From Spirochaetia bacterium (GTDB lineage: Bacteria; Spirochaetota; Spirochaetia; Sphaerochaetales; Sphaerochaetaceae): 64,000 bases of DNA. Under the pieces are notes generated by a model. That model saw only the letters and a list, made by a program, of their open reading frames with translations, was not told where the DNA came from and ran no database searches. Where the stretch lies: assembly GCA_022482625.1 (NCBI GenBank), contig JAKVOU010000001.1, forward strand, positions 558,001 through 622,000, in the 5' to 3' direction. Below, one piece after another: positions 1 to 64,000 of the stretch. The translations under genes were made by a program, and so were the position numbers. Each line of letters opens with the position of its first letter. Position 1 is the stretch's first letter.

Positions 1-625
1 CCGTTTCCTTCAGACGGTGCCATTGTACGTCAAAGAAAAACTGGAGCACTTTCCAGACTTCAATCATCTTTGCCTGTTCCTTACGGACAGCTGCAAGAGT
101 TTTGCTATTCCTTCTACCCAAGGCTTCCGGCCATATCGAATGCCATCGTGCATCTCCAAAACGCTCATACAGGACCATGAAAAGCGCATAGTCATCAAGC
201 CAATAGCTGTTGTCGGCACAGAATGCTTCATAGGCCCCTTTATCAGCAGCACCATAGAGAAAACGTTCAGCTGCCCGTTTCAGCAACCCGATCTTCCAAG
301 GCATGACCATATCATAGGCTACCCGTCCCCATGGAAAAGGAGGCCTGTCAGTGACAAGCTCTGAAGCTAACAGCAATCCCTGGTCCTTCAGGTCATCAAG
401 GGACAGCAGCAATTCATTGCCAGCAAATGAAGATCTGGCTGCATATGGGCTGTTTCCATAACCTGTCGGTCCCAATGGCAGGACCTGCCAGATACGTATG
501 CCGTCTTCAGCCAGCAGGCGTATGAACTTTCTGCACCCAGGTCCGATATCCCCGATGCCATAGGGAGTAAAAAGAGAAGTAGGATGCAGCAGTATGCCGC
601 AGAACCTTCTGTTTTTGGTATCCAT
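1..625 (-). CDS. malQ: 4-alpha-glucanotransferase (amylomaltase), partial
   Basis: Only the N-terminal 208 residues are present; the gene runs off the left edge of the window. The N-terminus carries the family hallmark GILLHPTSL followed by TPYGIGDIG, then NSPYAARSSFAGN, typical of the start of the GH77 barrel. The enzyme transfers alpha-1,4-glucan segments between maltodextrins in the cytoplasm. The start ATG at 625 is preceded by a GGAG-type ribosome site. It is the last gene of a minus-strand operon with two sugar permeases and a binding protein, which points to a maltodextrin or related alpha-glucoside as the imported sugar. Family assignment is firm; the substrate is inferred. Confidence 0.93.
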   Translation of the reverse strand, partial: MDTKNRRFCGILLHPTSLFTPYGIGDIGPGCRKFIRLLAEDGIRIWQVLPLGPTGYGNSPYAARSSFAGNELLLSLDDLKDQGLLLASELVTDRPPFPWGRVAYDMVMPWKIGLLKRAAERFLYGAADKGAYEAFCADNSYWLDDYALFMVLYERFGDARWHSIWPEALGRRNSKTLAAVRKEQAKMIEVWKVLQFFFDVQWHRLKET

Positions 626-677
626 TACGACTCCTTTCTCAAAACATGTAACATAGCCGAAACCATATCTGGATCAC

Positions 678-1517
678 TCAACCTTTCACGGCTCCTGCAA
701 TGACACCTTCGATGATGAACTTCTGCGAAAAGAAGTAAAAGAAAATCACCGGAATCATAGCAAGGATCAGCATGGCCATCATTGCCCCCATGTCCACTGA
801 ACCGTAACCTCCGCGAAGATATTGAATTGCAATAGGAATGGTCTTGTAATCGGTACCGATCGTAAGGTAAGGAAGCAGGTAATCATTCCATACCCACATG
901 GTATTGAGAATGGAAACGGTAATTGCCGTCGGCTTGAGCATGGGCAGCACGATTTGGAAAAAAGTCACTATCGGCGTAGCGCCGTCGATCATGGCAGCCT
1001 CTTCCAAGGCAAGGGGTACACTTTTTATGAACCCGCTGAACATGAAGGTCGAAAGCCCGGCACCGAATCCTACATACAGGACGATTATCCCTACAGGATT
1101 ATCCAGATGCAGCATGTTCGCCGTTTTGCTCATGGTGAACATGACCATCTGGAACGGTACGATCATGGAAGTGACAAGCAACAGGTACATAACGGACGTA
1201 AACTTCGTCTTCACCCTCGTCAGATACCAACCAAGCATGCTGGTGACCAAATCAATGGCCAATACGGAAAAGACCGTGATGAACAGTGAGTATCTGAATG
1301 CGGAAAAGAAATCAATCTTCTCTACCCCGTTCACATAGTTCTTCATCCCTACGTAAGTCTTGGCCTGCGGCAAGGAAAAAGGACTGCTGGATATGAAGAA
1401 CCTGCTCTTGAAAGAATTGATCAGTACAATGAAAATCGGAACCAGGAACAGGATGCAGATTATCAGAAGTACAAGGAACAGTATGGCTTCTACCGTCGGA
1501 TTTCTTTTTTTTGACAT
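678..1517 (-). CDS. Sugar ABC transporter permease (MalG/CUT1 type)
   Basis: A 279-residue inner-membrane permease with about six hydrophobic segments. The EAA loop that docks the ATPase is clear: EEAAMIDGATPIVTFFQIVLP near residues 171-191. The short N-terminal KKR stretch before the first membrane segment fits MalG-like subunits. It starts exactly where the upstream permease stops (shared base 1517), so the two are translationally coupled. With its partner it forms the pore of a CUT1 carbohydrate importer. No ATPase gene lies next to it; such systems often share an MsmK-like ATPase encoded elsewhere (inference). Confidence 0.95.
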   Translation of the reverse strand: MSKKRNPTVEAILFLVLLIICILFLVPIFIVLINSFKSRFFISSSPFSLPQAKTYVGMKNYVNGVEKIDFFSAFRYSLFITVFSVLAIDLVTSMLGWYLTRVKTKFTSVMYLLLVTSMIVPFQMVMFTMSKTANMLHLDNPVGIIVLYVGFGAGLSTFMFSGFIKSVPLALEEAAMIDGATPIVTFFQIVLPMLKPTAITVSILNTMWVWNDYLLPYLTIGTDYKTIPIAIQYLRGGYGSVDMGAMMAMLILAMIPVIFFYFFSQKFIIEGVIAGAVKG

Positions 1518-2359
1518 CAGGCTTCAACCTCCCTGCTTCGTGTAAGCTTAAGCTGAGAGAAAGCAATGACAGCTACCAAGACAGTGAATACCAAAGCCTT
1601 GGCTTGTCCTACTCCTTCAAAGCCGCTCCTGCCGTAGAATGTATTGACAATATTCAAAGCCAGCATTTCAGTCTGCCTGCCTGGATCTCCTGCAGTCAAG
1701 GCAAGGTTCTGGTCAAAGAGCTTGAACCCATTCGTAACTGAAAGGAAAAGGCAGATGGTGAAAGTACTCATCATTGAAGGAATGATGACATCCTTCAGCG
1801 TAACCCATTTCCCGGCTCCGTCGATTTCAGCAGCTTCAAGGAGGTCACTGGATATGTTCTGTATCCCGGCAATATAAATGATCATATTATAACCGATGCT
1901 TTGCCAGTTCATGACGCAGACAAGGCCCCAGAATCCATATTTGGGATCAGTAACGATCGTCGCATTGTATTTGAGCAGGACACCGTTGATGATGACCTGC
2001 CAGATCCACCCGAGGACAATGCCACCGATCAGGTTGGGCATAAACAGGATGGTCCTGAAGACATTGGTCCCTTTTATCTTCCTGGTAAGCAGAAGTGCAA
2101 GCCCGAAAGCAAAGAAATTTACACTGACCGTACAGACAACGGCATATTTGACGGTAAACCAGAGAGAGTTCATGAAAGTATCATCGACAAACATCTTCCT
2201 GAAATTGTCAAGGCCTACGAAGTGAGCATCGGTTACTGTCGTAAATTTACAAAATGACAGTACGACTCCCATGATAAAAGGGATAAAAAAAGCCAGGCAA
2301 AAGCAAATCAGACCTGGCAAGGCAAACAAAGCAAAGTATTTCTGTAAGCTTTTCTGCAT
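1517..2359 (-). CDS. Sugar ABC transporter permease (MalF/CUT1 type)
   Basis: A 280-residue permease beginning MQKSLQKYFALFALPG. I chose this start over a longer reading at 2416 because GGAGGAGT lies just upstream of the ATG at 2359. Six membrane segments can be seen, with an EAA loop (LLEAAEIDGAGKWVTLKDV) in the C-terminal half. It is the first permease after the binding protein and pairs with the MalG-like subunit immediately downstream. The four-gene operon order (binding protein, MalF-like, MalG-like, malQ) is typical of oligosaccharide importers. Confidence 0.94.
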   Translation of the reverse strand: MQKSLQKYFALFALPGLICFCLAFFIPFIMGVVLSFCKFTTVTDAHFVGLDNFRKMFVDDTFMNSLWFTVKYAVVCTVSVNFFAFGLALLLTRKIKGTNVFRTILFMPNLIGGIVLGWIWQVIINGVLLKYNATIVTDPKYGFWGLVCVMNWQSIGYNMIIYIAGIQNISSDLLEAAEIDGAGKWVTLKDVIIPSMMSTFTICLFLSVTNGFKLFDQNLALTAGDPGRQTEMLALNIVNTFYGRSGFEGVGQAKALVFTVLVAVIAFSQLKLTRSREVEA

Positions 2360-2439
2360 GTATACTCCTCCATGACATGTGCATGCCATCCTCAGTTGCC
2401 AGAGGACGGCATGCAAGATGAAAACTGATCTGAAGGCAA

Positions 2440-3798
2440 TCAGTTGGTATGGGTAAGCTTGTATTCACTTGCCCAATCATTGACAGCCGTTTTCATGACC
2501 TGATCCCATGAAGCCTGTCCCTGTGCATAACTGAGCAAGGCTGCTCCAAAATCATTTTTCCAGTTCTCACTCGGAATAGCCTGGAAAGCCCATGGAACTG
2601 AAGTAAGACCAGGTTTGTTCATCCAGTTGACGATTTCCTTGCCAAGGGGATCTGCCGGAAGTTCATCCTTTGAGAATGAGTTGAACGGTGTAATGAAGCC
2701 CAAGGAACCGATGCAAAGCTGCTTGCCGGTCTTGGAGGAGAACAGCCAACTCAGGAATTTGTCCGAATTCTTCTGAGCCTGGGCAGAGACATGGCTGTTG
2801 ATGCACAGATAGTTCTCCGTTCCGATGCACAGGCCACGTTTTTCTTCTCCTGGAATTCCCATGTATATAGGCATGAACCTGATATCATCATTTGCAACGG
2901 TGTTCCCATCAACACCAAGGATCTGGCTGGCTGCCCAGTTGCCGTTCTGTACCATGGCACATTGCCCGAGAGCAAATTCAGCCATGGAATCATCCACGGA
3001 CTTTGAGCCAAGCAAACTGGCAGGAGTGCAACTGTTATTGATATACAGATCAAAGATCTGCTTCATCTGCGGCCCATATTTGAAGGTAATGGTCGGAGAA
3101 GCAAGTCCGGCAAGCACAGGATCGTCATATCCCTTCTTCTCGGCAAATTCATAGTAAAGCGGGATATTGACCAAATGGGTCTGCCATCTCCATTGGGTAC
3201 CTGCTGCCATTGAAGTAGAAGCAAAGACACCCTTTATGCCAAGTTCAGCTTTATGGGCGGTCATATCCTCGACTACAGCTTTCAAAGTAACAAAATTGTT
3301 GATCTGATCGACACTTGAAACAGCCGTTTTTTTGTCAGGCAAGGCAAAATATGCCCTCATGATCTTATCATTATAAATGATGCCATAGCCTTCCACTGCA
3401 TAGGGTACTGCGGCAATCTTGCCATCGGCAGTCAGAGCCATCGACTTGTCTGCTAGCAATTTATAGAAATCAGTGTCCTTGAGATCCATTGCATTGTCTT
3501 TGTCCGTTGCAAGTCCTACAGGACCGTTCGTCTGAAAAACAGTCGGAGGGACACTCTTTGCCATTTCACTCTTCAGAGTCTGAGCATAGGTACCTGAACC
3601 AGCAGTTACGACTTTCAAGTCGATACCGGTTTCCTTTTCAAAAGCAGGAATAACCTGATTTTCATAGACCTTCGTTATTTCTGATTTAAAATTCAAGAAA
3701 TAGACTCCGTCAGAGGGTGTCTCCGACTGTCCGTTCGCCCACAGGCAACTTGACAGCAGCAACAGTCCGGCAGCAATGACAGTAAATGTTTTTCTCAT
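2440..3798 (-). CDS. Extracellular sugar-binding protein (family 1)
   Basis: About 452 residues, starting MRKTFTVIAAGLLLLSSC. The leader is a signal peptide with a lipobox-like LSSC, so the protein is probably a membrane-anchored lipoprotein, although cleavage after WANG cannot be excluded. The body matches family-1 solute-binding proteins: a Y-x-N-Q-V-I-P-A-F-E-K-E-T-G-I motif near the mature N-terminus and a tryptophan-rich C-terminal half. Two adjacent ATG codons (3801 and 3798) follow AAGGAG; the second has the better spacing. It opens the sugar-import operon and delivers the ligand to the two permeases. Confidence 0.93.
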   Translation of the reverse strand: MRKTFTVIAAGLLLLSSCLWANGQSETPSDGVYFLNFKSEITKVYENQVIPAFEKETGIDLKVVTAGSGTYAQTLKSEMAKSVPPTVFQTNGPVGLATDKDNAMDLKDTDFYKLLADKSMALTADGKIAAVPYAVEGYGIIYNDKIMRAYFALPDKKTAVSSVDQINNFVTLKAVVEDMTAHKAELGIKGVFASTSMAAGTQWRWQTHLVNIPLYYEFAEKKGYDDPVLAGLASPTITFKYGPQMKQIFDLYINNSCTPASLLGSKSVDDSMAEFALGQCAMVQNGNWAASQILGVDGNTVANDDIRFMPIYMGIPGEEKRGLCIGTENYLCINSHVSAQAQKNSDKFLSWLFSSKTGKQLCIGSLGFITPFNSFSKDELPADPLGKEIVNWMNKPGLTSVPWAFQAIPSENWKNDFGAALLSYAQGQASWDQVMKTAVNDWASEYKLTHTN

Positions 3799-3822
3799 CA
3801 TCTTCTCCTTTGTATGTGTTGT

Positions 3823-3893
3823 TTTCAATTTCGTTGAAATACAAATTTTCAACTTCCAGGACACATAGTAAATCGGTTTTCTAAATCGGTCAA
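3823..3893 (-). promoter_or_regulatory. Promoter and operator-like repeats of the sugar operon
   Basis: Reading the minus strand, TTGACC (3893-3888) and TACTAT (3870-3865) are separated by 17 bp. A direct repeat, TAAATCGGT on the plus strand, occurs at 3882-3890 and almost intact at 3869-3877, and a third AAATCG lies at 3901-3906. Just downstream of the predicted start point is an inverted repeat, TTTCAA-TTTCG-TTGAAA (3823-3839), a plausible LacI-family site. The LacI regulator at 4951 is the obvious candidate. Promoter shape is good; operator roles are inferred. Confidence 0.45.
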
Positions 3894-3992
3894 CCAGAAT
3901 AAATCGTTCTGTACGACTTCATTGAAAAAAAACTCGGAATGTGCTATCCATAGGCGACGGCAACAGCTTCGTCGGTTGCCGGGAGGAAAAGA

Positions 3993-4730
3993 ATGGCCTA
4001 CCGTTACGAAACGCATCTGCATACGAATGTTGCCAGCGCCTGTGCAATATCTGCACCGGAAGAGTATATCCAGCCTTACCTTGATGCAGGATTTGCAGGT
4101 ATCATTGTCACCGATCACTTCTTCAATGGAAACTCATCAATAGACAAGACGTTGCCATGGAAAGCGCGTGTCGAAGCATTCTGCAGCAGTTATGAAAAGA
4201 CAAAGGAAGCCGGTTCAAAACTTGGACTTGACGTCTTTTTCGGCTGGGAACATTGTTTTGGCAATGATGAGTACCTGGTCTATGGCTTGGACAAGGCATG
4301 GTTGGAAAACCATCCGCAGATCATGGGCTTTTCACATGAGCAATTGTTTTCAGAAGTCCAGGCAGCAGGAGGAGCCATGGTACAGGCCCATCCCTTCAGG
4401 ACACGGGACTATATAAGTTCAATTGAACTTTACCCTTATGCCGTACATGGGGTGGAAGTGGCCAATGCTGGAAATATGGAAGAAAACGACAGACGGGCAT
4501 TCAGGTATGCACAGACCTATCATCTTCCTATGACCGCAGGTACTGACATCCATGATGTAAGGGGAAAATCAAATTTTTACGGGGTTGTCTCCGACAGACG
4601 CTGGAAAAGTATCAAGGACTATGTACAGGCCCTTCGGCAAGGAAAACAATTGGGCTTGCTCACTGACCGCATGGATCTTGAAGGTCCTGTCGACTCCATC
4701 CTTTCCTTACCTGTCAACCTACATGCTTAG
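3993..4730 (+). CDS. PHP-domain metal-dependent phosphoesterase-like protein
   Basis: A 245-residue cytoplasmic protein. The N-terminal ETHLHTNVASACA is the first PHP metal motif (HxH). Further family motifs are VTDHF at about residue 45, GWEHCF, QAHPFR and a C-terminal GTDIHD, so the full set of histidine and aspartate metal ligands looks present. GGGAGGA lies just before the ATG. PHP proteins hydrolyse phosphoesters such as nucleotides or histidinol phosphate; the substrate here is unknown. It is divergent from the sugar operon and upstream of the LacI gene, so a link to sugar use is possible but not shown. Confidence 0.85.
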   Translation: MAYRYETHLHTNVASACAISAPEEYIQPYLDAGFAGIIVTDHFFNGNSSIDKTLPWKARVEAFCSSYEKTKEAGSKLGLDVFFGWEHCFGNDEYLVYGLDKAWLENHPQIMGFSHEQLFSEVQAAGGAMVQAHPFRTRDYISSIELYPYAVHGVEVANAGNMEENDRRAFRYAQTYHLPMTAGTDIHDVRGKSNFYGVVSDRRWKSIKDYVQALRQGKQLGLLTDRMDLEGPVDSILSLPVNLHA

Positions 4731-4950
4731 ATTCACTCTATATTTCCTTGACAGTAATCCTTTTTTTTGAAATGATTATCAGGCGGAAATAGATTCTCAC
4801 GTCATGCTTTGTCCGCGTTCCTGCTCCGTCCATACCTATGGCGCAGCTGCTATGGGGACGTTCCGTGCCAGCCGATCAGGAATTTTTCCGTGGCTTGTCA
4901 GATCAGTTTCTCGATCCAAAAAACAAGGAGTAAGGCAACAGCAAGTAACA

Positions 4951-6015
4951 ATGAACCAAAACAAAAAAAGAATTACCATCAACGATATTGCGCAGGAATG
5001 TGGCGTATCAAAGACTTCTGTTTCCTTTGCTTTCAACGATCCGGGCAGACTCAGTGTCCAGACGCGGGAAAATATATTGAAAACGGCTGAGCGCCTAGGA
5101 TATTTTCCCGATCCCTTGGCTCGTAACCTCTCTCTTCGCAAACACAATTCAATTGGATTTCTCCTCCCTCAGGATATAGGTTCGACATTAGGGAACCCTT
5201 ATATTTCCCTTGTAATCCAAGGAATAGCTACAGTCTGCCAACAAAAGGGACATACCCTTACCATTATTCCTCCTTTTCATTCCAGTGCATTGGATGCTGT
5301 AAAACTGGCTGCCGTTGATGGACTCATCGCCCTTGGCATGGATGTTGACCCTGGAGTCACCGATTTCCTGAACAAAAGGAAAGTACCTTTCGTAACGATT
5401 GATGGCAAAGCTGCGCCGAACCTTCCTTCGGTCAATATCGATGACAGGCTTGCAGCTTTTCAAATCATGAAAGAAGTCCTGGACAAGGGACACAGACGAC
5501 TTGCCATCGTCAGTCTCACCGAAGACCTGTTTACGGCCGCTGATGCAGAAAATCCTTTGACTGCTCCCTACCTCAGAAGACAGGGATATGAAGAAGCTTT
5601 GAAGCAATATGGCCTGGACCTTGCTACCCCTGACGTTTCCGTCCTTGTCTGTGAATGCACCTTCCAGGACGGAAGGGACCTTGTCAGCAAACTGCTTGGA
5701 CTAAGACAGAAGATTACCGCAGTCATTGCAATGAGTGACATCGTTGCCCTGGGCATACTCTATGGTCTGAAGGAACAGGGCATCCAAGTCCCATCCCAGC
5801 TTTCCGTCGTCGGATTTGATGATATTCCTGAGGCTGCACTGAGTTATCCGAAGCTTACCACAGTCAGCCAGCCGGGTATTGAAAAGGGAAAACTCGCCGC
5901 TATGATGCTGTTCGATTACCTTGAAGGAAAATCGAGTGAAATAAAGCAGGCCTATATACCCTTCGAACTGGCTATGAGGGAATCCCTAGGACCGGTGGCA
6001 ATCCAGAGCCGCTGA
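4951..6015 (+). CDS. LacI-family transcriptional regulator
   Basis: About 354 residues. The N-terminal helix-turn-helix reads ITINDIAQECGVSKTSVSFAF, followed by the hinge helix PDPLARNLS. The C-terminal part is a periplasmic-binding-protein fold, seen in IGFLLPQD, VNIDDRLAA and a late SVVGFDDIPEA. The start at 4951 places the HTH at the usual distance from the N-terminus; its AAGGAG is about 20 bases upstream, further than normal. The gene lies downstream of the PHP protein on the same strand and close to the sugar operon, which it probably controls in response to a sugar ligand. Confidence 0.92.
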   Translation: MNQNKKRITINDIAQECGVSKTSVSFAFNDPGRLSVQTRENILKTAERLGYFPDPLARNLSLRKHNSIGFLLPQDIGSTLGNPYISLVIQGIATVCQQKGHTLTIIPPFHSSALDAVKLAAVDGLIALGMDVDPGVTDFLNKRKVPFVTIDGKAAPNLPSVNIDDRLAAFQIMKEVLDKGHRRLAIVSLTEDLFTAADAENPLTAPYLRRQGYEEALKQYGLDLATPDVSVLVCECTFQDGRDLVSKLLGLRQKITAVIAMSDIVALGILYGLKEQGIQVPSQLSVVGFDDIPEAALSYPKLTTVSQPGIEKGKLAAMMLFDYLEGKSSEIKQAYIPFELAMRESLGPVAIQSR

Positions 6016-6170
6016 TATCTTCCTTATGTCATATCATTAGCCCTCTTCTTCTGAAAGTGTCCGTTTTTTACCCATCACAGGCAAATTGTTTATCAGGAAC
6101 AGGACTTCTGCAATATGAATGTTCAAAGGTTTCTGATAGGATAAGCCAGATGGATTTGAGGGAGTGGCAT

Positions 6171-7172
6171 ATGTATTCTGACTTATATAAAAAAGCACAG
6201 GAACTGTATGGACAAGGAATCTTCGGACTCTATGACATGGGATCGGTCATGGCCGTGAGAATTCCACATGATGGCGATATCCATTACTGTGTCATCGAAG
6301 ATTCTTCAATTTTCATTTATGAAGGTGCCAGAGGTTTTGAAAGCTGGGTAGACCTGCTTGACCAGGATGATGAGACAGGCGACCTTGCTGCACTTGAAAA
6401 GGAATACATGAGGTACGGCTACTCGATTGATTTCATTCCGAATGATGAGGCTACGGCAAAACAGATGGAAGAAGCAGCAGATACAGGTATTTTGCCAGCT
6501 GACATATTCCCGACTTTCAACAAACATCTGGAACTATGCATGCCGTTGCAACTTTCCTTCACAGAAAAGACTGCAAGACTTATAGCTACCGTCCTCGATG
6601 CCTTTGCCTATGCAGTACAGAACAAGCTATGCATTGACTGCGACGAGGATCAGCTGAAATGTCTGACACCGTCCGGTGGAAGCTTTTCGGTCTCTTCCAT
6701 TCAGATTCCCGAAGAGTTCAACAGATTTCCCAGTCCAAGGCTCCAGGGAAAATCACAAAACCTTTTTCTCCATGCAAAGAAGCTGAAAAGTACTGACTGG
6801 GATCTGCACATGTTCATCATTCCTGATGCAAACATCTATGCTGAAAAACTTGGCATACGCAAATTCCCCATAGCCTATGTACTGATTGAGGAAGGAGACG
6901 CCACTGTACTCTGCAGCGGTTTCGTCATTGACTTTTCCAACGACTATCATAAGATCCTTGATGATGTCCTTCACCAGATTGAGCAACGGGGCCTGCCCTC
7001 TTCCTTGAACGTAACAAGCGACAGGGCATACTGCTTGTTTTCTGAGCTCTGCGACCAACTGGACATCGAACTTTCCCAATACTCTACACTGGATGATGCC
7101 TTTGAGCTGGAAGATCAGTTCCTTGATGATTTCAACAAAGGTAGCTACCGCTTCCCTGATCAGCTTTCTTAG
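6171..7172 (+). CDS. DUF7309/DUF6930-like protein of unknown function
   Basis: 333 residues from the ATG at 6171, which has GAGGGAG six bases upstream; longer readings back to 6057 lack such a site. The N-terminal part (SDLYKKAQELYGQGIFGLYD, then DIHYCVIEDSS) resembles DUF7309, and the central FPTFNKHLELCMPLQLSFTEK region resembles the start of DUF6930. It is acidic, without signal peptide or membrane segments, so cytoplasmic. These families have no established function. It stands alone between the LacI gene and a gene-free stretch. The family match is from memory of motifs, not a search. Confidence 0.7.
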   Translation: MYSDLYKKAQELYGQGIFGLYDMGSVMAVRIPHDGDIHYCVIEDSSIFIYEGARGFESWVDLLDQDDETGDLAALEKEYMRYGYSIDFIPNDEATAKQMEEAADTGILPADIFPTFNKHLELCMPLQLSFTEKTARLIATVLDAFAYAVQNKLCIDCDEDQLKCLTPSGGSFSVSSIQIPEEFNRFPSPRLQGKSQNLFLHAKKLKSTDWDLHMFIIPDANIYAEKLGIRKFPIAYVLIEEGDATVLCSGFVIDFSNDYHKILDDVLHQIEQRGLPSSLNVTSDRAYCLFSELCDQLDIELSQYSTLDDAFELEDQFLDDFNKGSYRFPDQLS

Positions 7173-7868
7173 GACTGAAACAAGATAAAAGCAATTGAAT
7201 CTGCATCGGTGTTGTCCTGATTCAGTCAGTTTCCGACGAAATCTTGCTTCCAGCATAGGAAATTTTCTGATAAGCAAACAGGAGTATATTTTCCCTAATA
7301 TTTCAAAAACAAAGCAGACTGAGGAAAAATATATGACTGTAAATCATGGCAGACAGTATCCAAGGTCAGCGTCTGCTGTCATTGTTTTCAAAAAAGAATC
7401 AGACAAGTTGCATCCCCAGGCATGTGTATTTCCCTCAAAAAGGAAAAGCTTCCTGTATAGGATAAATACAGGTAACCAGTCAACACAACAAGGACTGCGG
7501 GTTACAGTTGCTGTTTTCTTTACCTCTTGATTTCATTCTTCAACAGTTCCGTTCCATTTGCAAAGCAACAAGTTTACATATGCCACGTCGGTCAGTTTAT
7601 ACAGAAAAAAAGCCATTCATGTATCAAATCTGTAAGTTTTTTTGAAAAAACAAATACAAACCAAGCAAAAAAAATAGTTATATACAAATATTTTACTATA
7701 AAATTCTATAAAATAACTATTATAATTTATTAAAATTATATTATATATTGATTAATTTATACTTTTAACTAATGTTTATATAGTAAAAAAATATAAATAT
7801 TATTTAGTAATACTACAGATATGCTAAGATATCATACTAAACAATGAACTAACAATAGAACAATTTTG
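7173..7868. other. Gene-free stretch with an AT-rich island
   Basis: No convincing gene was found. A possible 111-residue reading at 7195-7530 has unusual composition, no ribosome site and no recognisable motif. From about 7640 to 7860 the sequence is extremely rich in A and T with many short runs of TATA and TTAT. It lies between two convergent genes, so it is not an obvious promoter. Confidence 0.5.
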
Positions 7869-7903
7869 AAAAAGCCGTCCATCGGCCAGGCACGATAGAC
7901 GGC
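7869..7903 (-). terminator. Intrinsic terminator of the feo operon
   Basis: On the minus strand an 11-bp stem, GCCGTCTATCG paired with CGATGGACGGC (one G-U pair), closes an 8-base loop and is followed by TTTTTC. It lies about 95 bases after the feoB stop. Confidence 0.85.
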
Positions 7904-7998
7904 AATTGAAATGGAAAATAATATATCTGACTGAAGAGGATACTCGGCGCCAGAGACATCTTTCCAGACAAATATCAATAATAGGAAGTGGCGCCTTT

Positions 7999-10155
7999 TT
8001 AGGCTTTCCCGGCATCCAAGGCTATGCGCGCTGCACTATCATGATGCCGCTTCTCATATGAAGGTCTTCCGACCAGCCATATGGCCCATATAATCAAGGC
8101 CAGAGCAATTGCCGGCCCTATGCCAAACGAAGCACCAAAGAACAGCCAACTGCCGAGCTGGTAGCAAACGAATGCAAGCGCATAACCAAGAATCACTTGG
8201 TATAGGATTGCAAATGTACTCCACGCCTTGTTGCCCATTTCCCTGATGATCGTTGCTATTGCTACGATGCAAGGTGGATCAAAAAGATTTATGATCATAA
8301 ATGAGAAGGCACCCATTGTGGTAAACATTCCAGCAATACCCTGCATAACAGCAGCATCTGAGGCATCAGCTGCAATCTTATTCAGGACGGCCAATGTACC
8401 GATTGCCTGTTCCTTTGCCATTTCTGCCGAGATGACAGCAACGGCACCTTTCCATGTACCAAAGCCTAATGGAGCAAACAGCCAGGCAAAAGCATGTCCG
8501 ATTGCAGCAAGCATACTGCTTTCGATATCAACCATCTGGAATGTCCAACTGAACGTGGACAGCGCCCAAATGACTACACAAGCCGTAAAGATTATCGTAC
8601 CGGCCTTGATGATGAACGCACGGGATCTTTCCCACATATGTATCAGCACTCCTTTCAATGCCGGCATATGGTATGCTGGAAGTTCCATGACGAATGGTGC
8701 CGGATCTCCGCTGAATGCCTTGGTCTTCTTCAAGGCAATACCGGAAAGGACTATGACAGCAATGCTCAAGAAATACATAGACGGAGCAATCCATACTGAA
8801 TGCGGGAAGAAAACTGCCGTAATCATACCGATGATGACAGTCTTGGCAGAACAGGGAATGAATGTACACAGCATGATGGTCATGCGTCGGTCTTTCTCAT
8901 TCTCAATCGTCCGGGCCGCCATGATGGCAGGAACTCCACAACCTGTACCGATAAGGATAGGAATGAACGATTTGCCAGAGAGTCCAAACCGTCTGAAAAT
9001 CCTGTCCATGATGAATGCAATCCTTGCCATGTAGCCAGAATCTTCAAGGATTGCAAGGAAGAAGAAAATCAGCAGCATCTGCGGAACAAATCCAAGGACT
9101 GTACCGACACCTCCGATGATACCGTCCACCAAAAGGCTTTCAAGCCAAGAAGCAGCTCCTGCATTTTCCAGGAAAGTGGATACTCCATTGGTAATAATAC
9201 CACCGAAAAGAGTATCATTGACCCAGTCAGTAAGGAATCCACCCAAGGTAGTAACGGAAATATAATATACGAACCACATGACAGCAGCGAAAATAGGAAG
9301 AGCCAGTATCCTGTTTGTCACTATACGGTCAATCTTGTCTGAAACCGAAAGATTACCTGCAGGTCGTTTCTTACGGATTGTCATTGAAACAATTTTTTGG
9401 ATATAGGCATATCTCTGGTTGGTAATGATGCTTTCGGCATCGTCATCCATTTCTTTTTCACAATCGGTGATATGAGTCGACAGATGAGCCATAAGCTTCG
9501 GGTCCAAATGCAGGCTTTCAAGGACTTTTTCGTCTTTCTCAAATACCTTGATTGCATACCAACGGATATTCTTCTTATCTACAAAAGGAGAAATTGATTC
9601 TTCGATATGTGCGATTGCATGTTCGACGCTTCCAGTAAATACATGGGGCCTTTCCTTGATCTGGCGGGTCTTGGCAATTTCAATCGCCTTTTCAGCAGCC
9701 TTGAGGCTACCCTCGCCCTTCAATGCACTCATTTCGATAATTTCACAACCTAAGGTTTCTCCTAATTTTGCCAAATCTATCTTGTCTCCGTTCTTTCGGA
9801 CAAGATCGACCATATTCAAGGCGATTACCATAGGAATTCCCAATTCAAGCAACTGGGTCGTCAGGTACAGGTTACGCTCGATGTTCGTCCCATCAATTAT
9901 GTTGATGATTGCATCAGGCTTTTCATTGACCAGATACCTTCTCGTCACCACTTCTTCCAATGAATAGGGTGACAGGGAATAAATCCCGGGCAAATCCTGG
10001 ATGATCACATCCTTATGATTCCTTAACCTGCCGTCTTTTTTCTCTACGGTTACACCCGGCCAGTTACCGATATACTGGGTGCTACCCGTCAAATCATTGA
10101 ACAATGTAGTCTTGCCGCAATTAGGATTTCCGGCAAGTGCAATTTTAATTTCCAT
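7999..10155 (-). CDS. feoB: Ferrous iron transport protein B
   Basis: 718 residues, a standard length. The cytoplasmic N-terminal GTPase shows G1 GNPNCGKTTLFN, G2 GVTVEKKDG, G3 DLPGIYS and G4 NMVD. The C-terminal membrane part has repeated hydrophobic segments and the gate-like sequences GTGCGVPAIMAART and PCSAKTVIIGM, with conserved cysteines. FeoB imports Fe2+ across the inner membrane, powered or gated by nucleotide hydrolysis. It follows two feoA genes in the same operon, whose promoter carries metalloregulator boxes at 10722-10762. Confidence 0.98.
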   Translation of the reverse strand: MEIKIALAGNPNCGKTTLFNDLTGSTQYIGNWPGVTVEKKDGRLRNHKDVIIQDLPGIYSLSPYSLEEVVTRRYLVNEKPDAIINIIDGTNIERNLYLTTQLLELGIPMVIALNMVDLVRKNGDKIDLAKLGETLGCEIIEMSALKGEGSLKAAEKAIEIAKTRQIKERPHVFTGSVEHAIAHIEESISPFVDKKNIRWYAIKVFEKDEKVLESLHLDPKLMAHLSTHITDCEKEMDDDAESIITNQRYAYIQKIVSMTIRKKRPAGNLSVSDKIDRIVTNRILALPIFAAVMWFVYYISVTTLGGFLTDWVNDTLFGGIITNGVSTFLENAGAASWLESLLVDGIIGGVGTVLGFVPQMLLIFFFLAILEDSGYMARIAFIMDRIFRRFGLSGKSFIPILIGTGCGVPAIMAARTIENEKDRRMTIMLCTFIPCSAKTVIIGMITAVFFPHSVWIAPSMYFLSIAVIVLSGIALKKTKAFSGDPAPFVMELPAYHMPALKGVLIHMWERSRAFIIKAGTIIFTACVVIWALSTFSWTFQMVDIESSMLAAIGHAFAWLFAPLGFGTWKGAVAVISAEMAKEQAIGTLAVLNKIAADASDAAVMQGIAGMFTTMGAFSFMIINLFDPPCIVAIATIIREMGNKAWSTFAILYQVILGYALAFVCYQLGSWLFFGASFGIGPAIALALIIWAIWLVGRPSYEKRHHDSAARIALDAGKA

Positions 10156-10209
10156 TCTACAGATTCCTCATTCCACTCCTCAGCGAGGGTACTTTTTCAT
10201 AAAGTCGGT

Positions 10210-10434
10210 TCAAAACACTTCAATTTGCTGTGCATCATTTTGACGCAGGGACAACTCATATCCTCTGATCTGGATCTCGATAGGATCTCCAAGGGGAGCT
10301 ACCTTCCTGATATATACATCAGTTCCCTTGATAATTCCCATATCCATGATCCTGCGCTTGGTTGCACCTTCTCCAAGAAGCTTTTTCACCTTGACCGTTT
10401 CCCCTACTCCAGCATCCTTCAATGTCTTTATCAT
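10210..10434 (-). CDS. feoA: FeoA-domain protein (copy 2)
   Basis: 74 residues, one SH3-like FeoA domain: LLGEGATKRRIMDMGIIKGTDVYIRKVAPLGDPIEIQIRGYELSLR in outline, with the family-typical R-R-I-M-D-M-G-I and P-L-G-D-P-I-E-I elements. FeoA is a small cytoplasmic partner of FeoB that promotes ferrous uptake. It lies between the first feoA and feoB, 9 bases after the former. Confidence 0.95.
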   Translation of the reverse strand: MIKTLKDAGVGETVKVKKLLGEGATKRRIMDMGIIKGTDVYIRKVAPLGDPIEIQIRGYELSLRQNDAQQIEVF

Positions 10435-10443
10435 AAACTTCTC

Positions 10444-10656
10444 CTATACCATGATTCGGTTTGCCATACTCTTGCCCAATGCAATCCTGCTGTCCTTTAC
10501 CTGCAGTATCAGGTTACCGGACAACTCCGAAATCACCGTGACAGAACCATCTACGACAAAGCCCAATTCCGACAGATGTTGCCGTATTGCATCATTGCCC
10601 GTAATTTTATGAATCGTTACGGTTTCACCGGCCTTTGACATAGTCAATGGCATCAT
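10444..10656 (-). CDS. feoA: FeoA-domain protein (copy 1)
   Basis: 70 residues, a diverged FeoA domain with IRQHLSELGFVVDGSVTVI and SRIALGKSMANRIMV. AGGAGG lies directly upstream of two adjacent ATG codons. As first gene of the operon it is closest to the two metalloregulator boxes. Two tandem FeoA copies before FeoB are known in several anaerobes; each may contact a different part of the FeoB complex (inference). Confidence 0.93.
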   Translation of the reverse strand: MMPLTMSKAGETVTIHKITGNDAIRQHLSELGFVVDGSVTVISELSGNLILQVKDSRIALGKSMANRIMV

Positions 10657-10721
10657 TTTTCCTCCTAAAGATTACTCGGAAATCTTCTTTGAACGGCATG
10701 CCAAGTTCACACTTCAGGTTT

Positions 10722-10774
10722 GTTAGACGTCTCTAACTTAAAGTGAGTTTAACGCCTCTAACTTTTCCTGTCAA
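10722..10774 (-). promoter_or_regulatory. feo promoter with two metalloregulator boxes
   Basis: Reading the minus strand, -35 TTGACA (10774-10769) and -10 TAAACT (10751-10746) are 17 bp apart. The palindrome GTTAGA-CGTC-TCTAAC (10722-10737) is perfect and covers the predicted start point. A second, imperfect copy, GTTTAA-CGCC-TCTAAC (10747-10762), covers the -10 and spacer. The centres are 25 bp apart. This is the expected layout for repression by the adjacent DtxR-family protein. Confidence 0.75.
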
Positions 10775-11000
10775 GCCTATGAAAAAAATAATTCAAGAAA
10801 AAACCATGCCTTGTCGGTAACTTGCAATTTGCTTTTTACAGTTACCTATTGTATATTGAATCCAAGAAGTCGCTTTTAGAGCTAGAAAATTGGCTTCAGC
10901 AGGCACATGTCCCTTGAATGCACCAAACAAACGGAAAAATGTTATTTTTGTGTATAATTAATTGATATTTTGTCGGTATACAGAAACCAAAGGATCAAAA

Positions 11001-11378
11001 ATGTCATTGAAGAAAACTACAGAAGACTACCTTGAAGCGATGTTGATGCTCAAGGAAGAACATGGATATATAAGATCCGTAGATGTTGCAGAAAAGCTGA
11101 GTGTCACGAAACCAAGCGTAACCTATGCCACAAAGCAGCTGAAAGAAAAAAAATATATAACAATGGATCCTAACGGATCAATCAGCCTGACTGCTTCAGG
11201 AATGGAAATTGCCTCAGGGACCTACCGTCGGCATAAGCTCCTTACCGAATTCATTGCCAGGCTTGGAGTCGACCGCAAGATTGCAGAGACGGACGCCTGC
11301 AAGATTGAACATGACCTCAGCAAGGAAACATTCGATGCCATCTGCAACCACGTCAAACAAGAAATAAAAGAAGAATAG
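11001..11378 (+). CDS. DtxR/MntR-family metal-dependent repressor
   Basis: 125 residues from the ATG at 11001 (AAAGGATC upstream). A winged HTH (SVDVAEKLSVTKPSVTYATKQL) is followed by the dimerisation and metal-binding domain. Ligand positions: Asp in TTEDYL (MntR-like), His and Glu in RRHKLLTEFI, and Cys-x2-Glu-His in DACKIEHDLS (DtxR/IdeR-like). It lacks the C-terminal SH3-like domain, as in short MntR proteins. A TATAAT at 10953-10958 may be its -10. Divergent from feo and surrounded by boxes it could bind, it is the likely iron or manganese sensor of the island. Confidence 0.93.
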   Translation: MSLKKTTEDYLEAMLMLKEEHGYIRSVDVAEKLSVTKPSVTYATKQLKEKKYITMDPNGSISLTASGMEIASGTYRRHKLLTEFIARLGVDRKIAETDACKIEHDLSKETFDAICNHVKQEIKEE

Positions 11379-11474
11379 AAATATAGGATTGGTTCTCTTT
11401 GGACCTTTGCCTTGATTTCAAGACAATGTCAGAAAGTCTCCTGTCCTGCATTCTGGTACTGACGGCTGCCAATT

Positions 11475-11513
11475 GAAAAGAAGCCGGTCAAAGATAGAAA
11501 GGCTTTGACCGGC
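11475..11513 (-). terminator. Terminator after the Cys-rich membrane peptide
   Basis: A perfect 11-bp stem, GCCGGTCAAAG with CTTTGACCGGC, is followed on the minus strand by TTCTTTTC. The stem could also slow transcription from the regulator gene on the other strand, but no T-run follows on that side. Confidence 0.75.
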
Positions 11514-11568
11514 AAATGAAAACATACCCCCTCCGCTTTACCGTGGAGATAAAGCGGAAAACAACAAA

Positions 11569-11727
11569 TCAGGATTTATCAATATGGCAGGAATGGCAAG
11601 CAGAACACGCACTGCAACCGCTGCAGCAACCATCACAGGACTTACCGTTCTTTGCCCTCTTTACCACGCTGACAAGCGCTAGGATGATACACCCGAATAC
11701 AATGGCTCCGATAACCCAGTTTATCAT
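11569..11727 (-). CDS. FeoB-associated Cys-rich membrane protein
   Basis: A 52-residue gene. AGGAGGG lies just before the ATG at 11727. The protein starts MINWVIGAIVFGCIILALVS (one membrane helix), then a basic KRAKNGK stretch, then a C-terminal tail with seven cysteines spaced CDGCCSGCSACSACHSC. This is the architecture of the FeoB-associated Cys-rich membrane protein family. These proteins accompany FeoB in many Firmicutes and others, and a role in iron handling is presumed but not proven. It has its own promoter at 11795-11823 and its own terminator. Confidence 0.88.
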   Translation of the reverse strand: MINWVIGAIVFGCIILALVSVVKRAKNGKSCDGCCSGCSACSACHSCHIDKS

Positions 11728-11778
11728 AGTTCCCTCCTGTCAATAAGAAACTCACAAGAAGCAATATTGTTTGTCTCT

Positions 11779-11823
11779 GCTAACTTGTACGCATAATCTA
11801 ACACTTCCGCAAAAGAAAGTCAA
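11779..11823 (-). promoter_or_regulatory. Promoter of the Cys-rich peptide with a metalloregulator half-site
   Basis: On the minus strand, TTGACT (11823-11818), a 17-bp spacer, then TAGATT (11800-11795). Downstream of the -10 is GTTAGC (11784-11779), matching one arm of the palindromes at the other iron promoters; the second arm is weak. The same spacing and position suggest membership in the iron regulon, but with weaker control. Confidence 0.5.
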
Positions 11824-11893
11824 CACTGATAAAAATCCTCAGCAAGCCAAAAGCCAAGACTTCTTCCAGTTTTTCAGCCAAAGCTAACAACAG

Positions 11894-11923
11894 CAAAAAG
11901 AGCCCCCGAAAACTATCGGGGGC
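11894..11923 (-). terminator. Terminator of small RNA copy A
   Basis: GCCCCCGA-TAGTTT-TCGGGGGC on the minus strand, an 8-bp perfect stem, followed by TCTTTTT. It is identical in stem and loop to the hairpin at 16281-16310. Confidence 0.88.
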
Positions 11924-12105
11924 CAAAGGCAAGGATAAAAAATGGAATATTGGACAAGAATCTATGCATGGCCCCTTGCCCATCAATGATATGATGCTTA
12001 TACAGTGAGCCAATACGTATTGCCTCGTCGGTTGGCAGTACTCATTTCACTAATCGCATCTAACTTGCAAATACCAAAATGTTAGCCATTGCTAATAATC
12101 ATATC
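11894..12105 (-). ncRNA. Putative iron-responsive small RNA, copy A
   Basis: No open frame of any quality. The unit has its own promoter (12112-12140), a TTAGC-type box near its start and a strong terminator at the end, giving about 211 nt. It aligns with a second unit at 16281-16494. Shared blocks are the promoter, the box, the core GATTCTTGTCCAA followed by TCCATT, and the terminator hairpin. A stem GGCAAGG/CCTTGCC (plus strand 11928-11934 and 11974-11980) lies three bases before the terminator block. The other copy has a different but again complementary stem there, which argues for conserved RNA structure. It also lies downstream of the importer ATPase gene, so its terminator may serve that operon too. 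Confidence 0.6.
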
Positions 12106-12140
12106 GGCTTTATACTATGGAAAAATTTCATGGCAGTCAA
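12082..12140 (-). promoter_or_regulatory. Promoter and metalloregulator box of small RNA copy A
   Basis: TTGACT (12140-12135), 17-bp spacer, TAGTAT (12117-12112). The palindrome TTAGC-CATT-GCTAA (12082-12095, plus-strand reading) is perfect and begins about 10 bases after the predicted start. An alternative -10, TATGAT, lies closer to the box and cannot be excluded. Confidence 0.6.
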
Positions 12141-12270
12141 GTAGGCAATATAAAAAAACCAAGATTTTTCTCTGTAAGATTTCTTTGGTACTTCCGGTCT
12201 ACAAATTCAAAAGGTCACCAATTCCTTTATCTTCCATAATCATTTCACAGAAATGAAGATAGAAGAAGTT

Positions 12271-13356
12271 TCAACGAGGAATAATCCTAGCGAAACGGGT
12301 ATCCGGAACATAAGAGACCATTGTTCCAAGTACAAGATTCCTACAAGAGGAAGCAAAAGGGACATGGACGTAGATAGTCATGGATATGCTGATTTCCAAT
12401 TCATACCGTATGTAACTTCCCAAAAATTGTTTGGAAACAATCCGTGCCCTGGGCTTGCCTACTTTTACTTTTCCTATAGCGATATACTCTGGTCTTAGCA
12501 TCAAAGCAACAGGCTCTCCTTTCTTGAGCGACCGACAATCCTGTCTGTCAATTCTGAATGGAATATTTCCTGGCAGCAGGACCGTTATGATGTTTCCTTC
12601 TGCCTGCTGCACTGTCAGGTGAATAAGATTTGCCTGGCCTATAAAGTCCGCCACAAACATTGACTGCGGAAAGTTATAGATTTCCTCAGGGGTACCGATT
12701 TGTTTTATTCTTCCTCTGTCCATGACGATGATCCTGTCAGCAATAGAAAGCGCCTCCTGCTGGTCATGTGTCACATAAAGACATGCAATGCCAAATTTAC
12801 GTTGTATTGTAAAAATCTGCGATCTCATTTGGATCCGGAGCTTAGCGTCAAGATTTGAAAGCGGCTCATCCATCAAAAGCAATTGAGGTTCCATCACGAT
12901 TGCCCTGGCCAATGATACCCGCTGCTGTTCTCCCCCGCTAAGCTCTTCAGGATAAGCCAGGCCCTTATGTGTCAAATGAAACAATTCCAGACAATCCTTT
13001 ACAGATTTTTCAATTTCTGCAACACTCTTCTTCTTGCACTTCAAGGGATATGCAATATTTTGCATTATGGTCATATGAGGCCATAAGGCATAATTCTGAA
13101 AAACAAAACCGATATTCCTATCATTCGGCACTATTGAAATATGCCGTTTGCTGGAAAACAAGACCCTACCATCCAAAATAATTTCACCTGTGACTGTCTT
13201 CCCTATTCCAGCAACTGCACGCAGGAGTGAAGTTTTTCCACAGCCGCTCGGCCCGAGGATAGCAATCAATTCCCGGTTCTTTATCTTGGCAGAAAACTTA
13301 TCTACGGCAAGTTGTGTATCATACGTAACCGAAACATCGTCAATTTCCAAAGACAT
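12271..13356 (-). CDS. Ferric-type ABC transporter ATP-binding protein
   Basis: 361 residues. Walker A GPSGCGKTSLL, Q-loop region VFQNYALWPHM, signature LSGGEQQRVSLARA, Walker B LLLMDEPLSNLD and switch histidine in YVTHDQQEAL are intact. A C-terminal TOBE-like regulatory part follows (ALMLRPEYIAIGKV). It matches the FbpC/AfuC group that energises Fe3+ import, though putrescine and phosphonate ATPases look alike. It begins 7 bases after the permease stop. The whole operon starts from a promoter with metalloregulator boxes, which supports iron as substrate. Confidence 0.92.
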   Translation of the reverse strand: MSLEIDDVSVTYDTQLAVDKFSAKIKNRELIAILGPSGCGKTSLLRAVAGIGKTVTGEIILDGRVLFSSKRHISIVPNDRNIGFVFQNYALWPHMTIMQNIAYPLKCKKKSVAEIEKSVKDCLELFHLTHKGLAYPEELSGGEQQRVSLARAIVMEPQLLLMDEPLSNLDAKLRIQMRSQIFTIQRKFGIACLYVTHDQQEALSIADRIIVMDRGRIKQIGTPEEIYNFPQSMFVADFIGQANLIHLTVQQAEGNIITVLLPGNIPFRIDRQDCRSLKKGEPVALMLRPEYIAIGKVKVGKPRARIVSKQFLGSYIRYELEISISMTIYVHVPFASSCRNLVLGTMVSYVPDTRFARIIPR

Positions 13357-13363
13357 TCCTGGA

Positions 13364-15013
13364 TCAGCTCCTTTTACCGATAAAAATTATCAAAAAACGC
13401 AACAACATGATGCAACCAATCAAGACGACAGCCAAAGTCGAAGTCATTTCCAATCCATAGGACTGGGACTGCATGCCAAACAGCAAGACCCCTACAGTCT
13501 GTTGACCGGCTGCATAGAGAAGCAACGATATGGGAATTTCCCGTAACGCTATGATGAAACAAAGGACAGATCCACTTCTTATTCCTTTTTCAAGCAATGG
13601 CCAGACAATATCCCTCATGCTTTTTCTTTGCGAAGCTCCTGCAAGTCGTGCTGCAGCAATCTTGTCCCAATCTATTTTTGCAACCAAGCCATTGATATTA
13701 TTCAAGATAATAGGAGTAAAGAGTACCGCATAAGTCACTATTATCGCCCATGCAGAACCATACAATCTTATCGGTTTCCTGTTCCATGCTGTTATGGCAG
13801 CTACAGCAAGTACAAGATTAGGAATGGAAAGAGGAAAAGAAACAAGCCGGACCAAGTATTTTCTTCCAAAAGCATCAGCAGGCAAAAGGGAAATATGCAA
13901 AGCAATAAACGAAGCAATACCGATACCGGTTGCCCCATACAAGAAACTGTTGCGAAAAGCAACTTTAGCTTGTTGGTCAGAAAACAGCTCAATATAATTG
14001 GAAAATGTAAGGTATTCAGACTTAAACGGCAATCCCCATCGCTTGAGAAACGATGAAGCAACCATGCAGACCAAAGGAACTGCTATGAGGCAGACAAGGA
14101 CGAACAAGACTACGGCCATTACAATGAAGCGCCAACGCCCCAAGGAAAAACAGACAGAAACATTTTGACTCGAATGGTGTACCTCAAAGCTTTTTCCAAT
14201 AAGCCTTTTCCTTCCGAAACTACAAATTGCTGTTACCGTAATGACCAGCAGGAGTGACAAGCCTGCAGCCTCCCCAAGTTTCAAAGAAGAAAGCGATGCA
14301 TATATCTGGGTTGAAAGAAATCGTTTGCCGACTGGAAGTCCCAACGCTGCAGGTACATCAAAATTGGCAATGATCCTTCCGAAAACCAAACTGCTTATCG
14401 AAACCAGCTGCGGAAGCAGCAAAGGAACAGTTACGTCTACAAGAGTATGCCATTTACCGGCACCTGAAAGCAAAGCTGCCTCTTCAAGACTCCTATCATA
14501 GTCAAGCAATGCATTGTACAATGCAAAATACGTAATCGGCAGCATATGGACAGACAATACCAACCCTACGGAAAATACCGAATATGGCATCATGGTCATC
14601 CCATAATGCCATCCCAGATGGTTCCACAATCTGTCGATATATCCATTCCGGCCAGCAAGCTGTATCCACGACAAGGCCAACACATAAGATGGTATGGCAA
14701 AAGCAATGAAAATAAAAATATGGACAAACCTTTTTCCTGGCATGTCCGTCCTTGCTACCAGCACGGCAAGGACAAGGGCAACAAATACGGTAAGGCAAGT
14801 CGAAATGATTGCCATGCTGATGGATGTAACCACAGCTTTCCATGTACGGGAATCTATAAGAAGGTTGATAATCGGCAATATCCTGCCATCAGAATTCAAA
14901 CTTCCATTGAATGCACTGACAAACAGAGAAGCAAGCGGATATGCCACAAAAAGTCCTGCAGCTATCCATAGACCTACAAGTACAGGGGAATGTGTAGTTC
15001 TAGAAAAGTGCAT
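13364..15013 (-). CDS. Ferric-type ABC transporter permease (fused two-domain)
   Basis: 549 residues with about twelve membrane segments and two EAA loops (LEEAALLSGAGKWHTLVDVTVP in the first half; AARLAGASQRKSMRDIVWP in the second). This internal duplication is typical of FbpB/AfuB permeases of ferric importers. The start overlaps the end of the binding-protein gene by 14 bases, so the two are translationally coupled. Confidence 0.92.
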   Translation of the reverse strand: MHFSRTTHSPVLVGLWIAAGLFVAYPLASLFVSAFNGSLNSDGRILPIINLLIDSRTWKAVVTSISMAIISTCLTVFVALVLAVLVARTDMPGKRFVHIFIFIAFAIPSYVLALSWIQLAGRNGYIDRLWNHLGWHYGMTMMPYSVFSVGLVLSVHMLPITYFALYNALLDYDRSLEEAALLSGAGKWHTLVDVTVPLLLPQLVSISSLVFGRIIANFDVPAALGLPVGKRFLSTQIYASLSSLKLGEAAGLSLLLVITVTAICSFGRKRLIGKSFEVHHSSQNVSVCFSLGRWRFIVMAVVLFVLVCLIAVPLVCMVASSFLKRWGLPFKSEYLTFSNYIELFSDQQAKVAFRNSFLYGATGIGIASFIALHISLLPADAFGRKYLVRLVSFPLSIPNLVLAVAAITAWNRKPIRLYGSAWAIIVTYAVLFTPIILNNINGLVAKIDWDKIAAARLAGASQRKSMRDIVWPLLEKGIRSGSVLCFIIALREIPISLLLYAAGQQTVGVLLFGMQSQSYGLEMTSTLAVVLIGCIMLLRFLIIFIGKRS

Positions 15014-16031
15014 TGAATTGAGTCTTTATTTCGTCCTGATGCTCAGACAGATACTTCCAGTCAACGCGATGCACCGAAAAATTGTCAGGAATTCCGGCAG
15101 GGAGAGAAAGATCTGAACGCACGCTGATGAATTCATACTTCAATGTTATTTCCTGAGCTTCCTTTGAGATCATAAAGTCTTCAAATGCACGGGCAAGCTG
15201 TTCTTTTTTCTGAGAACGTTCAGGATTGTTGCTGATTGCAATCGGTCTTTCTATTGCCAATGCACCCTCTGAAGGCCAAACAATGCCGATAGAGGAAGGA
15301 TAACCACCTTTCCTGGCTTTTTTTTGAAGGCGTAAAGCTTCGTCATCAGGCGCTATACCCAGTAAGAATTCCTTTTCCATAATCTTGGAAGGAACTGCAC
15401 TGTTTTTCTTTGCCAGATACAGGTGATTATTGACCAAAGACTTGTAGTAATCCCAATTCCTTCCTTTCATGTCATATAAAGTTGCTACCAACGCCAAGGC
15501 AGTAGAAGACTGCTCAGGATCTGCCTGCAGAACAGCATGATCATATTCTGGTTTTGTCAAATCCGCAAAAGAAGTCGGAACCTGGTCAGCAGGCATCAAG
15601 TCTGTGTTATATAAAATGACACCATACCGTTCATTGACCAAAGTATAATTGCCTTTTGTCCTGTATATGGGTTTCAGTTGTTCAATCCCTTGCGGAACAT
15701 ATGGATCCAAAGCTCCCGCTTCATCAAGGGCAATGTAAAGCAAAGGGTCAGATCCCCAGAACACATCCGCACGGATGCCACCTGTCTTGAATTCAGTCCA
15801 GACCCGTTGACGCAATGGGCCACACCCCAGTCCGACAATATCCAAGACATCACCCCTATCCTTTTCAAATGCCTGTTCCAGTTCCTGCAACATGGCAGAA
15901 GGGCCGGAAATATAAGCGGTTATTTTTTCATCAGGTTCATTGACTTCTTCAACTCCCTCAGCAAACAAAGCACTTCCAACCAGTACCATGGCAGAAAGAA
16001 CTAACAGAAACTTCCATCCCGTATGTTTCAT
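15000..16031 (-). CDS. Ferric-type ABC transporter substrate-binding protein
   Basis: 343 residues with a signal peptide (MKHTGWKFLLVLSAMVLVG, likely cleaved after ALFA). The mature part resembles FbpA/AfuA periplasmic iron-binding proteins: ADVFWGSDPLL, LDPYVPQG, YGVILYNTDLMP, PSSIGIVWPSEGA. GGAGGTG lies before the ATG. It is first in the operon and carries iron, probably as a ferric complex, to the permease. A related substrate such as thiamine cannot be excluded by sequence alone; operon control by the metal boxes favours iron. Confidence 0.9.
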   Translation of the reverse strand: MKHTGWKFLLVLSAMVLVGSALFAEGVEEVNEPDEKITAYISGPSAMLQELEQAFEKDRGDVLDIVGLGCGPLRQRVWTEFKTGGIRADVFWGSDPLLYIALDEAGALDPYVPQGIEQLKPIYRTKGNYTLVNERYGVILYNTDLMPADQVPTSFADLTKPEYDHAVLQADPEQSSTALALVATLYDMKGRNWDYYKSLVNNHLYLAKKNSAVPSKIMEKEFLLGIAPDDEALRLQKKARKGGYPSSIGIVWPSEGALAIERPIAISNNPERSQKKEQLARAFEDFMISKEAQEITLKYEFISVRSDLSLPAGIPDNFSVHRVDWKYLSEHQDEIKTQFNALF

Positions 16032-16053
16032 AACACCTCCACAAATTTAACTA

Positions 16054-16098
16054 ATTAGTTATTGCTAACTTTGTAAGCTAAAGCTAACACTTTGTCAA
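16054..16098 (-). promoter_or_regulatory. Promoter of the ferric importer with two metalloregulator boxes
   Basis: Minus strand: TTGACA (16098-16093), 17-bp spacer, TACAAA (16075-16070). One box, GTTAGCTTTAGCTTAC (16088-16073), fills the spacer with one mismatch to TTAGC-N4-GCTAA. A second, GTTAGCAATAACTAAT (16069-16054), covers the start region, also with one mismatch. A 14-bp palindrome, TAACTAATTAGTTA, follows at 16048-16061. GGAGGTG and the ATG of the binding protein come about 10 bases later. Confidence 0.7.
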
Positions 16099-16280
16099 GG
16101 GGAAATTCCCAAATCTACAAAATTAAAACCTGAAAATGGATAATCCAGAAATACTGGGAATCAATTTACAAAGGCATATATGGACTTCACACAACACTCT
16201 TTATGAATTAATTTCATGTTATGTGCATTACTTACTGTCGTAAAACAGTAGCAACATGTCCTGTAAATCCTCAGTTAAGG

Positions 16281-16310
16281 AAAAAAGAGCCCCCGAAAAC
16301 TATCGGGGGC
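16281..16310 (-). terminator. Terminator of small RNA copy B
   Basis: GCCCCCGA-TAGTTT-TCGGGGGC then TCTTTTTT on the minus strand; the stem and loop are identical to those at 11894-11923. Confidence 0.9.
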
Positions 16311-16494
16311 CAATGGTGGAGATTCTACGGAATGGAGCATTTGGACAAGAATCCGTGTATGGACTTCCCACCTGTCAACGAATGGCATATGATATCCGAT
16401 CTTGCTGAGACCGAGTCAACTGGCATTCCTTTCACTTGTGCAGACTAGCTAAAGGAAATTTCATTGAATCAGCAAAATGTTAGCATATGCTAAT
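16281..16494 (-). ncRNA. Putative iron-responsive small RNA, copy B
   Basis: About 210 nt on the minus strand between the importer promoter and a gene-free region. It has its own TTGACT-17-TAAGAT promoter, a perfect 14-bp box (TTAGCATATGCTAA) at the start point, and the same terminator as copy A. The conserved core GATTCTTGTCCAA followed by TCCATT is present. The stem before the terminator here is GGTGG/CCACC (plus strand 16315-16319 and 16368-16372) where copy A has GGCAAGG/CCTTGCC, consistent with compensatory change. It is not a leader of the importer: the terminator ends it, and the importer has its own promoter about 190 bases on. Confidence 0.65.
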
Positions 16495-16529
16495 AATCGT
16501 ATCTTATCCAAAGGAGCCATTGCAGTCAA
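16480..16529 (-). promoter_or_regulatory. Promoter and metalloregulator box of small RNA copy B
   Basis: TTGACT (16529-16524), 17-bp spacer, TAAGAT (16506-16501), then the perfect palindrome TTAGCATATGCTAA (16480-16493) at the predicted start point. The stretch from CTACTTGACTGC is shared with copy A. Confidence 0.7.
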
Positions 16530-17116
16530 GTAGCAACAGAAAAAAACTCCAAATAAAACTGATATAACCATGACAAAGAAAATATAAACTCATTCAGTAA
16601 AAAGAGACATGTTGGCCCTTAGTAAAGTAAAAAAAGTACTTAAGTGCTTTAGAAAGCTTTAATTGTCTTGCAGAATGCAACATCAATGGCATAGTAAATT
16701 ATATCGAATTATACTATAATTTATATTCATATGATGAAATAAGATAATATTTATTTGATAAAACAATATAAATTTTTTCTATTTTCATATAAAACCAATT
16801 TGAAATTTTCTTTTTACACTAATAAGAAATCTCATATAAAAGCAAATATTGTAGGCCTTTTGCTCCAAAGAAAGCCTTTCTCACACACGAGAATAAAACT
16901 AACATTAGTAAGAGTTAAACTTTCGTGCGCAGTACTACAACAGTGGCACTATTTCAATTGAAAGAGACATATTCTTCTCTCGCTCAATACTTCTTTTACA
17001 TCCTTGGGCAATGTGTAGAAGATTATGGGAACCAGTAAACAAGGAAAAATAAGCTGATACCCTCTGACAGGGTTAATCCTTTACATTCCCTGGCATGTAA
17101 ACTTGTGTACCGACAA
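16530..17116. other. Gene-free AT-rich region
   Basis: No gene or clear RNA was recognised. AT content is high around 16660-16830. Together with the small RNA and importer promoter this forms a gap of about 1.2 kb between genes. Confidence 0.5.
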
Positions 17117-17215
17117 TTACTTTTCTGCATGGAAAAGCAACAGAATCATATGGTACACATCATAAAATACCAGCAAGTCATAGTATAATGCTACGGAAAG
17201 CTCCTTGTATTTCAT
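17117..17215 (-). CDS. Possible small ORF in the conserved 3' flank, copy A
   Basis: 32 codons starting MKYKELSVALYYDL. The corresponding frame beside the second lipoprotein (61388-61516) is open too. Over the first 24 codons four single-base changes are silent and only two codons change the residue. No ribosome site is evident; the ATG follows a hairpin, GTGCAGGA/TCCTGCAC. It may be only a relic of the duplicated 3' flank. Confidence 0.2.
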   Translation of the reverse strand: MKYKELSVALYYDLLVFYDVYHMILLLFHAEK

Positions 17216-19535
17216 GTGCAGGACCCCAAGCTCCTGCACTTCTTTTGAAATAATCAAATGGCCAAATAGGTAATCAGAAAGCCCGCACAGCCCGAACACA
17301 GTAACAATTATCCTTATCATGGCAACTGCGAGCGCCAAAAGTAAACTTTACAAAGTATGCACGATCAGAATCGCCCTCGGAAGAATAAGAACTCCAATAG
17401 TAATCCTTTTTGAATCCTCCTTCAGTGTATATTTGATCGTACATTTTGCGCAATTCATCCAGAGACGGCAGGAACCAATCGCTATACCCGTTCAGTATTT
17501 TGTCGTAACATACTTTTGCAGCATAATCGGTTCTACCCTCGTATGGTTCTGCAGTACCAAATTTCGCTACTATCGCCTCCGTGTTTGCCTTTCCGTCTCC
17601 GATTTCTCTATACGTCCCCGAGATTGATGTACCATAGCCTCCCCAGACATAATATCCTTCATCAGCAGGAGCTGCTTCAAGATATCGCCAGCCACAGACA
17701 CTCGATTCCATATTATCTGCTCCATCAGGATCACTAAGCATATTGTCTGCATCGCAGTCATAGAAAATTATTCCTCCTGCAGGTCCAGTGTCTCCCACAG
17801 AATAAGTTTTTTTCCACGTATAGGTTGCACTTGCCACACTGCTGTCCGCCATGCCGCTCTTCACCGCCATCGCCCTTACTGTCACCGTGGCATCCAGTGT
17901 AATGGCTCCGTCATAGATGTTGCTCAGCGTGGTCGGCATACTGTCGTCCGTCGTACAGTAGATGGTCGCACCGTCGGTCCCACAGCTGACCGTCACGCTC
18001 TGGGTCCCCTCGAAGGTACCTCCCGTCGGGCTGATCACCGGCGTCGCCACCTGGCTGACCGTCACTGCCAGCACCGCAGTGGAGGAATCGGCAAATCCGT
18101 CCTTCACCGCTATGGCCCTCACCGTCACGCTCGCCGTCACCGTGACCGCCCCGACATATTGGTGGCTCGAGGTGCTCGGCGTGCTCCCGTCCGTCGTGTA
18201 GTAGATGGTTGCTCCACTGGTAGCACTGCTGATCGTTATGGCCTTCCCTCCCGGCGCACTCAGGCTGCCGTCTATCTCAGGCATCGCCGCCCTCAGCGTG
18301 TAGGTCCTGCTCGCCGCAGCAGAGTTCACCTTCCCGCTTTCCTCGTTGAATGCCGTAATGGTCGTCCCCGTACTTGCGATGCTGATGCCTGACAAGTAGG
18401 TCTGGTAGGTACCGCTTCCTGCCTTGTAGCGTATGGTATCGCCGGTCAGTGTCAGCGTAAATGTATTGCTGTAGGTTCCGGTGGTCTTGCTGAAGTCTGG
18501 TCCTGTGGCAACGCTGTAGGCCTGTGTCCCTGTGGCAGACCTGACCATCCCGTCCTTTTCTGCATAGGCCTCCACCTTGAGCTCCTTGCCCTGCGTCACC
18601 GGGATACTTGTCCCTGTCGTCCAGCTTCCATAGCTTGCACTGCCTACCGCATACCGGTAATGGATGGTTGCTCCGCTAGTCTTGCAGCTGATGGCAACAT
18701 CTTGCGTATCTCCTGAACTCAGGCTGAAGGTCGGGGTCACTGCAGCAGAAACCGTAACAGCTTGGCTGGCTTCCTCTGAGTCCAGCAGGTCAGCCTTCAC
18801 GGCAACTGCCTCTACCGTCTTGCTCTCTGTCAAGGTGAACGGAGCTGTATAGCTCTCTCTCGTACTGCTGGTGGCAGGGTCAGTCCCATCTGTCGTGTAG
18901 TAGATCGTCGCTTCTGCAGTATCGGTTGCCATGGTCACCTGCTTGCCGCCGGTAACATCACCTGTGCTTATCGTAGGCTGTGCTGCCTTGGAAAAGTCAG
19001 CGTCCTCGAAGCTGATCGTCCCGCTCGACTCCAGCCCCGTGAACACGTTCACCATGTCCATCCCTGAGAAAGTAATCTGGGTACCGGAGGGATTGGTAAA
19101 CCTCACCCCTACCATGTAGTCGCCTGCAGCGGCAGTGCCGCTTACTGCCACACTGCTGCTACTTATCGTCCCGGCAACATAGTCTTCTCCTATGTCTGCC
19201 CCTACTCCTTTGAAGGATGCTCCTAGGTCTTCCGGCCAGCTTATCCCTATGCTATAGGTTCCGGTGTCACTTGTAAGGTAATGCAGGGTGAAGCTGATGG
19301 AGCTCGTCTTCCCTGAGTTGACTGCGACTCCGGTTGCATCGGCCTGTTCGGTGATCACCGTCCCGTCGCTGTTCATCCCTTCCACATGGAAGTCCCAGGT
19401 GCCTACGGGAATGCTGGAGACCGTATTCTTTTCACCGAGGATCAAGGTCTGCTTGGAGAGCGTCTTGCTGCTGTTCGTCTCTTCGCCCCAGAAGGACACC
19501 TGGGTGACCTTGGCACTGCTTCCGGGAGTTATCGA
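17130..19535 (-). repeat. Duplicated surface-lipoprotein unit, copy A
   Basis: The DNA from the middle of this gene to near its N-terminus (about 18420-19530) is almost identical to 62655-63780, including third codon positions. The part 17274-18400 is related but diverged. Similarity continues about 130 bases past the stop (compare 17130-17274 with 61443-61575). Confidence 0.85.
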
Positions 19536-19682
19536 CTTGGACGTACCTTCGTCTAAGCCAAACTGCAGTTCACCGTAGGGATCAGGGTCCTGACAACCTG
19601 AAAGTAATAGCAAGGTAAAAAATAAAATGAACAAAAGTCCATATAAATATATAGGAAATCTAAGTTTTTTGTTTACAGACAT
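17274..19682 (-). CDS. Surface lipoprotein with chitobiase-like repeats and DUF1566-type end (copy A)
   Basis: About 802 residues. The start at 19682 gives a signal peptide ending LLLLSGC, a clear lipobox, so the protein is lipid-anchored. The N-terminal part is a Ser/Thr-rich beta domain. It is followed by several repeats of the form ATIYYTTDGTDP...TVEAVAVK, matching the chitobiase/beta-hexosaminidase C-terminal (CHB_HEX_C_1) type. The last 180 residues (VGDTGPAGGIIFYD, YSDWFLPSLDEL, YYWSS, CVRAVRAF) match the DUF1566/Lcl C-terminal family, which has a C-type-lectin-like fold. Likely an exported adhesin or glycan-binding protein; the ligand is unknown. Base composition is more GC-rich than the flanks. 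Confidence 0.85.
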   Translation of the reverse strand: MSVNKKLRFPIYLYGLLFILFFTLLLLSGCQDPDPYGELQFGLDEGTSKSITPGSSAKVTQVSFWGEETNSSKTLSKQTLILGEKNTVSSIPVGTWDFHVEGMNSDGTVITEQADATGVAVNSGKTSSISFTLHYLTSDTGTYSIGISWPEDLGASFKGVGADIGEDYVAGTISSSSVAVSGTAAAGDYMVGVRFTNPSGTQITFSGMDMVNVFTGLESSGTISFEDADFSKAAQPTISTGDVTGGKQVTMATDTAEATIYYTTDGTDPATSSTRESYTAPFTLTESKTVEAVAVKADLLDSEEASQAVTVSAAVTPTFSLSSGDTQDVAISCKTSGATIHYRYAVGSASYGSWTTGTSIPVTQGKELKVEAYAEKDGMVRSATGTQAYSVATGPDFSKTTGTYSNTFTLTLTGDTIRYKAGSGTYQTYLSGISIASTGTTITAFNEESGKVNSAAASRTYTLRAAMPEIDGSLSAPGGKAITISSATSGATIYYTTDGSTPSTSSHQYVGAVTVTASVTVRAIAVKDGFADSSTAVLAVTVSQVATPVISPTGGTFEGTQSVTVSCGTDGATIYCTTDDSMPTTLSNIYDGAITLDATVTVRAMAVKSGMADSSVASATYTWKKTYSVGDTGPAGGIIFYDCDADNMLSDPDGADNMESSVCGWRYLEAAPADEGYYVWGGYGTSISGTYREIGDGKANTEAIVAKFGTAEPYEGRTDYAAKVCYDKILNGYSDWFLPSLDELRKMYDQIYTEGGFKKDYYWSSYSSEGDSDRAYFVKFTFGARSCHDKDNCYCVRAVRAF

Positions 19683-20026
19683 AGCAGACACCTTTTGCTC
19701 TACAAAGATTGTGGTTCTATGCGGATACAAGGATACCTTTTCTGAGTAGATTTTCATTTTGTCGGTTCTGATTATGTCATAGCTTTCATTATTTACAATA
19801 GACAACTAACGCAAACTGTAAGAAAAATGATTTTTTGTTCTGTGAATTTTAATTACAATATCCCAAAGTCTAATATTTTGGTGAAGAATTATAAGAATAA
19901 TGAAATCTTTTTTGTCGAGAATAAAATTTTGTCAAAGAAATCATAAACATGTTGCGACAACTGGCGTCATAAGATAGCCATTCTCTGCAATCACTGGAAA
20001 AGGCTGAGAGCAAACTTGAAACCAGA
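19683..20026. other. Intergenic region upstream of lipoprotein copy A
   Basis: No gene seen. It should hold the promoter of the lipoprotein, but no confident -35/-10 pair was identified. It is AT-rich between 19800 and 19950. Confidence 0.4.
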
Positions 20027-20056
20027 CAGAAACGGTCCCCTTTGAAAGGGACCGTT
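20027..20056 (-). terminator. Terminator after fmdB
   Basis: AACGGTCCC-TTTCAAAG-GGGACCGTT hairpin on the minus strand just after the fmdB stop, followed by TCTGTCTG. The stem is strong but the T-tract is weak. Confidence 0.65.
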
Positions 20057-20064
20057 CGCTTACA

Positions 20065-20268
20065 TCACTTGCTTGAACCGCTTGCCTTCTTACAATCAGT
20101 ACAGTAAAAACCCGATCCATGGAAAAATACGGGTGCCGGTTCATACTTCTGATGCAAAGAATTCTTTGCCTTGCAATATGGGCAGTCAGTAGGAAGCGGA
20201 TCCTTCATTGATTGCTCAACGGTAAACTGTTTTTTACATTTTGTGCATTGAAATTCGTAAACTGCCAT
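20065..20268 (-). CDS. FmdB-family zinc-ribbon protein
   Basis: 67 residues. The N-terminal MAVYEFQCTKCKKQF and the pair CPYCKAKN give the four-cysteine zinc ribbon of the FmdB/CxxC_CxxC_SSSS family. A second pair, CTDCKK, sits near the C-terminus, followed by the typical Gly/Ser tail. These small proteins are proposed regulators, but function is unproven. It follows the lipoprotein gene by 11 bases in the ileS operon. Confidence 0.9.
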   Translation of the reverse strand: MAVYEFQCTKCKKQFTVEQSMKDPLPTDCPYCKAKNSLHQKYEPAPVFFHGSGFYCTDCKKASGSSK

Positions 20269-20279
20269 ATGTTATCATC

Positions 20280-21173
20280 CTATATCTTCACAGAAGACGC
20301 GACGGAGTCGGTCAACTGTGTAAATTGCTCTTCACTCAGCGGCATATCATGGAAAGATACCACAGAACCATCCTGGGCAAACATTTCACGTAATGCAGAG
20401 AAATCGAGTTTTTCTCCCTGTTTTCTCAACATAGCAACATAACCAGTCTTGAGAGCTTTCAACATGGTATCAGCATATTCCTGGCTCTTCATGTCAAACT
20501 CTCCCTCGACACTCTTCGCCCCTTCAGCAGAGGAATGTATGCAAAGCAATAGAAAATCCATTTTCTGGTACATCGGCTGGGTAATTCCCATGCCAAGGTC
20601 AAACATAGTCGTAGGTTCCATTGCCATCAGGCCAAGGTCTGAAGCATACAGCTTCAACACAGCTACATCATTATAGAAACTATAATCGGAAGACTCCATT
20701 TTCCGTTTCAAATCAGGAAAAGAAGTATCTGAAGCTCCGATCATGTTCGACCCAAGAAGTCCCACATCGAAGGAACCATCCCGATAGAAAGTGATACCTG
20801 AGTCTTTTTTCTTGGTAAAACGGCCCGAGACATTCATGGCAGAAGAAAACAACCATGAAGGGAAATCACCCTCCAAGACGGCATTGTACCGAGTATCCGC
20901 ACTCTGTAGAGGAAAGACATCCCTGTCATCAGGAATAAGTTCAACGGTAATCTTCTTTGCCCGTGAAGCAATTTCCTTTCCTACAAGGGACCTTGCCAGC
21001 TCCGGCTGCTTGGGAACATCCATGATCAACATGATGTTCCCGGCACCAGCCAGTTTCTGCAAAGGTACTATACCGGATTCAGGTGAAACAAACAGGGAGG
21101 AGCGACAGCCGATGAGCATCAGCGAAACAAGAGCCGATCCAATGACATAACCGATCAGCTTTGATATCTTCAT
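20280..21173 (-). CDS. Predicted lipoprotein of unknown function
   Basis: 297 residues with a lipoprotein signal (SALVSLMLIGC). GGAGGGATAG precedes the ATG. The mature protein has no motif I recognise; it contains an alternating beta-type pattern and a C-terminal stretch KLDFSALREMFAQDGSVVSFHD. It lies 28 bases after ileS and 11 before fmdB, so it is co-transcribed with them. Probably a periplasm-facing protein peculiar to this spirochaete group (inference). Confidence 0.8.
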   Translation of the reverse strand: MKISKLIGYVIGSALVSLMLIGCRSSLFVSPESGIVPLQKLAGAGNIMLIMDVPKQPELARSLVGKEIASRAKKITVELIPDDRDVFPLQSADTRYNAVLEGDFPSWLFSSAMNVSGRFTKKKDSGITFYRDGSFDVGLLGSNMIGASDTSFPDLKRKMESSDYSFYNDVAVLKLYASDLGLMAMEPTTMFDLGMGITQPMYQKMDFLLLCIHSSAEGAKSVEGEFDMKSQEYADTMLKALKTGYVAMLRKQGEKLDFSALREMFAQDGSVVSFHDMPLSEEQFTQLTDSVASSVKI

Positions 21174-21201
21174 CGTCTATCCCTCCATCTCTTATCTGTC
21201 A

Positions 21202-24200
21202 TCAGGCATCTACCCGACTGACTGAAAGCTTGATCTTCGTGTCTCCGACTTCATACTCCTGGCCCTCTACGCTTTTCTTCTGCAACTTGTTGCATAGGGT
21301 CTCATGCGCAATATAAGAACCAAAATCCTCAAAGACTCCGTCAAGGACAGCATCGCCATCCCACTCAAGCGTGATATGGTCGGCAACATCAAACCCGGCA
21401 TCCTTCCTCATGTTCTGGACAACCCTGATGATGTCTCTGGCAACACCTTCCTTGATAAGCGCATCTGTCAGTTTCGTATCAAAAGCAACTGTCAGCTCAC
21501 CCTCATTCAGCACCTTGACATCTTCAAGTTCCGTCCTCTGGATAACCAGATCGGCCTCACCGAGCTCAATCGTCCCATCGGTATAAGATATGGAAACAGT
21601 CCCACCATCAAGGATACCGGCAATTGCACTGCTGTCCAATTGCTGGATCTGATTTGCTACTTCCTTCATATACTTGCCCAGTTTCTTACCAAGAAGCTTG
21701 AAGTTTGCCTTTGCCTGATAACTTACAAGATTGCTTTCATCAGCCTGGATATGCACCTGTTTGACATTGAGTTCTTCACAGATGATATCAGTCATCGAAG
21801 AAAGGATCCGGCGGTCATCGTCACTGCGGTCAACCAAGTAAAGGGTACTGAGCGGCTGGCGTATCTTCAGGTTATGGCTGCTTCTCAGGCTTCTTCCCAT
21901 GACGATTGACTTCATTGCCAATCCCATCTGTTTCTCAAGTTCAGGATCTCTCTCTTTCTCATCATAGGCAGGATAGTCACAAAGGTGGACAGAAGAAGGC
22001 ATTGCCTCAGTCCTGAGATTGCGATAGATCTCTTCAGTTACGAACGGTACTATCGGGGCACAGGCCTTCACCACTGTCATCAGCACGCTGTAAAGCGTAT
22101 CATAAGCCATCTTCTTGTCACTGTCATTCTCACTGCGCCAGAATCTCCTGCGGCTTCTCCTGATATACCAGTTGTTGAGATTGTCAATGAAAGCCACCAT
22201 CGTCGCACAAGCCCGCTGGATATCATAGTTGTCAAATGCCTCAGTAACATCCTTGACAAATCCCTGGCACGTACTGATGACCCAACGGTCAAGGGAATTT
22301 TCCAGCTTTTCGAACGGCGTTTCTCCAGGGACATACCCATCTATGTTCGCATAGGTAACAAAGAACGAATAGGCATTCCAAAGAGGAAGGATGAACGTCT
22401 TGATGACATCTTTTACGGATTCATCACTGAATTTCAAATCATCCGCCTTGACTACCGAACTGTCCATAAGGGCAAAACGAAGCGCATCGGCACCGTAGGT
22501 GTTGATCAGCTCCATAGGATCGGTATAGTTCCTCTCGCTCTTGCTCATCTTCTTGCCTTCGGCATTGAGCACGATACCGTTGGTGACACAATGAAGGAAA
22601 GCCGGTTTCTCAAAAAGTGCAGCCGCAATGATAGTGAGCGTATAGAACCAACCACGGGTCTGGTCCAGTCCTTCACAGATGAAATCAGCCGGGAAGTTTC
22701 CTTCGAAACGTTCCTTATGTTCAAACGGATAGTGCTGCTGGGCATAAGGCATGGAACCTGATTCAAACCAACAGTCAAGGACATCGCTGATACGCCGCAT
22801 CGTGCCTTTCCCATCAGGGCTAGGCCATGTAAGCTCATCAACATACTGCTTGTGCAGATCCTCGACATGACGTCCGCATTTCTTTTCAAGTTCAGCTACG
22901 GAACCGATCACTTCGATATGATCAGAACCATCACATTTCCACACCGGTATCGGGTTGCCCCAGAACCTATTCCTGGAAATAGCCCAATCCCGTGCACCTT
23001 CAAGCCACTTGCCGAATCTTCCATGCTTGAGATGAGAAGGCACCCAAGTAATCTCCTCATTGCAGTCAAGCATAGTCTGCTTGATCTTCTGCACATCGAC
23101 AAACCAGCAGGACATTGCCCTGTAGATCAATGGCATCTTGGTACGATAGCAGAAAGGATATGAGTGCAGGTAATTCTCACGCTTGACCAGCTGGCCGTTC
23201 TTCTTGAGCATATCGATGACGTCTTTGTCGCAATCCTTGACGAAACGTCCCTTGAAATCAGGAACTTCATCGGTGAACTTGCACTCATCATCCACAGGAC
23301 AGACAACCGGGATTCCAGTTCCTTTCAGCACATTGTAGTCATCTTCACCGAAGCCGCTTGCCGTATGTACGATGCCGCAGCCATCCTCAGTAGTGACATA
23401 GTCACCAAGCACCGTCACAAAGGCTCCGGCACTTTCCTTCAGATTTGCAAAGTAAGGGAACAGAGGAGTGTAGCCGATACCTTTCAGGTCACGGCCTTTA
23501 TAGGTTGCAACTATTTCATAGTCACTTTCATCCTTGTAGTAATGTGACAGGCGATCCTTGCCCAGGATGTAATACTCATTGCCGTCCTTGACCTTCACAT
23601 AATCGATATCGGGACCAAGTGCAAGGGCCAGGTTGCTGGGAAGTGTCCATGGCGTAGTCGTCCATGCAAGGAAATAGGTATCCGTTGTCCCATCCACAAG
23701 GAACCTGACGGTTACAGCCTGGTCGACCACATCGCGATAGCCACCCAAGTTGACTTCAAAATTCGAAAGTGGACAGGCAAGTTTCGGGCTATACGGAAGG
23801 ATGTTGTATCCTTCATAGATCAGGCCCTTGTCATACAATGACTTGAAGACCCACCAGATCGATTCCATATAGTCTTTGTCCATGGTACGATAGCCATGTT
23901 CGAAATCAACCCATCGTCCCATACGTTTGATCGTCTGTTTCCATTGGCTGGTAAAACGCAATACGATGGACTTGCAGTTGTCGTTGAACTTGGCAACCCC
24001 ATAATCCTCTATTGCACTATGTCCGCTGATACCCAGCGTCTTTTCCATTTCATATTCAACGGGAAGTCCATGGCAATCCCATCCCCACCGTCTGTAGACA
24101 CGCTTGCCCTTCATGGACTGGTAACGTGGAATGGCGTCTTTTATGGTACCCGGAACCATATGTCCGAAATGGGGAAGCCCCGTCGCAAAAGGAGGGCCAT

Positions 24201-24333
24201 CATAAAAGACAAACTCATTGTCTGCAGGGCGTTGTTCGACGGATTTGGAAAAGACATCTTCCTCGTCCCAGAACTTCAGGATCTTTTCTTCGACTTTCGG
24301 AAAGTCGACTCTCGTACTGACTGGACGAAACAT
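21202..24333 (-). CDS. ileS: Isoleucyl-tRNA synthetase
   Basis: 1043 residues. The class I signatures are PFATGLPHFGH (HIGH, about residue 50) and GKKMSKSERNYTDP (KMSKS). The CP1 editing domain holds TTPWTLPSN. The length and the long C-terminal part mark the type-2, eukaryote-like IleRS found in spirochaetes and several other phyla, a group with low mupirocin sensitivity. AGGAGTTGAA lies before the ATG. It heads an operon with a lipoprotein and fmdB. Confidence 0.98.
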   Translation of the reverse strand: MFRPVSTRVDFPKVEEKILKFWDEEDVFSKSVEQRPADNEFVFYDGPPFATGLPHFGHMVPGTIKDAIPRYQSMKGKRVYRRWGWDCHGLPVEYEMEKTLGISGHSAIEDYGVAKFNDNCKSIVLRFTSQWKQTIKRMGRWVDFEHGYRTMDKDYMESIWWVFKSLYDKGLIYEGYNILPYSPKLACPLSNFEVNLGGYRDVVDQAVTVRFLVDGTTDTYFLAWTTTPWTLPSNLALALGPDIDYVKVKDGNEYYILGKDRLSHYYKDESDYEIVATYKGRDLKGIGYTPLFPYFANLKESAGAFVTVLGDYVTTEDGCGIVHTASGFGEDDYNVLKGTGIPVVCPVDDECKFTDEVPDFKGRFVKDCDKDVIDMLKKNGQLVKRENYLHSYPFCYRTKMPLIYRAMSCWFVDVQKIKQTMLDCNEEITWVPSHLKHGRFGKWLEGARDWAISRNRFWGNPIPVWKCDGSDHIEVIGSVAELEKKCGRHVEDLHKQYVDELTWPSPDGKGTMRRISDVLDCWFESGSMPYAQQHYPFEHKERFEGNFPADFICEGLDQTRGWFYTLTIIAAALFEKPAFLHCVTNGIVLNAEGKKMSKSERNYTDPMELINTYGADALRFALMDSSVVKADDLKFSDESVKDVIKTFILPLWNAYSFFVTYANIDGYVPGETPFEKLENSLDRWVISTCQGFVKDVTEAFDNYDIQRACATMVAFIDNLNNWYIRRSRRRFWRSENDSDKKMAYDTLYSVLMTVVKACAPIVPFVTEEIYRNLRTEAMPSSVHLCDYPAYDEKERDPELEKQMGLAMKSIVMGRSLRSSHNLKIRQPLSTLYLVDRSDDDRRILSSMTDIICEELNVKQVHIQADESNLVSYQAKANFKLLGKKLGKYMKEVANQIQQLDSSAIAGILDGGTVSISYTDGTIELGEADLVIQRTELEDVKVLNEGELTVAFDTKLTDALIKEGVARDIIRVVQNMRKDAGFDVADHITLEWDGDAVLDGVFEDFGSYIAHETLCNKLQKKSVEGQEYEVGDTKIKLSVSRVDA

Positions 24334-24488
24334 TTCAACTCCTAAGAATGAAAACTCATTTCCAACAATAATACGTAAAAATTACATCAATGGCAACACT
24401 TGACAACCACGCAGACAGAGAAGAAATACCCCTATTCCCACTGTTTCCGTAATTGACGCGCACAAGGCAAGCCTATATCCTTGTGACC

Positions 24489-25865
24489 ATGAAAACTTTT
24501 CCTCTCAACGCAGATGTCAGGGCTCTCTCCCACATATTCAAGATCAATGGGTATAGCCTTTACATAGTTGGTGGTGCCGTCCGTGATTTCTTGCTTGGAA
24601 ACAAGATACAGGATTTTGACTTTACGACCGACGCAAAACCGCAGCAAGTGATGCGCCTGTTCTCCAGGACTATTCCGACCGGCCTCAAGCACGGGACGGT
24701 CACCGTCCTGTTCCATGGGCATTCATATGAAGTCACTACGTTCCGTACCGACGAAGGCTATTCAGATGGCCGTCACCCTGACAAGGTCAGTTTCGTTCCC
24801 AGCCTCGAAGAAGACCTAAAGAGAAGAGACTTCACGATCAACGCTCTCGCCGCTGATATGGAATCTGGAAAAATCATTGACCTCCATGAGGGTATACAGG
24901 ATCTGAAGAGGAAAAGCATACGGGCAATCGGAGAGAGCAGGCAACGCTTTACCGAAGACGGGCTGAGGATCATGAGAGCCTGCCGTTTTGCATCTTGTCT
25001 TGGCTTTGACATAGAGCAAGGGACTTTCAATGCAATGGAAGCCTGCAGGGATAATCTCAAAAACGTATCAAAGGAACGGATCAGAGAAGAATTCTACAAG
25101 CTGTTGATGGGAAAACAAGCCAGAAAGGGTCTGCAGCTCATGCTGGATAGCCATGTCATGAATCAGGTATTGCCTGAAATTGCAGAACTGGCCGGTATTG
25201 AACAGGGAGGCTTCCATCATGAGGATGTCCTGGAACACACACTGTCTGCCGTGGATGTTGCAACACAACTTGATTATCCGCTTCCTGTACGAATCGCGGC
25301 CCTGTTGCATGACATAGGCAAAAAAGAAACACAGCAGGAAGATGCTGCACGTAGCCAGGAAGATGGCAGGAAAGCCTATTCCTTCCATGGACATGAGCTG
25401 GTTTCTGAACGGAAGGCACATACTATCCTTCGTAGGTTGAAGGACTCCAACGAACAAATAGACTTGGTATGCAATCTTGTCAGGAACCACATGTTCCATT
25501 ACACACCGGACTGGAGTGATGGAGCCGTCCGACGATTCATCAACAGAGTAGGCAGAAGCAACCTGGACTACCTGTACCAGCTGCGCATGTGTGATGCAAA
25601 AGCCATTGACAATAGGGCCAACTGGAGTTGCATCGGAGAATTGGAACAACGGGTTTCTGCACTGCTGGAAAGAAATGAGGCACTTACGCTCAGCGACCTT
25701 GCAGTCAATGGCAAGGATCTCATGGAAGCAGGTATCCCTGCAGGACCAGCAATGGGACAAGTACTCCAGCAATTGCTGGAGACAGTCCTTGATGACCCTG
25801 CACAAAACACAAAGGGAACACTGCTTGGAATTGCTACCGCCTACTATGCCACTTATCTGGCATGA
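24489..25865 (+). CDS. cca: CCA-adding tRNA nucleotidyltransferase / poly(A) polymerase family
   Basis: About 458 residues. The nucleotidyltransferase head has YIVGGAVRDFLLGNKIQDFDF, with the DxD metal residues, and DLHEGIQDLKRKSIRAIG. The neck carries RFTEDGLRIMRACRFAS. An HD phosphohydrolase domain follows (HHEDVLEHTL, LLHDIGKKET). It adds or repairs the 3' CCA of tRNAs, which fits the absence of encoded CCA in the tRNA genes here. The start is uncertain: ATG at 24489 has no good ribosome site, and TTG at 24453 or GTG at 24483 are alternatives. Confidence 0.92.
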   Translation: MKTFPLNADVRALSHIFKINGYSLYIVGGAVRDFLLGNKIQDFDFTTDAKPQQVMRLFSRTIPTGLKHGTVTVLFHGHSYEVTTFRTDEGYSDGRHPDKVSFVPSLEEDLKRRDFTINALAADMESGKIIDLHEGIQDLKRKSIRAIGESRQRFTEDGLRIMRACRFASCLGFDIEQGTFNAMEACRDNLKNVSKERIREEFYKLLMGKQARKGLQLMLDSHVMNQVLPEIAELAGIEQGGFHHEDVLEHTLSAVDVATQLDYPLPVRIAALLHDIGKKETQQEDAARSQEDGRKAYSFHGHELVSERKAHTILRRLKDSNEQIDLVCNLVRNHMFHYTPDWSDGAVRRFINRVGRSNLDYLYQLRMCDAKAIDNRANWSCIGELEQRVSALLERNEALTLSDLAVNGKDLMEAGIPAGPAMGQVLQQLLETVLDDPAQNTKGTLLGIATAYYATYLA

Positions 25866-25875
25866 TAGGCTGGCA

Positions 25876-26631
25876 TCAGCAATCCAGCTGGTGTCCCTCT
25901 GCTGTAAGAGCCTCGAAAGCTAATTTCGCAGCATTCTGCTGGGCTTGCTTCTTGTTTTGGCCGGAAGCAGGTCCGAAGACTGTTCCATTGAGCTTGATGT
26001 TCATGAAAAAGACACGCTTGTGATCAGGACCTTCCGTCTTGACCAGTTCATATTCAGGTACACATTTCCATTCTTTCTGGGAATACTCCTGGACAGCAGT
26101 CTTATAATCCCTTACAAGCTTATGGGAAAAATATGCCTGTATCTGACCTACCATCAATCTTTCAATCAGTTCCTTTGCAACAAAGAACCCTTGGTCAAGA
26201 TATACGCATCCGAAGATGGCTTCCATGCAGTCCGAAAGGATAGCTTTCTTTTTCTTCCCTCCGGTAATCCGTTCCCCCTTGCCGACCAAAAGCAATTCAC
26301 CGACACCAAGCTGTACGGCTACTTCGTACAGTGAATCTTCACTGACGACAGCGCTTCTTATACGGGAAAAATCACCTTCATGCTTTGCAGGAAGGTTGAG
26401 AAACAGCCAATCACTTACCGAAAGGCTAAGCACGGAATCCCCTAGGAATTCCAGACGTTCATTGTTGTCAGTCGCGTCCGGACATTCATTGGTATAGGAC
26501 CTGTGTGTAAAGGCAAGGTTGAACATATTGACATCCTCGACCTGAACACCCAGTTTCCTTTGAAAACTTACAAGCTCCCGCGTTCTCTCAGCAGAGACAG
26601 GGGGAGCTTGTCCAACTTTGGCATTAATCAT
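25876..26631 (-). CDS. rnc: Ribonuclease III
   Basis: 251 residues. The catalytic signature NERLEFLGDSVLSL is at about residue 58, the second acidic site DCMEAIFG at about 135, and a double-stranded RNA-binding domain at the end (GQNKKQAQQNAAKLAFEAL). It processes rRNA and structured RNAs. It lies 15 bases after acpP in the operon rpmF-acpP-rnc, and converges with cca with only 10 bases between stops. Confidence 0.97.
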   Translation of the reverse strand: MINAKVGQAPPVSAERTRELVSFQRKLGVQVEDVNMFNLAFTHRSYTNECPDATDNNERLEFLGDSVLSLSVSDWLFLNLPAKHEGDFSRIRSAVVSEDSLYEVAVQLGVGELLLVGKGERITGGKKKKAILSDCMEAIFGCVYLDQGFFVAKELIERLMVGQIQAYFSHKLVRDYKTAVQEYSQKEWKCVPEYELVKTEGPDHKRVFFMNIKLNGTVFGPASGQNKKQAQQNAAKLAFEALTAEGHQLDC

Positions 26632-26646
26632 CAGAATGAAGGAGCC

Positions 26647-26886
26647 TCAGTTTTTTTGAGAAGAAAGGTAATCGACCGCATCCTTGACAGTTTCGAACTC
26701 ATTGGCCTTCTCATCAGGAATGGCAATGCCCATTTCTTCTTCAATGGCATAAATCAGTTCATAGGTATCCAAGCTGTCTGCCCCTAAATCCTTGCGGAAA
26801 GAGGCATCCATGGTGACCTTTTCGGGATCCACATCAAGTTTCTCAGCAATCAATGCCTTTACCTGTTCAAACATTTCATTGTTCAT
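26647..26886 (-). CDS. acpP: Acyl carrier protein
   Basis: 79 residues, acidic. The phosphopantetheine attachment serine is in LGADSLDTYELI. It carries growing acyl chains in fatty acid synthesis. GAGGTAATTATAG leads into the ATG. The position between rpmF and rnc is a common bacterial arrangement. Confidence 0.98.
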   Translation of the reverse strand: MNNEMFEQVKALIAEKLDVDPEKVTMDASFRKDLGADSLDTYELIYAIEEEMGIAIPDEKANEFETVKDAVDYLSSQKN

Positions 26887-26904
26887 CTATAATTACCTCT
26901 TCTG

Positions 26905-27090
26905 TTATTTGCTGCTTGTGTCAATAATCTGCTCACCCTTGTAATACCCACAATTAGGGCATACTCTGTGAGGCAGGATAAGGTTACCGCAAGTAGAACA
27001 TTCCACCAACGTAGGAGCTTTGAGCTTCATGTTGGCAGCCTTACGGGAAGCAGCCCTTGACTTTGATGTCTTATATTTCGGTGTTGCCAT
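26905..27090 (-). CDS. rpmF: 50S ribosomal protein L32
   Basis: 61 residues, basic, beginning MATPKYKTSKSRAASRKA. Two cysteine pairs (CSTCGN and CPNCGYYKG) make this the zinc-binding form. First gene of the rpmF-acpP-rnc cluster. Confidence 0.98.
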   Translation of the reverse strand: MATPKYKTSKSRAASRKAANMKLKAPTLVECSTCGNLILPHRVCPNCGYYKGEQIIDTSSK

Positions 27091-27221
27091 TATATATACC
27101 TCTTGTACGATTTAGTTATTACCTGTTGACGCTTAGGCAAGCATAACAAAAACTGCGTGAAGCGTCAACAACAAACCCAGGTAATTTACCTTAAGCTGAA
27201 AAAGCTATCTTGTTCATTCGT

Positions 27222-28661
27222 TCATGCATGGACAAACACATTCCGGACCCGTAATTTGACGACACTTGCGTTGAACGGCTTCATTATCACATCAGCTGCA
27301 CCAAGCTCCAAAGCCTTTTCCACGTTCGTGTCACCGTCTGCTATCAGAATGACTGGAATGGAAGACAATTGTGCATCCTTTTTCAGCAATGAGAGGAACT
27401 CCAGACTTTCCATATCCGGCAGGTGCATATCAAGAAGAATCAACGAAATTTCCCCATGATGACTATGAAGCAACTGAGAAGCTTCCTTACCAGTTGCTGC
27501 CTGGAGAACCTTACACTCACCGGTAAGATAGGTAGTAAGTGTCTTCCTAGTCATCTGTGTCCCGTCAACGACAAGGACTGTCCGTTGTTCATGCATTGTC
27601 TCGTCCCCTGCATAGAAGCAATGGCAGGCTCTCCCCATCTGTTTTGCATCATACAAAGCCATATCTGCCCTAGCAAACAAAGTATGGTAAGTATCTCCAT
27701 AATGTGCCGTAGAAATCCCTATTGAAAGCGAAATAAAACAATTCATGTAAGAAAAAACATGTTCAACATGCTCCTGAAGCATGTTGGCAATTTTCGTCGC
27801 ATATGCACGGTCTGCGTCAGGGAGGAACAAAACGAATTCATCTCCCCCTATCCTGCCTATCACCTCATTCCTACAGAACATTTCAAGCAACTGTTTGCCG
27901 AAGTTCTGCAGTACCATATCGCCGATCTGATGCCCCTGTGTATCGTTGATCATCTTGAACTTATCAATGTCAATGACAAAAAAGCAACCATATGCTTTCT
28001 GTTTCAAGGCATCATTGACAAGATATTCTACTGATTTCCGGTTGCAGACTCCTGTCAGGCTGTCAATGGTAGACATCTGATAGATTTCAAGCAGGCTTGA
28101 CAGTTCGATTTTTTTTGTCTGATCAGAAAAGAATGCCCCAAGGATGGAACCCAACAGGGCCGTCATGCCGATGATGAAATCAGTCGTAAAGAAGAAATGA
28201 GGTTTGAAAAACCAAGACGTAAGCAGGAAACAGACACAGGCAGTCCCGCTGAGAAAAATAGAAACCGAGAGAGAAAAATGAAAAATCAATATCAGCAAGA
28301 CCGAAACGATGCCATAGAAATATGCCGGAACATAAGGGTAGAGATAACAGTTGGAAATCATGAAGAAAACCATGACAAGGCCCCAGAACACATAGGCTGC
28401 TGCCGTAGCCCATTCCGTATGCAATTTGAGTTTCCGTTCAAGGATAAACTGATATATCCCCATCGAGACCAATGAAAAGAGGACAAAAAGAATCCTCATC
28501 TTGTCAAAACTCTGGAAAACAACCAAGAAAAAAAGAAAAAAGAGTATAAGAACTGCAATACGCCCGGCAATACGCACGATCTGCAGATTCCATTCATTGA
28601 GTATCTGCGGCAATTCAGCTAGTTGCTGGCGTGATAATACACTTCCCTTACTTTTTTTCAT
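27222..28661 (-). CDS. Membrane diguanylate cyclase with C-terminal receiver domain
   Basis: 479 residues. The first 160 hold about five membrane helices. A GGDEF domain follows (SLTGVCNRKSVE, then RIGGDEFVLF with an intact active site), then a receiver domain at about 360-479. The receiver has phosphoacceptor Asp in LILLDMHLPD and the conserved Lys in MKPFNA. The usual product-inhibition RxxD upstream of GGDEF is absent (CRNE at that place). The order membrane-GGDEF-receiver is unusual, since receivers normally precede output domains. It would make c-di-GMP. The start overlaps coaD by 14 bases. Confidence 0.9.
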   Translation of the reverse strand: MKKSKGSVLSRQQLAELPQILNEWNLQIVRIAGRIAVLILFFLFFLVVFQSFDKMRILFVLFSLVSMGIYQFILERKLKLHTEWATAAAYVFWGLVMVFFMISNCYLYPYVPAYFYGIVSVLLILIFHFSLSVSIFLSGTACVCFLLTSWFFKPHFFFTTDFIIGMTALLGSILGAFFSDQTKKIELSSLLEIYQMSTIDSLTGVCNRKSVEYLVNDALKQKAYGCFFVIDIDKFKMINDTQGHQIGDMVLQNFGKQLLEMFCRNEVIGRIGGDEFVLFLPDADRAYATKIANMLQEHVEHVFSYMNCFISLSIGISTAHYGDTYHTLFARADMALYDAKQMGRACHCFYAGDETMHEQRTVLVVDGTQMTRKTLTTYLTGECKVLQAATGKEASQLLHSHHGEISLILLDMHLPDMESLEFLSLLKKDAQLSSIPVILIADGDTNVEKALELGAADVIMKPFNASVVKLRVRNVFVHA

Positions 28662-29127
28662 ACCGATCTCTTATTTTCCTAGCCACAAGAGGAGGGACCA
28701 TCGTAGAGATATCGGCATGATAGAAAGCCAATTCCCTTATCTGGGATGACCTCAGCAAGAAATAATTGGGACTGGTAGGCATAAACAGGACTTCAAGTTT
28801 GTCATACAGCTGCTTGTTGGTCATGGCCAATTCAAATTCATAGCCAAAATCGACCAAGGCACGCACGCCTCTGATCATGACCCTTATATCATGCTTCTTT
28901 GCAAAATCCACGACAAGTCCATTATAGATGACGACTTCAATATTGTCATGGCTGCTGAGAATCTGCGTCAGCATATCCTTCCGCTCTTCAGGGGAAAAAA
29001 GACACTGCTTGTTGATATTTGCAGCTACGACGACATACAGATGTTCATACAAACGTGCACTCCGTTCAATGATATCTATATGTCCGAGCGTAGGTGGATC
29101 AAAGGAACCGGGAAGCATGGCATTCAT
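28648..29127 (-). CDS. coaD: Phosphopantetheine adenylyltransferase
   Basis: 159 residues. The nucleotidyltransferase motif is GSFDPPTLGHIDII at the N-terminus, with Thr in place of the first His of HxGH, as in many CoaD enzymes. LRSSQIRE near residue 128 corresponds to the ISSTxIR motif. It catalyses the penultimate step of coenzyme A synthesis. It starts in a 4-base overlap with the upstream stop and overlaps the cyclase gene downstream, so the three genes form one operon. Confidence 0.97.
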   Translation of the reverse strand: MNAMLPGSFDPPTLGHIDIIERSARLYEHLYVVVAANINKQCLFSPEERKDMLTQILSSHDNIEVVIYNGLVVDFAKKHDIRVMIRGVRALVDFGYEFELAMTNKQLYDKLEVLFMPTSPNYFLLRSSQIRELAFYHADISTMVPPLVARKIRDRYEKK

Positions 29128-29600
29128 TGTTTTTGATTCTCCACATACTGTTTCATCTGCTGGTAAGTTTCAGGAGATTCCACGTTGATTTTTTTTTGCA
29201 GTATCAATTTACCTTCTGCATCGGTCGTGAAGATACCAAAGTTTCCCTCACCGATATAGCTAAGCTTCTCATCAGCACCGAGATGTTCTTCTTCCTTTAT
29301 CTTGTCCATGATACAGTCAAAATGATAGAATCCATTTTCTCCTGCACTGACAGCCTCAGCAATATTCTCAATTGTCTTTCCACAGAGCAGGCAGTCAGGA
29401 CGGGGCTCCACTACAGATTTTATAGGCGTATCAGGTAAGGTACCATGAAATTGCTTCCTATCCTGTGATGGCAGAAGTTTTCGCCCTTGGTCACTGCGTT
29501 CGTGTCCATCTTTTCTCAGGGCTCCTTTTTTCTTCCTGCGCCTTTTCTCGCCCCTCTTCTTTTTCCGTACATCCATTTCAGGAAAATTATTCTTTTCCAT
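29124..29600 (-). CDS. Conserved protein with basic N-terminus and CxxC zinc-like site
   Basis: 158 residues from the ATG at 29600, where GGAGG lies 5 bases upstream. Residues 10-55 are very rich in Lys and Arg. The C-terminal half has CLLCGKTI and FYHFDCI, a likely metal site, followed by FGIFTTDAEGKLILQKKI. No family recognised. The basic tail suggests nucleic-acid contact (inference). First gene of the operon with coaD and the diguanylate cyclase. Confidence 0.75.
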   Translation of the reverse strand: MEKNNFPEMDVRKKKRGEKRRRKKKGALRKDGHERSDQGRKLLPSQDRKQFHGTLPDTPIKSVVEPRPDCLLCGKTIENIAEAVSAGENGFYHFDCIMDKIKEEEHLGADEKLSYIGEGNFGIFTTDAEGKLILQKKINVESPETYQQMKQYVENQKQ

Positions 29601-29698
29601 GTATCCTCCGACAGTCATGCAGACACAGCCCTGATCATGATAGTATATTTCTGATGATATTGACAAGGAACACACGAACATGTCTTCACAGACTGCAG

Positions 29699-29721
29699 AA
29701 GGGTGGCAAAACGCCACCCTT
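29699..29721 (-). terminator. Hairpin after rplS
   Basis: AAGGGTGGC-GTTTT-GCCACCCTT, a perfect 9-bp stem 27 bases after the rplS stop. The following CTGCAG lacks a T-run, so it may terminate weakly or protect the 3' end. Confidence 0.55.
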
Positions 29722-29747
29722 CCTGTAGTTCCGCAATCGATGATGAC

Positions 29748-30104
29748 TTAGCGGTTCTTGCTGACAATAAGCTCTTTGACCTTGGCCGCTTTCCCAACCC
29801 TTTTCCTGATATAATAGAGCTTTGCCCTTCTGACACGTCCTTTGCGAACGACTTCAATTTTTTCGATACGGGGAGAATGAAGCGGGAAAATCCTTTCTAC
29901 ACCCACACCATAGGAAATTTTTCTTACGACGAAAGAGCGACGGAGTCCACTGTTGTTCTTGGCAATGACCAAGCCTTCAAAAACCTGGACTCTTTCCGTT
30001 GTACCTTCAATAATCTTGAAGTAAACCTTGATTGTATCACCAACTCTGAAATTCTCAGCGTTTTCCCTCATCTGCTCTTCTTCAATTGCTTTAATTACGT
30101 CCAT
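29748..30104 (-). CDS. rplS: 50S ribosomal protein L19
   Basis: 118 residues starting [11 protein letters not shown]. Family-typical elements are [56 protein letters not shown] and a C-terminal KLYYIRKR. Last gene of the ffh-rpsP-khpA-rimM-trmD-rplS operon; it begins one base after the trmD stop. Confidence 0.98.
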
Positions 30105-30105
30105 T

Positions 30106-30837
30106 TTAGGTCCTCTTTGCCTTGTTTCTGATTTCTTGCAAAGCTTTTCTGGTCTTGACATCCAACGATGCCTCTTCCAAAAGCTCCGGCCGGTTCAACA
30201 ATGTCTTTTCCAGCCGCTTACCCAAGCGCCAAGCTTCAATTTCTGCATGGTTGCCACCCAACAATACAGGGGGAACCTGCATATCCTTATACAACTCAGG
30301 CCGGGTATACTGTGGATACTCCAGCAAATTGCCGGTAAAGCTTTCCTCTTTGAGAGACTCACCGTTGATCACACCGTCTACCAGACGATAGACAGCATCT
30401 ATGATCACAAGGCTTGCCACCTCACCACTGGAAATCACGTACTCACCGATACTAATCTCGTCATCAACATACAGGTCAATTGCCCGTTGGTCAATTCCTT
30501 CGTAATGTCCGCAGATAAAGACCAAGTCTTTTTCCTTGCTCAGTTCCTGGGCGTAGGCCTGGGAAAAGGGCTTGCCGGACGGTGAAGCATAAATGACCCT
30601 CTTTTCACTGGCACCGATTGACTCCAACGCATCGCACAACGGCTGGGGCTTGATCACCATCCCTGCACCGCCTCCATAAGGCGTATCATCACAGGTATGA
30701 TGACAATCAGTAGCGAAGTGACGAAAATCAATCAAGTTATAAGAGATTCTACCCGCCTGGACAGCTCTCTTCATGATTGAATTCGTAAAGAAACCCTGGA
30801 GCATCTCTGGAAACAAGGTTACTACATCTATATTCAT
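30106..30837 (-). CDS. trmD: tRNA (guanine-37-N1)-methyltransferase
   Basis: 243 residues. The start at 30837 is fixed by an ATGA overlap with the rimM stop. The SPOUT trefoil-knot region reads [13 protein letters not shown] and [18 protein letters not shown], with the catalytic Asp region [10 protein letters not shown]. It methylates G37 next to the anticodon, which prevents frameshifting. Confidence 0.98.
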
Positions 30838-31337
30838 GCCAACAACCAAGGCGTCAACAGTTCAATGGTCTTTGCCTCAAGATTTACATTTGCAACATAC
30901 CTGTCCATCTTGGGAACAAGGTATTTTTCCCCTTTTCCATCTGCTGCTTCCAGCATAAGGGACTGTGAACCCTCGAAGACATTAACCACTGTAGCCATTG
31001 GCAAACCGCCATGAACGAGTGTGCACCCGATCAAGTCGGCGACATAGTATTCCCCATCCTCAAGCGGGGCAGCCTCACTTCTTGGAACCTGAAGTGTAGC
31101 ACCTGAAAGCTTTTTTGCTTCTTCCGGAGTATCAATACCCCGAATTTTCATCAGTGCCTGACTGCCCGACATGCGGAATCCATCGATATGACATGGAAGC
31201 TCGCGGCCATCCTTCAAGAGGATAATTCCCTCCTTGAGTTGTCCCAAGTAGGAGCAATCATCGTTGAATGGGCGGACCTTTACCTCACCCTTGACTCCGA
31301 AAGAAGTCTGGATGATAGCCGTTGCGAGCATATCCAT
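30834..31337 (-). CDS. rimM: 16S rRNA processing factor RimM
   Basis: 167 residues. The N-terminal domain has TSFGVKGEVKVRPFND, and the C-terminal PRC-barrel has EYYVADLIGCTLV and YLVPKMDRYVANVNLEAKTIEL. It assists 30S head maturation. Start two bases after the khpA stop, end overlapping trmD by 4 bases. Confidence 0.97.
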   Translation of the reverse strand: MDMLATAIIQTSFGVKGEVKVRPFNDDCSYLGQLKEGIILLKDGRELPCHIDGFRMSGSQALMKIRGIDTPEEAKKLSGATLQVPRSEAAPLEDGEYYVADLIGCTLVHGGLPMATVVNVFEGSQSLMLEAADGKGEKYLVPKMDRYVANVNLEAKTIELLTPWLLA

Positions 31338-31339
31338 AC

Positions 31340-31573
31340 CTAATCCAAAATCTCCAAAACAGCACGCTTGCCGCTCTTTGTCGCAGAAGCACTCAGGATG
31401 GTTCTGATTGCCTTGGCAATGCGGCCCTGCTTGCCGATCACCTTGCCGACATCATCCGGGGCAACCCTGAGTTCCAAAATCGTTGACTTCTCGCCTTCGA
31501 TCATAGTCACGGATACTTCCTCGGGGACATCTACAAGGGACTTTACAATGTATTCAACAAGATCTTTTTCCAC
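31340..31573 (-). CDS. khpA: KH-domain RNA-binding protein KhpA
   Basis: 77 residues using a GTG start at 31573, chosen because AGAGGAAAG precedes it and because it gives the usual family length; no ATG fits. [15 protein letters not shown] leads into the KH domain, with the GxxG loop [18 protein letters not shown]. The position between rpsP and rimM is the standard location of khpA. It likely acts as a small RNA chaperone, often with KhpB. Confidence 0.95.
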
Positions 31574-31583
31574 AACTTTCCTC

Positions 31584-31850
31584 TTATTCCTGGACAGTTC
31601 TGGAAACTGTAATTCCCTGCTTATTAAGCAAGGAACGGACAGTCGCACTGGGTTGTGCACCCTTTGCAAGCCAATCTTTCACTGCCTCAACATTGAGAAC
31701 CACTTGGTTTTCTTTGTTTTCGACGGGATGATACTGACCGACTTCTGCAAGTGTCTTACCCTTGGTTGCGACCCTGGAATCCTGGACAACGATCCTATAA
31801 TAAGGACGCTTCTTGGATCCAAAACGCTTCAGTCTCATACTTGTGCTCAC
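31584..31850 (-). CDS. rpsP: 30S ribosomal protein S16
   Basis: 88 residues. GTG start at 31850 behind AGGAGG; the core begins [22 protein letters not shown]. The C-terminal part [20 protein letters not shown] is typical. Second gene of the ffh-rplS operon. Confidence 0.97.
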
Positions 31851-31902
31851 GCTGTTTCCTCCTACTCGAACTTCAATAGCTACGATTTGAGTTTGTATTT
31901 CC

Positions 31903-33234
31903 TTATCCGAACTGCTGCTGTAGCTTGTTCAGATATTTTTTATTCTTTGTAATCTTACGCATGGTATTACGCATTTTCTGAAATTTTTTCAAGAGCCTGT
32001 CAACATCAGATACACGCGTCCCACTTCCCTTGGCAATTCTCCTGCGCCGGGCAGGTCCTATAATCATGAAATTAGATCTTTCTTTCTTTGTCATCGAAAG
32101 TATGATTGCCTTGTCACGCTTGAACTGGTCCAAATCGAGCTTGCTGGTGTCTACATTGCCTGCGACACCCGGGACCATATCAAGGATCTTGTCCATCGAC
32201 CCCATCTTCTCCATCTGCTTGATCTGTTCCAGATAATCCTGCAGGTCAAAGGTCTTGTTCTTGATCTTCTTCTCAAGCTTTGCAGCTTCTTCCTGATCAA
32301 CGACCTCCTGTGCCTTTTCGACCAAGGAGACGATATCACCCATTCCCAGGATCCTGCTGGCAATCCTGTCAGGATAGAACTGGTTGAGGTCTTCCATTTT
32401 TTCACCGACACCGATGAACTTGATGGGTTTGCCGACAACCGACTTCAGGGAAAGAGCTGCACCACCACGGGTATCTGAATCAAATTTGGAAAGGATGACT
32501 CCTGAAATACCTACATGCTGCTCAAATTCCTTTGCAATGGCAACAGCATTCTGTCCAGTCATTGCATCAGCAACGAAAAGCGTCTCATCCGGATGTACAG
32601 CTGCTGCGATGTCTGTAATTTCCTTCATCAGTATCTCATCAAGATGCATACGTCCTGATGTATCGATGATCATCACATCAAATTGATTCTTCCTGGCATA
32701 TTCAAGCCCGCGCCGTGCAACGGTCACGGGATTTTTTTCACCTTCTATGGTAAAGACAGGGACTTCAACCTTTTCACCCAGTACCTGCAGCTGTGTGATT
32801 GCAGCAGGACGGACCAAATCAGCAGCAACCATGAGCGGACGCCTACCTGACTGCTTCAGCTTCAATGCAAGCTTTGCACTGGTCGTCGTCTTGCCGCTTC
32901 CCTGGAGTCCCATCATAAGCAGTACACTGGTCGTGTCTGGACCTTTGAGCTTCAGATCCTGGTTGCCTTCATCACTAAGGAGAGCAACCATCTTGTCATA
33001 GACGATTTTCGTAAACTGCTGCCCTGGGTCAACGGCCTTGAGTACCTTCTCACCCAAAGCTTCCTCACGTGTTGCATTGACAAAACGACGCACCACACGG
33101 AGGTTGACATCTGCATCAAGCAGGGCAACCTTTATCTGCTCTACGGCATCTTCAATATTTCTTTCGGTAATCTTGCCTTTTCCGGCAAAATTCCTCAGTA
33201 TTCCTGAAAATTTCTCACTTATTGAATCAAACAT
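31903..33234 (-). CDS. ffh: Signal recognition particle protein Ffh
   Basis: 443 residues. An N domain is followed by the GTPase with G1 GLQGSGKTTTSAKLA, VAADLVRPAA, DTSGRMHLDE and the later SKFDSDTRGGAALS. The C-terminal M domain is rich in Met (QIKQMEKMGSMDKILDMVPG) and binds signal sequences and 4.5S RNA. It starts the operon with rpsP. Confidence 0.98.
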   Translation of the reverse strand: MFDSISEKFSGILRNFAGKGKITERNIEDAVEQIKVALLDADVNLRVVRRFVNATREEALGEKVLKAVDPGQQFTKIVYDKMVALLSDEGNQDLKLKGPDTTSVLLMMGLQGSGKTTTSAKLALKLKQSGRRPLMVAADLVRPAAITQLQVLGEKVEVPVFTIEGEKNPVTVARRGLEYARKNQFDVMIIDTSGRMHLDEILMKEITDIAAAVHPDETLFVADAMTGQNAVAIAKEFEQHVGISGVILSKFDSDTRGGAALSLKSVVGKPIKFIGVGEKMEDLNQFYPDRIASRILGMGDIVSLVEKAQEVVDQEEAAKLEKKIKNKTFDLQDYLEQIKQMEKMGSMDKILDMVPGVAGNVDTSKLDLDQFKRDKAIILSMTKKERSNFMIIGPARRRRIAKGSGTRVSDVDRLLKKFQKMRNTMRKITKNKKYLNKLQQQFG

Positions 33235-33325
33235 TACCTATCTCAATTTTTTCTAAGCTCAAGTGCCACTTATACCCCAAGAAAACACCCGTTGTCAAGG
33301 CTGGAACAAGTTTTTTTCCTTTCGG

Positions 33326-36142
33326 TTATTCAAATTCCACACTTTCATTCTTATCATTCAATATAACCGGTTCCCCTTCCAATGCCCCCAACTTATAACT
33401 TACTGTCTTGGAGACACCAGCTTCTACCTGAGTCACCCCAAGCAAGGTAGTACTGCCGATGACCGTATGCTTGTTATGGGTAATGATGATAAACTGGCTG
33501 TCCTTCGAAAAATCATCAAGGACCGAAAGGAAGAATCCGATGTTCCTGTCGTCCAAAGCCGCATCAATCTCATCAAGGATACAGAAAGGACTTGGCTTGA
33601 CCTGATAGGTTGCAAACAGCAGTGCAACTGCCGTCATGGAGCGCTCACCGCCGGAAAGAAGTGACAGTGCAGTCAGCTTCTTGCCAGGAGGTTGGGCAAG
33701 GATTTCAATACCACTTTCCAGGACATTGTCAGGGTCGCTGAGCTGCAGTTCTGCACGGCCACCACCGAAAAGTCTCTTGAATATCAACTGGAAGTTCTGT
33801 GAAATCTGCTGGTAGGTAGATTGGAACAGGTCAGTACTTTCCTTTGTAATGTCACCTAGGACTTCCTGCAGATCCCCCTTTGCTTTCAGCAGATCATTCA
33901 TCTGCGTAGTAAGGAAGTCATACTGTTGCTTTGCCTCATTGAATTCATCTTCAGCCATCTGGTTTATGTAGCCAAGCTTGCCCAGGTCTTTCTTGACTTC
34001 CTCAAGTCTGTTTTTCAGTATCGTGGTATCTCCAAGGTCATCCTTCAACCTTTCTTCATACTCATTGAGGCTTTTCCCATAATTATCAAAGAAATCCGTA
34101 TAGATCTTCTTGATCATTTCTCCCAGCTGTTCAATCTGCAGTTCCAGCCGGTCATTATCCCTGCGAAGCTGTTCCAGCCGCTGATAGGAATCATTCTTCT
34201 GGTTCTGCTTCATCTTGACAGCTTCAGTTAGGTTGTTGATATCTTCAATCTTCTGGCCAAGCTGCTCGGAAAGGGTTACGCCCTTTGCTGCAATCTGGTC
34301 CATTTCGGCTTCGCATTCCCTGATGCTCGTCTGGGTTTCATCAACACGTTGCAGGGCATCCTGACTTTCATGCATCCTGTCGCTGTAGTCAAGCTTCAGT
34401 TCCTCAGAAGCCCGTTTCGTCTTTTCAATTGCAATGTTCTGTGCCTCAATCCTACCCTCGATATCCTTGTCCGTCAGATTAAGGTCATAGATGTTATCCC
34501 TGTAATCATCGCATTGCACCCCAAGCTTGCTGTTTTTGTCCCGAAGGAATGAAATGCGTTCCCTCGCCAGGTTGACTGCTTTCCTGTTGTCTTTCATGTT
34601 GCTGTCAACAGTTCTCTTTCGGGTCACTATACCGTCTGAGGTAACAAAATCATCGACAAAGGTAGGAATGACTGCATCATAGGAGGCAAGCAATTTTTCC
34701 ACTCGCAGCAGATTCTTCAGATTGCTGTCAAGATCTTTACTGACCATGGAGACCAAGGCAGAGGCATCCAGCCCTTCAAGTCGGGAAAGGCGCTGCTGCT
34801 GTTCTTTGACAGACTGGACGAAATGATCAAGGGTCTGCCTTAATTCTTCTCTTGCGGCAACCCTCTTATCGACACTGTAGTCACTTTGGCGAAGCTTCTC
34901 ATCAAGCTGGAGTACGATGGAATCCGTCAGCTCTTCCAGCTCATGGGCAAGTTTTCCATAGGCATCCTCAAGATCCCGGGCCGCCTGTTCCTGGTCCGTT
35001 ATCTCCTTGTTCTGGTCAATGATGAGCTGCTGAGCCTTTCGCAACGACAGTTCCATTGAGGCGATTTCGTCCTTTACCTCTTTTTTCTGCTGCACGAGAT
35101 CGGCAACTTTCGCCTGATAGGAGGATATTTCCTGATCATTGCGTTCCAGTTTCTCCTTGATCGCTTCAGCTTTCTGCAAAGCAGAATCCTTGGTCAGCAG
35201 AAAATCCTTGAGACGCCCGGAAAGCAAATCCAAAAGGCTCTGTTTTCCTCTGTGCTCTTCTTCCAAACGCTTGAGCTCGGTCTGCATACCAGCACGGGAT
35301 GCAATCTGATTCCTCAGATTTTCCTGCATCTCCTCAATGACCGTATCAATGCCGGAAAGGGAAACATTGCTGTTTTCCCATTCCTGTTTCTTCTGTTTCA
35401 GTTCTTCTGTCTTTGCATCGCTCAGCATAGCATACGTCTGCACCGATGAAAGCTGCACGTCGACTTCGAGGGAAAACTTTTCCTTTACCAACGCATTGTA
35501 CCTGCTGCATCGCTCAGCCTGATTCTTCTTCAGTTCATAGGTACGCTTGACTTCCTGAAGGATGGTATCGACCTGTGCGATGTTTTCGTCGGTCTTGATC
35601 AGTTTCCGCTCAGCCTCCTTGCCTTGTACCTTATAGCGGGAAATTCCTGCTGCTTCCTCAAATATATAACGTCTGTCTTCGGGCTTGGTAGAAAGTATCT
35701 GGTCAATCTTACCCTGTTCAAGGATAGAATAGGCACTTTTACCGACACCGGTATCCATGAACAGTTCCCGGATATTCTTGAGCAGGACCTTTTCCCTGTT
35801 GAGATAGTATTCACTCTCTCCGCTCCTGAATATCCTTCTTTTTATTTCAATCTCACTATCATCAATAGTAAGGTAATGCTGCTCATTGCTTATAACCAAA
35901 GTTACTTCAGCCATCGTCATCGGCTTACGGGTATCGGTCCCGTTGAAGATGACATCTTCCATCCTGCCGGCTCTGAGTGTCTTCGTCGATTGTTCTCCCA
36001 ATACCCATTTGATGGCATCTACAATGTTGCTTTTTCCACATCCATTAGGGCCAAGAAGGCTGGTAATCCCATCGGAGAAATCAAGGCGTGTCTTATCTGC
36101 AAAGGATTTGAATCCGAAGATCTCGAGACTTTTTAAGAACAA
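33326..36142 (-). CDS. smc: Chromosome segregation SMC protein, compact form
   Basis: 938 residues with a TTG start at 36142, chosen because GGAGAAGGA precedes it and the protein then begins MFLKSLEIFGFKSF as SMC proteins do. Walker A is GPNGCGKSN (31-39), signature LSGGERSMTAVALL, and Walker B CILDEIDAALDD. Long coiled coils lie between. The family norm is about 1150-1200 residues. The shortfall is in the middle, where a hinge of about 150-200 residues with glycine motifs is expected but only about 90 residues of uncertain fold are seen (around 430-520). It condenses and resolves chromosomes. Confidence 0.93.
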   Translation of the reverse strand: MFLKSLEIFGFKSFADKTRLDFSDGITSLLGPNGCGKSNIVDAIKWVLGEQSTKTLRAGRMEDVIFNGTDTRKPMTMAEVTLVISNEQHYLTIDDSEIEIKRRIFRSGESEYYLNREKVLLKNIRELFMDTGVGKSAYSILEQGKIDQILSTKPEDRRYIFEEAAGISRYKVQGKEAERKLIKTDENIAQVDTILQEVKRTYELKKNQAERCSRYNALVKEKFSLEVDVQLSSVQTYAMLSDAKTEELKQKKQEWENSNVSLSGIDTVIEEMQENLRNQIASRAGMQTELKRLEEEHRGKQSLLDLLSGRLKDFLLTKDSALQKAEAIKEKLERNDQEISSYQAKVADLVQQKKEVKDEIASMELSLRKAQQLIIDQNKEITDQEQAARDLEDAYGKLAHELEELTDSIVLQLDEKLRQSDYSVDKRVAAREELRQTLDHFVQSVKEQQQRLSRLEGLDASALVSMVSKDLDSNLKNLLRVEKLLASYDAVIPTFVDDFVTSDGIVTRKRTVDSNMKDNRKAVNLARERISFLRDKNSKLGVQCDDYRDNIYDLNLTDKDIEGRIEAQNIAIEKTKRASEELKLDYSDRMHESQDALQRVDETQTSIRECEAEMDQIAAKGVTLSEQLGQKIEDINNLTEAVKMKQNQKNDSYQRLEQLRRDNDRLELQIEQLGEMIKKIYTDFFDNYGKSLNEYEERLKDDLGDTTILKNRLEEVKKDLGKLGYINQMAEDEFNEAKQQYDFLTTQMNDLLKAKGDLQEVLGDITKESTDLFQSTYQQISQNFQLIFKRLFGGGRAELQLSDPDNVLESGIEILAQPPGKKLTALSLLSGGERSMTAVALLFATYQVKPSPFCILDEIDAALDDRNIGFFLSVLDDFSKDSQFIIITHNKHTVIGSTTLLGVTQVEAGVSKTVSYKLGALEGEPVILNDKNESVEFE

Positions 36143-36307
36143 GATAATTTCCTTCTCCGGCAAGACCGGAAGCATACAGAGGCTGCTCGGCTCCCCAAGA
36201 AGAGCACATGGAAAGCATAGCAGATTTATAAAGCCGGCGTCAATTAAACATGGCTTGAAGTGACAGGACAATGGGGATAAGCTAGTCAAAAAAAGGAAAT
36301 TGCAGAA

Positions 36308-36955
36308 ATGCCACAATTTCAGATACAAACAGAAAAAGAAGCAAAAACAATCATCGTCGGTCTAGACGAAGCAGGCAGGGGGCCATTGGTGGGTCCGGTC
36401 TATGCCGGTGCCGTAGTCCTTCCCCAGGATTTTCCTCTAGGATGTCTCAACGATTCAAAGAAACTGTCAAAGGAAAAACGGGCAGAAGCAGAGGCAATCA
36501 TCAAGGAAAAAGCCCTGGCATGGGCTACGGCCTTTGCAACGCATGAGGAAATCGACCATATCAATATATTGCAGGCCAGCATGCTGGCGATGAAGCGTGC
36601 ATTCATGAAAGTCAGCCAGCAACTGGAAGAAAAAGGCTTCCATGCAGACCTTGCCTTGGTAGACGGTAACCGTTGCCCCGACCTACCGGTAGAAACGAAG
36701 GCTTTCGTAAAAGGAGATGCAACCTACCCGCCTATCATGGCAGCATCAATCCTTGCAAAACAGGAAAGGGATCGGATAATGGTGCTATGTGCAGAGAAAT
36801 GGCCAGGCTACGGCCTTGAAAGACATATGGGCTATCCTACGAAGGCACACAGGAAAGCAATTGCACTGCTGGGACCGTTGCCGATCCAAAGAAAAAGCTT
36901 CCGCACTGTGCCACCTAAAAGCGAAGCACAAGGGAAGCTGTTTTCCGACATCTGA
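36308..36955 (+). CDS. rnhB: Ribonuclease HII
   Basis: 215 residues. The catalytic motif is GLDEAGRGPLVGPVYAG at about residue 19, with DSKKLSKEKRAEAE, and later ASILAKQERDRIM and HMGYPTKAH. It removes RNA from RNA-DNA hybrids, including single ribonucleotides. Divergent from smc and convergent with the PUR protein. Confidence 0.97.
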   Translation: MPQFQIQTEKEAKTIIVGLDEAGRGPLVGPVYAGAVVLPQDFPLGCLNDSKKLSKEKRAEAEAIIKEKALAWATAFATHEEIDHINILQASMLAMKRAFMKVSQQLEEKGFHADLALVDGNRCPDLPVETKAFVKGDATYPPIMAASILAKQERDRIMVLCAEKWPGYGLERHMGYPTKAHRKAIALLGPLPIQRKSFRTVPPKSEAQGKLFSDI

Positions 36956-36963
36956 ATCTGGTC

Positions 36964-37260
36964 CTATTCTTCCTCGCCGTTGTTATCATAGTCGTCGTTT
37001 TCTTCCCTACGATAGGACCGGCGTTCCTTGCCATGGATCTTGATGTAGTCAAGTGATTTCTGGAATTCCCTGATGAATTCGCCCATATCTTCCTGATAAA
37101 CCAGAATTGATTGACGAATGAATCTGTTGGATTCTATATCACCCTTGCTTTCTACGATATTGAGATACAACTCACCATAAACGTTTTCTTTGACGTTGAA
37201 AAAATACGTCCTGTCATTCTTGACCAACCTGGTCGAAAAAACTTCTCCGCGCTGTCCCAT
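36964..37260 (-). CDS. PUR-domain nucleic-acid-binding protein (DUF3276, BpuR-like)
   Basis: 98 residues from the ATG at 37260, with GAGGAAG just upstream; a longer TTG reading to 37278 is less likely. The single PUR-type domain reads GEVFSTRLVKNDRTYFFNVKEN and YLNIVESKG, ending FIREFQKSLDYIK. The C-terminal tail is acidic (ENDDYDNNGEEE). It matches the spirochaete and Bacteroidetes DUF3276 family, of which Borrelia BpuR binds DNA and RNA and modulates gene expression. Confidence 0.88.
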   Translation of the reverse strand: MGQRGEVFSTRLVKNDRTYFFNVKENVYGELYLNIVESKGDIESNRFIRQSILVYQEDMGEFIREFQKSLDYIKIHGKERRSYRREENDDYDNNGEEE

Positions 37261-37347
37261 ATGCTTCCTCACTTGCAATTGATAAAAAACCAGCCTATCC
37301 TCGGCCTGAGCCCCTGTCAGTTTATTCTTTTCAATGGATCACAGGGG

Positions 37348-37384
37348 AAAAAAAGCTCTGCAAGCTACATAAGGCCTGCAGAGC
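37348..37384 (-). terminator. Terminator of tRNA-Gly
   Basis: GCTCTGCAGGCC and GCTTGCAGAGC form a long stem just after the tRNA on the minus strand, followed by TTTTTTT. Confidence 0.88.
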
Positions 37385-37390
37385 AGCCTA

Positions 37391-37461
37391 AGCGCCCTAC
37401 GGGGGTCGAACCCGCATCTCCAGCTTGGAAGGCTGGGGTAATACCGCTATACGAAAGGCGC
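37391..37461 (-). tRNA. tRNA-Gly (TCC)
   Basis: 71 nt, clover-leaf complete: acceptor GCGCCTT/AGGGCGC, anticodon loop CTTCCAA with anticodon TCC, T-arm GCGGG-TTCGACC-CCCGT. No CCA is encoded. Confidence 0.96.
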
Positions 37462-37473
37462 GCGACATTGGTG

Positions 37474-37502
37474 ATAATAGTAAACTGGAAATATTACGTC
37501 AA
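37474..37502 (-). promoter_or_regulatory. Promoter of tRNA-Gly
   Basis: TTGACG (37502-37497), 17-bp spacer, TATTAT (37479-37474), about 12 bases before the tRNA 5' end. Confidence 0.8.
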
Positions 37503-37540
37503 GTAGAACCAGGAAAATTCCCTGGATTTTTATCAAATCA

Positions 37541-37574
37541 AAGCACCCGCCTCCAAAAAGGAGAACGGGTGCTT
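37541..37574 (-). terminator. Terminator of the alcohol dehydrogenase gene
   Basis: AAGCACCCG and CGGGTGCTT close an inner TCTCC/GGAGG stem with a T-rich loop. It lies 20 bases after the stop; the following T-tract is interrupted. Confidence 0.75.
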
Positions 37575-37594
37575 GTCTCCCTGCAGCCGTATGA

Positions 37595-38758
37595 TTACTT
37601 CTGGAGGGTGATAGGCGTGCCATAGTAGGCGGCCTTGTAGATCATCTTCACATCAGCAACAGTAGGATGTCCCGGATTTGTCAGCGTGCAGGGATCTTCA
37701 AATGCATGCTGGCTCATTCTGTCAAGCACAGCCTCGAACTTTTCGGGAGTAATTGCAACTTCCTTGCAGTCCTTGAAGTTTGTAGGAATACCGACCTTTG
37801 CGTTGATCTCCTCGACATTCTTTGCAAAATCAGGAATGCGCAGCTGCTTTTCACCGAAAGCGTACTTATCCGTGAACTGCTTGTTGTAAGCAATGATATA
37901 AGGAAGCAGGATTGCATTGGCAAGTCCGTGGGTAACACCGAATTCCCCGCCGATCTTATGGGCAAGCGAATGTACCAGGCCCAAGGAAGCATTGGTAAAT
38001 GCCATGCCAGCCAGAGCAGAAGCTTCATGCATCTTCAACCTTGCGTCAAGGTCGTCGCCCTTTGCATATGCCGTAGGCAGGTTGTCGGTAACAAGGCGGA
38101 TTGCTTCCAATGCATACGGATCCGTAAAGGGAGTTGCTGCAGTAGAAACAAGTGCTTCCAATGCATGGCACATGACATCCATGCCGGTATTGGCAGTAAT
38201 GTGCGGGGGCATCGTCCTGGGTAAATCTGGATCAAGGATAGCCATATCAGGAACCATCTCACCAGATACCAGAGGATATTTGATATGATTTTCAGGATCA
38301 GTAATGACGGAGAATGCAGTAATCTCACTTGCAGTGCCGCTTGTGGACGGAATAGCAATGAATTTGGCCTTGTTCCTGAGTGCAGGCATGGAACCTACAG
38401 GAAGAAGCTGTTCAAAAGTCACTTCCGGATGCTCATAGAAACACCACATGACCTTGGCCGCATCAATTGCAGAACCACCGCCGATGGCAATGATCCAATC
38501 AGGCTTGAAGTCAAGCATTGCCTTTGCACCACGTTTGACAGTTGCAACCGAAGGGTTTGGTTCGACACCATCAATAAGAATAGCCTCTATGCCACCTTTC
38601 TTCAGAATTGCCGTGACCTTGTCGATGAAACCGAACCGCTTCATTGAACTACCACCGGTAACCAAGGCTGCCTTCTTTCCTTTCAACCCGGCAAGCTTTT
38701 CAAGTGAACCTTCTCCATAGTAGATTTCACGGGGAACAGAATAGCTCATTATACTCAT
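37595..38758 (-). CDS. Iron-containing alcohol dehydrogenase
   Basis: 387 residues from the ATG at 38758 (AAGGAG seven bases upstream). The NAD-binding part has AIGGGSAIDAAKVMW, and the iron site region reads GMDVMCHALEAL and GLVHSLAHKIGGEFGVTHGLANA, with the conserved His residues. This is the Fe-ADH type III family, oxidising or reducing alcohols, often butanol or 1,3-propanediol-type. The organism probably uses it in fermentation. It has its own promoter and terminator. Confidence 0.94.
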   Translation of the reverse strand: MSIMSYSVPREIYYGEGSLEKLAGLKGKKAALVTGGSSMKRFGFIDKVTAILKKGGIEAILIDGVEPNPSVATVKRGAKAMLDFKPDWIIAIGGGSAIDAAKVMWCFYEHPEVTFEQLLPVGSMPALRNKAKFIAIPSTSGTASEITAFSVITDPENHIKYPLVSGEMVPDMAILDPDLPRTMPPHITANTGMDVMCHALEALVSTAATPFTDPYALEAIRLVTDNLPTAYAKGDDLDARLKMHEASALAGMAFTNASLGLVHSLAHKIGGEFGVTHGLANAILLPYIIAYNKQFTDKYAFGEKQLRIPDFAKNVEEINAKVGIPTNFKDCKEVAITPEKFEAVLDRMSQHAFEDPCTLTNPGHPTVADVKMIYKAAYYGTPITLQK

Positions 38759-38856
38759 CTTACATCTCCTTAGACAGGCAACTGCTGTCATCGATTTTCT
38801 TTTGGAACTACCTTCGGCTTATCTCCGATGGCTGCTTCCTTTTCTCTTTCGACTAT

Positions 38857-38910
38857 AACATAGCAATCTGACGCAGTAGAGTCAATAGATAAATATATAT
38901 TTTTATCTAT
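38857..38910 (-). promoter_or_regulatory. Promoter of the alcohol dehydrogenase with upstream inverted repeat
   Basis: TTGACT (38885-38880), 17-bp spacer, TATGTT (38862-38857). Touching the -35 upstream is a perfect inverted repeat, ATAGATAAA-N8-TTTATCTAT (38885-38910), well placed for an activator. The regulator is unknown. Confidence 0.55.
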
Positions 38911-39199
38911 ATTCTGATTTTTTTTCTTTCAAAAGCGTTTTTAAGCAACCAGATAGGTATTATATGTCCAATTTTTTCAATAATTAGCCATCAATATATG
39001 AATCCAAACACATTTTCATTCTTTTTGTTCAATTCAAAATAAAAATGCCGTTGGCAATGATATTACCATTCCTGCTATATCGGCGAGGAAAATATCCTGC
39101 TCCAGTTGTGTTCTTTCCTCCTGATAGACTCAAAATTCCATAGCCGAAACCATCGGAAAATGAATCGCCATCTTTGAAGAAAGGAAATTTTGCTGTATC
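38911..39199. other. Intergenic region between divergent genes
   Basis: No gene seen. It holds the upstream part of the alcohol dehydrogenase control region and the unidentified promoter of the M29-like gene. Confidence 0.4.
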
Positions 39200-40396
39200 A
39201 TGGTCGGCATGGAAGATTTATTCACTCGATATGCAGATTTGGTCTGTACACGTCAGCTGCAGCTGACAGCCGGAGACAAGCTTTCCATCCACAGTGAGGA
39301 AGCCACATTGTCATTTGCAAGAGATTTGGCAAAACTTGCTTCTGGATATACCAGGACCACTGTCAATATAGTGGTTACCGAAAAAGGACGAGTCAAGGAA
39401 ATTGTTCCCATGGAACCTGATATCCCTGAAATGCTCAAGCTGGATGGCAAGACCCCTATCCTATGCCGCATCCTCAGCATGGAAAACCAGCCGTTGTTTG
39501 ATGATGAGGATCCCTTCAAGATTGCAAAGGAAGCTGCTTCACTCAGCAGATACAACATGCTCGGAGAGCCTTTGGTCCTTGACCGACGGGTTGCTGTACC
39601 ATGGGCAGTAGTTCCCGTTCCTGGCATGAATCTGCTTCTTGCACTGGAAGAAAATGCTGACAGCGAAGATCCTATCAGGTTATTGGAAATCCTGTATCGG
39701 CTCAGCATGGAGAATCCCGGAACGTTCTGGGACAACCAGAAGCAGCTCCTTGCACAAAGACGGCAGCAACTGGACAGCTTTGGTTCCCAAGCCCTGTTCC
39801 ACATCCAGGGAAATGATACGGATTTCACCTGCAGGAAAGCAAAAAGGACCTGCTGGCAAGGCGGAGAAATCACTTTGGCAAGCGGCAGGACATTCCTGCC
39901 TTCCCTTCCCTGCCAGCATCTTCATGCCACGTTGGACGGCAGTTCGGCAGACGGTACGGTAACAGCATCCAGACCATTCATTGTCCTGGGAAAGTTCGTC
40001 AGGAACGCTACATTCAAGTTGGAACATGGCAGGGTCGTATCATTCGATGCCGAGGAAGGCAAGGATGCCTTGGCAGCTTTTTTCGGCGCCGACCTGAATG
40101 CAAACGTCGCCAGTACATTGAGCCTGGCAGACGAAGGGACAAGCGAATCATTGCATCTCAGGAAAGGTGTCCATCCTGTTTTCACGATCGAATCGACAGC
40201 CTGCCTGACTTTCGGGGCAATACAGACCGATACGCTTCTCGGGCAAAAAGATATGGATGACCTGGAACAGGATGAAATAAAAAGTTGCCTGGTCAGGCTG
40301 GTCATGCCTATCGGCACGCCAGACATGAAGGTAACTGTAACAGAAGAAGACGGAATCGAACATATGCTCATGTTGGATGGCAACTTTGAAGCATAG
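39200..40396 (+). CDS. M29 aminopeptidase-like protein lacking metal ligands
   Basis: 398 residues, length and overall layout of aminopeptidase T/AmpS. Matching elements include an early YADLVCTRQLQLTAGDKLSIHS and a late GTPDMKVTV, aligning with the family GSAEMDI. Yet the dinuclear metal site looks lost: family MPTEEVFT is LPCQHLHAT here, the family NHLALGS is ACLTFGA, and the family HVDFMVG is RLVMPIG. I infer a non-catalytic relative or a protein with another role. The start at 39200 or the ATG at 39209 are both possible. Confidence 0.72.
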   Translation: MVGMEDLFTRYADLVCTRQLQLTAGDKLSIHSEEATLSFARDLAKLASGYTRTTVNIVVTEKGRVKEIVPMEPDIPEMLKLDGKTPILCRILSMENQPLFDDEDPFKIAKEAASLSRYNMLGEPLVLDRRVAVPWAVVPVPGMNLLLALEENADSEDPIRLLEILYRLSMENPGTFWDNQKQLLAQRRQQLDSFGSQALFHIQGNDTDFTCRKAKRTCWQGGEITLASGRTFLPSLPCQHLHATLDGSSADGTVTASRPFIVLGKFVRNATFKLEHGRVVSFDAEEGKDALAAFFGADLNANVASTLSLADEGTSESLHLRKGVHPVFTIESTACLTFGAIQTDTLLGQKDMDDLEQDEIKSCLVRLVMPIGTPDMKVTVTEEDGIEHMLMLDGNFEA

Positions 40397-40416
40397 AAAG
40401 CAGTTCCGTCGATGTT

Positions 40417-41202
40417 TTACTTGCTTACCTGCCGTTGGTTGAGGTCATTGATCAGCTTGAGCCCATTGAGTGTATGGAGAGGATCGACCTCATCAAGGCA
40501 GGGAATCAGGGATGCAATGGTCTTCGAAAGCCCACCTGTCGCCATGACATGCAACTTTCCACCTATCTGTTTCTCAGTCCTTGCTATCATGGATTCGACC
40601 AGGCCCGCATAACCGAGCATGATTCCTGAACGTATTGATTCATCGGTAGTACGCCCCATCGACACTTTCGGAATCTTGAGCTCTACCTGCGGCAACTGGG
40701 CAGTCTGCCCGAACAAAGCATTCACGGCAGTTACCAGTCCTGGTGCAATCGCCGCACCGATCACATCGCCGTCAGCACCGACACAGCTTATAGTCAAAGC
40801 AGTCCCAAAATCAACGATTGCAACAGGCATATCAGGATGCAGATGATGCCCCCATGCCAAATTACAGAGAATATCAGTACCGAGCTCCGGAGGAATCGTC
40901 TCTCTTGCCAGGCCAGCCTTCACATCAAGGGTCACCATCAATGGCTGGATATTGAACAAGCGGATGATATTCTTCTGCAACGCCCTGGACAGATTCGGTA
41001 CTACAGATGAGATGACCGCTTGGTCAACCTTGCTGACAAGACGAGGCCGTTCGCTGTGTGCAATCAGACTTTCCAGCATGACAAAGTATTCATCGCTTGT
41101 CTTGCTTCCGTCAGTATGTATACGCCAGGTCTCTACCCATGATGTACCATCATGGACAGCAATGACAATATTCGTATTTCCGATATCAACTGCACACAAC
41201 AT
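40417..41202 (-). CDS. coaX: Type III pantothenate kinase
   Basis: 261 residues. The N-terminal phosphate-binding DIGNTNIVIAVHDG, the central VDFGTALTISCVGADGDVIGAAIAPGL and the late MATGGLSKTIA are family signatures. It phosphorylates pantothenate, the first step to coenzyme A, matching coaD elsewhere in the window. It lies 11 bases after the ABC-F gene in the same direction. Confidence 0.97.
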   Translation of the reverse strand: MLCAVDIGNTNIVIAVHDGTSWVETWRIHTDGSKTSDEYFVMLESLIAHSERPRLVSKVDQAVISSVVPNLSRALQKNIIRLFNIQPLMVTLDVKAGLARETIPPELGTDILCNLAWGHHLHPDMPVAIVDFGTALTISCVGADGDVIGAAIAPGLVTAVNALFGQTAQLPQVELKIPKVSMGRTTDESIRSGIMLGYAGLVESMIARTEKQIGGKLHVMATGGLSKTIASLIPCLDEVDPLHTLNGLKLINDLNQRQVSK

Positions 41203-41213
41203 TCTCTGCCACC

Positions 41214-42854
41214 TTAGATTGAAACCGTATGGGCAGTATCACTATACAGCTTGTCACGCAGTTCGTTGACCCCCTCGTCAACCAGATATTCGTCAAAGCT
41301 CATCATCCGGTCAATGATACCGTTCGGAGTTATTTCAATGATCCGATTGGCTATGGTATTGACGAACTGATGGTCATGGCTGTTGAACAGGAGTACTCCG
41401 GTAAAGTCTATCAGTCCATTGTTCAATGCAGTGATGGATTCCAAGTCAAGATGCGAAGTCGGCTCGTCCATCAGCAGGCAATTGGCACCTTCCAGCATCA
41501 GCTTCGAAAGCACACAACGTACCTTTTCACCCCCAGAAAGGACAGTACAGTCCTTCAGTGCCTCATCGCCGCTGAAAAGCATGCGGCCCAGGAAACTTCT
41601 GATATAGGTATCGTCCTTGATCTCAGGTGAATATTGCCTGAGCCAATCTGTAATAGACAGATGTTCCTTGAACATTGAAGAATTGTCCTTGGGATAATAG
41701 GAAAGACTGGTCGTCACTCCCCATGAAAAAGTTCCTTCAAACTCAGTATCTTTTCCGCTGAGTATATCAAACAGGACAGTCTTGGCCTGATGCATGGGCC
41801 CGACAAAGGCAATCTTGTCCCCAGCGTTCACCGTAAGGGAAAAATCATTGAGCAACATCTCGCCATCTGATTTTTTGGTAAGGTCCCTGACATCAAGGAT
41901 GTTCCTGCCGCACTCCCTGACAGGCTTGAACGCCACATAAGGGAATCTCCTGCTGCTTGGCTTGATATCATCGATGGTCAGTTTGTCGATCAGCTTTTTC
42001 CTGCTGGTCGCCTGCTTGGCCTTGGCAGCATTGGAACTGAACCGTTGGATAAAGTCCTTCAACTCAGCAATCTTGTCTTCCCTTCGCTTCTTTTCATCCT
42101 TCATCTGCTTTGCGGCAAGCTGACTGGAGAAATACCAGAAGTCATAGTTGCCGACATACAGCTGTATCCTTGAAAAGTCGATATCAGCAATATGAGTACA
42201 GACACTGTTGAGAAAGTGACGGTCATGGGAAACTACAATGACCGTGTTATTGAAATTTTCGAGGAAGTTTTCAAGCCATTGGATGGATTCCAGATCCAAG
42301 TGGTTTGTCGGTTCATCCAGGAGCAGGATATCAGGATTACCGAACAATGCCTGGGCAAGCAAGACCCTGACCTTGACATTGTCTTCAACCTCAGCCATCA
42401 GTTTCGTATGCTTGTCAGTCGTTATGCCAAGGCCATCCAGCAGCTGAGCTGCTTCAGCTTCGGCTTCCCATCCGCCAAGATCATTGAATTCGCCTTCCAG
42501 TTCTGCAGCCCTTATGCCGTCTTCTTCTGAAAAATCTTCCTTGGCATATATTGCCTCACGTTCCCTCATGATGGTATACAGCCGGTCATATCCCATGATC
42601 ACCGTTTCAAGGACCGTATGACTCTGAAAAGCAAAATGATCCTGCCTAAGCATAGTCATACGTTCGCCCGGGGTTATGATGATCTCTCCTGTATCAGGTT
42701 CGATTTCTCCAGATAGAATTTTCAGAAAAGTTGATTTTCCTGCTCCGTTGGCACCAATTACGCCATAGCAGTTGCCTGGTGTAAACTTGATGTTGACTTC
42801 CTTGAAAAGTACTTGCGTACCAAAGGCCAGGGATATATTCGACGCTGTTATCAT
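41214..42854 (-). CDS. ABC-F family ATPase (YkpA/YbiT type)
   Basis: 546 residues with two ABC domains and the central linker (KDEKKRREDKIAELKDFIQRFSS). The first P-loop GANGAGKSTFLK is complete; the second, GPMHQAKT, is degenerate, which is usual in this subgroup. Both signatures are present in altered form (VRVLLAQALF; LSGGEKVRCVLSKLML). No membrane segments. ABC-F proteins act on ribosomes as translation factors or antibiotic-protection factors. The domain features favour a housekeeping translation factor. Confidence 0.93.
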   Translation of the reverse strand: MITASNISLAFGTQVLFKEVNIKFTPGNCYGVIGANGAGKSTFLKILSGEIEPDTGEIIITPGERMTMLRQDHFAFQSHTVLETVIMGYDRLYTIMREREAIYAKEDFSEEDGIRAAELEGEFNDLGGWEAEAEAAQLLDGLGITTDKHTKLMAEVEDNVKVRVLLAQALFGNPDILLLDEPTNHLDLESIQWLENFLENFNNTVIVVSHDRHFLNSVCTHIADIDFSRIQLYVGNYDFWYFSSQLAAKQMKDEKKRREDKIAELKDFIQRFSSNAAKAKQATSRKKLIDKLTIDDIKPSSRRFPYVAFKPVRECGRNILDVRDLTKKSDGEMLLNDFSLTVNAGDKIAFVGPMHQAKTVLFDILSGKDTEFEGTFSWGVTTSLSYYPKDNSSMFKEHLSITDWLRQYSPEIKDDTYIRSFLGRMLFSGDEALKDCTVLSGGEKVRCVLSKLMLEGANCLLMDEPTSHLDLESITALNNGLIDFTGVLLFNSHDHQFVNTIANRIIEITPNGIIDRMMSFDEYLVDEGVNELRDKLYSDTAHTVSI

Positions 42855-42881
42855 TGCTTGTTTCCTCTGAGGTAATATTGC

Positions 42882-42910
42882 AAAAAAAAGAGCAACCCCA
42901 GCGGCTGCCC
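42882..42910 (-). terminator. Terminator of the tRNA-Gln/Glu unit
   Basis: GGGCAGCC and GGTTGCTC form a stem with one wobble pair, followed on the minus strand by TTTTTTTT. Confidence 0.8.
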
Positions 42911-42926
42911 ATTTCAGTTCTTTTAG

Positions 42927-42998
42927 TAGTCCCTAGGGGAATCGAACCCCTATTTGGAGACTGAGAATCTCTCGTCCTAACCATTAGACGAAGGGACC
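42927..42998 (-). tRNA. tRNA-Glu (CTC)
   Basis: 72 nt. Acceptor GGTCCCT/AGGGACT, D-arm GTCT...GGAC, anticodon loop TTCTCAG with anticodon CTC, T-arm AGGGG-TTCGATT-CCCCT. No encoded CCA. Confidence 0.94.
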
Positions 42999-43006
42999 GA
43001 CAATAG

Positions 43007-43077
43007 CTGGGATGGAGGGACTCGAACCCCCAAAGGCAGAACCAGAATCTGCAGTGTTACCGTTACACCACATCCCA
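43007..43077 (-). tRNA. tRNA-Gln (CTG)
   Basis: 71 nt. Acceptor TGGGATG/CATCCCA with a U1-A72 pair typical of tRNA-Gln, anticodon loop TTCTGGT with anticodon CTG, T-arm GGGGG-TTCGAGT-CCCTC. It lies 8 bases before tRNA-Glu, with which it shares a promoter. Confidence 0.94.
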
Positions 43078-43095
43078 AACTCAAATTACCTGTGT

Positions 43096-43124
43096 ACTAT
43101 ATGTAATCGTCCTCAAGTTGTCAA
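43096..43124 (-). promoter_or_regulatory. Promoter of the tRNA-Gln/Glu unit
   Basis: TTGACA (43124-43119), 17-bp spacer, TATAGT (43101-43096) on the minus strand. Confidence 0.8.
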
Positions 43125-43237
43125 TTACTTTCAAAAAGTTTTTTGCTTTGCCATGGCAGTCTTCTCAGGAAAAAGGCTAGAAAAGCAGTCACGGCTCCTT
43201 TGTCAAGACTCCGATTATATACAGATATACAAAGAGA

Positions 43238-44251
43238 TTACTGTTGATTTTTAAAGGCTTTGACACGTGCACTGGCACTGGCATCAAACCCGTCACGATA
43301 GCCATCCTGGAGGTATCTGTAAGCAAGACCGGCTATCATTGCACCATTGTCCGTACAGAGCTTCAAAGATGGGAAAGTCACCGTGTATCCACCCTTTTCA
43401 AGGTCTTTTAATTCCCTGCGAAGCAAGCTGTTGGCTGCCACGCCGCCACCGGCGCTGATCCTCTTGTACCCCGTATCATCAAGAGCCAATCTCACACGTT
43501 TCATCAGAATCTGAATGGCAGATCTCTGGAAACTTGCTGCAATGTTCCCGTTGCTCTTTTCGCTCTTTCCATCCCAGAACTGGTCCCTTTGGTTGATGAC
43601 CGCGGTCTTGAGCCCGGAATAAGAAATATCGTACCGATGCCCCTCGCCCAAAGACGGGCCAGGAAACAGGAATGCCTTGTCATTGCCTTTCTGGGAAAGT
43701 CGGTCAATTACCACCCCGCCGGGATATCCCATGCCATAATGCTTTGCCACTTTGTCAAAAGCTTCCCCGATTGCATCGTCTATCGTCGTCCCAAGGACCT
43801 CGACCCTGTCATAATCCTTTACTTCGCAGATAACCGTATGCCCACCTGATACCAAGATTCCCAGATATGGGTACTCCAAGAAATGTTCTATCTGGGAAGC
43901 ATAGAGATGAGCCCTTATGTGATCAATGGTAATGAACGGTACATCGAGGCTGGCTGCAAATCCCTTTGCAAAATTCAGTCCCACCAGAAGGCTGCCCATC
44001 AGCCCTGGCCTGCTGGTCACGGCTACGGCATCTACATCGGTAGCATCCAACCCAGCCTGCTTCAGTGCAGCAGCCACTACCTGGTCTATCCACTCGGTAT
44101 GCAACCGGCTGGCCAGTTCAGGAACGACACCCTCATAGGGCTTGTGCAACTCAATCTGGGTTGCAATGACATTGCTCAGTATCTGATTTCCATCCTTGAC
44201 GACTGCAGCACTGCACTCATCACAGGACGTTTCAATTCCCAATACATTCAT
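43238..44251 (-). CDS. tsaD: tRNA N6-adenosine threonylcarbamoyltransferase
   Basis: 337 residues. N-terminal GIETSCDECSAAVV, metal-binding HIRAHLYAS (about residue 111), LVSGGHT and the late GGVAANSLLR are all hallmarks of TsaD/Kae1. With TsaB and TsaE it adds threonylcarbamoyl to A37 of ANN-decoding tRNAs. It stands between the tRNA unit and a small unknown gene. Confidence 0.98.
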   Translation of the reverse strand: MNVLGIETSCDECSAAVVKDGNQILSNVIATQIELHKPYEGVVPELASRLHTEWIDQVVAAALKQAGLDATDVDAVAVTSRPGLMGSLLVGLNFAKGFAASLDVPFITIDHIRAHLYASQIEHFLEYPYLGILVSGGHTVICEVKDYDRVEVLGTTIDDAIGEAFDKVAKHYGMGYPGGVVIDRLSQKGNDKAFLFPGPSLGEGHRYDISYSGLKTAVINQRDQFWDGKSEKSNGNIAASFQRSAIQILMKRVRLALDDTGYKRISAGGGVAANSLLRRELKDLEKGGYTVTFPSLKLCTDNGAMIAGLAYRYLQDGYRDGFDASASARVKAFKNQQ

Positions 44252-44334
44252 AGTGATTCCAACTTGGCAGATCCTATCAAAGAACTGCCATTCTCCTACA
44301 TAATTTCTGAACAGAAAGACAGTACAGTCTTTCC

Positions 44335-44652
44335 TTATAATGATCCCTCATCATCTCCACCGCCGACAATCTCAGCATCGATACCAAGATGATTCATCAT
44401 ATCAAGGAACTTGCCTAATGAAGGCTCAGAATGGGAAAGGGCCTCGATGACCGACCGCATCTGGAGTTCTGCAATAGAAGCCCCCTGGTCCAGCAATGTG
44501 GGATATAAATCAATCAGGAAGGAACCGACCTCACTGCTCCAAGCCTCGCTGATCGTTGCAATATTCTTTTTTTCTACGGCCGGCAAAGGAACCAAGTCAT
44601 TGGTAATCGGAAGACGTCCGACATGTATGACCATATTCTGCATTTTTCTCAT
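44335..44652 (-). CDS. Small protein of unknown function
   Basis: 105 residues; internal ATG codons at 44643 or 44634 could also start it, as no strong ribosome site decides. It contains an MQNMVIHVGRLPITNDLVPLP N-terminus and an acidic C-terminal end, EIVGGGDDEGSL. No family recognised. It lies 83 bases upstream of tsaD on the same strand and may share its transcript. Confidence 0.55.
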   Translation of the reverse strand: MRKMQNMVIHVGRLPITNDLVPLPAVEKKNIATISEAWSSEVGSFLIDLYPTLLDQGASIAELQMRSVIEALSHSEPSLGKFLDMMNHLGIDAEIVGGGDDEGSL

Positions 44653-44781
44653 AGCCTAAGAGTACTGAGAACAGCGGCTACGGTCAAGGAACTGAGAATG
44701 ATAATCAAAAAAACTTAAGGCCAGGCAAAAAGTGATACAGCCGTCCTACAAAGGGGCTTTCCCACAAGATTTTCCATTCTA

Positions 44782-44810
44782 TTGACAGAATAAGGAAAAA
44801 TCTGTAGAGT
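44782..44810 (+). promoter_or_regulatory. Promoter of tRNA-Thr
   Basis: TTGACA (44782-44787), 17-bp spacer, TAGAGT (44805-44810), about 40 bases before the tRNA. Confidence 0.7.
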
Positions 44811-44851
44811 GCTTTTCGTCAGTCGGCAGGATATCCGGTCAGCGCAGACAT

Positions 44852-44923
44852 GCCAAAGTAGCTCAGGGGTAGAGCAGCTCACTCGTAATGAGCAGGTCAA
44901 GGGTTCGACTCCCTTCCTTGGCT
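44852..44923 (+). tRNA. tRNA-Thr (CGT)
   Basis: 72 nt. D-arm AGCTCAGGGGTAGAGC, anticodon loop CTCGTAA with anticodon CGT, T-arm AAGGG-TTCGACT-CCCTT. The acceptor GCCAAAG/CCTTGGC has an A-C mismatch at position 6-67. No encoded CCA. Confidence 0.95.
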
Positions 44924-44931
44924 TCCAGTAC

Positions 44932-44961
44932 TTTCCCTTCATTACGAGGGGAAATTTTTTT
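44932..44961 (+). terminator. Terminator of tRNA-Thr
   Basis: TTTCCC and GGGGAAA form a stem followed by a run of T, directly after the tRNA. Confidence 0.75.
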
Positions 44962-44998
44962 GTCCGGACCTTTGCTGTTTTCGGGCAAGGACAGGAAA

Positions 44999-45018
44999 GG
45001 GTACCGTTTCCGGTACCC
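44999..45018 (-). terminator. Terminator of ppdK
   Basis: GGGTACCG-GAAA-CGGTACCC, a perfect 8-bp stem with a GNRA tetraloop, followed by TTTCC on the minus strand, 26 bases after the ppdK stop. Confidence 0.75.
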
Positions 45019-45044
45019 TCCCCTACAAGAACAGCATAGCGCTC

Positions 45045-47747
45045 TTATTTCTTTTCGTTGACCACAGCCTGTGCTGCAGCAAGTCTGGCAATCGGCACTC
45101 TGAAAGGAGAGCAGGACACATAGTTCAGCCCGATCTTCTGACAGAAAGCAATCGTCTTGGGATCACCGCCATGTTCACCGCAGATACCCAGCTTGATATC
45201 AGGTCTTACGCTTCTTCCAAGCTTTGCGGCCATTTCGACAAGCTTGCCCACACCACCGATATCGATGGTAGCAAACGGATCATAGTCATAGAACATCTTG
45301 TCCGGATCATTGACATAATGACCAAGGAAGGAAGCTGCATCATCACGGGAGAATCCGCAGGTCATCTGGGTCAAATCGTTTGTTCCGAAACTGAAGAATT
45401 CTGCATCCTTTGCAATTTCATCAGCAGTTATGGCAGCCCTGGGCACCTCGATCATCGTACCGATCTTATAATCGACCTTCATGCCTTCCAACGTAAAGAC
45501 AGAATTGATGATCTCAACTGCATGGTTCTTGCAGAACAGGAATTCCTTGCTGTTTCCGACCAGAGGTATCATGATTTCCGGATAGACATTGGTTCCGTTC
45601 TTCTTCACCTGTATGGCAGCTTCGATGATAGCCCTTACCTGCATGCGAAGGATCTCAGGATAGATGATGGCAAGCCGGCATCCCCTGAAACCAAGCATAG
45701 GGTTGAATTCCTGCAAGGAAGAAATCTTTGCAGCAATTTCTTCGACGCTTACCCCCATGTCAAGTGCCAGCTCGTGACGTGAAGTGTGGTCATTGGGAAG
45801 GAACTCATGCAAAGGTGGATCCAGCAGACGGATAGTTGCAGGACGGCCATCCAAAGCCGTAAAAATCTCAACGAAATCCTGCCGCTGGATAGGCAGCAGT
45901 TCATCAAGGGCTCTGGTTCTCTGCACTGTATTGTCGGCCAAAATCATCTTGCGGACGCTCTTGATACGGTTGCCACCGAAGAACATGTGCTCTGTACGGC
46001 ACAACCCGATACCCTCGGCCCCAAGGTTGATAGCCATCTTGACATCCTGAGGTGTATCAGCATTGGTCCTGACGCCCAATTCCTTGAGACTCTGCACATA
46101 GCCCATGAACGTCTTATAGTTCTGATAAAGGGAAGAGTCCTTCTCCTCCATCTGTCCGTTGAGCACCTGGACTATTTCACTGGGCTTGACTTCAATTTTC
46201 TGCCCGAATACTGCTCCGGTAAAACCATCGATGGAAATGTAATCACCTTCCTTGATAGTCTTGTCACCGATTGTCATGAACTTCTTGGGTTCGTTTACCT
46301 TTATGGCACCGACACCCGAAACACAAGGGCAACCCATGCCGCGGGCAACTACAGCCGCATGGCTGGTCATACCACCCCTGCAGGTAACGACACCACGGGA
46401 AATAGCCATGCCCTGTATGTCTTCGGGTGAAGTTTCGGTTCTTACAAGAATGACATCATGACCGATCTTTGCCATTTCCTCAGCTTTCTGTGCCGTAAAG
46501 CAGACCTGTCCGCAGGCACCTCCGGGTGAGGCATTGAGGCCATGGGCAATTTCAGAAATCTTTTCCTTACTGATCAAAGAATAGTCAAGTACAGGGGCAA
46601 ACAACTTGTTGAATTCGGCAGCAGGGACCCTGGTCACAGCAGTTTCCTTTGTGATCAGACCTTCTTCCACCATTTCGACCTGTGATCTCAACCAGCTGAA
46701 AATAGTCCTCTTGCCATTCCTTGTCTGCAGCATGTACAGCTTGCCTTCCTGGATAGTAAATTCAAGGTCCTGCATGTCATGGTAATGCTTTTCCAGCTTT
46801 TTCCGGATATCTACAAGCTGCTTGTAGACTGCAGGGTTGACTTTGTTCAACGTTTCGATCGGTTTCGGCGTCCTGATGCCGGCTACGACATCCTCGCCTT
46901 GGGCATTCATCAGATATTCACCATAGAACTTGTTCTCACCTGTGGAAGGATCACGGGTAAAGGCAACGCCGGTTCCTGAAGTATCACCCATGTTGCCGAA
47001 CACCATGGACTGTACATTTACGGCTGTTCCCAGCAAACCACGTATGTCATTCATCTGACGATACTTGATGGCTCGGTCATTGTTCCAAGAATCGAAGACT
47101 GCACGGATTGCCTTGAAGAGCTGCTCTTTCGGATCTACGGGGAAATCTTCTCCTGTATACCTTCTGTACAACCTCTTGTAACGGGCAATGACTTCCTTGA
47201 GGTTGTCAACGTCAAGCTCGGTATCAAATACCTTCTTGTTTTCATCCTTGACATCCTGCAGTGCACTTTCGAATTCATGATGAGGAACCTTCATGACGAC
47301 ATCACCGAACATCTGGATAAATCTTCTGTAGCTGTCCCAAGCGAAACGCTCATTGCCTGTTTTCTTGATCAAGGCCTGCACGGTATCGGGATTGAGACCA
47401 AGATTCAAGACAGTATCCATCATTCCTGGCATGGACTGGGCTGCACCTGACCTAACGGAAACCAAAAGCGGAGAAGTAGCATCTCCAAGTTTCGCATGCA
47501 TGACATCTTCCAGATGTGACAGCGCTTCAAGCACTTCCTCTTCAAGACCAGCAGGGAGCAGGCCCTCATGGTCATTGAAATACTCACAGGCATTGGTTCC
47601 AATCGTAAATCCCGGGGGAACCGGCAGACCGATCGAAGTCATTTCAGCCAAGTTGGCCCCCTTGCCTCCAAGTAAATCTCGCATTGAAGCATTTCCTTCA
47701 GCTTTTCCGTTGCTGAAGGAATACACATACTTATTATTCTCTCTCAT
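45045..47747 (-). CDS. ppdK: Pyruvate, phosphate dikinase
   Basis: About 900 residues from the ATG at 47747 (GGAGGAAATA upstream). The nucleotide-binding domain has DLLGGKGANLAEM and GSVRSGAAQSMPGMMDT in outline, the phosphohistidine domain GGMTSHAAVVARGMG with the catalytic His, and the C-terminal barrel GLCRTEHMF and GTNDLTQMTCGFSRDD. It interconverts pyruvate + ATP + Pi and PEP + AMP + PPi, and in anaerobes commonly serves glycolysis in reverse of its plant role. Single-gene unit with its own terminator. Confidence 0.98.
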   Translation of the reverse strand: MRENNKYVYSFSNGKAEGNASMRDLLGGKGANLAEMTSIGLPVPPGFTIGTNACEYFNDHEGLLPAGLEEEVLEALSHLEDVMHAKLGDATSPLLVSVRSGAAQSMPGMMDTVLNLGLNPDTVQALIKKTGNERFAWDSYRRFIQMFGDVVMKVPHHEFESALQDVKDENKKVFDTELDVDNLKEVIARYKRLYRRYTGEDFPVDPKEQLFKAIRAVFDSWNNDRAIKYRQMNDIRGLLGTAVNVQSMVFGNMGDTSGTGVAFTRDPSTGENKFYGEYLMNAQGEDVVAGIRTPKPIETLNKVNPAVYKQLVDIRKKLEKHYHDMQDLEFTIQEGKLYMLQTRNGKRTIFSWLRSQVEMVEEGLITKETAVTRVPAAEFNKLFAPVLDYSLISKEKISEIAHGLNASPGGACGQVCFTAQKAEEMAKIGHDVILVRTETSPEDIQGMAISRGVVTCRGGMTSHAAVVARGMGCPCVSGVGAIKVNEPKKFMTIGDKTIKEGDYISIDGFTGAVFGQKIEVKPSEIVQVLNGQMEEKDSSLYQNYKTFMGYVQSLKELGVRTNADTPQDVKMAINLGAEGIGLCRTEHMFFGGNRIKSVRKMILADNTVQRTRALDELLPIQRQDFVEIFTALDGRPATIRLLDPPLHEFLPNDHTSRHELALDMGVSVEEIAAKISSLQEFNPMLGFRGCRLAIIYPEILRMQVRAIIEAAIQVKKNGTNVYPEIMIPLVGNSKEFLFCKNHAVEIINSVFTLEGMKVDYKIGTMIEVPRAAITADEIAKDAEFFSFGTNDLTQMTCGFSRDDAASFLGHYVNDPDKMFYDYDPFATIDIGGVGKLVEMAAKLGRSVRPDIKLGICGEHGGDPKTIAFCQKIGLNYVSCSPFRVPIARLAAAQAVVNEKK

Positions 47748-47865
47748 TATTTCCTCCATGGACAGCAGTCCATGACCATAGGTTATTTTATACGACAAGC
47801 GGGTGTCAATCAAAAAATCTGAAAAAGTAACGATTTCATGCTGAAACGATACAAAGGGCAGGCAG

Positions 47866-47898
47866 AAAAAAAACGAGCCGTCCCCTACGGAACAGCTC
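47866..47898 (-). terminator. Terminator of the sigma factor gene
   Basis: GAGCTGTTCC and GGGGACGGCTC form a stem with one wobble pair, followed by TTTTTTTT on the minus strand, about 50 bases after the stop. Confidence 0.85.
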
Positions 47899-47945
47899 TC
47901 ATAAGAAGATATATGATAATCAACGTCCAGGTTGCCCTGCCGTTG

Positions 47946-48824
47946 TCAAGCGCTATAGGCTTCCAGACTCCGATGAGTCTCTACATCCTGAAGCTTGCTG
48001 ATTGCACGTTTTTCAATCTGGCGGATCCTTTCCTTGGTAAGGTTGTACAGTTCCCCTACTTCCTTAAGGGACATCTGGCTCTTGCCATTCAGACCGAAAC
48101 GATATTCAAGGATAGTCCGTTCCTTTTCGCTCAGATGGGAAAGCGCCTCATTGATATCATCTTTCATTGCACTTTCCATCACACGCTGGTCAGGAAGTTC
48201 ACCATCGGAAGGAATGAAATCCCCGATGCTGCTCTCTGATTCATCACGATAGACCGGAGAATCCAAGCTGACCATGTCTTGTGATACTTTAAGAAGCACA
48301 TCAACGACCTCTTTGTCAAGATGTGCAGCTTCAGCAATCATCTCATTGGTAGGCTCATTGCTGAGCTCATGTGTAAGCTGCTTCTGGACTTTCTGGATCT
48401 GAAGCAATTCATTGCTTCGGTTGAGCGGCAATCTTACCGCACGGCCCTTTTCGTTGATAGCCTTCATGATGGCCTGTCTGATCCACCATACCGCATAGGA
48501 AATGAAATGGTAGCCTTTGTCAGGATCGAATTTATCAATGGCTGTCATCAAGCCGATATTGCCTTCATCAATGAGATCTGCCAAAGGCAGCCCTTGGTTC
48601 TGATATTTCTTTGCTATGTTCACTACGAAACGAAGATTTGCTTCAACCAGACGATTGCGGGCAAACTGGTCACCCTGCAATGCCCTCTTGCTAAGGTTAT
48701 ATTCCTGTTCTCTGGAAAGAAGGGGGACCTTGTTGATTTCCTTCATATAGATGGAAAGCACATTGGCATCTTCCTGCAGGTAATCTTTATTGTCATTCAG
48801 CATTCTACTGTTGCTTTTGCTCAT
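47946..48824 (-). CDS. RNA polymerase sigma-70 family factor (RpoD/RpoS-like, short)
   Basis: 292 residues from the ATG at 48824 (GGAGGACGAG upstream). Region 1.2 DANVLSIYMKEINKVPLLSREQE, region 2 ARNRLVEANLRFVVNIAKKYQNQG and DLIDEGNIGLMTAIDKFDPDKGYHFISYAVWWIRQAI, region 3, and region 4 LKEVGELYNLTKERIRQIEKRAI are all present. Region 1.1 and the long spacer of primary RpoD are absent, so this may be a group 2 factor or a short primary factor. The promoters seen here, TTGACA-17-TATAAT type, are what such a protein recognises. Confidence 0.93.
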   Translation of the reverse strand: MSKSNSRMLNDNKDYLQEDANVLSIYMKEINKVPLLSREQEYNLSKRALQGDQFARNRLVEANLRFVVNIAKKYQNQGLPLADLIDEGNIGLMTAIDKFDPDKGYHFISYAVWWIRQAIMKAINEKGRAVRLPLNRSNELLQIQKVQKQLTHELSNEPTNEMIAEAAHLDKEVVDVLLKVSQDMVSLDSPVYRDESESSIGDFIPSDGELPDQRVMESAMKDDINEALSHLSEKERTILEYRFGLNGKSQMSLKEVGELYNLTKERIRQIEKRAISKLQDVETHRSLEAYSA

Positions 48825-49131
48825 TGTCTCGTCCTCCTGTATGGCAATTAGAATGCAATATCCATGCCAATTCACTATTGACTGTGCAATACAAAGCAAA
48901 AAAAAGTCATTTTCCCTGTAAAAAATACTGATATGATACAAAATAAAATTATTTTATGTATCAATCAGGTAAACAGCATAAGATTATGGGCTCAGAATGA
49001 CATCTGCCAACTTCAAAAGAAAGGAAAGCAGTGTCACATTGACACACAGGATCTGATATGATGAAAAAAAGCATCATTTTGACTCACTCTACACAGGGCC
49101 TTCATCAAGCAGTGTGAGAATGACGCAACTT
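48825..49131. other. Intergenic region upstream of the sigma factor gene
   Basis: No gene seen. Low-complexity AT runs at 48895-48960. Presumably carries the sigma factor promoter, not confidently placed. Confidence 0.4.
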
Positions 49132-49593
49132 TTATAAGGAATCTGCTTCTTCAAAGCACCAAGGAAAATCAATGCGGATAGTCTTGTACCACTGCCTGAG
49201 GTTGCTCTTGTCAAAGTCAAATGCACTATGAGCCAATTGCTGTGATAGATCTTCCCATTCATTTCGAATCAAATCAAAAATCATATCACCCTCGCAGAGA
49301 TCGATACCCAAGGAACGTCTCCCCAAAAGATAAATTGCAAACTGGATACGGAAGAATTCGATAAAATCATCCTCAGCCCCATCAACATCAAGGTTACGCA
49401 ACAGGAAAGTATCACTGAAGCAATCCAAGGATTTTGCGATTTCCTTCTTCCTGGAAAACAAGGCACCCAGCCGGTAGAAATCTTCTGCCAGTTTCTGCAT
49501 GGGAGGACGGAATGAACACAAGCAAGTCATTTCCTTGCTTTCCTGACATCCTGTCTGCATATGAATAGGGTATCTCAAATCTTCCATTTCCAT
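49132..49593 (-). CDS. Protein of unknown function
   Basis: About 153 residues; adjacent ATG codons at 49596, 49593 and 49587 compete, with AAAGGA just upstream. It contains MQKLAEDFYRLGALFSRKKEIAKSL in outline, LGRRSLGIDLCEGDMIFDLIRNEWEDL and a C-terminal WCFEEADSL. Mixed alpha-helical, no signal peptide. The start overlaps the end of a short upstream ORF (ATGA), which suggests coupled translation. No family recognised. Confidence 0.6.
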   Translation of the reverse strand: MEMEDLRYPIHMQTGCQESKEMTCLCSFRPPMQKLAEDFYRLGALFSRKKEIAKSLDCFSDTFLLRNLDVDGAEDDFIEFFRIQFAIYLLGRRSLGIDLCEGDMIFDLIRNEWEDLSQQLAHSAFDFDKSNLRQWYKTIRIDFPWCFEEADSL

Positions 49594-49736
49594 CATTTCC
49601 TTTCATTCATCAATATACTCATAGAGTAGCCATAAGGCAAATAAAAACTGCCGTCGGATATATTGAAAATCGGATATCCCTGACCAGAAGACACAGCAGC
49701 ATAGAAAGGAAATCCTGTCCATCTGAAGTATATCAT
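49593..49736 (-). CDS. Possible short protein
   Basis: 47 codons from the ATG at 49736, which has GGGATG upstream; the frame is open further to 49841 but that part looks non-coding. Contains FPFYAAVSSGQGYPIFNIS. The stop overlaps the next start by an ATGA. No family recognised. Confidence 0.35.
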   Translation of the reverse strand: MIYFRWTGFPFYAAVSSGQGYPIFNISDGSFYLPYGYSMSILMNERK

Positions 49737-49997
49737 GACATCCCGGCCACTCAACCTCTTACATATAAGGAAGCAGCCAAGAAAAAACTTCCTTATTGCC
49801 GAAGATGTACAGGACCACAAGCTGCCAGAGCATACCAGCAAGAGAAATATTCCAGTTACTTTTCATTTTTGCAGGTAACCTTCCTTTACCTAGCTAGAAA
49901 CACCCCACCCCTCTTTGGCAAAGGGAAATGCCTTTCTCCCCTATTCATTGCCGACATTTTTCCAAGCGAATATTTCTCTTGATTTTCAACTTCGATG

Positions 49998-50055
49998 TTG
50001 CCGCTTGGAATTCTTATGAGTATATTAGAATCTAGCAGGCGGATGATATCCGCCT
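49998..50055 (+). promoter_or_regulatory. groES promoter and leader hairpin
   Basis: TTGCCG (49998-50003), 17-bp spacer, TATATT (50021-50026). The predicted transcript begins just before a perfect inverted repeat, AGGCGGAT-GAT-ATCCGCCT (50037-50055). No CIRCE element was found. The hairpin at the 5' end could stabilise the mRNA or sense temperature (inference). Confidence 0.5.
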
Positions 50056-50089
50056 AATATTATTGATATATTCAAGGAGAAGGAAGAAT

Positions 50090-50356
50090 ATGAAGATCAG
50101 ACCTTTAGGAGCAAGAATTCTCGTAAAGATGGAAGAAGTCAAGAAACAGACAGCCAGTGGCATCTATATCCCTCAGTCAGCACAGGAAAAAACCCAGATT
50201 GCAAACGTTATGGCAGTCGGCGATGACAAGGATGCCATCAAGGTAAAGGTCGGTGACAAGGTACTCCACGACAAATATGCAGGCACCCAGGTCAAGATTG
50301 ATGGCGAGGAATACCTCATCATCAACATGGACGACGTCCTTGGTGTAGTCGAATAG
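50090..50356 (+). CDS. groES: Co-chaperonin GroES
   Basis: 88 residues starting MKIRPLGARILVKMEE; the mobile loop region is KKQTASGIYIPQSAQEK and the C-terminal part KVLHDKYAGTQVKIDGEEYLII. It caps the GroEL folding chamber. AAGGAGAAGG precedes the ATG. It stands alone, without groEL beside it, with its own promoter and terminator. Confidence 0.98.
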   Translation: MKIRPLGARILVKMEEVKKQTASGIYIPQSAQEKTQIANVMAVGDDKDAIKVKVGDKVLHDKYAGTQVKIDGEEYLIINMDDVLGVVE

Positions 50357-50378
50357 ACAAAAAAGCTTCAACTTTTCC

Positions 50379-50406
50379 AACCAGCCCATACGGGGCTGGT
50401 TTTTTC
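50379..50406 (+). terminator. Terminator of groES
   Basis: AACCAGCCC-ATAC-GGGGCTGGTT followed by TTTT. It overlaps the stop codon of the convergent dinG gene. Confidence 0.9.
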
Positions 50407-52570
50407 AGCTGAAAAGGAACCTTTCTATCTTGTCGGCAACAGAAGCAAGTTCACATTGCTGCCAATCACATTCAGGAAGTGCCCTGAGGATAAGTTTTCC
50501 ATACTGCTTGGTAACCAGACGGGGATCAAGGACAAGCACAACCCCTTGGTCATCACTTTTCCGGATGAGTCGTCCGAACCCCTGTTTCATCTTCATCATG
50601 GCATCAGGAAGCTGGATATACATGAATGGTGATTTATTCTGGTGTTCCAGATATTGGGCCTTGGCCCTCAGTACAGGATGATCTGGGACAGGAAATGGCA
50701 ACTTGACAATGATGACCAACCGCAATGCACTGCCGGGGACATCGATACCCTCCCAGAAAGATGACAAGGCAAAAAGCGTTGCATTCCCATTCTCCCTAAA
50801 CTTTTCAAGCAGCTGCTGTCTGCCCAGGTTCTCTCCCTGCATCATCAGACTCAGATGTGCCTTTTCAAACTTTTCCTTCAGCTTGTCATGTACAGCCTGC
50901 ATGGAGACCCGGCTGGTAAAAAGGACCAAGGCTCCACCACCGGAAGAATCCACAGCAGGGAATATCGCATCAGCCAAAGCCTGGTGATAGGCGTCCTGTT
51001 TTTCAGTCTCCCTCGCAAAGGCCGGCGCATCATAAGGCGTAAGCAGCAGCAGGTGGTTCCGGTAATCAAAGGGAGAAGGAAAGGAATTCTTAAGAAACAT
51101 ACGGTCAGACCCGAACGGCAAGCCTACCCTTCCGCACCAGAAGGCAAAATCATCACCAAGGTTCAACGTCGCACTGGTAAAGATAATCGAAGAAAGCTTG
51201 CCATACAGGTTTTTCTCAAGCAAGGATGCCACCTCCAGAGGTGAAATGATCACCCGGATCGTCACGACCTTGCCATCAGATCCTACCAGCGGTTCAAACC
51301 AATGTATATCATCACCCCAGCCTGCGACATCAAGGAAGGCTGCAAGATTTGCACAGCTTTCACCGATTGCACCGAGCATGTTCTGCAGGTCAACCAAGTA
51401 GGTCTTTTCCTCTGCATCCAATTGCAGATGTGCCAAAAATTCATCTGCAACGGACAGCAATGCCTTGCAAGCCTCTATGACCTTTGTTGCAGCAGGTACA
51501 AAATCCTTTGCAAGCCGGGGAAAAGTCTGTACGGAAATCAAGACCGGCCTGAATCTGTTTCTTGCGAAGGTAATTTCCATATAGCTCTGGAAAGAATGGA
51601 CCATATCTTCCATTTGCTGCAGCTTGTCAAATACAGTAAAGACATCATTGCCCTGTTTGGCAAACCTCGACAGGATTTCCAAGACATTCAGATACCGGGC
51701 TCCGGTACGTGTATCGACATGTACCGGTCCGGCACTTTCTTCTTCAGTCCCATAGGTCCTTTTCTGCCTGATCCTCTGTATGACACGCAAGATTTCCCTA
51801 CCGTCAAAGATCCTGGCATAGAATTCACTGGCAACAGGTTCGATGTTATGCGCCTCATCGACCACCAGGTGTGCAAACGCAGGCAAGACCGAATCCTCGT
51901 CATATCCCATATCCTTCTCGCTGCGGTTCTTTGAATCGGTGAAAAGCATATGATGGTTCGTTATGATGATGTCAGCCTGTTGCTGCGCTTCCTTTGCCTT
52001 CATGAAAAAACATTGGCGATAGTAGGGACACTTTCCTTTCAGACAGTTGTCCGGATCACAGTTTACCTTTGCAGTAATCGCCCCAAGTTTCAGATTACAG
52101 TTTGAAAGCAGGCCGTCTTCTGTGGTCACCAACCAACTATTGAACCGTGACTGCAGGGATATCGAATCCTTGAGCAACTTAGGATCCTTTTCAAGGAACT
52201 GGAGCGCACGCTCCAGGCAGACATAGTTTCTCCGGCCTATTGCCAAGGCAACCTTGCAATCGACCCCGAGAAAAGCAAAAAGCTGCTTTATGTCCCTGTT
52301 GTACAGCTGGTCCTGCAGATTGATGGTAGCCGTCGCTATCACCGTCCGGCTCTGGGCACCATAGAGGGCATTGTAAATTGCAGGGACAAGATATGCATAG
52401 CTTTTCCCTATCCCTGTACCGGCTTCAATCACGCAGATTGCATCTTCCCTGTAGGCTTTGTCGACCAGCTTGCACATCTCAACCTGGCCGTCCCTGGCCT
52501 CAAAGTCCCTCATCTTCTTTTCAAGCAGTCCGCCTTTGCAGAAGATGTCTTCAATCTCACTCGTAGTCAA
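50405..52570 (-). CDS. dinG: DinG-family ATP-dependent helicase
   Basis: 721 residues. Walker [21 protein letters not shown] box [10 protein letters not shown] and late motif [14 protein letters not shown] place it in the XPD/DinG superfamily 2. A cysteine cluster, [17 protein letters not shown], fits the 4Fe-4S site of such helicases. It unwinds DNA, DNA-RNA hybrids and other structures during repair. The first 14 bases overlap the end of the sigma-54 regulator gene, so it is the last gene of the murG operon. Confidence 0.94.
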
Positions 52571-53919
52571 GCTGATACTCCTGCAACTTACGGTGCAAGG
52601 TCTTCCGTCCTATCCCAAGGATCTGGGCAGCCTTTGTCTTGTTTCCCTTGCAAGCCGTGATGGTACTGAGAATCAGCCTGCGTTCACCTTCAGCCAAGCT
52701 AATGCCGACATCGAGGTCCACTTTTGCATTCTTGCCACTTCCCCGTACCTGAGGAGGCAGATCACCTAGCTCAATGACATTGCCACGGCATAGGACTACC
52801 GCCGCCTCAATGCAGTTTCTCAGTTCCCTGATATTGCCAGGCCAGTCATAGCTGTAGATTGCATTCTTCGCTTCACTGGAGATATCCTTGATATTCCGGT
52901 TGTTTTCCTTGTTGGCCTGATCGAGGAAAGCAGTCATAAGCAGGGGAATATCATCCCGACGCTCCCTCAGCGGAGGTACTTCCAGATGGACCACATTCAA
53001 CCTATAGAACAGATCCTCCCTGAATGTACCTTTCTTGATTTCTTCTTCCAGGTTCCTGTTCGTCGCGGCAACGATACGCACATCAACGGTAATCGTCTTC
53101 TCGCCGCCGACTCTCTCAAACTGCCTTTCCTGCAGTACCCTCAGGATCTTGATCTGCGTAGACATATCAATTTCGCCGATCTCATCAAGGAAAATGGTAC
53201 CGCCGTCAGCAAGCTCAAAACGTCCTTTCTGCTGACCGACCGCTCCAGTAAAAGCCCCCTTCTCATGTCCGAAAAGTTCACTTTCAAGCAAATTGGCATT
53301 AAGTGCAGCACAATGGACCTTGATAAACGGGCCCTTTGCTACGGTCTGACAGCTGATGTATGGCATCGGCTACCAGCTCCTTGCCGACTCCGGATTCTCC
53401 GGTCACAAGGACAGAAGCCCTGGAAGGTGCCACTTGGCTGATCGTCTCCATAAGCTGCTTTACCTTGGCACTGTTGCCTATCATCTTCGAGTATCTGTTC
53501 TGAGCACGAAGCGTATTCAGTTCAGATCTCATCCGTTCCATTTCCTCAGCCATGTCCTTGTTTTTCAAAGACTTCTTGACAAGGATGGAAAGCCTGTCCA
53601 AGTCTACCGGCTTGGTAAAGAAATCAACGGCACCGTCCCTCATGGCATTGACGGCAGTTTCAATGGTCCCATGACCGGTAAGGATCACCACGGGAATATT
53701 GGGATAGGAAGCAACGATTTTCTTCAGGAGTTCCTCGCCGTCCATCCCTTCCATCCTCAGGTCAGTAATGACAAGATCAACTTCATTCTTATTCAGCATT
53801 TTCCATGCCTGCAGGCCATTCTCTGCCAACAGAGTCTGATAGCCATCCAATTCGAGGGCCATACCCAGGCCCTCTCGTATATTCTTCTCATCATCGCAGA
53901 CAAGGATCGTCTTGTTCAT
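52557..53919 (-). pseudogene. Sigma-54-dependent response regulator (NtrC type), split by a +1 frameshift
   Basis: Two overlapping frames together make one regulator. The first (53299-53919) has the receiver with phosphoacceptor in LVITDLRMEGMDG, the linker and Walker [13 protein letters not shown]. It then runs into a stop soon after SDRSKGP. The second (52557-53366) carries on with [20 protein letters not shown], the sigma-54 contact GAFTGA, Walker [12 protein letters not shown], the arginine region and a Fis-type HTH ([18 protein letters not shown]). One extra base within 53328-53340, in a run reading AAAGGGCCC on the minus strand, explains the break. It may be a real mutation, a sequencing error or recoding. 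Partner kinase lies upstream with a 4-base overlap. Confidence 0.85.
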
Positions 53920-55124
53920 TTCTCCTGCTCCTTCCCGGCTTCGCTCACTTCCGCATGATATACTTCCCCAAGTGCAAGCCGTTGCCCATGCGGAACTGGA
54001 AGCTTCATGGTAAATGTCGTTCCCTTGCCCAAGATGCTATGGACCTGTACATCACCATTATGTTCCTTGAATATCTTATATACCACGGTCAGCCCCAGTC
54101 CGGTACCACTGGCCTTGGTAGTGAAATATGGCTCAAATATTTTCGCCAGAGTCTTTTCATCCATTCCTTTCCCATTGTCGGAAATAAGGATATCGACAAA
54201 ATTTCCATCCAGTTTGCAGGCGATGGTCATGATGCCTTCCGGAGTTTCTTCCATAGCCATCATTCCGTTCTTTATGATATTGAGCAACGCCTGCTTAAGC
54301 AGATTGGAATCTATCATCAGCCGAGGTACAGAAGCAAAGGAACGTACGAGACTGACATGATTTTCCTTCAGTTCCGGTTCAACGAAATCACAGATTTCAG
54401 TAAGAAGCGGAGGCAGTGCAGTCAACCTGAGCGTAGAATCCATCGGACGGACAGCAAAGAGAAAATCCACCACGATGGAATTCAACCTCTGTATTTCTTC
54501 ATCGATTACGTTGATATAACGGGAAGCATCATCCAGCGTCAGGGTTCCCTTTCTTTCAAAAGCCTTGGTAAGCAACTGGAGATGGATACCGATAGCAGCA
54601 AGAGGGTTCTTGATCTCATGGGCAACCCCTGCTGCCATTGTCGTCATCGAAGCCAAGCTCTCACTCCTGCGAAGCCGTGACTCATCCCTTTTTTCCTGGG
54701 TCGCATCGGTAAACACGACAAGGAAAGCAGATGGAGCCGCACTGTCGTCCTGCTCCATGGGAGTCACATTGACTCTCAATGTCTTGGTTTCAGGACCCCA
54801 TTGGTAGGCAAACTCACCGGTATTCTCATCCTTGCCCCGGAAACAATCCATCAGATAATTTCTCAAGGCCGTATCATTGAGTACATAACTCACAGCATAG
54901 CCGTCATAAGACTTCAGGCGCTTGAAAGGAGACAATAACCTGGCAGTCCTGTTGATATACTGTATCCTTCCGTTGGCATCACAAAGCACGACTCCCTGCG
55001 GCAAACTATCCAAGACCTGTTCAAATTTATCGATTACGGCACTTTCCCGTTCAATCACCTGCACAATCTGACGACAGTCCAGCTGATCAATCTTATGCAA
55101 TGCTCTTTTTACAAACTTATCCAC
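53916..55124 (-). CDS. Sensor histidine kinase (NtrB-like, PAS)
   Basis: 402 residues, no clear membrane segments, so cytoplasmic. PAS domain (FEQVLDSLPQGVVLCDANGRI, about 35-130), HisKA with phosphorylated His in VAHEIKNPLAAIG, then HATPase with N-box LLNIIKNGMMAM, G1 ISDNGKGMDE and G2 TGLGLTVVYKIF. It should phosphorylate the adjoining sigma-54 regulator, whose start it overlaps by 4 bases. The stimulus is unknown. It begins 2 bases after holB. Confidence 0.95.
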   Translation of the reverse strand: MDKFVKRALHKIDQLDCRQIVQVIERESAVIDKFEQVLDSLPQGVVLCDANGRIQYINRTARLLSPFKRLKSYDGYAVSYVLNDTALRNYLMDCFRGKDENTGEFAYQWGPETKTLRVNVTPMEQDDSAAPSAFLVVFTDATQEKRDESRLRRSESLASMTTMAAGVAHEIKNPLAAIGIHLQLLTKAFERKGTLTLDDASRYINVIDEEIQRLNSIVVDFLFAVRPMDSTLRLTALPPLLTEICDFVEPELKENHVSLVRSFASVPRLMIDSNLLKQALLNIIKNGMMAMEETPEGIMTIACKLDGNFVDILISDNGKGMDEKTLAKIFEPYFTTKASGTGLGLTVVYKIFKEHNGDVQVHSILGKGTTFTMKLPVPHGQRLALGEVYHAEVSEAGKEQEK

Positions 55125-55126
55125 AC

Positions 55127-56305
55127 TTACACCTCAGACAAATCATAATAAATTGCTTCCCACATGTTTCTTTTGGTAACATTGAACCGGGTACTTACGA
55201 GAAAACTCCGGTCAAGCACCTGAAGCATCTGATGGGCATGGTAGGTATCCATCTGTCCGCTTGCCAATGCCAATGAAATATCCTCTGACAGCTGTGAGAG
55301 GATATACACATCCAGACGGCTCTGTTCAAAGGCTCCTGTCAATTCGGCCAGAGAAGCAGCATCAAGCCTACGGGCACGGGGAAGAAGAGAAGAGACAAAA
55401 AGCTTGATCTGCCCGTCAAGCTGGGAAAGTCCACCCTTTGTTGCCCCTTGCAGAAAAAATTGTTCTATCGTCATATCCTGCCCAAGAAAAAATGGCTGCA
55501 GCAACCGATGCTGCACCTCTATTGGAAGCGGTGGAAAGAAAATCTTCCTGACCCTGGAAAGGATAGTCTGGATTATCTGTCCAGGCCTTTCGCTCAGAAG
55601 AATGAAGTATACACCGTTTTCCGGTTCCTCGAGCATTTTCAGCAAACTGTTTCTGACTGCATCATTGGCACTTTCGATTGATTCGATGATGATGATACGG
55701 GCCCGTTCTCCGACCATGGTTGAACCGACCCATTGCCTCAGCTGGCGAACTGAAGCGATGCTGAGATTAGTCAGGTTCTTGCTGTCCTGGGCAAGCAAAG
55801 GTTTCATTGCGACCTGCAGTTCCTTGACCCGCTTGCCTGCTGTCTTTTTGTCCATATCGGGTTTTTCCCTGAACAAGTCAATAAGCACGTCATTTGCAGC
55901 CCTTGCACCTTCGTAAAGTTTTGAATCCTTGTCAGCAGCAAGAGCAGGATGATAAGACAGGAGCAAGAGTCTGACGGTCCTGATCAGATAGGTACGGGAA
56001 AAATCATTCCTCAGACGAAGGAAAGCATCACATGCTGCTTGAAAACGAAACGAAAAATCACGGTTGGAAATGATGACCACATTGGACATCGTAAGATATT
56101 TGAAACTTTTGCAAGACGGACAGGTACAGGAATCCTCACCGTTTTCCATGCAGGAAAGCTGGCGGGCAAGTTCAATTGCGGCAGTCATCCTTGAAGAATA
56201 TCGGGGACCACAGAACAACGAGGAACGGCTGACCGTTCCTGCACGGAAATCTTTTTCAAGCTCATCTGCCACAACGGGCTGACTGGCCCTCAACCGTTTA
56301 AACAT
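55127..56305 (-). CDS. holB: DNA polymerase III delta-prime subunit-like protein
   Basis: 392 residues starting MFKRLRASQPVVADELEKDF at 56305, which overlaps the cvpA stop by 8 bases. A zinc-type cluster, CTCPSCKSFKYL, and IIIIESIESANDAVRNSLLKMLEEPENG (in outline) with FILLSERPGQIIQTILSRVR mark the clamp-loader delta-prime family. The usual P-loop glycines are altered (FCGPRYSSR), as expected for the non-ATP-binding subunit. It loads the sliding clamp. Confidence 0.88.
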   Translation of the reverse strand: MFKRLRASQPVVADELEKDFRAGTVSRSSLFCGPRYSSRMTAAIELARQLSCMENGEDSCTCPSCKSFKYLTMSNVVIISNRDFSFRFQAACDAFLRLRNDFSRTYLIRTVRLLLLSYHPALAADKDSKLYEGARAANDVLIDLFREKPDMDKKTAGKRVKELQVAMKPLLAQDSKNLTNLSIASVRQLRQWVGSTMVGERARIIIIESIESANDAVRNSLLKMLEEPENGVYFILLSERPGQIIQTILSRVRKIFFPPLPIEVQHRLLQPFFLGQDMTIEQFFLQGATKGGLSQLDGQIKLFVSSLLPRARRLDAASLAELTGAFEQSRLDVYILSQLSEDISLALASGQMDTYHAHQMLQVLDRSFLVSTRFNVTKRNMWEAIYYDLSEV

Positions 56306-56810
56306 AGTTGCTGATCCCCTGCTGTACCACAGGCAGGTACTTGATAAGGAATTTCTGCACGAAATATGACTTATCTGTAAAACCAGAAATGTCAAAGAGC
56401 TGCTGGCTCTTGAGCAACAGCAACAGCACACAGATGACGACAAGCGCAAGCAGACATCCCCAGATAAAGCCAAGCACAGTATTTATCGGTCCAAGGCCTA
56501 TGCCATTGAGCACTTTTGTAAGCCAATTGCCGAATGCCTGTGTCAGCAAGAAGCCAACATAAAAAAGCAAGATATAGGCGACCAACGCTGCAGTGAACGG
56601 AGACAGAGAAAATGTCGATATGAGCAAGGGAGCCACAGACTTGGTAAACATAAGGCCCACGCATAAGGCAACGACATAACCTGCTTTGCTGGCAAATGAT
56701 GAAGCAAAGCCTTCCAAGGCTCCGCCGATCCCCCCTATAAGTACAAGGACCAATATGATGACATCCAGTGCATTGATCACGACATTTCCGATGGCCATGC
56801 TCCATTCCAT
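56298..56810 (-). CDS. cvpA: CvpA-family membrane protein
   Basis: 170 residues starting MEWSMAIGN at 56810, behind AAGGAGAAATAAG. Four hydrophobic segments and the N-terminal VVINALDVIILVLVLIGGIGGALEGF pattern (in outline) fit the colicin V production / CvpA family. Role in envelope homeostasis is presumed. It begins one base after the murG stop and overlaps holB. Confidence 0.88.
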   Translation of the reverse strand: MEWSMAIGNVVINALDVIILVLVLIGGIGGALEGFASSFASKAGYVVALCVGLMFTKSVAPLLISTFSLSPFTAALVAYILLFYVGFLLTQAFGNWLTKVLNGIGLGPINTVLGFIWGCLLALVVICVLLLLLKSQQLFDISGFTDKSYFVQKFLIKYLPVVQQGISNYV

Positions 56811-56811
56811 C

Positions 56812-57879
56812 TTATTTCTCCTTTTTTGCTGCAAGTTCCTTCAGCAAGCAGACAATCTTTTCCCCAGCATCTGCTGAGGAAATCTTCTTCATAGCCTGTG
56901 ACATGGTTGACCGCTTTGTCTCATCACCAAGCAGACTTACCACCATATCAGCAAACATATCTGCAGAGCAACCCTTTTCAAGTACTTCGGCAGCTCCCTT
57001 CTTTTCATAAAAAGTTGCATTGGCTTCCTGCTCTCCTCGGCTTGCACTGCGCAATGGCAACAATAAGGCTGGCTTGCCTAGCGCAGCAAGCTCAGACAAG
57101 GTCCCTGCACCACTTCTGCAGACTACCAGGTCTGCCCGACGATACAGGCCAGGTAACTGAGTACCTATGAATTCCTCTTCCCGATATCCTTCCTTCACTA
57201 TGCCGCTTGTCTTTCCTTTTCCACATTGGTGAAAGACATTGCAGACAGGACAGAGACGGTCAAGGGAGCCGGTTACCAGAGCATTGAGTTCGTTTGCTCC
57301 CTGGCTTCCCCCAAGTACCAGCAACAGAGGCTTGTCATCATTGTAAAACCCCAAAGTTTCTGCAGGAATGGCATCTGCAAGGTCTTTTCTGACCGGATTC
57401 CCGGTATATACGACCCTTGCGTGCCCTAGTTTTTCCAAATGGAGGTCAAAGCCTGTGGCCAGCACTGTTGCAAAATGACAGTTTATCCTGTTTGCCAGCC
57501 CGATGCTGCTGTCAGATTCATGGGTAAGGACAGGTATATGAAGCAACCATGCAGCCATGACAGGCGGTACGGATACAAAGCCGCCCTTAGAAAACAACAC
57601 ATCAGGCTTAAAGCCACGGAGAATTGACAGAGAGCGGGAAAAGGCCATGGCCAACCTGCCGAGATCCGTAAGGTTTCTCAATGAAAAATAACGGCGCAGT
57701 TTCCCGCTGGGAACTACGGCATACGCTATTCCCATTGCTTCAACCTCCTGCCGTTCCCGAAAATCATCACGGCCTATCCACAGTTCTGACAAGCCTTTTT
57801 CAGCCTGTAGCCTCTGATGTACGGAAAGAGCAGGCAATATATGCCCCAATGTTCCTCCGCCCGAATAACAAATCCGCAT
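56812..57879 (-). CDS. murG: Lipid II synthase MurG
   Basis: 355 residues starting MRICYSGGGTLGHILPAL at 57879. The N-terminal glycine loop, the mid HESDSSIGLANR, and the donor-binding LVLGGSQGANELN and VCRSGAGTLSELAALGKPALLLPL are diagnostic. It transfers GlcNAc from UDP-GlcNAc to lipid I at the inner membrane face, so peptidoglycan synthesis is active. It heads the operon murG-cvpA-holB-kinase-regulator-dinG and is divergent from secA. Confidence 0.97.
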   Translation of the reverse strand: MRICYSGGGTLGHILPALSVHQRLQAEKGLSELWIGRDDFRERQEVEAMGIAYAVVPSGKLRRYFSLRNLTDLGRLAMAFSRSLSILRGFKPDVLFSKGGFVSVPPVMAAWLLHIPVLTHESDSSIGLANRINCHFATVLATGFDLHLEKLGHARVVYTGNPVRKDLADAIPAETLGFYNDDKPLLLVLGGSQGANELNALVTGSLDRLCPVCNVFHQCGKGKTSGIVKEGYREEEFIGTQLPGLYRRADLVVCRSGAGTLSELAALGKPALLLPLRSASRGEQEANATFYEKKGAAEVLEKGCSADMFADMVVSLLGDETKRSTMSQAMKKISSADAGEKIVCLLKELAAKKEK

Positions 57880-58103
57880 GGAAACGATGGTACCACAGCA
57901 GTGGTAAAAATGCAACAACAGAGTCAAAATGACACATATTGGGGCAATTAGACTGTTTTTTCTCTCTTTAAAGCGCTTTGTTTCCGTTTTTCCTTGAAGA
58001 AATTGTAGTTTCATAGTAACTTTCAGTGGATAATTGTAATCATGCAGTTTCCTTTTCACTGGAAGCAATCCGGTGCCAAGAAACAGACAACGTGGAGAAG
58101 TAC

Positions 58104-60884
58104 ATGGCAAAATCGATTTTCGGAGTTCTTTTCGGAACCAAGCAGGACCGTGACATAAAGAAACTCAAGCCAATCGTCAAGCTTGTAAACGACCAGGAAT
58201 CTTGGGCAAAAGCCTTCAAGGATGAAGATTTCCCAAAACAGACGGCCGAATTCAAGAAACAGGTAGCAGAAGGCACCGGGTTGGATACGTTGCTCCCCCA
58301 GGCTTTTGCCCTAGCACGTGAGGCAGCATTCAGGGTCTTGGGCCAGCGCCATTACGATGTGCAGATAATGGGCGCCATTGTCTTGCACAAAGGCAAGATA
58401 TTGGAAATGAAAACCGGTGAAGGAAAAACACTGACGTGTGTTCCTGCTGCTTATCTGAATGCATTGGAGGGCAAAGGTGTACATGTAGTCACCGTCAACG
58501 ACTATCTGGCTTCCCGTGATGCCCATTGGATGGGGCCTGTATACAACTTTCTTGGGCTCAGTACAGGTGTCATTGTCTCGGATATGGACAATGACTCAAG
58601 AAGACAGGCATATCAGGCTGATATTACCTATGGTACCAACAACGAATTCGGATTTGACTATCTGAGAGACAATATGAAATGGTCTCTTGCAGACAAGATA
58701 CAACCGAAGCACCATTACTGCATCATCGATGAAATTGACTCGATTCTTATCGATGAAGCCCGTACGCCTCTGATTATCAGCGGCCAGGCGGAAGATGATT
58801 CCGAACAGGTACTGGGTGCTGAACAGATTGCAGGCTCTTTGGTTGAATGTGAAAAAGATCCTGCGACAAATGACTACTATGAAGTCGATCCTCTTGCACG
58901 TTTTGACAAGGACAGTGCTCCATTCGATGAACGGGGTGACTATAAGATTGACGAGAAAAAGAAATCCGTTTCATTTACCTCCCAGGGTCTTACCCATATG
59001 GAGGAATTGCTTCAGAAACACCATACCATCTCAGGAAGCCTCTATGAGGGTGCCAACTTTGAATATGTGCACTATGTGACCCAGGCAGTCAAAGCCCTTC
59101 GCCTCTTCCAAAAAGATGTTGATTATGTCGTCCAGGACAATGCCATCCAGATCGTCGATGAATTTACCGGGCGTATCCTATATGGAAGACGTTACAGTGA
59201 CGGCTTGCACCAGGCAATTGAAGCAAAGGAACATATCAAGGTCCTTGGGCAGAACAAGACATTGGCGACGATTACGTTCCAGAATTTCTTCAGGATGTAC
59301 GACAAGCTTTCCGGTATGACCGGTACTGCTGAAACAGAAAGCACTGAATTCATGAAGATATATGAGCTGGATGTCGTAGTCATCCCTACCAATCGCCCAA
59401 TCATCAGAAAAGATGAGCAGGACCTGATCTACTATGATGAAAACTTCAAGTTCAAGGCAATCTGCGAAGAGATCAAGCGGATACATGCTACAGGACAGCC
59501 GATTCTAGTTGGTACAGTATCAATTGAAAAGAGTGAAGTGCTCTCTACGTTGCTTCGGAAGATGGGTATCAAGCATGAAGTGCTCAACGCCAAGAACCAT
59601 GCCAGAGAAGCTTTGATCATCGAGGAAGCCGGTGCAAAGGGTGCAGTTACCATTGCCACCAATATGGCCGGACGTGGTACTGATATCAAACTCGGCGGCA
59701 GCATCGAGAATATGGCGAGGAAACTCTGCGGTACCGATGCGACTCCTGAAGAAATGGCAGAGGCAACAGAAAAGGTCCGGCCACAGTGGAACAAGGCATA
59801 CAATGAGGTCAAGGCTCTCGGAGGTCTGTATATAATCGGTACAGAACGACATGAGGCCCGCCGTATCGACAATCAGCTCAGAGGTCGTTCCGGACGTCAG
59901 GGCGACCCCGGTTCCTCACGTTTCTATGTATCCCTGGATGATAACCTGATGCGTCTGTTCGCAAAGGACAATCTCAAGGAAATGCTCGGCAAAGCCGGCA
60001 TGAAAGATGGAGAGCCGCTCCAGCATAGGATGCTGACAGGTTCCATTGAACGTGCTCAGAAGCGAGTCGAGGAAAGAAACTTCGATATCAGAAAGCATCT
60101 GCTCGAGTATGATGATGTGCTCAATGAACAGAGAAATTTCATCTACCAGAAGAGGGATGATATCCTTGGTGAAGAGCATATCCTGCAGAAGGTGCTTGAA
60201 TATTGCCACAAGCTCACAGACGGCTACGTAGACGAAGCCTTTGACTTGAAAGATGACAACCAATGTAGGAATATCGTCGAACGGATGGACAGTGAAATGC
60301 ACCTGGCATGTTCTCCCCTCGCCCAGGAAGCTACGCGGGAAGAATGGAAGGAGTATCTGCATAAGACGATTGATGACGAAGTCATGGCTAAGGTGGCAAT
60401 CACGACAGAAAAGCCGTTCAATGATTTCCTGAGATTCCATTTCCTTCGTCAGATTGATATCCGTTGGCAGGATCATCTCTCCATGCTTGAAGAGCTAAGA
60501 GAAGCCGTAGGCCTCCGTTCCTATGCGCAGAAGAATCCTCTTGTTGAATATAAGCTGGAAGGATTTGACATTTTCAACCAGATGTTGGAAAATATAGAGG
60601 ATTTCATGGCCTTTACCCTTGTCAATGTCAGGATCAGAGAGAAGGATGAAAGCTATGACAGGCAACATAAACCGGCTAAAACGGTTGAACGCCATACCAG
60701 AAGTGCGGCCTTCCAGGAAAAGGCAGACCAAGCGGCTCGGCAGACGCAGAAAAACCGTCAGTCCGACCAAGGGCAGACAAAACCTGTCACTATCAGGAGG
60801 ACTTATCCGAAGGTAGGAAGGAATGATCCCTGTCCTTGCGGTTCCGGTAAGAAGTATAAGAATTGTCATGGAAGGCATATGTAA
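58104..60884 (+). CDS. secA: Preprotein translocase ATPase SecA
   Basis: 926 residues from the ATG at 58104 (GGAGAAGTAC upstream). Walker [19 protein letters not shown] in [21 protein letters not shown], and late helicase motifs [17 protein letters not shown] and [15 protein letters not shown]. The C-terminal zinc SEC-C motif [17 protein letters not shown] is intact. It drives protein export through SecYEG. Single gene with a terminator after it. Confidence 0.98.
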
Positions 60885-60938
60885 CAGATCATATGCTTTT
60901 GGTTAGATCAGAACTCTCTTCAGAGGAATATGTGGACT

Positions 60939-60976
60939 ACGTGCACAGGTGCAAGTCATCTGTGCACGTTCTTTTA
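60939..60976 (+). terminator. Terminator of secA
   Basis: ACGTGCACAG-N11-CTGTGCACGT, a perfect 10-bp stem, followed by TCTTTTATT. Confidence 0.85.
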
Positions 60977-61072
60977 TTGGTTGGGTTTCAAAGTCATATA
61001 CTATGGATTCTTTATACCTTTCCGTTGTTTTCGGAAAAGGCAACGCTCATTTGAATAATCAATGGTTTTCTT

Positions 61073-61351
61073 TCATTCTTCTGTGATATCAAAAAACCTC
61101 TTCGAAATCATATTACCGTTGTTGTCTACTTTTACCAGATGAGAAAGGTCTGCTTCGTCTTCACCTTTTGTTTCGAAATATTCATCATTGCAATAGACAA
61201 AGTAACTCTTGCCGTTGGGGAAAATTTCAACACGGTCTAAGTTTCTAAGTAGTTCTTCTTCAGCTTGCTTCGTTGTATGGGCCAAAGCAGTGTCTTTAAC
61301 GGCTGACACACAACAATAATCTTTGGTTGCTTTTTCTTCTTCTTTAATCAT
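61073..61351 (-). CDS. Small protein of unknown function
   Basis: 92 residues, acidic: MIKEEEKATKDYCCV start, then LLRNLDRVEIFPNGKSYFVYC and a C-terminal VKVDNNGNMISKRFFDITEE. GGGACGATGGA precedes the ATG. No family recognised. It lies between secA and the surface lipoprotein, on the same strand as the latter. Confidence 0.65.
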   Translation of the reverse strand: MIKEEEKATKDYCCVSAVKDTALAHTTKQAEEELLRNLDRVEIFPNGKSYFVYCNDEYFETKGEDEADLSHLVKVDNNGNMISKRFFDITEE

Positions 61352-61387
61352 TCCATCGTCCCAAATACTGACTCACTAAATGTACTT

Positions 61388-61516
61388 TCATTTTATGTTC
61401 TTTGCTACATAGATAGACATTTCCATAAAAAAGCCTTTGTGTACAATCATATGGTATACATCATGGAATACTGGCAAGTCATAGTATAATGCCACAGAAA
61501 GCTCCTTGTATTTCAT
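61388..61516 (-). CDS. Possible small ORF in the conserved 3' flank, copy B
   Basis: 42 codons beginning MKYKELSVALYYDLPVF. It corresponds to the frame at 17117-17215, with mostly silent differences in the shared 24 codons, after which the two diverge. No ribosome site is obvious. May be non-coding. Confidence 0.2.
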   Translation of the reverse strand: MKYKELSVALYYDLPVFHDVYHMIVHKGFFMEMSIYVAKNIK

Positions 61517-63780
61517 GTACAGGGCCCCAGGTTCCTGCACCTCCTTTCAAACTAGTCAAATTGACAAATAGGTAATCAGAAAGCCCGCACAGCCCGAACA
61601 TAGTGCTTGTTGCTCTTGATGTCGTCGTACTTGCTGTCAAAGTAGAAGTAAACGTAGTACGCGTTGTCAGCGCTGGACTGAGAAGAACTCCAATAGTAAC
61701 TATCCTTGAATCCTCCGATACTCTTTCTTTGCTCGTACATTTCGTATAACTCATCCTGCGATGGCAGAAACCAATCGCTGTACCCATTCAGTGTCTTGTC
61801 AGAGCATACCTTTGCCGCATAGGTATCGGTGATGCTCTTTTTTTCAAGTGTATCTACAATTGCTTCAGTGTTTGCCTTTCCGGTTTCGATTGCAGTGCTT
61901 GTTCCCGAGACTGAAGTCTTATAACCTCCCCAGACATAGGTTCCTTCATCAGCAGGTGCCGCCTCAAGATACCGCCAGCCATTGCTATAGGAACCTTTGT
62001 CATAGAATATTACGCCACCCGCAGGTCCAGTACTACCGATCGTATAAACAGCTTGCTTCATATATTCTCCGCTTGTTGCAACCGCAGAATTTGCCATGCC
62101 ACTCTTCACCGCCATGGCCTTTATTGTAGTCGTAGCACTCAGGGGAATGCTTCCTCCCGACGTAATATGGCTGCTGCTTGTCGTCGGTGTAGTACCATCT
62201 GTCGTGTAGTAGATGGTTGCACCACTGGTACTCGTCATTGTCACTGTCTGGCTATCGGTAAAGGTCGTTCCTCCTGCAGGACTGAAAGTCGGTGTCGTTA
62301 CTGTTGAAACTGTAACTGCCTTACTTGCCACTCCAGAACTGGCAAAGTTGTCCTTCACTGCAATGGCCTTGACCGTCTTGCCGGAAGTCAGAGTAAAACT
62401 TGTCCCTATTGTACTCGATGCAGTCGGAGTACTCCCGTCTGTCGTATAGTGGATAGTTGCTCCGCTGGTCCCACAGCTGATGCTTACCTTCTGCCCGCCT
62501 GTGGTTGCGCTCTGGGAAATGACAGGCGTCGCTGCCTGCAGGGTATAGGTGTTGACTACAACAGCAGAGTTCACTTCCCCGCTTGCTTCATTGAATGCCG
62601 TGATCGTTGTTCCTGTGCTGGTGATGCTGATGCCTGACGAGTAGGTCTGGTAGCTTCCGCTTCCTACCTTGTAGCGTATGGTATCGCCAGTCAGTGTCAG
62701 CGTAAATGTATTGCTGTAGGTTCCGGTGGTCTTGCTGAAGTCTGGTCCTGTGGCAACGCTGTAGGCCTGTGTCCCTGTGGCAGACCTGACCATCCCGTCC
62801 TTTTCTGCATAGGCCTCCACCTTGAGCTCCTTGCCCTGCGTCACCGGGATACTTGTCCCTGTCGTCCAGCTTCCATAGCTTGCACTGCCTACCGCATACC
62901 GGTAATGGATGGTTGCTCCGCTAGTCTTGCAGCTGATGGCAACATCTTGCGAATCTCCTGAACGCAGGCTGAAGGTCGGTGTCGCTACAGCAGAGACCGT
63001 GATGGCCTGGCTGGTCTCCTCTGAGTCCAGCAGGTCTGCCTTCACGGCAACTGCCTCTACCGTCTTGCTCTCTGCCAAGGTGAACGGAGCTGTATAGCTC
63101 TCTCTCGTACTGCTGGTGGCAGGGTCAGTCCCATCTGTCGTGTAGTAGATTGCCGCTTCTGCTGTATCGGTTGCTATGGTCACCTGCTTGCCGCCGGTAA
63201 CATCACCTGTGCTTATCGTCGGTTGTGCTGCCTTGGAAAAGTCAGCGTCCTCGAAGCTGATCGTCCCGCTCGACTCCAGCCCCGTGAACACGTTCACCAT
63301 GTCCATCCCTGAGAAAGTGAGCTGTGTACCAGAGGGATTGGTAAACCTCACCCCTACCAGGTAGTCGCCTGCAGCGGCAGTGCCGCTCACTGCCACACTG
63401 CTTCCGCTTGCTGTCCCTTCATACCAGCTGTCCCCGAGGCTTGCCTCAACCTTGGTAAAGGTCGATGACAGGTCTTCCGGCCAGCTTATCCCTATGCTAT
63501 AGGTCCCGGTGTCACTTGTAAGGTAATGCAGGGTGAAGCTGATGGAGCTCGTCTTCCCTGAGTTGACTGCGACTCCGGTTGCATCAGCCTGTTCGGTGAT
63601 CACCGTCCCGTCGCTGTTCATCCCTTCCACATGGAAGTCCCAGGTGCCTACGGGAATGCTGGAAACCGTATTCTTTTCACCGAGGACCAAGGTCTGCTTG
63701 GAAAGCGTCTTGCTGCTGTTCGTCTCTTCCCCCCAGAAGGACACCTGGGTGACCTTGGCACTGTTTCCGGGAGTTATTGA
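61443..63780 (-). repeat. Duplicated surface-lipoprotein unit, copy B
   Basis: Second copy of the unit at 17130-19535. Almost identical DNA at about 62655-63780, diverged repeats at 61600-62640, and related 3' flank at 61443-61575. Confidence 0.85.
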
Positions 63781-63915
63781 CTTGGCGTGCTCCATCTGCA
63801 GAGAGACTTCCCCCACCTGCAGGTCAGGTTGATCACAGGAAACCAGCAAACAGATTACCAACAACAGTAAGGACAACTTGCAGAAAAATTTCAGTATGTT
63901 CTGCATTTTTTTCAT
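61576..63915 (-). CDS. Surface lipoprotein with chitobiase-like repeats and DUF1566-type end (copy B)
   Basis: 779 residues from the ATG at 63915 (GGAGCATATC upstream). The signal peptide ends LLVICLLVSC, a lipobox, and differs from that of copy A. From KSITPG to about residue 450 the protein is almost identical to copy A. The next chitobiase-like repeats (ATIHYTTDGSTPTASS; ATIYYTTDGTTPTTSS) have different sequence, and the DUF1566/Lcl-type end is shorter (VGWRYLEAAP-type block, YSDWFLPSQDEL, YYVRAVRAF-like end). Probably an exposed binding protein with the same scaffold but altered specificity (inference). Confidence 0.85.
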   Translation of the reverse strand: MKKMQNILKFFCKLSLLLLVICLLVSCDQPDLQVGEVSLQMEHAKSITPGNSAKVTQVSFWGEETNSSKTLSKQTLVLGEKNTVSSIPVGTWDFHVEGMNSDGTVITEQADATGVAVNSGKTSSISFTLHYLTSDTGTYSIGISWPEDLSSTFTKVEASLGDSWYEGTASGSSVAVSGTAAAGDYLVGVRFTNPSGTQLTFSGMDMVNVFTGLESSGTISFEDADFSKAAQPTISTGDVTGGKQVTIATDTAEAAIYYTTDGTDPATSSTRESYTAPFTLAESKTVEAVAVKADLLDSEETSQAITVSAVATPTFSLRSGDSQDVAISCKTSGATIHYRYAVGSASYGSWTTGTSIPVTQGKELKVEAYAEKDGMVRSATGTQAYSVATGPDFSKTTGTYSNTFTLTLTGDTIRYKVGSGSYQTYSSGISITSTGTTITAFNEASGEVNSAVVVNTYTLQAATPVISQSATTGGQKVSISCGTSGATIHYTTDGSTPTASSTIGTSFTLTSGKTVKAIAVKDNFASSGVASKAVTVSTVTTPTFSPAGGTTFTDSQTVTMTSTSGATIYYTTDGTTPTTSSSHITSGGSIPLSATTTIKAMAVKSGMANSAVATSGEYMKQAVYTIGSTGPAGGVIFYDKGSYSNGWRYLEAAPADEGTYVWGGYKTSVSGTSTAIETGKANTEAIVDTLEKKSITDTYAAKVCSDKTLNGYSDWFLPSQDELYEMYEQRKSIGGFKDSYYWSSSQSSADNAYYVYFYFDSKYDDIKSNKHYVRAVRAF

Positions 63916-64000
63916 AGGATATGCTCCGACCTGGGCACAACACAAGAAGTTTCATGTGGTCGGATTGAAAACAATGAGACCGTATACTGTGATACCGTAT

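Follow-up and report, generated by a model that had tools for sequence, protein, structure and literature searches.

The paralogous small RNAs (sRNAs) PrrF1 and PrrF2 lie in tandem in Pseudomonas aeruginosa. RyhB of enterobacteria, FsrA of Bacillus and IsrR of Staphylococcus are further metal-repressed sRNAs, all of them controlled by Fur and with known iron-protein targets. The Pseudomonas pair responds to iron, is controlled by Fur and depends on Hfq, and IsrR pairs from C-rich loops with the Shine-Dalgarno sequence and the start codon (PMC9410917). MrsI (ncRv11846) of Mycobacterium tuberculosis is an iron-starvation sRNA that has a promoter site for the DtxR-family regulator IdeR and works in a host without Hfq (PMC9410917, PMC8628891). 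In Treponema denticola, the passages of PMC2628430 that deal with TroR describe it as a DtxR-like, Mn- and Fe-dependent repressor that works through a dyad at a sigma-70 promoter; they concern the control of transporter genes and mention no small RNA.

We analysed a 64,000-nucleotide stretch of DNA (the window) in which a sequence-only reading had proposed a pair of related sRNAs. The two units, srA and srB, are both on the minus strand and flank an ABC importer (Table 1). Their closest parallels by function appear to be MrsI, which they would resemble in DtxR-family control and in the apparent absence of Hfq, and PrrF1/PrrF2, with which they share the twin arrangement. By sequence, however, they belong to neither. 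MrsI is a single-copy RNA of about 100 nt with bfrA and hypF as known targets and has no match here, whereas PrrF1/PrrF2 differ in their need for Fur and Hfq. RyhB, FsrA and IsrR would be alike in metal repression, but their sequences are unrelated to srA and srB. The likeness to the TroR operators, as far as those passages go, is that of a DtxR-like repressor on a promoter dyad. Rfam gave no match to the units either at the gathering threshold or at E up to 1, the covariance models of RyhB (RF00057) and PrrF (RF00444) matched neither unit, and no Rfam riboswitch matched them. Hfq (Pfam PF17209) was not detected in the genome by a search that was positive in 6 of 14 control genomes.

Table 1. 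Features of the srA/srB locus and its surroundings (positions in the window).
Feature	Position	Strand	Basis
srA candidate small RNA, ~205-210 nt	11895-12105	-	homology to srB, no common reading frame; ends inferred
srA promoter, TTGACT-17-TAGTAT	12112-12140	-	sequence match
srA operator, perfect TTAGC-N4-GCTAA just past predicted start	12082-12095	-	sequence match
srA conserved stem, 5' arm	11975-11980	-	folds, covariation, column shuffles
srA core GATTCTTGTCCAA, in conserved-stem loop	11950-11962	-	sequence match
srA conserved stem, 3' arm	11928-11933	-	folds, covariation, column shuffles
srA intrinsic terminator (same sequence as in srB)	11901-11924	-	sequence match
srB candidate small RNA, ~212 nt	16282-16494	-	homology to srA, no common reading frame; ends inferred
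srB promoter, TTGACT-17-TAAGAT	16501-16529	-	sequence match
srB operator, perfect TTAGC-N4-GCTAA at predicted start	16480-16493	-	sequence match
srB conserved stem, 5' arm	16367-16372	-	folds, covariation, column shuffles
srB core GATTCTTGTCCAA, in conserved-stem loop	16341-16353	-	sequence match
srB conserved stem, 3' arm	16315-16320	-	folds, covariation, column shuffles
srB intrinsic terminator	16288-16311	-	sequence match
Two one-mismatch operators ahead of binding-protein gene	16055-16087	-	sequence match
One-mismatch operator between srA terminator and FeoB-associated gene	11874-11887	-	sequence match
ABC importer, probably ferric iron	12271-16031	-	PDB and NCBIfam comparisons
Importer genes	binding protein 16031-15000, permease 15013-13364, ATPase 13356-12271	-	
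FeoB-associated Cys-rich membrane protein	11569-11727	-	
DtxR/MntR-type regulator, candidate reader of operator	10962-11378	+	family matches
feoA-feoA-feoB operon, slightly different operators (GTTAGAGACGTCTAAC) at 10722-10737	7999-10656	-	
feoB start region, best predicted partner of both loops	10150-10184	-	prediction only

Local alignment of the two regions (12159-11895 against 16547-16282) gave 66.7% identity over 285 columns with an E of 9.5e-22, so that the homology of the units stands, as do the paired TTGACT-17-TAnnAT promoters and the identical terminator that had been described with it. The similarity is bounded by a point just upstream of the -35 hexamer and by the end of the terminator, with nothing beyond. 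Because it stops at these two places, the duplicated piece corresponds to one transcription unit, and srA and srB would descend from a duplication of the whole promoter-to-terminator segment. By sequence, each unit has its own promoter and its own intrinsic terminator. Pairs of TTGACT and TAnnAT hexamers alone are no commoner than chance, but here they have been kept between the two paralogues. Taken by itself, the 3' part of the units shows 79% identity over about 77 nt (E 1.6e-11 in a whole-genome search), and the middle, in a correction to the sequence-only reading, is poorly conserved. The genome has no third copy, srA and srB being the sole ones.

A stem located 3 nt ahead of the terminator reads GGCAAG/CTTGCC in srA and GGTGGG/TCCACC in srB. 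The proposal that its changes preserve pairing held up: all six pairs are kept, with three altered on both sides and one changed from G-C to G-U, and in this comparison of two sequences a conserved stem with at least three double changes was equalled in 15 of 3000 joint column shuffles. Whether the 3' part or the full unit is folded, the minimum-energy structures of srA and srB contain the stem. Its loop contains, in both units, the 13-nt core GATTCTTGTCCAA and the block TCCATT, which had been noted before as shared. The further idea that the core is a single-stranded pairing region was borne out in part, as some of it is unpaired in the predicted folds but the rest pairs locally. Both units have short reading frames and might in principle be mRNAs of small proteins. 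They have no frame in common, though, their conserved block contains a one-base difference, and the conserved changes are those that preserve base pairs, all of which makes a coding function very improbable.

The perfect TTAGC-N4-GCTAA palindrome claimed for the start of each unit is indeed there. Sites with at most one mismatch occur five times in the window, all of them within 11874-16493, compared to 1.34 expected over the whole 64 kb; the binding-protein gene is also preceded by a TTGACA at about 16098-16093. In the 3.47-Mb genome, the perfect palindrome is found in exactly five places versus one for the reversed control, namely at srA, at srB, upstream of the second feoA-feoB and, in two copies, beside an ECF transporter locus/AraC gene. 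The AraC gene is duplicated and adjoins the operator both times, and one copy is next to a Trep_Strep S component and a CbiQ gene. A relaxed palindrome, GTTAG-N6-CTAAC, has eight places in the genome against five for its control. These include feoAAB, feoAB, both Trep_Strep loci and a DUF3793 gene, of which feoAAB, the second Trep_Strep gene and the DUF3793 gene are additions to the perfect sites. The operator of srA and srB is thus shared with metal-uptake genes of the same genome, and its distribution is good evidence that TTAGC-N4-GCTAA is a metal-uptake operator. As it elsewhere precedes feoAB and ECF transporter genes, it is natural to infer that srA and srB are expressed when metal is scarce.

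Several observations concern other members of this set. The feoAAB operator is a sister of TTAGC-N4-GCTAA with the inner pair changed, and the two operator subtypes may correspond to different DtxR paralogues. The region of the AraC gene and its operator is present twice in nearly identical form (C1:2997191 and G000:C2:16803); in place of the ECF genes next to the operator, the C2 copy has a gene that by eye looks like an IS110-type transposase. This is either a real duplication or an assembly variant. At G000:C1:3381178 the relaxed operator lies immediately before the start of the DUF3793 gene, which suggests that the DUF3793 protein belongs to the metal regulon.

The genome has four short DtxR/MntR-type regulators, including the one in the window, which aligns best to MntR. 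In the alignment it carries a Cys where the MntR structures, that of B. subtilis included, have a metal-site Glu, and its metal-site residues are partly MntR-like and partly DtxR-like. The metal sensed is probably iron, but because the neighbouring regulator most resembles MntR, it could possibly be manganese. The importer, which had been labelled ferric, is likely to transport ferric iron: the PDB matches are mostly Fe3+-binding proteins, although the best NCBIfam matches, below the cut-off, are 2-aminoethylphosphonate importers. On the other side of srB, the window encodes a predicted 843-residue surface protein (17274-19805) with repeated CHB_HEX_C/Fn3_assoc domains and an Lcl-like C terminus.

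Both units are upstream of, and co-directional with, metal-uptake genes, an arrangement that would suit cis-acting leaders in which transcription ends at the terminator and a signal is needed for readthrough into the importer or the FeoB-associated gene. In srA, a GGGGCC sequence could pair with the 5' arm of the terminator at -15.2 kcal/mol. The corresponding pairing is weak in srB (-8.5 kcal/mol), so that the possible antiterminator is not common to both units, and each terminator is separated from the gene that follows it by promoter-like sequence and operators. For these reasons, and with no riboswitch family matching, we regard attenuation as unlikely. Given the promoter-like sequence before each downstream gene and the lack of a common frame, the best reading is that srA and srB are paralogous, autonomous, metal-repressed sRNAs whose stem-loop pairs with mRNA starts, and we consider it fairly probable. 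A metal-loaded repressor of the DtxR/MntR family would sit on the operator over each start and keep both units off when metal is plentiful, and under scarcity the two RNAs would be made along with the importers. The part that has been kept is the stem-loop ahead of the terminator, whose loop blocks are complementary to a Shine-Dalgarno sequence and AUG; acting in trans, it would most likely pair with mRNA start regions and block translation.

No homologous pair turned up in any relative searched, an outcome that the sequence-only reading had named as counting against its proposal. BLAST found no homologue of srA or srB in 101 genomes, and a covariance model found none in 139 genomes of the family and 395 of the class. 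The BLAST matches in four relatives were in coding sequence and hence due to chance, the top outside match of the covariance model (35.8 bits) was the 3' end of a symporter gene plus its terminator, and its remaining outside matches were terminators only. The exact core matched eight times in 84,980 species, about the chance number and nowhere with the unit architecture around it; a match in a Spirochaetaceae MAG was rejected as coding sequence. Plasmid records yielded nothing, and our literature searches turned up no account of iron sRNAs in Sphaerochaeta. Absence from relatives is nevertheless weak evidence, because only three other genomes of the family carry a homologue of the binding protein (31-55% identity); upstream of the homologues in G165 and G003 there is no srB-like unit. 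Moreover, small RNAs are known to turn over fast (PMC9410917). An orphan pair with a poorly conserved middle could also consist of functionless, decaying duplicates of a promoter-terminator fragment. However, the operator, the core, the pairing in the stem and the terminator were all kept while the adjacent bases fell to about 67%, and we find decay improbable, even slightly more so than attenuation.

If srA and srB are trans-acting sRNAs, they might spare iron in the manner of RyhB and PrrF by silencing the mRNAs of iron enzymes, for which the regulon provides a fitting context. We scored the loops against 436 start regions taken from the window and from 400 kb of evenly spaced stretches, a sample covering roughly 14% of the genome. 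The top 25 of the 436 included a ferredoxin-like protein and what appears to be a xanthine dehydrogenase pair (names assigned by eye). A gene for an Fe-ADH pairs at -28.4 and -32.8 kcal/mol, but this is inside the background tail, the 0.1% levels of which are -29.8 and -34.5 kcal/mol. Of the 59 sites in the genome that match the complement of the core, none was a clear start-region target; as a set they did not favour the starts of iron genes, and no iron enzyme stands out among them and the sampled start regions. An iron-sparing role is possible but doubtful.

Both loops have feoB as their best predicted partner; it ranked first among 43 start regions of the window and regulon set as well as among the 436. 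In the predicted duplex, CCAT is opposite the AUG, GATTCTT is opposite the Shine-Dalgarno sequence AGGAATC, and TCCATT is opposite the bases just upstream. Against the 436 start regions, only 7 and 2 of 100 shuffled loops scored as low as the real ones. When the loops were shuffled jointly, feoB equalled the real score in none of 100 runs, whereas some start region did so in 85. By the latter figure the feoB score is not exceptional for the best of 436. As about ten regulon start regions were examined, the feoB pairing is a lead rather than a demonstration, and feoB as a target of both loops is suggestive only. The direction would also be odd, as an importer would be repressed in metal shortage, unless the RNAs switch uptake routes or the pairing activates. 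A full scenario in which lineage-specific twin sRNAs under a DtxR/MntR-type repressor, in an Hfq-less genome, repress FeoB by covering its Shine-Dalgarno sequence and start codon and thereby switch the uptake route within the regulon has, in our judgement, only a small chance of being right.

Small RNAs that respond to metals have evolved independently in several bacterial phyla, almost always with Fur as their regulator. A twin pair governed by an operator of the DtxR/MntR type, in a genome in which Hfq is not detectable, would add an independent case. The operator, the core and the feoB pairing offer concrete predictions, and srA and srB would give a testable example of how fast metal-responsive RNAs turn over.
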